A DNA stretch of 12,744 nucleotides from Candidatus Omnitrophota bacterium (GTDB taxonomy: Bacteria > Omnitrophota > Gorgyraeia > DTHP01): positions 1 through 12,744 of the forward strand of contig JAMWCG010000008.1 in the NCBI GenBank assembly GCA_023818555.1, read 5' to 3'. The notes under the pieces are model-generated. The model did not search any database, had not been told where the DNA came from, and worked only from the letters and a program-made list of their open reading frames with translations. This document shows positions 1 through 12,744 of the stretch, piece by piece; within the stretch, counting starts at the first letter, position 1; each line of letters begins with the position of its first letter. The position numbers were made by a program, and so were the translations under genes.

Positions 1-30
1 GTCTTTAGTCTCTATGTACAGAAACATTAA
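1..30 (+). CDS. Possible C-terminal end of an upstream gene (LptF-like permease?)
   Basis: Frame 1 is open from the window edge to a TAA at 28-30 and reads VFSLYVQKH, five bases before the lptG start. The hydrophobic-then-basic ending suits the last membrane helix of an LptF-type permease, and lptF usually precedes lptG. Nine residues cannot identify a protein, so the LptF idea rests on gene order alone. Frame 2 is also open through this stretch, so even the reading frame is uncertain. Confidence 0.3.
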   Translation, partial: VFSLYVQKH

Positions 31-35
31 CCAAG

Positions 36-1118
36 ATGAGAATTGTTGAAAAATACATCCTGAAAAATTTCTCTATACCCCTCCTCTATACCTTAATCGC
101 CTTTATTTTTCTCTTCATCATTGCAGATCTCTTTGGACACCTTGATGAATTTATCCGTAACAGAATATCTTCAGGAATAATCTTGAATTATTATCTCTAT
201 TCGCTACCCCTAATCATTGTACAGGTATTACCCTTTGCCGGTTTGGTAGCAAGTATATATTCTCTGGGAAATCTTCAGAGATATAATGAAATGATAGCAA
301 TGTATGCCTCAGGAATCGGATTACTTAAGGTGCTCCGTCCATATGTGGCAACCGGGATAGTCTTAAGCCTCATCACTTATCTTCTCAATGAGAGAGTAAA
401 CCCCTACGCCTTTAGAAATACCTATAATCTGAAAGAACAATTTGAAAAAAATAAACCTCAAAAAGGCTATATAGAGAATGTAACTCTTTACGGTAAAGAT
501 AACCGAATCATCTATGCCCGGCGGTATGACCGAGGAAAAAAGATTCTCTACGACCTGGTAATCTTGGAACAGGATAGAAATCAGGTCATTACTTCCAAAA
601 TTACGGTGAGATTAGCAGTCTGGGAAGGAAAGGGATGGAAACTCTACGGAGCTGTGCTTTATCGTTTAGACCCCGAGGGGAGATTCGTAGGCGAACCGGT
701 CTTTCTGGAAGAGCGAGAGATAGAATTAAACGAATCTCCCGATGATATCATCCGTAATGACCTAATTCCTGAAGCCATGAATATAGAACAGCTCCGTCAA
801 TATATAGAAAGATTTAGAAGTAGCACGGATAAGATAGTCCGCCGTTTTTTAGTAGACCTGCAGAGAAAGAAAGCTATGTCTCTCTATGTATTGGTACTCA
901 TCCTTATTGGCATGCCTTTTGGGATTATTCAGCAGAGTATCGGAAAATTTGTATCCTTAGGTATAGCCTTTGCAACCGGGGTTTTATTCTACGGCTTGAA
1001 TGCGGTAAGTCTGGGAATGGCTAAAGCAGGTTTAATCCCCCCTTTTCTTTCTGCCTGGATTGTTCCTTTTATATTTATAGTTTTTAGCCTTATTCTTTTA
1101 AAACGCAGTCCGCATTAA
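36..1118 (+). CDS. lptG: LptF/LptG family lipopolysaccharide export permease, LptG-like
   Basis: Probable inner-membrane permease of the LptB2FG ABC transporter, which extracts lipopolysaccharide and passes it to the periplasmic Lpt bridge. The 360-residue length is normal for the family. The N-terminus starts MRIVEKYILKNF, and a first helix at about 13-34 is followed by ADLFGHLDEF (30-39), a typical LptG opening. Further helices lie at about 50-78 and 96-117. A soluble, beta-rich periplasmic segment follows at about 120-270, and three C-terminal helices fill about 280-356. The cytoplasmic loop RYNEMIAMYASGIG (82-95) is the coupling-helix region conserved in the family. LptG rather than LptF is preferred from the N-terminus and the GLIPPFLSAW segment before the last helix. 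There is no clear Shine-Dalgarno, so translation may be coupled to the preceding gene. The stop lies one base from the convergent ahcY stop. Confidence 0.86.
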   Translation: MRIVEKYILKNFSIPLLYTLIAFIFLFIIADLFGHLDEFIRNRISSGIILNYYLYSLPLIIVQVLPFAGLVASIYSLGNLQRYNEMIAMYASGIGLLKVLRPYVATGIVLSLITYLLNERVNPYAFRNTYNLKEQFEKNKPQKGYIENVTLYGKDNRIIYARRYDRGKKILYDLVILEQDRNQVITSKITVRLAVWEGKGWKLYGAVLYRLDPEGRFVGEPVFLEEREIELNESPDDIIRNDLIPEAMNIEQLRQYIERFRSSTDKIVRRFLVDLQRKKAMSLYVLVLILIGMPFGIIQQSIGKFVSLGIAFATGVLFYGLNAVSLGMAKAGLIPPFLSAWIVPFIFIVFSLILLKRSPH

Positions 1119-1119
1119 T

Positions 1120-2388
1120 CTAAGTTCCTGCTTCCCAAGAGGAGAGATATTTCTTCTGTTCTAAGGTGAGACGGTCTATGGCGATACCTAAACTTTTCAA
1201 TTTAAATGAAGCTACACGAGTATCAATCTCAGAAGGGACGGGATAAACTTTCTTTTCCAATTTTCTATAGTTTCGGACAATATACTCTACAGAGAGAGCC
1301 TGGTTGGCAAAACTCATATCCATCACCTGGGCAGGATGACCTTCGGCAGAAACTAAATTGATTAATCTTCCTTCACCTAAGAGATAAATCTTCTTTCCAT
1401 TTTTCAAAATAAATTCCTCTACAAAATCTCTCATTCTTCTCTTTTCTCTACTCATCTTTTCTAAGGAAGGTATATCTATCTCTACATTAAAATGCCCTGC
1501 ATTGGCTAAGATTGCTCCATCTTTCATGAGAATAAAATGTTCTTTTCTTAAAACATTAATGTTTCCGGTTACGGTAACAAAAATGTCTCCTATTTTTACT
1601 GCCTCTTTTAAGGGCATCACTACATATCCATCTAAAGATGCTTCTAAGGCTCTCAAAGGATTAGTTTCACAGATGATTACCTTTGCTCCCATCCCTTTAG
1701 CGCGCATCGCCACTCCTTTACCACACCATCCATAGCCACAGATAACAAAATTTGTTCCCGCAATTAAGCGGTTAGTTGCCCGGATTATGCCATCAAGCGT
1801 AGACTGCCCTGTCCCATAGCGGTTATCAAAGAGATGTTTAGTCTGCGCATCGTTTACCGCAATGATGGGATATTTCAACTTCCCTTCTCTTTCCAATGCC
1901 CTCAGTCTAATTACTCCTGTGGTGGTCTCTTCCGTTCCTCCCCAGGGTAAACCAAAGTTCTGATGTTTTGCGATTCCGATGTTCTGGTGAATTGTAGAAA
2001 CCAGGTCTGCTCCATCATCCATGGTAATCTGCGGTTTTATGGAAAGGCAGGATTTTATATGCCGATAATAAGTTTTCCTATCCTCTCCTTTGATAGCAAA
2101 AACAGAAATCCCTAAATGTTTTACCAGGCTTGCTGCCACATCGTCCTGAGTAGATAAAGGATTAGAAGCACATAAAGCTATTTCTGCCCCTCCTTTTTTC
2201 AAAACCTCCATCAAAACCGCAGTCTCTGTGGTCACATGCAAACAGGCAGAGATTTTTATTCCTTTAAGAGGTTTTTCTTTAGTAAAACGCTCTCCAATTA
2301 AGTTCATTACCTGCATATTATTCTTTGCCCACTCAATACGGAGTATTCCTTTTTTTGCCAAATTTATATCTTTAACTTCGTAAGCCAT
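1120..2388 (-). CDS. ahcY: Adenosylhomocysteinase (S-adenosyl-L-homocysteine hydrolase)
   Basis: Cytosolic NAD-dependent enzyme that splits S-adenosylhomocysteine into adenosine and homocysteine, relieving product inhibition of methyltransferases. Visible hallmarks are the substrate-binding segment [10 protein letters not shown] (50-59), DDGAD (124-128), GGTEETTTG (150-158), [18 protein letters not shown] (179-196) with the catalytic Lys184 and Asp188 equivalents, the Rossmann NAD motif GYGWCG (218-223), and [16 protein letters not shown] near the C-terminus. At 422 residues it is the shorter form typical of thermophiles and archaea. It ends [11 protein letters not shown] and lacks the K-x-x-x-Y tail that reaches the neighbouring subunit's NAD in eukaryotic-type enzymes. 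It is the last gene of the minus-strand unit, 36 bases after the restriction endonuclease. Only a weak purine-rich stretch (AAAAGA) precedes the ATG. Confidence 0.96.
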
Positions 2389-2424
2389 ATAATCTTTTGT
2401 ATTAGGTGATGCGGTAAGTAATTA

Positions 2425-3009
2425 TTACAATATTTCTCCATAATCTACCTCGATCCCATCATCAATTTTTCTATAATAAATGACCTTAGCATCTATATGT
2501 TCTGGCAATGCAGCCTTTACTTCGTATGTATGAGGCTTTATTGATACGGGAAAGCTTCCAATGTAGCCATCTATTCCTTTTGACTCTTCATCAGTTTCAG
2601 CAAACCGGTAATCAACTCCTTTAATCTCTGCACCTTTTTTAAGTATTGCCTCCTGAAACCTTAGCCCAGCAAAAGTTTTCACGATTACCAAATCCTTTAC
2701 CCATTGTTCAACAGTATCTTTGTCAATCTTGTTTATAGCGTTTTTCAGCTCTTTCAATTTCTGGAGTATTTTCTCTGTAGCATTTTTGATTGCATCTGGC
2801 TTTTTCTTTAAATACCACTCTTCCCATTCAGATAATGTTTTGCCTTCAAATTGCTGGATAAGTTCGCTCATTTGACCCACAACTTTTGGGCGTGTTCCCT
2901 GGGCATATTGGTTTGCTAAATTGATGAGTGGCGCTACATACTTGGGAAATTCTGGAGTCTCTATGTCTAAGTATTTTCTAATTTCTTCAATGGTTATTTT
3001 TACTTTCAT
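2425..3009 (-). CDS. Type II restriction endonuclease, MjaI family
   Basis: Probable restriction enzyme of the R-M pair with the gene upstream. The 194-residue sequence resembles the MjaI family, whose founding member from Methanocaldococcus jannaschii recognises CTAG. The clearest similarity is in PLINLANQYAQGTRPKVVGQ (27-46) and in the C-terminal block ESKGIDGYIG...VSIK. Asp147 followed by Ser156-Ile157-Lys158 could be a PD-(D/E)xK-type centre (D...xIK), with Glu120 as a further candidate; this is my reading, not shown by experiment. A lysine-rich helical, possibly coiled segment spans about 74-105. The ATG lies one base after the methyltransferase stop, with AAAGAG about eight bases upstream, so translation is likely coupled and follows the protective methylase. 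The frame is intact. CTAG as the actual target is inferred from family membership and the scarcity of CTAG in the window. Confidence 0.82.
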   Translation of the reverse strand: MKVKITIEEIRKYLDIETPEFPKYVAPLINLANQYAQGTRPKVVGQMSELIQQFEGKTLSEWEEWYLKKKPDAIKNATEKILQKLKELKNAINKIDKDTVEQWVKDLVIVKTFAGLRFQEAILKKGAEIKGVDYRFAETDEESKGIDGYIGSFPVSIKPHTYEVKAALPEHIDAKVIYYRKIDDGIEVDYGEIL

Positions 3010-3010
3010 G

Positions 3011-4312
3011 CTAAGACTCTTTGATTAGTACGTCTCTTAGGTTCAAAAACTTTGTTTTATACTTATATTCAAAAGTCGTATCCACATCAACAAGACCATT
3101 TTTAATCAAATGAGCATTCAGGAATGTATTATTCCACAAATAGAGATAGCAAAGTAAGTTTTTCTGTTCATCATATTTTATATTGTCAAACTTCATAAAT
3201 ACCTTCTGTCCCTTTGTTTTCTCTCTTAAAAAGTGGATAGCCTCTCCATTTTTTTCCGGTCTCTCCTTTACACCAATTAACCTTACCTGCAATCCATTAT
3301 TCAGAATCAAAATCCTCGGTGAAATTATCTCTTTTACTGTATAATAAGTTTCTTTTTCATAATAGGAATTGTTTATTTTTGAACCAAACTGCAATTTCCT
3401 GGGGTCAATTTTTTTATCAAACTTAATAGGATCCTTGAAAATATAAGGCAATTTTTCAATTTCTTTCTTGAAATCGATTTTAACTTCCTTTTGTTTAATT
3501 ATTTCAAAAGTTGCATCCTGAAAAATTGTCTTTTGGTTCAAACCAAGTTTTTCCTTTATGATCGGTAAAAAATCTTCATTTATTTCGTAGCCGATAGAAT
3601 TTCTCCCTAATTTTCTGGCTGCTAAAGATGTTGTCCCACTCCCAAAAAACGGGTCAAGGACAGTATCGCCGATAAAACTAAACATCTTAATAAGTCGCTT
3701 TGGTAATTCTTCAGGAAACATTGCAAGGTGCTTATCTTGTCTCTCTCCTGGAAAGTTCCAGTGCCCAGCAAAATATTGATTCCACTCTTCATCTGTCAAT
3801 TTTGATTTTTCTTTTATTTCTTTATTTACTTTTGGAGGATTGCCGTACTTCTTAAAAATCAATATGAATTCATAATCCAATTTAAGAATCCCGCTTCTTG
3901 GGTAAGGATAAGAACCCATTACTGTTGCTCCGCCAGTTGTATGACAGGTAGTAACTTTCTGCCAGATAATCGCACCCATATAATCAAATCCTGCGCTCTC
4001 GCAAAATTTGATGATTTCTGTTCTTATCGGAATAACTTTATATCTTCCATAATAAACCGAACGCGCAAACTGGTCTCCGATGTTAATACAAAGCCTGCAA
4101 CCTTTATGCAAAACTCTATGGCATTCATTCCAGACAAGATTAAGATTATTAATATACTCCTCGTATGTGTCATTAAAACCTATCTGTTCTCCATTACCGT
4201 AATCTTTTAACTGCCAGTAAGGTGGAGAAGTAATGATAAGATGGACAGATTCATCCTGAATTTCCTTCATCCATCTTGAATCCCCAATGATTATTTTATG
4301 CCATGTTTTCAT
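3011..4312 (-). CDS. DNA methyltransferase (probable N4-cytosine, beta class) fused to a SNase-like domain
   Basis: Probable modification enzyme of the R-M pair, transferring a methyl group from SAM to DNA. The catalytic motif SPPYW (29-33, preceded by IIT) is typical of N4-cytosine enzymes. The SAM-binding motif [10 protein letters not shown] (220-228) comes after it, the order of beta-class methyltransferases. The methylase core ends near residue 260. A lysine-rich linker follows, and about 320-433 resembles a staphylococcal nuclease/thermonuclease domain: [11 protein letters not shown] (343-353), [14 protein letters not shown] (379-392) and [16 protein letters not shown] (395-410). The Arg35 and Glu43 equivalents of SNase seem retained (Arg344, Glu353), but the Asp40 and Arg87 equivalents appear to be Lys and Asn, so the domain is probably not an active nuclease. 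Its ATG overlaps the metK stop (ATGA). The C-terminal half is strikingly AT-rich: 48 G+C in the 180 bases at 3361-3540. Confidence 0.9.
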
Positions 4313-5469
4313 ATGTTCTTCTGAATCTCTCTTACCTTATCCAATCTCTCCCAACTGAACTCAGGCTCATTTCTACCAAAGTGTCCATAACAGGCAGTTT
4401 TTAAATAAATCGGCCTTAAGAGATTGAGCATCTGAATTATTCCCCGAGGAGTCAAAGCAAAAATTTTTTTGATAATTTTTATAATTCTCTCCTCAGATAC
4501 TTTCCCTGTTCCATAGGTATCTACATAAATCGCTAATGGCTCTGCTCTCCCAATCACATAGGCAAGCTGCACACAACACTTTTCTGCCACACCTGCAGAA
4601 ACCAAATTTTTGGCAATGTATCTTGCCATATAACTGGCAGAGCGGTCAACTTTTGTGGGGTCTTTCCCCGAGAAAGCCCCTCCTCCGTGGGAGATAAGTC
4701 CTCCATAAGTATCCACCATAATTTTTCTTCCCGTCATACCTGTATCCGATTGCGGACCACCAATCACAAACTTTCCTGTCTCATTAACATAAAATTTTGT
4801 TTTCTTATCTACCCAATTCTGCAAAACGGGTAAAGCCACGGTTCTGATAATCTCTTCCCTTGCCTCCCGGGTAATCTTTTGCTTTGTCTTATCCAAGATT
4901 TCTGCGGTATGCTGACAGGCTAAAACTACCGAATCCACACGCACAGGTTTACCATCACTATATTCCACAGTTACCTGAGATTTTCCATCCGGTCCTAAAT
5001 AAGCCAATATCTTATTTTTCCTTACTTCTGCCATGCGTTTTACTAACCCATGGGCTAAAATAATTGGCATGGGCATAAGCTCATCTGTCTCTTTACAGGC
5101 ATAACCTACCATAATCCCCTGGTCTCCTGCTCCTCCACGATTTACTCCCTGCGCAATGTCCGGAGACTGATTATGTATAGCATTTAGGATGGAACAAGTT
5201 TCATAATCAAGTCCATATTGGGGGTCAGTATAACCAATATCCTTAAGCAGATTTCTCACCAGATTGTGAATATCCACATATCCGGAAGTAGTAATCTCAC
5301 CACCCACCACAATCAAACCCATGGTCACATAGGTCTCACAAGCAACCCGGCCATTTTTATCCTGTCTTAAGACTTCATCAAGAACTGCATCAGAAATCTG
5401 GTCGCAGAGTTTGTCCGGATGTCCTTCAGCAACTGATTCCGAAGTAATAAGATATCTTCTCTTCCCCAT
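4309..5469 (-). CDS. metK: S-adenosylmethionine synthetase (methionine adenosyltransferase)
   Basis: Cytosolic enzyme that makes S-adenosylmethionine from methionine and ATP. The 386-residue protein has the ATP/Mg signature [17 protein letters not shown] (12-28), the PPi-binding motif GAGDQG (113-118) and the phosphate loop [17 protein letters not shown] (262-278), plus [13 protein letters not shown] (237-249). The frame stays open upstream to 5568, but I place the start at the ATG at 5469. It gives the normal family N-terminus [13 protein letters not shown] and has a strong Shine-Dalgarno AAAGGAG five bases upstream; the longer reading overlaps the preceding gene by 98 bases. It follows that gene's stop by one base. 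Its own stop overlaps the DNA methyltransferase start in ATGA, which implies translational coupling. There is no leader long enough for a SAM riboswitch. Confidence 0.97.
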
Positions 5470-5470
5470 C

Positions 5471-6214
5471 TTATCTCCTTTCAGCAAAATAAGCTTTTGC
5501 TTCTTCATAGGACTGCATATCTCCAATATCAAACCATTTCCCGGTAAATTTATAGCCCATAACCTCAATTTTATTTGCTAATAAATATTCTATAAAATGG
5601 CCCAGGGCATCGCCTGAATTGGCCTGGCTTAAATATTCATTTATTAAATTTAATGCCCTCTGGGGGATAAAATATACTCCGATACCAATGAGGGAAGAGA
5701 ATGGTTTCTTCGGTTTCTCTACAAATTTAGTAATAAGACTCTGGGAATTAATTTCTACTACCCCGAATTTCTTTACCCTGCGCAGGTCTTTTAAATCATA
5801 GATCCCTATACTTATACAGGATTTATTTGAGGAAGTTTCTACAAACCCTTCCAGTCCAAAGTCAAAGAGATTATCACCTGCAATAATCAAAACATCGGTA
5901 TCTATATTGTCCTTCTCAATTGCAAATCTTAAATCCCCCAGAGCTCCTAAACGGTCCTTTTCAGAGTTGGTCAGGTCATTAACTAATCTTATCCTATCCT
6001 GGAAATTAAATTCTTTCAGCCATCCTTCAAAAAATAGAAAAAACTTATTGTTAGTTACCAAAATAATTTCTTCAATCTCCTTTATACGGCTTAATTTCTC
6101 AAGAATAAATTCAAGCACAGGTTTTTTATTAATTTTAAGCAGGGCTTTGGGATAATTTGTCGTAAGGGGATAAAGCCTCGTGGCATAACCTGCTACCAGA
6201 ATTATTGCCTTCAT
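5471..6214 (-). CDS. Sugar-1-phosphate nucleotidyltransferase (RmlA/GlmU-N type)
   Basis: Probably joins an NTP to a sugar-1-phosphate, giving an NDP-sugar and pyrophosphate, in the cytosol. The nucleotide-binding signature is at the N-terminus: [18 protein letters not shown] (1-18) with Lys23 in NYPKALL. AGDN (112-115) contains the metal-binding Asp114, EKP (166-168) is the sugar-binding element, and GKWFDIGD (225-232) contains the second conserved aspartate. At 247 residues it holds only the nucleotidyltransferase domain, with no left-handed beta-helix acyltransferase. The sugar and base cannot be read from sequence; glucose or mannose is plausible because the preceding gene is a glucose-/mannose-phosphate isomerase, two bases away. 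RAGxxTRL is replaced by GYATRL, common in short archaeal and bacterial paralogues. The ribosome site is weak (TAGAG abutting the ATG), so expression likely depends on coupling. Confidence 0.9.
5475..5481 (-). promoter_or_regulatory. Shine-Dalgarno of metK
   Basis: On the minus strand AAAGGAG lies five bases before the ATG at 5469, inside the end of the nucleotidyltransferase gene. It is the strongest ribosome site in the window and decides the metK start against the longer in-frame reading from 5568. Confidence 0.85.
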
Positions 6215-6216
6215 CT

Positions 6217-7272
6217 CTATACTTTATTATCAGAAAGTTTATTCTTCAGATAAACAATCGGTTCCACCGGCGTAGGGTCTACTCTGTTCAAGAGAGCTAA
6301 ATAATAACTCACATAATCTCCTAAGTAGATAAGGGAGAAAATCCTGGCGAGAAGAAAATTACCCTCTGCTCGGACCTCTTTAAATTTAAAACCATCTCGG
6401 GAAAAAATCTCTTTAGTAACTTCTATCCTTCGCTCTATTCTTTCCTGCTCCTGATTATCGCGCAAGAAGATAATAAAGAATTTTTTAAGCACCGCCTCAG
6501 GAAATCGCCAGCCTACAATCTCATTATGGTTCATTTCCGGGAAAAAATGTATAGAAGAGAGAACCTTGGAATTCTCTGCCAGTTGTGCCCGCCAGCGCGC
6601 ACAAACTGCCTCTAAATAATCTATCTGTCCATAAATCACTGGAAATTTATTCTTCAAAAGCTGCGCTAACTCCCAAGCAAAATTTCCTTTTTTAACTTCC
6701 GGAGAGAAGTTTTTATCGCGCAGTTTTTCCAGAAGGGAAATTGTTTCCTGCCATTCCGGCTCAAGGTTGGGAAGGATATTTATTTTCTCCAATATTTTCA
6801 AGGGAGTAAACACAAAATAAGCCAATGCCTGCCGGGGAGGATAACCGGGGGGGATTTTTACGAAAGGAGAAGCATCTTTCTCAGCCAATTCTCTCAGTAT
6901 TCCTCCTGAGGAAATGACAATAATCTTCGCCCTCCTCTTTTTTGCCTCCTGATAAGCGGAGATAGTTTCTTCTGTATTTCCGGAGTAACTGCAGACAAAA
7001 AATAGGGTTTCTTCATCAACGAAGTTGGGAAGACTGTAATTTTTTATAACAAAAATAGGAAATTTTATCCTATAGAGATAAGCGGCACGGATTATATCTC
7101 CGCCTATAGCAGAACCGCCCATTCCGCAGAAAACCACATATTTAAACAGATGATATGTGGGAGGAATTTTTATCTCTTCTCCCAGCAGGTAGGAATCTTT
7201 GCACTGGGCGGGAAAATCTTGTAACAATGGAAGCATGTTTAGATTATCAAAGCGTTTAATCAGTTTAAGCAT
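6217..7272 (-). CDS. Bifunctional phosphoglucose/phosphomannose isomerase
   Basis: Interconverts glucose-6-phosphate, fructose-6-phosphate and probably mannose-6-phosphate, feeding glycolysis/gluconeogenesis and nucleotide-sugar synthesis. It belongs to the SIS-domain PGI/PMI family first studied in crenarchaea, not to the classic large PGI. It shows GMGGSAIGGD (50-59), SYSGNTEETISAY (95-107) for phosphate binding, YPPRQAL with Arg147, AENSK with Glu233 and MNHNE with His249. The 16-residue spacing between this Glu and His matches the catalytic Glu203/His219 pair of the Pyrobaculum enzyme. The 351-residue length is normal. AGGA, seven bases before the ATG, overlaps the ptsI stop codon, which points to coupled translation. 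Confidence 0.93.
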   Translation of the reverse strand: MLKLIKRFDNLNMLPLLQDFPAQCKDSYLLGEEIKIPPTYHLFKYVVFCGMGGSAIGGDIIRAAYLYRIKFPIFVIKNYSLPNFVDEETLFFVCSYSGNTEETISAYQEAKKRRAKIIVISSGGILRELAEKDASPFVKIPPGYPPRQALAYFVFTPLKILEKINILPNLEPEWQETISLLEKLRDKNFSPEVKKGNFAWELAQLLKNKFPVIYGQIDYLEAVCARWRAQLAENSKVLSSIHFFPEMNHNEIVGWRFPEAVLKKFFIIFLRDNQEQERIERRIEVTKEIFSRDGFKFKEVRAEGNFLLARIFSLIYLGDYVSYYLALLNRVDPTPVEPIVYLKNKLSDNKV

Positions 7273-7279
7273 AATCTAT

Positions 7280-7283
7280 TCCT
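7280..7283 (-). promoter_or_regulatory. Shine-Dalgarno of the PGI/PMI gene, overlapping the ptsI stop
   Basis: AGGA on the minus strand sits seven bases before the ATG at 7272. Its first two bases belong to the TAG stop of ptsI, so terminating ribosomes are positioned on the next gene's ribosome site. Confidence 0.6.
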
Positions 7284-9048
7284 AAACAATTATCTCAGGG
7301 ACTATTTCTTTTAATTTTAGTCTGAGAAATTCCAAAATCTCTTCACTGGTAGAGAAGGAAAGACATTGTCGGGTAATCTCTTTTGCCTGGGTAATCGTGA
7401 TTGAGCGGATTACCTGTTTCACTTCAGGAATATTTACCGCACTCACACTGAATTCGTCCAATCCCATTCCTAAAAGTAGGGGAGTAAACAAAACTTCTCC
7501 TGCCATCTCTCCGCACATTCCCACCCAGATTCCCGCCTCGTGTGCGGAATCAATGATATTTTTAATGATTCTTAAAACTGCCGGATGCGCAGGTTCATAA
7601 AGATAAGCAATCTTCTCGTTTACCCTATCCACCGCCAGAGCATATTGAATTAAATCATTGGTTCCAATACTGAAAAAATCTACTTCTTTGGCTAAAATGT
7701 CACTGGTTACAGCAGCGGAAGGTACCTCAATCATTGCCCCCACTTCTATATCTTCATCAAATCGGATGTTTTTCTGCCGCAATTCTTCCTTTACCTCTTC
7801 TAAGATTCGGTTAGCCTGTTTCAATTCTTCTATACCTGAAATCAGTGGATACATAAGTCTAAGTTTCCCTTCTACCGAAGCGCGTAATATAGCCGAAAGT
7901 TGAGCCTTAAAGATATCCGGTCTTGCCAAACAGAACCTAATCGCACGCCATCCCATAAAAGGATTTATCTCATAAGGAATATCCAGTTGGGAGATAAACT
8001 TGTCTCCTCCTAAATCAAGGGTTCTAATCGTAACCGGATGGGGAGCCATCTGTATAGCCACTCTCCGGTAAGCCTCAAATTGTTCTTCCTCAGAAGGTAA
8101 ATCTTTTCTATTCATATAAAAATATTCTGTCCGATAAAGCCCAATCCCAAAGGCACCATGAGCAATAACTGAAGGAATCTCCTGGGGAGATTCAATATTG
8201 GCTGCAATCTTCACCCGATATCCATCAAGGGTTTCTGCGGGAAGTTCTTTTAAGCCCTCTAATCTATGGATAAATTCTTCAAACTTCAGTAATTCTTCCT
8301 GATATTTCTTTATTGTCTCTTCCCGAGGATTTATGATTACTGAACCATCGTTACCATTAACGATGAGATAATCTCCTTTTTTCACCAAACGACTGACCTT
8401 CTCTAACCCAACCACCGCGGGAATTTCCAGTGACTTTGCCATAATGGCGGTGTGAGAGGTTCGTCCTCCAATATCGGTAACAAAACCGAGAACATTTTCT
8501 TTGTGCATTAACGCAGTATCCGAAGGAGAAAGGTTATACGCTACCACAATTACTTTTTCCTTCAATTTACTTAAATCCTGGCGCTGTTGTCCAATAAGAT
8601 GACGCAAGATTCTTTTCCCCACATCGTCTATATCACTAATCCTATCCCGTAAATACTCATCATCCATTTTGGAAAATACTTTTATATACTTCTTAATCAC
8701 ATCCACCAGGATATATTCCACGATAAATTTCTCCTTCCGCAAACGTGAAATCACTTCTTCCAAGAACATCTTATCTTCCAGAAGAAGGAGATGAGCATTG
8801 AATATCTCAGCATGTTCATAACTCATCTCTTCCGCAATCTTTTTCTGAATCTCCAAAATTTCTTTCCTGGTCTGAATGAGTGCATCTTCCAAGCGGGCTA
8901 TTTCATTGGGTAGGTCCTCATCAGAAATCTGTCTACGAGGAACAGTGGGTTCTTCCATTTCCATAAGAAAAGCCTGCCCCATTGCTATGCCTGGTGAAGC
9001 AGGAATGCCTTTCAAAATCTTTTCTTCTTTGATTATTTCTTCTCCCAT
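7282..9048 (-). CDS. ptsI: Phosphoenolpyruvate-protein phosphotransferase (PTS enzyme I)
   Basis: Cytosolic enzyme that takes phosphate from PEP onto a histidine and passes it to HPr. The 588-residue length is usual. In order: the N-terminal KGIPASPGIAMG (13-24), a helical HPr-binding domain (about 35-150), the phosphohistidine motif GGRTSHTAIMAKS (194-206) with His199, then the PEP-binding barrel with GLYRTEYFYM, RTLDLGGDK, GWRAIRF, MIEVPSA, SIGTNDLIQY and the C-terminal GMCGEMAG with the catalytic cysteine. It lies four bases after ptsH. No EIIA, EIIB or EIIC gene is present in the window, so the phosphorelay may serve regulation or components encoded elsewhere. About ten residues precede the usual EI start. 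The ribosome site is poor, and a TTG at codon 12 is an alternative start I consider less likely. Confidence 0.96.
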   Translation of the reverse strand: MGEEIIKEEKILKGIPASPGIAMGQAFLMEMEEPTVPRRQISDEDLPNEIARLEDALIQTRKEILEIQKKIAEEMSYEHAEIFNAHLLLLEDKMFLEEVISRLRKEKFIVEYILVDVIKKYIKVFSKMDDEYLRDRISDIDDVGKRILRHLIGQQRQDLSKLKEKVIVVAYNLSPSDTALMHKENVLGFVTDIGGRTSHTAIMAKSLEIPAVVGLEKVSRLVKKGDYLIVNGNDGSVIINPREETIKKYQEELLKFEEFIHRLEGLKELPAETLDGYRVKIAANIESPQEIPSVIAHGAFGIGLYRTEYFYMNRKDLPSEEEQFEAYRRVAIQMAPHPVTIRTLDLGGDKFISQLDIPYEINPFMGWRAIRFCLARPDIFKAQLSAILRASVEGKLRLMYPLISGIEELKQANRILEEVKEELRQKNIRFDEDIEVGAMIEVPSAAVTSDILAKEVDFFSIGTNDLIQYALAVDRVNEKIAYLYEPAHPAVLRIIKNIIDSAHEAGIWVGMCGEMAGEVLFTPLLLGMGLDEFSVSAVNIPEVKQVIRSITITQAKEITRQCLSFSTSEEILEFLRLKLKEIVPEIIV

Positions 9049-9052
9049 CTTT

Positions 9053-9331
9053 TCATTTAATTAACTGCGGCTCTTCTTCTAAGATTATCCTTTCTAAGGC
9101 AATGATCGCTCTTTCTGCATCCTCCCCTTCCGCTTCAATGAGTATTTCTGACCCCGGTCCTATTTCCAGCATAAGAATCCCCATAATAGATTTGCCATTG
9201 GCGGATAAACTTCCTTTACGCACAGTGATATTGGCATCAAACTTGTTGGCTATCTGGACAAAAAGAGCCGCGGGCCGAGCATGGAGACCCTGTTTATTTT
9301 TCACCACTATCTTTTTCTTTATTTTTTTCAT
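9053..9331 (-). CDS. ptsH: HPr phosphocarrier protein
   Basis: Small cytosolic phosphocarrier of 92 residues that accepts phosphate from enzyme I. The active-site motif KQGLHARPA (13-21) gives His17. KSIMG (47-51) contains Ser48, equivalent to the regulatory Ser46 phosphorylated by HPr kinase in Firmicutes and many Gram-negative bacteria, so kinase control is plausible although no hprK lies in the window. The N-terminus is unusually lysine-rich (MKKIKKKIVVKNK). The start has no recognisable Shine-Dalgarno in the 24 bases after the GH57 stop. ptsI follows after four bases, the usual ptsHI pairing. Confidence 0.95.
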   Translation of the reverse strand: MKKIKKKIVVKNKQGLHARPAALFVQIANKFDANITVRKGSLSANGKSIMGILMLEIGPGSEILIEAEGEDAERAIIALERIILEEEPQLIK

Positions 9332-9355
9332 TGATACTGAACAACATGAATAAAA

Positions 9356-11353
9356 TTAATCCTCTATTCCAAAGCTTCCTGATATTTTCCATTCTTGACT
9401 TGGCTCAGAAATTATATCCGTAACAAAAAAAATCCCTAATTCTTGATAATTTTTTTCAAAACCAGTCTCTGTCTCATAAACTGTCTCTACGGGATAATAC
9501 CAGATTTCCCCTAATTTATCCCAATCCATTCCTATTTCTATCCCAAACCAAGAATCGGTAATTGCAATATGGTTACCCGATTTCCTTTCTCCTCCCAGCG
9601 AAAGAGTATTATCCCAAAGAGAAAAATTATATTCTATCCCTAGTTTCCCCTCCCAGAGATATTTTGACTGATTATGGATTAAATATTGATAATCTACTCT
9701 CTTCTTCCCTGCTTCTATGCTCAACACCTTCTTCACTGCAAAAGGAAGCCCATCTAATAAAATTCTTTTTAAGAAAGTCATCTCTAAAAAATCCTCTCCT
9801 TCATTAATAGATTGAACAACATAGCTACTTATAATCTGTTCTCTCTCTTTATAATCTCCTTTTAAAAATTCTTCTCGGGAAAGACTGTGGGACAGGAAAT
9901 ATTCTAATAAACATCCTTTACGATAACGGTCATATATTAGAAAGTCGCTCCATTCCTTGGGAATAGTTTTTTCTATGTCATGGATACTGGATGTGCTCTG
10001 AATTTGCCCCAAACTACTTCCCTTAGCCTGCAGAACTTTTTCTCTGATTTTCTCATGATACTTTTCTTTTCTCCGGGAGAGTGTATTTACCAGATTGATT
10101 GCTTTCTCTCGGTAGTCAAGTTCATATATACCTGCCTTTTCTTCCGGGTCTATATAAATCTTCACTGATCTATTATCCACAATTATTTCGCTCCTTCCAT
10201 CGCCATCAAAATCTTCCATTTTATAATTACATCTCTTACCTTCAGAATCGGATAATATATCCACTTTATTTTCTGCTTTAATGAGATGGTGATAAATACT
10301 GTATCGCAAATGATTGAGATAGAGTCCACCAAAAACTCCATGCCAATAACTATCGTTATTCTGAGCCATATAAAGATAAAGTTTTGCTTCTTCAAGCTCT
10401 AAATTCTTAATTTTTGATTTTGCATTTTGAATCTTCTTACTTACCTCAAGCATCCTTTTATGCATATGATTTGCTTCCGGATATTTTGCTAAAAAGTTTC
10501 TAAAATATCCATTTGACCACTCAAGCATTTCATCATAACTTGCGCAGGGTAAATAAATCATTTCTGTCGGAGAATTTTTATCTATATATTCACTAAAGTT
10601 AATCATCTCAAGCCAATCTCCATTCTTCTCCAAAGCCGAGAAAAAATTTTCCAGCCATTTCTCCTCATATACCCACTTATGGGTCCCTGGCCAGAGACCA
10701 AATTTCTCTCCATCATCAGCAAAGGTAATTGCTTTTCTACCATTTTCATAAGCATCTCTCAAATACCTTATAGATTCCTCAGGAAGTTTGAAAGGTAGAG
10801 CGTAACGAAGAAATTTTGCACCAGGAAAAATCTTCAGCACTGCCTTTGCATATTCTGTATTATAGTATCCCCAAAGTTCTTCCCGTTTTTTCCCTGCTTT
10901 CTCAAAATGGGTATCATCAACAATCGTATATTCTATCTCTGCTTCGCTAAAGGTCCGGGGTAAATCTGGTTCCCATACTCTTTCTGTAAGCCAAGCCCCC
11001 CGTGGTTTTGTCCCCCAAAGCGAAATCATCTTATCGTTTAAAAGTTTTATCTGCCCTATTCTATCTTCCTCAGATAAAAGGACTAAAATTGGCTCATAAT
11101 ATCCTGCAGAAAGAATCTCAACCTGTTTTTTCTCTACCAATTTCTTTATCTGCAAAATAAATTCAGGTTTATACTTCTCTATCCAATCCAAGAGACTGCC
11201 TGAGTAATGTAAAGAAATTTTTATCGCAGGATGTTTCTCTAAAACTTTTATAAAAGGAAGATAGGCGTTATTGAATGCCATCTCAAAAATATGGTCGAAA
11301 TTCCCCACTGGTTGATGACAATGCACCGCCATCAGGAAGTTCATCTTCTCCAT
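9356..11353 (-). CDS. Glycoside hydrolase family 57 enzyme, 4-alpha-glucanotransferase/alpha-amylase-like
   Basis: Retaining alpha-glucan-active enzyme, probably acting on glycogen or maltodextrin; no signal peptide is visible, so it should be cytosolic. The GH57 motifs are clear: HCHQP (11-15), WLTERVWEP (121-129) with the predicted nucleophile Glu124, and FADDGEKFG (211-219) with the predicted acid/base Asp214. These nearly match Glu123 and Asp214 of the Thermococcus litoralis 4-alpha-glucanotransferase. QNNDSYWHGVFGGLYLNHLR (331-350) and ELDYREKAINLVNTLSRR (411-428) match the C-terminal beta domains of that subgroup. DFDGDG (381-386) is a possible calcium loop. The 665-residue length fits. 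Transferase versus hydrolase cannot be decided from sequence. Residues of about 308-317 (QNAKSKIKN region) look like an insertion derived from a short repeat. The start lies two bases after the yvcK stop. Confidence 0.92.
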   Translation of the reverse strand: MEKMNFLMAVHCHQPVGNFDHIFEMAFNNAYLPFIKVLEKHPAIKISLHYSGSLLDWIEKYKPEFILQIKKLVEKKQVEILSAGYYEPILVLLSEEDRIGQIKLLNDKMISLWGTKPRGAWLTERVWEPDLPRTFSEAEIEYTIVDDTHFEKAGKKREELWGYYNTEYAKAVLKIFPGAKFLRYALPFKLPEESIRYLRDAYENGRKAITFADDGEKFGLWPGTHKWVYEEKWLENFFSALEKNGDWLEMINFSEYIDKNSPTEMIYLPCASYDEMLEWSNGYFRNFLAKYPEANHMHKRMLEVSKKIQNAKSKIKNLELEEAKLYLYMAQNNDSYWHGVFGGLYLNHLRYSIYHHLIKAENKVDILSDSEGKRCNYKMEDFDGDGRSEIIVDNRSVKIYIDPEEKAGIYELDYREKAINLVNTLSRRKEKYHEKIREKVLQAKGSSLGQIQSTSSIHDIEKTIPKEWSDFLIYDRYRKGCLLEYFLSHSLSREEFLKGDYKEREQIISSYVVQSINEGEDFLEMTFLKRILLDGLPFAVKKVLSIEAGKKRVDYQYLIHNQSKYLWEGKLGIEYNFSLWDNTLSLGGERKSGNHIAITDSWFGIEIGMDWDKLGEIWYYPVETVYETETGFEKNYQELGIFFVTDIISEPSQEWKISGSFGIED
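10402..10432 (-). repeat. Short A-rich repeat-like sequence carried in frame inside the GH57 gene
   Basis: The minus strand reads ATTCAAAATGCAAAATC and then AAAAATTAAGAAT, built from repeated CAAAAT/AAAATTC-type units. It encodes QNAKSKIKN. Similar CAAAATGCAAAATTCAAAAT mini-repeats are familiar to me as intergenic elements in many AT-rich bacterial genomes. Family relatives run directly from the VSKK-like helix into the EEAK-like one, so the segment looks inserted. No second copy was seen in this window, so the repeat assignment rests on recall of the pattern. Confidence 0.45.
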
Positions 11354-11355
11354 CG

Positions 11356-12600
11356 TTAAATCCCCTTCTTAAGTGAAATCAACAAATCCATAATACACCT
11401 TGCCAATTTATCAGGACTATGTCTGACAAAATTGGTAGTACTAACCACATCTTCCTCTATCACTCTATAACCCCAGTCTCTGATTTTTGCAGAATCATTT
11501 CTTACCGGATAAGCATTCTCTTCTTTATATTTTTCCTGAAGTAAAAGAGGTATCGGAGCGGTGTTTACAATACAATAGTCAATTATCCGGGGATGGGTAT
11601 GTTCAATGATTGTTTTTACATGGTCCGAAGCGGAATAATTATCGGTTTCTCCGGACTGAGTCATTACATTACAGACATATATCTTTATCGCTTTCGCCCG
11701 CAAAATTGCCTCCGTCACCCCCCGTACAAGTAGATTGGGTAAAACAGAGGTATATAGGCTGCCCGGTCCCAAGATTATTGCCTCTGCTTCATAGATCGCT
11801 TTCAGGGCTTCTTCTGTAGGATTGCATTCCATAGGGTTAAGATAGAGTTTTCTAATGGGAATTCCTCGATTGGGAATTTTTGATTCACCGATTGTCTTTG
11901 TCCCGTCGGTATGCTCAGCAATTAGTTTTATCTTATGGAGAGTAGAAGGGACAACTTGGCCGCGTATGGCTAATACTTTGCTTGATTCCTTTATGGCTTT
12001 TTCAAAATCTCCAGTAACTTTGGAAAGAGCAGTGATAAAAAGGTTACCGAAATTATGGCCCCTCAATTCAGAGTTATCTTCAAAACGGAATTGAAACAGT
12101 TCGCGCATTAAGGGTTCCGCATCGGCAAGGGCAACCAGACAGTTTCTAATATCTCCGGGAGGCAATAGATCAAATTGTTCCCTTATTCTCCCCGAACTGC
12201 CTCCATCATCAGCTACCGTAACAATCGCAGTGATATTGGAAGTATATTCCTTAATCCCCTGCAGGAGAACAGAGAGACCGGTTCCTCCCCCAATCGCTGC
12301 AATACGCGGACCTTTCTGTAATTGCCTCTTCTGATAGAGAATATCCACTAATTCCTTTTTTCTTTCCGGCAGTAAAATACTGATGAATGATTTGACCATA
12401 TACTTTATTCCTAAGGTTAACAAAACTATTCCTAACAAAAGGAGCAAAGCGCCGATAAACATATTCAGATGGTCGTATTTAGAGACAACTTTAGCCGAAC
12501 CAATACCTACACAGAATATCCCCATAGCGCATAAAAATATCCAGCGTTTAATACGCATCCCCGGATATAACCATTTGAAAAGACGAAATATTTTTCTCAT
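11356..12600 (-). CDS. yvcK: YvcK/CofD-like protein (gluconeogenesis factor family) with N-terminal membrane anchor
   Basis: Member of the YvcK branch of the CofD-like family. In Bacillus subtilis YvcK binds UDP-GlcNAc and is needed for growth and normal shape on gluconeogenic carbon sources. Numbered from the ATG at 12606, the visible motifs are AAIGGGTGLSVLL (103-115), VADDGGSSGR (131-140), GDIRNCLVAL (151-160), HNFGNL (184-189) and ILGPGSLYTSVLPNL towards the C-terminus. Unlike the soluble Bacillus protein of roughly 320 residues, it has an extra N-terminal 95 residues with two predicted membrane helices (about 22-40 and 48-72), so the domain is probably held at the inner membrane facing the cytoplasm. 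I prefer the ATG at 12600 (414 residues), six bases from AAAAGGA; the in-frame ATG at 12606 directly abuts that site. It is the first gene of the long unit. Confidence 0.93.
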   Translation of the reverse strand: MRKIFRLFKWLYPGMRIKRWIFLCAMGIFCVGIGSAKVVSKYDHLNMFIGALLLLLGIVLLTLGIKYMVKSFISILLPERKKELVDILYQKRQLQKGPRIAAIGGGTGLSVLLQGIKEYTSNITAIVTVADDGGSSGRIREQFDLLPPGDIRNCLVALADAEPLMRELFQFRFEDNSELRGHNFGNLFITALSKVTGDFEKAIKESSKVLAIRGQVVPSTLHKIKLIAEHTDGTKTIGESKIPNRGIPIRKLYLNPMECNPTEEALKAIYEAEAIILGPGSLYTSVLPNLLVRGVTEAILRAKAIKIYVCNVMTQSGETDNYSASDHVKTIIEHTHPRIIDYCIVNTAPIPLLLQEKYKEENAYPVRNDSAKIRDWGYRVIEEDVVSTTNFVRHSPDKLARCIMDLLISLKKGI

Positions 12601-12606
12601 CACCAT

Positions 12607-12613
12607 TCCTTTT
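12607..12613 (-). promoter_or_regulatory. Shine-Dalgarno of yvcK
   Basis: AAAAGGA on the minus strand ends six bases before the ATG at 12600 and directly touches the in-frame ATG at 12606. The spacing favours 12600 as the initiation codon. Confidence 0.65.
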
Positions 12614-12614
12614 G

Positions 12615-12650
12615 AGAATAGATTATATCATTGTAGAACAAAAAAATAAA
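12615..12650 (-). promoter_or_regulatory. Predicted sigma70-type promoter with extended -10, start of the long operon
   Basis: The minus strand has a perfect TATAAT at 12627-12622 preceded by TGA, giving the extended -10 element TGnTATAAT. A weak -35 (TTTATT, three of six matches) lies at 12650-12645 with a 17-base spacer. The sequence further upstream (to about 12660) is almost pure A/T, as in an UP element. The predicted transcript would start near 12615, giving a leader of only about 10-15 bases before yvcK. Confidence 0.65.
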
Positions 12651-12678
12651 TTAAAAAATTATGGAGAGGGAATCTATC

Positions 12679-12744
12679 CTATAGGGGGTCTATATGAACT
12701 ATAGCATAAATCCTCAGTCTTTCCTTCAGTTTGTTTTCCACTTC
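12679..12744 (-). CDS. C-terminal fragment of a probable cation diffusion facilitator transporter
   Basis: A minus-strand frame is open from the window edge to a TAG at 12681-12679 and encodes 21 residues: EVENKLKERL followed by RIYAIVHIDPL. An amphipathic helix (EVENKLKERL) followed by a strand ending VHIDP is the usual end of the cytoplasmic domain of CDF/ZitB/FieF metal-efflux proteins. The match rests on a short tail only. The rest of the gene lies beyond the right edge. It reads in the same direction as yvcK but is separated from it by a promoter-like region. Confidence 0.45.
   Translation of the reverse strand, partial: EVENKLKERLRIYAIVHIDPL

Follow-up and report, generated by a model that had tools for sequence, protein, structure and literature searches.

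A Type II restriction–modification pair between metK and ahcY in an Omnitrophota genome, at a junction that holds an unrelated pair in a congeneric species

The stretch of DNA analysed here (the window; 12,744 nucleotides) is a single contig (G000:C223) of an Omnitrophota MAG, assembled in 231 contigs and 82% complete. Its minus strand carries yvcK, a GH57 gene, HPr, ptsI, pgi/pmi, a nucleotidyltransferase gene, metK, a DNA methyltransferase gene, a restriction endonuclease gene and ahcY, in this order and with intergenic gaps of −4 to 36 nt (Table 1). ahcY and an LptF/LptG-family gene are tail-to-tail neighbours. The closest named relatives of metK come from Candidatus Omnitrophota, at no more than 73% identity, and the nucleotidyltransferase gene is, by sequence, the same neighbour of metK in the congener G001 and in G002. 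The order of the last four genes given in a preliminary description of this DNA is confirmed by the open reading frames and their family matches; the ATGA overlap between metK and the methyltransferase gene is indeed present, and a single base (3010) separates the methylase stop from the nuclease start. An Rfam scan of the window gave zero matches at gathering score.

Table 1. Features of the metK–ahcY region (positions in the window)
Feature	Position	Strand	Evidence or remark
Nucleotidyltransferase gene	5471..6214	−	PF00483, E 1.7e-37; 1-base gap upstream of metK, same string
metK, S-adenosylmethionine synthetase	4309..5469	−	PF00438/PF02772/PF02773; TIGR01034, 567.5 bits
ATGA, methyltransferase start overlapping metK stop	4309..4312	−	Sequence, 4-nt overlap
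Type II DNA methyltransferase, N6/N4 type, 433 aa	3011..4312	−	PF01555, E 2.3e-46, residues 23–254
SNase-like C-terminal domain of methyltransferase, residues 321–433	3014..3352	−	PF00565, E 2.4e-5 (residues 356–421)
MjaI-family Type II restriction endonuclease, 194 aa	2425..3009	−	PF09568 RE_MjaI, E 1.1e-69
Mobile cassette (methyltransferase and endonuclease)	2425..4312	−	Nucleotide match to G162 copy
Spacer before ahcY, 36 nt	2389..2424	−	Lacks the AGGAG present before ahcY at the empty G002 junction
ahcY, S-adenosylhomocysteine hydrolase	1120..2388	−	TIGR00936, 632.7 bits

The protein families identify a complete Type II restriction–modification (R-M) system in which the methylase gene precedes the nuclease gene. 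The methyltransferase covers positions 1–221 of the 221 of the PF01555 profile and can be assigned to a known type, because the PADLOC Type II model MTase_II PDLC03259 fits it nearly full length (E 7.5e-198, residues 3–424). Two motifs, TSPPYW and DPFxGSGTT, are invariant in the methylases of an alignment of 19 sequences, the window included; we take them to be the SAM-binding and catalytic motifs, and the motif order, with SPPY, would suggest m4C methylation. The endonuclease is full length (PF09568 profile positions 2–164 of 164) and matches PADLOC REase_II PDLC03519 (E 1.1e-63). With a PF09568 endonuclease beside an N6/N4-type methylase and PADLOC models covered nearly full length, the pair is like MjaI-type Type II systems and differs from them only in its location inside metK–ahcY. 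The R-M pair between these two genes is real, well formed and of a known kind. The genome is a fragmented MAG, which leaves some room for an assembly or binning artefact, but both junctions are internal to a single contig, the same architecture with another cassette is present in the congener, and for an entry identical to the endonuclease of the window two contigs are given, of which the longer has 57,432 bases; we consider such an artefact extremely improbable.

Purifying selection on both R-M genes is shown in the comparison of the window with the copy in G162, in which dN/dS is 0.048 and 0.051 (with dS >1), and the pair is probably active. The target of MjaI is presumably CTAG, whose observed/expected ratio is 0.09 in G000, 0.09 in G001 and 0.22 in G002. 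In G001, neither this methylase (E ≤ 1e-50) nor RE_MjaI has a match. Since CTAG is just as rare there as in G000, its avoidance lends no support to activity.

The metK and ahcY genes are, from their distribution, an old neighbour pair. They are direct neighbours in 54 of a first set of 59 relatives including G000, their match ends 8–178 bp apart (median 51), lie on separate contigs in three (G006, G023 and G040) and have R-M genes between them in two. Two families surveyed each on its own, f3 and f42, show adjacency in 60 of 71 genomes (largest gap 452 bp, in G385) and 29 of 37, respectively; in the remaining 11 and 8 genomes, the search at E ≤ 1e-12 missed at least one of the two genes or placed them on different contigs. 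Across 165 distinct genomes of the class, the two genes are adjacent (gap ≤452 bp) in 141, apart or unresolved in 22 and interrupted by R-M genes in two. Among the 143 genomes in which metK and ahcY are placed as neighbours, a gap above 452 bp occurs only in the two genomes of the window's genus; R-M genes are not a conserved partner of metK–ahcY, being present in 2/143 genomes with unrelated cassettes. Among 80 GTDB metK loci from several phyla, ahcY lies within 233 bp downstream in 33 and within 149 bp upstream in 13, whereas three have larger gaps and in 31 the locus lacks ahcY. In the three larger-gap loci (L147, L168 and L170), the first 120 residues of the translations, inspected by eye, include no ORF resembling a methylase.

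The second interrupted junction is that of G001, which together with G000 makes up the sole members of this genus searched. It holds an unrelated R-M pair, composed of a D12 methylase and a HinP1I/MspI-fold nuclease, with the methylase again first and again an ATGA overlap. The region between the conserved metK and ahcY thus contains different whole-gene cassettes in G000 and G001, and is empty in G002. Comparison of this interval among relatives, suggested in the preliminary description, brought out a second R-M pair and a second ATGA junction, but no wider conservation. Because the sister species holds a different R-M pair there, use of the slot is not confined to one genome, and because the cassettes are unrelated, at least two insertions must have taken place at this junction in the gene pool of the genus. 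What remains surprising is that, in two genomes, R-M pairs with no relation to each other occupy one and the same metK–ahcY junction. Our best reading, based on these two species, is that the junction is a reused slot.

When G000 is compared with G001, nucleotide identity varies rather little along both flanking genes, at 0.76–0.83 per 150 nt for metK and 0.73–0.82 per 150 nt for ahcY. In a comparison of two genomes, this even divergence neither shows nor excludes entry by homologous recombination. It would agree, as would the unrelatedness of the cassettes, with two independent chance insertions in a permissive, well-expressed junction, without exchange by homologous recombination and without any benefit of position. 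The same junction and the same form of overlap would, however, have been hit twice in two genomes among about a thousand genes, which would be improbable for random sites. We regard chance insertion as possible but lean against it; it is a narrower form of the reading that we prefer and overlaps it, so that the odds of the two do not sum to one.

We then consider where else the window's cassette occurs. Among 384 genomes of the class, 20 matched the methylase at E ≤ 1e-50; seven of them (G063, G131, G259, G138, G263, G036 and G038) were set aside as N-terminal only or cut, which leaves 13 full-length matches of at least 59% identity, including the window. A phylum-wide search added one further match outside the class, covering residues 1–261. 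The other full-length copies all lie at loci unrelated to metK–ahcY (12/12), and this cassette was found at that junction in one genome only. Six copies stand directly behind a tRNA gene, at 47–131 nt (G249, G073, G346, G076, G066 and G017). The G162 copy overlaps the end of a flavoprotein ORF, which we read as CoaBC-like. The G300 copy sits between hisD and hisB, two genes that are 15–106 bp apart in all seven relatives of G300, three of which are congeners with HisD 96–97% identical; since hisD and hisB are neighbours in these relatives, congeners among them, the G300 insertion is recent. In G155 and G024, a 70-aa helix-turn-helix gene (HTH_3, E 4.6e-17 and 5.9e-17, respectively) lies upstream and has its last 4 nt in common with the start of the methylase gene; the window copy has no such controller gene. 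Upstream of the copies of G304 and G253, no neighbouring gene of 60 aa is present for at least 250 nt. The cassette type is thus not always promoterless, as G155 and G024 bring a helix-turn-helix gene and G304 and G253 have a free upstream stretch.

The G162 pair, whose host belongs to another family, is 88% identical to that of the window in both proteins. At the nucleotide level, the two copies are alike (82%) from 2 nt into the start codon of the methylase through to the final base of the nuclease stop codon, an exact fit to the ORF ends that concerns this one pair of copies. The window insert and its nearest sequenced copy therefore have the two ORFs in common, but neither leader nor trailer. 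The insert contains the two R-M genes only, with no integrase or transposase gene, and no exact 8-mer is common to its two flanks in G000 or G001 (short flanks compared). No match was obtained at E ≤ 1e-60 in 72,556 plasmid and 50,697 phage records, and only two viral contigs gave a match (64–68%). In a large database there are no fewer than 7,999 relatives of the methylase at E ≤ 1e-60 and 4,673 of the nuclease at E ≤ 1e-3; the best 120 relatives listed for each R-M protein, the window's own nuclease entry set aside, are 81–90% identical and bear names from unrelated phyla. As far as sequence comparison tells, the window's cassette type is mobile.

These copies bear on the idea, put forward in the preliminary description, that the R-M genes are wired into a housekeeping operon rather than mobile. 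The nesting itself stands, with an intact pair inside the gene string; the lack of mobility does not, given the copies at unrelated loci. Housekeeping nesting is, moreover, not specific to the SAM cycle, because the same cassette type nests in the histidine operon. It had also been said that a single-genome insertion here, with the R-M genes of relatives in unrelated places, would speak against the idea: this is the case for the window's cassette, yet the slot in G001 holds a different pair.

The more specific proposal was a functional SAM-cycle coupling, in which selection places R-M genes here and co-expression with metK and ahcY provides the methylase with SAM and removes the SAH that it produces. 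The gene order and overlap, as well as the presence of two unrelated R-M pairs at one junction in two species of the genus, both methylase-first with ATGA, are in its favour. Against this, the other copies lie behind tRNA genes, in the his operon, after a flavoprotein ORF or elsewhere, and the junction is enlarged (>452 bp) only in this genus's two among the 143 neighbour-placed genomes. G001 itself has, on the same contig and about 13 kb away, a TdeIII-type R-M pair without metK- or ahcY-like neighbours. It is also general knowledge that a cell has one SAM pool, common to all of its SAM-dependent enzymes. Coupling specific to SAM was dropped as the main reading because of the his-operon and tRNA-flanked copies, and we consider it unlikely; the gene content of these loci does not support a specific coupling to SAM supply, nor an evolutionary origin of the arrangement as a link between that supply and methylation. 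A weaker version, to which we give equally little credence, would make metK–ahcY a preferred R-M dock in this genus, where SAM-cycle co-expression eases establishment. If so, a methylase on one message with the maker of its cofactor and the remover of its inhibitor would protect host DNA sooner, and successive unrelated R-M systems would be kept at the junction. Functional coupling should in any case not be read from the gene order of one genome.

Tight packing is ordinary in these genomes. In sampled contigs (ATG-started ORFs of at least 100 aa, window excluded for G000), 10/43 codirectional gene pairs of G000 lie within −4 to +5 nt and 3/43 have an exact 4-nt overlap; the corresponding counts in the congener are 38/111 and 10/111. 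By itself, then, the ATGA overlap does not point to any special link. Between positions 900 and 6400, promoter-like matches (11, against a shuffle mean of 16.7) and terminator-like matches (4, against 4.0) show no excess. From their spacing, metK and the R-M genes may well be co-transcribed.

The explanation that we prefer, and hold with good confidence, is that of a Type II pair acquired horizontally into the ancestral metK–ahcY junction, a slot resembling a minimal mobile element, without a specific SAM circuit. The pair would have been inserted without a promoter of its own and be expressed from the metK transcript. Translation of the methylase would be coupled to the metK stop, metK taking the place of the controller gene of diverged copies, and the methylase-first order would allow the methylase to be made ahead of the nuclease. 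Loss of the cassette could then carry a double cost: a risk of restriction at unmethylated sites, and polar effects on ahcY, whose ribosome-binding motif is gone and whose translation would now depend on the context of the insert. A position in or right behind housekeeping units would thereby give steady expression, retention and risky deletion with no need for a SAM link, and a junction of conserved genes would serve as a slot for exchangeable whole-gene cassettes.

Furuta et al. 2010 reportedly described R-M systems that move as small units into hotspots of integration. Small integration hotspots are likewise suggested by a survey of R-M mobility (PMC4176335). The window's insert is akin to such units in being small, with R-M genes only and no mobile-element genes, but its limits, in the comparison with G162, coincide exactly with the ends of the ORFs, and it lies within a housekeeping string. 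The minimal mobile elements of Neisseria, according to PMC3898611, are different whole-gene cassettes, often R-M, located between two conserved genes and incorporated by homologous recombination. Conserved flanks, unrelated R-M cassettes in sister genomes and the absence of mobility genes are common to both cases; here, however, only two genomes are involved, the difference is between species and not strains, and entry by homologous recombination would be a possible route. The accessible parts of PMC12707154, PMC3388099 and PMC3874152 contain nothing on R-M genes between metK and ahcY, and our literature search returned no paper joining metK, ahcY and restriction–modification. The locus offers a clean natural case, in an uncultured phylum, of a compact R-M cassette apparently borrowing expression from metK, hisD or tRNA genes, and the repeated occupation of a single junction by R-M pairs that are not related is a testable point on how cassettes enter and persist.

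Finally, the methyltransferase ends in an SNase-like domain. The predicted structure of the whole protein is poor (mean pLDDT 53.6), so only its C-terminal part was used, where blocks of residues 321–430 reach pLDDT 74–94. This modelled tail superposes on staphylococcal nuclease with an rmsd of 2.2 over 120 columns and a TM-score by target of 0.75, at about 20% identity. A PDB sequence search with the endonuclease and the SNase-like part gave no useful match. At the presumed position of the SNase catalytic arginine, the family consensus has N, for which reason we read the tail as a putative DNA-binding module, and not as an active nuclease. Such a tail is frequent among the methylase relatives listed.

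Two diverged copies of the cassette, in genomes G155 and G024, are preceded by a small helix-turn-helix gene, which is possibly a C-type controller, and whose place is taken by metK in the copy of the window. Six cassette copies lie 47–131 nt downstream of a tRNA-Ser or tRNA-Gln gene in the same orientation, and a short stretch 3′ of the tRNA seems to be common to all three of the tRNA-Ser-flanked copies. The fusion of the methyltransferase to an SNase-like domain is shared by many of its relatives among the matches listed; two of these relatives carry the name ‘thermonuclease family protein’.

Features discussed in this section (loci are numbered L, genomes G and contigs C)
Feature	Location	Genome	Remark
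Helix-turn-helix gene, 70 aa	L205:9106-9318	G155	4-nt overlap with methylase start
Helix-turn-helix gene, 70 aa	L089:7029-7241	G024	4-nt overlap with methylase start
tRNA-flanked cassette copies	L199, L200, L201, L203, L197, L088		
SNase-like domain fused to methyltransferase	window 3014-3352		
Second R-M pair	L086:292-2291	G001:C110	TdeIII-type endonuclease and N6/N4 methylase
Nuclease of D12 pair	L086:15019-15723	G001	
Methylase fragment	L097:1-381	G000:C109	At contig end
Intein-bearing metK	L094:3178-5682	G015	Intein_splicing and LAGLIDADG domains within SAM synthetase ORF
Intein-bearing metK	L095:3661-6924	G012	Intein_splicing and LAGLIDADG domains within SAM synthetase ORF

The congener G001 carries a second, TdeIII-type R-M pair about 13 kb from its metK slot on the same contig. 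The nuclease of its D12 pair is about 25 residues shorter at the C-terminal end than most relatives, and a tail resembling theirs, as judged by eye, is found downstream in another frame. The methylase fragment in the window's own genome may belong to an additional R-M system or represent an orphan methylase.

Inteins interrupt metK in two other members of the class. Finally, the open frame reported around a metK–ahcY match (G205:C6:262401-263312) spans 24 777 aa, and could be either an adjoining giant gene or a calling artefact.
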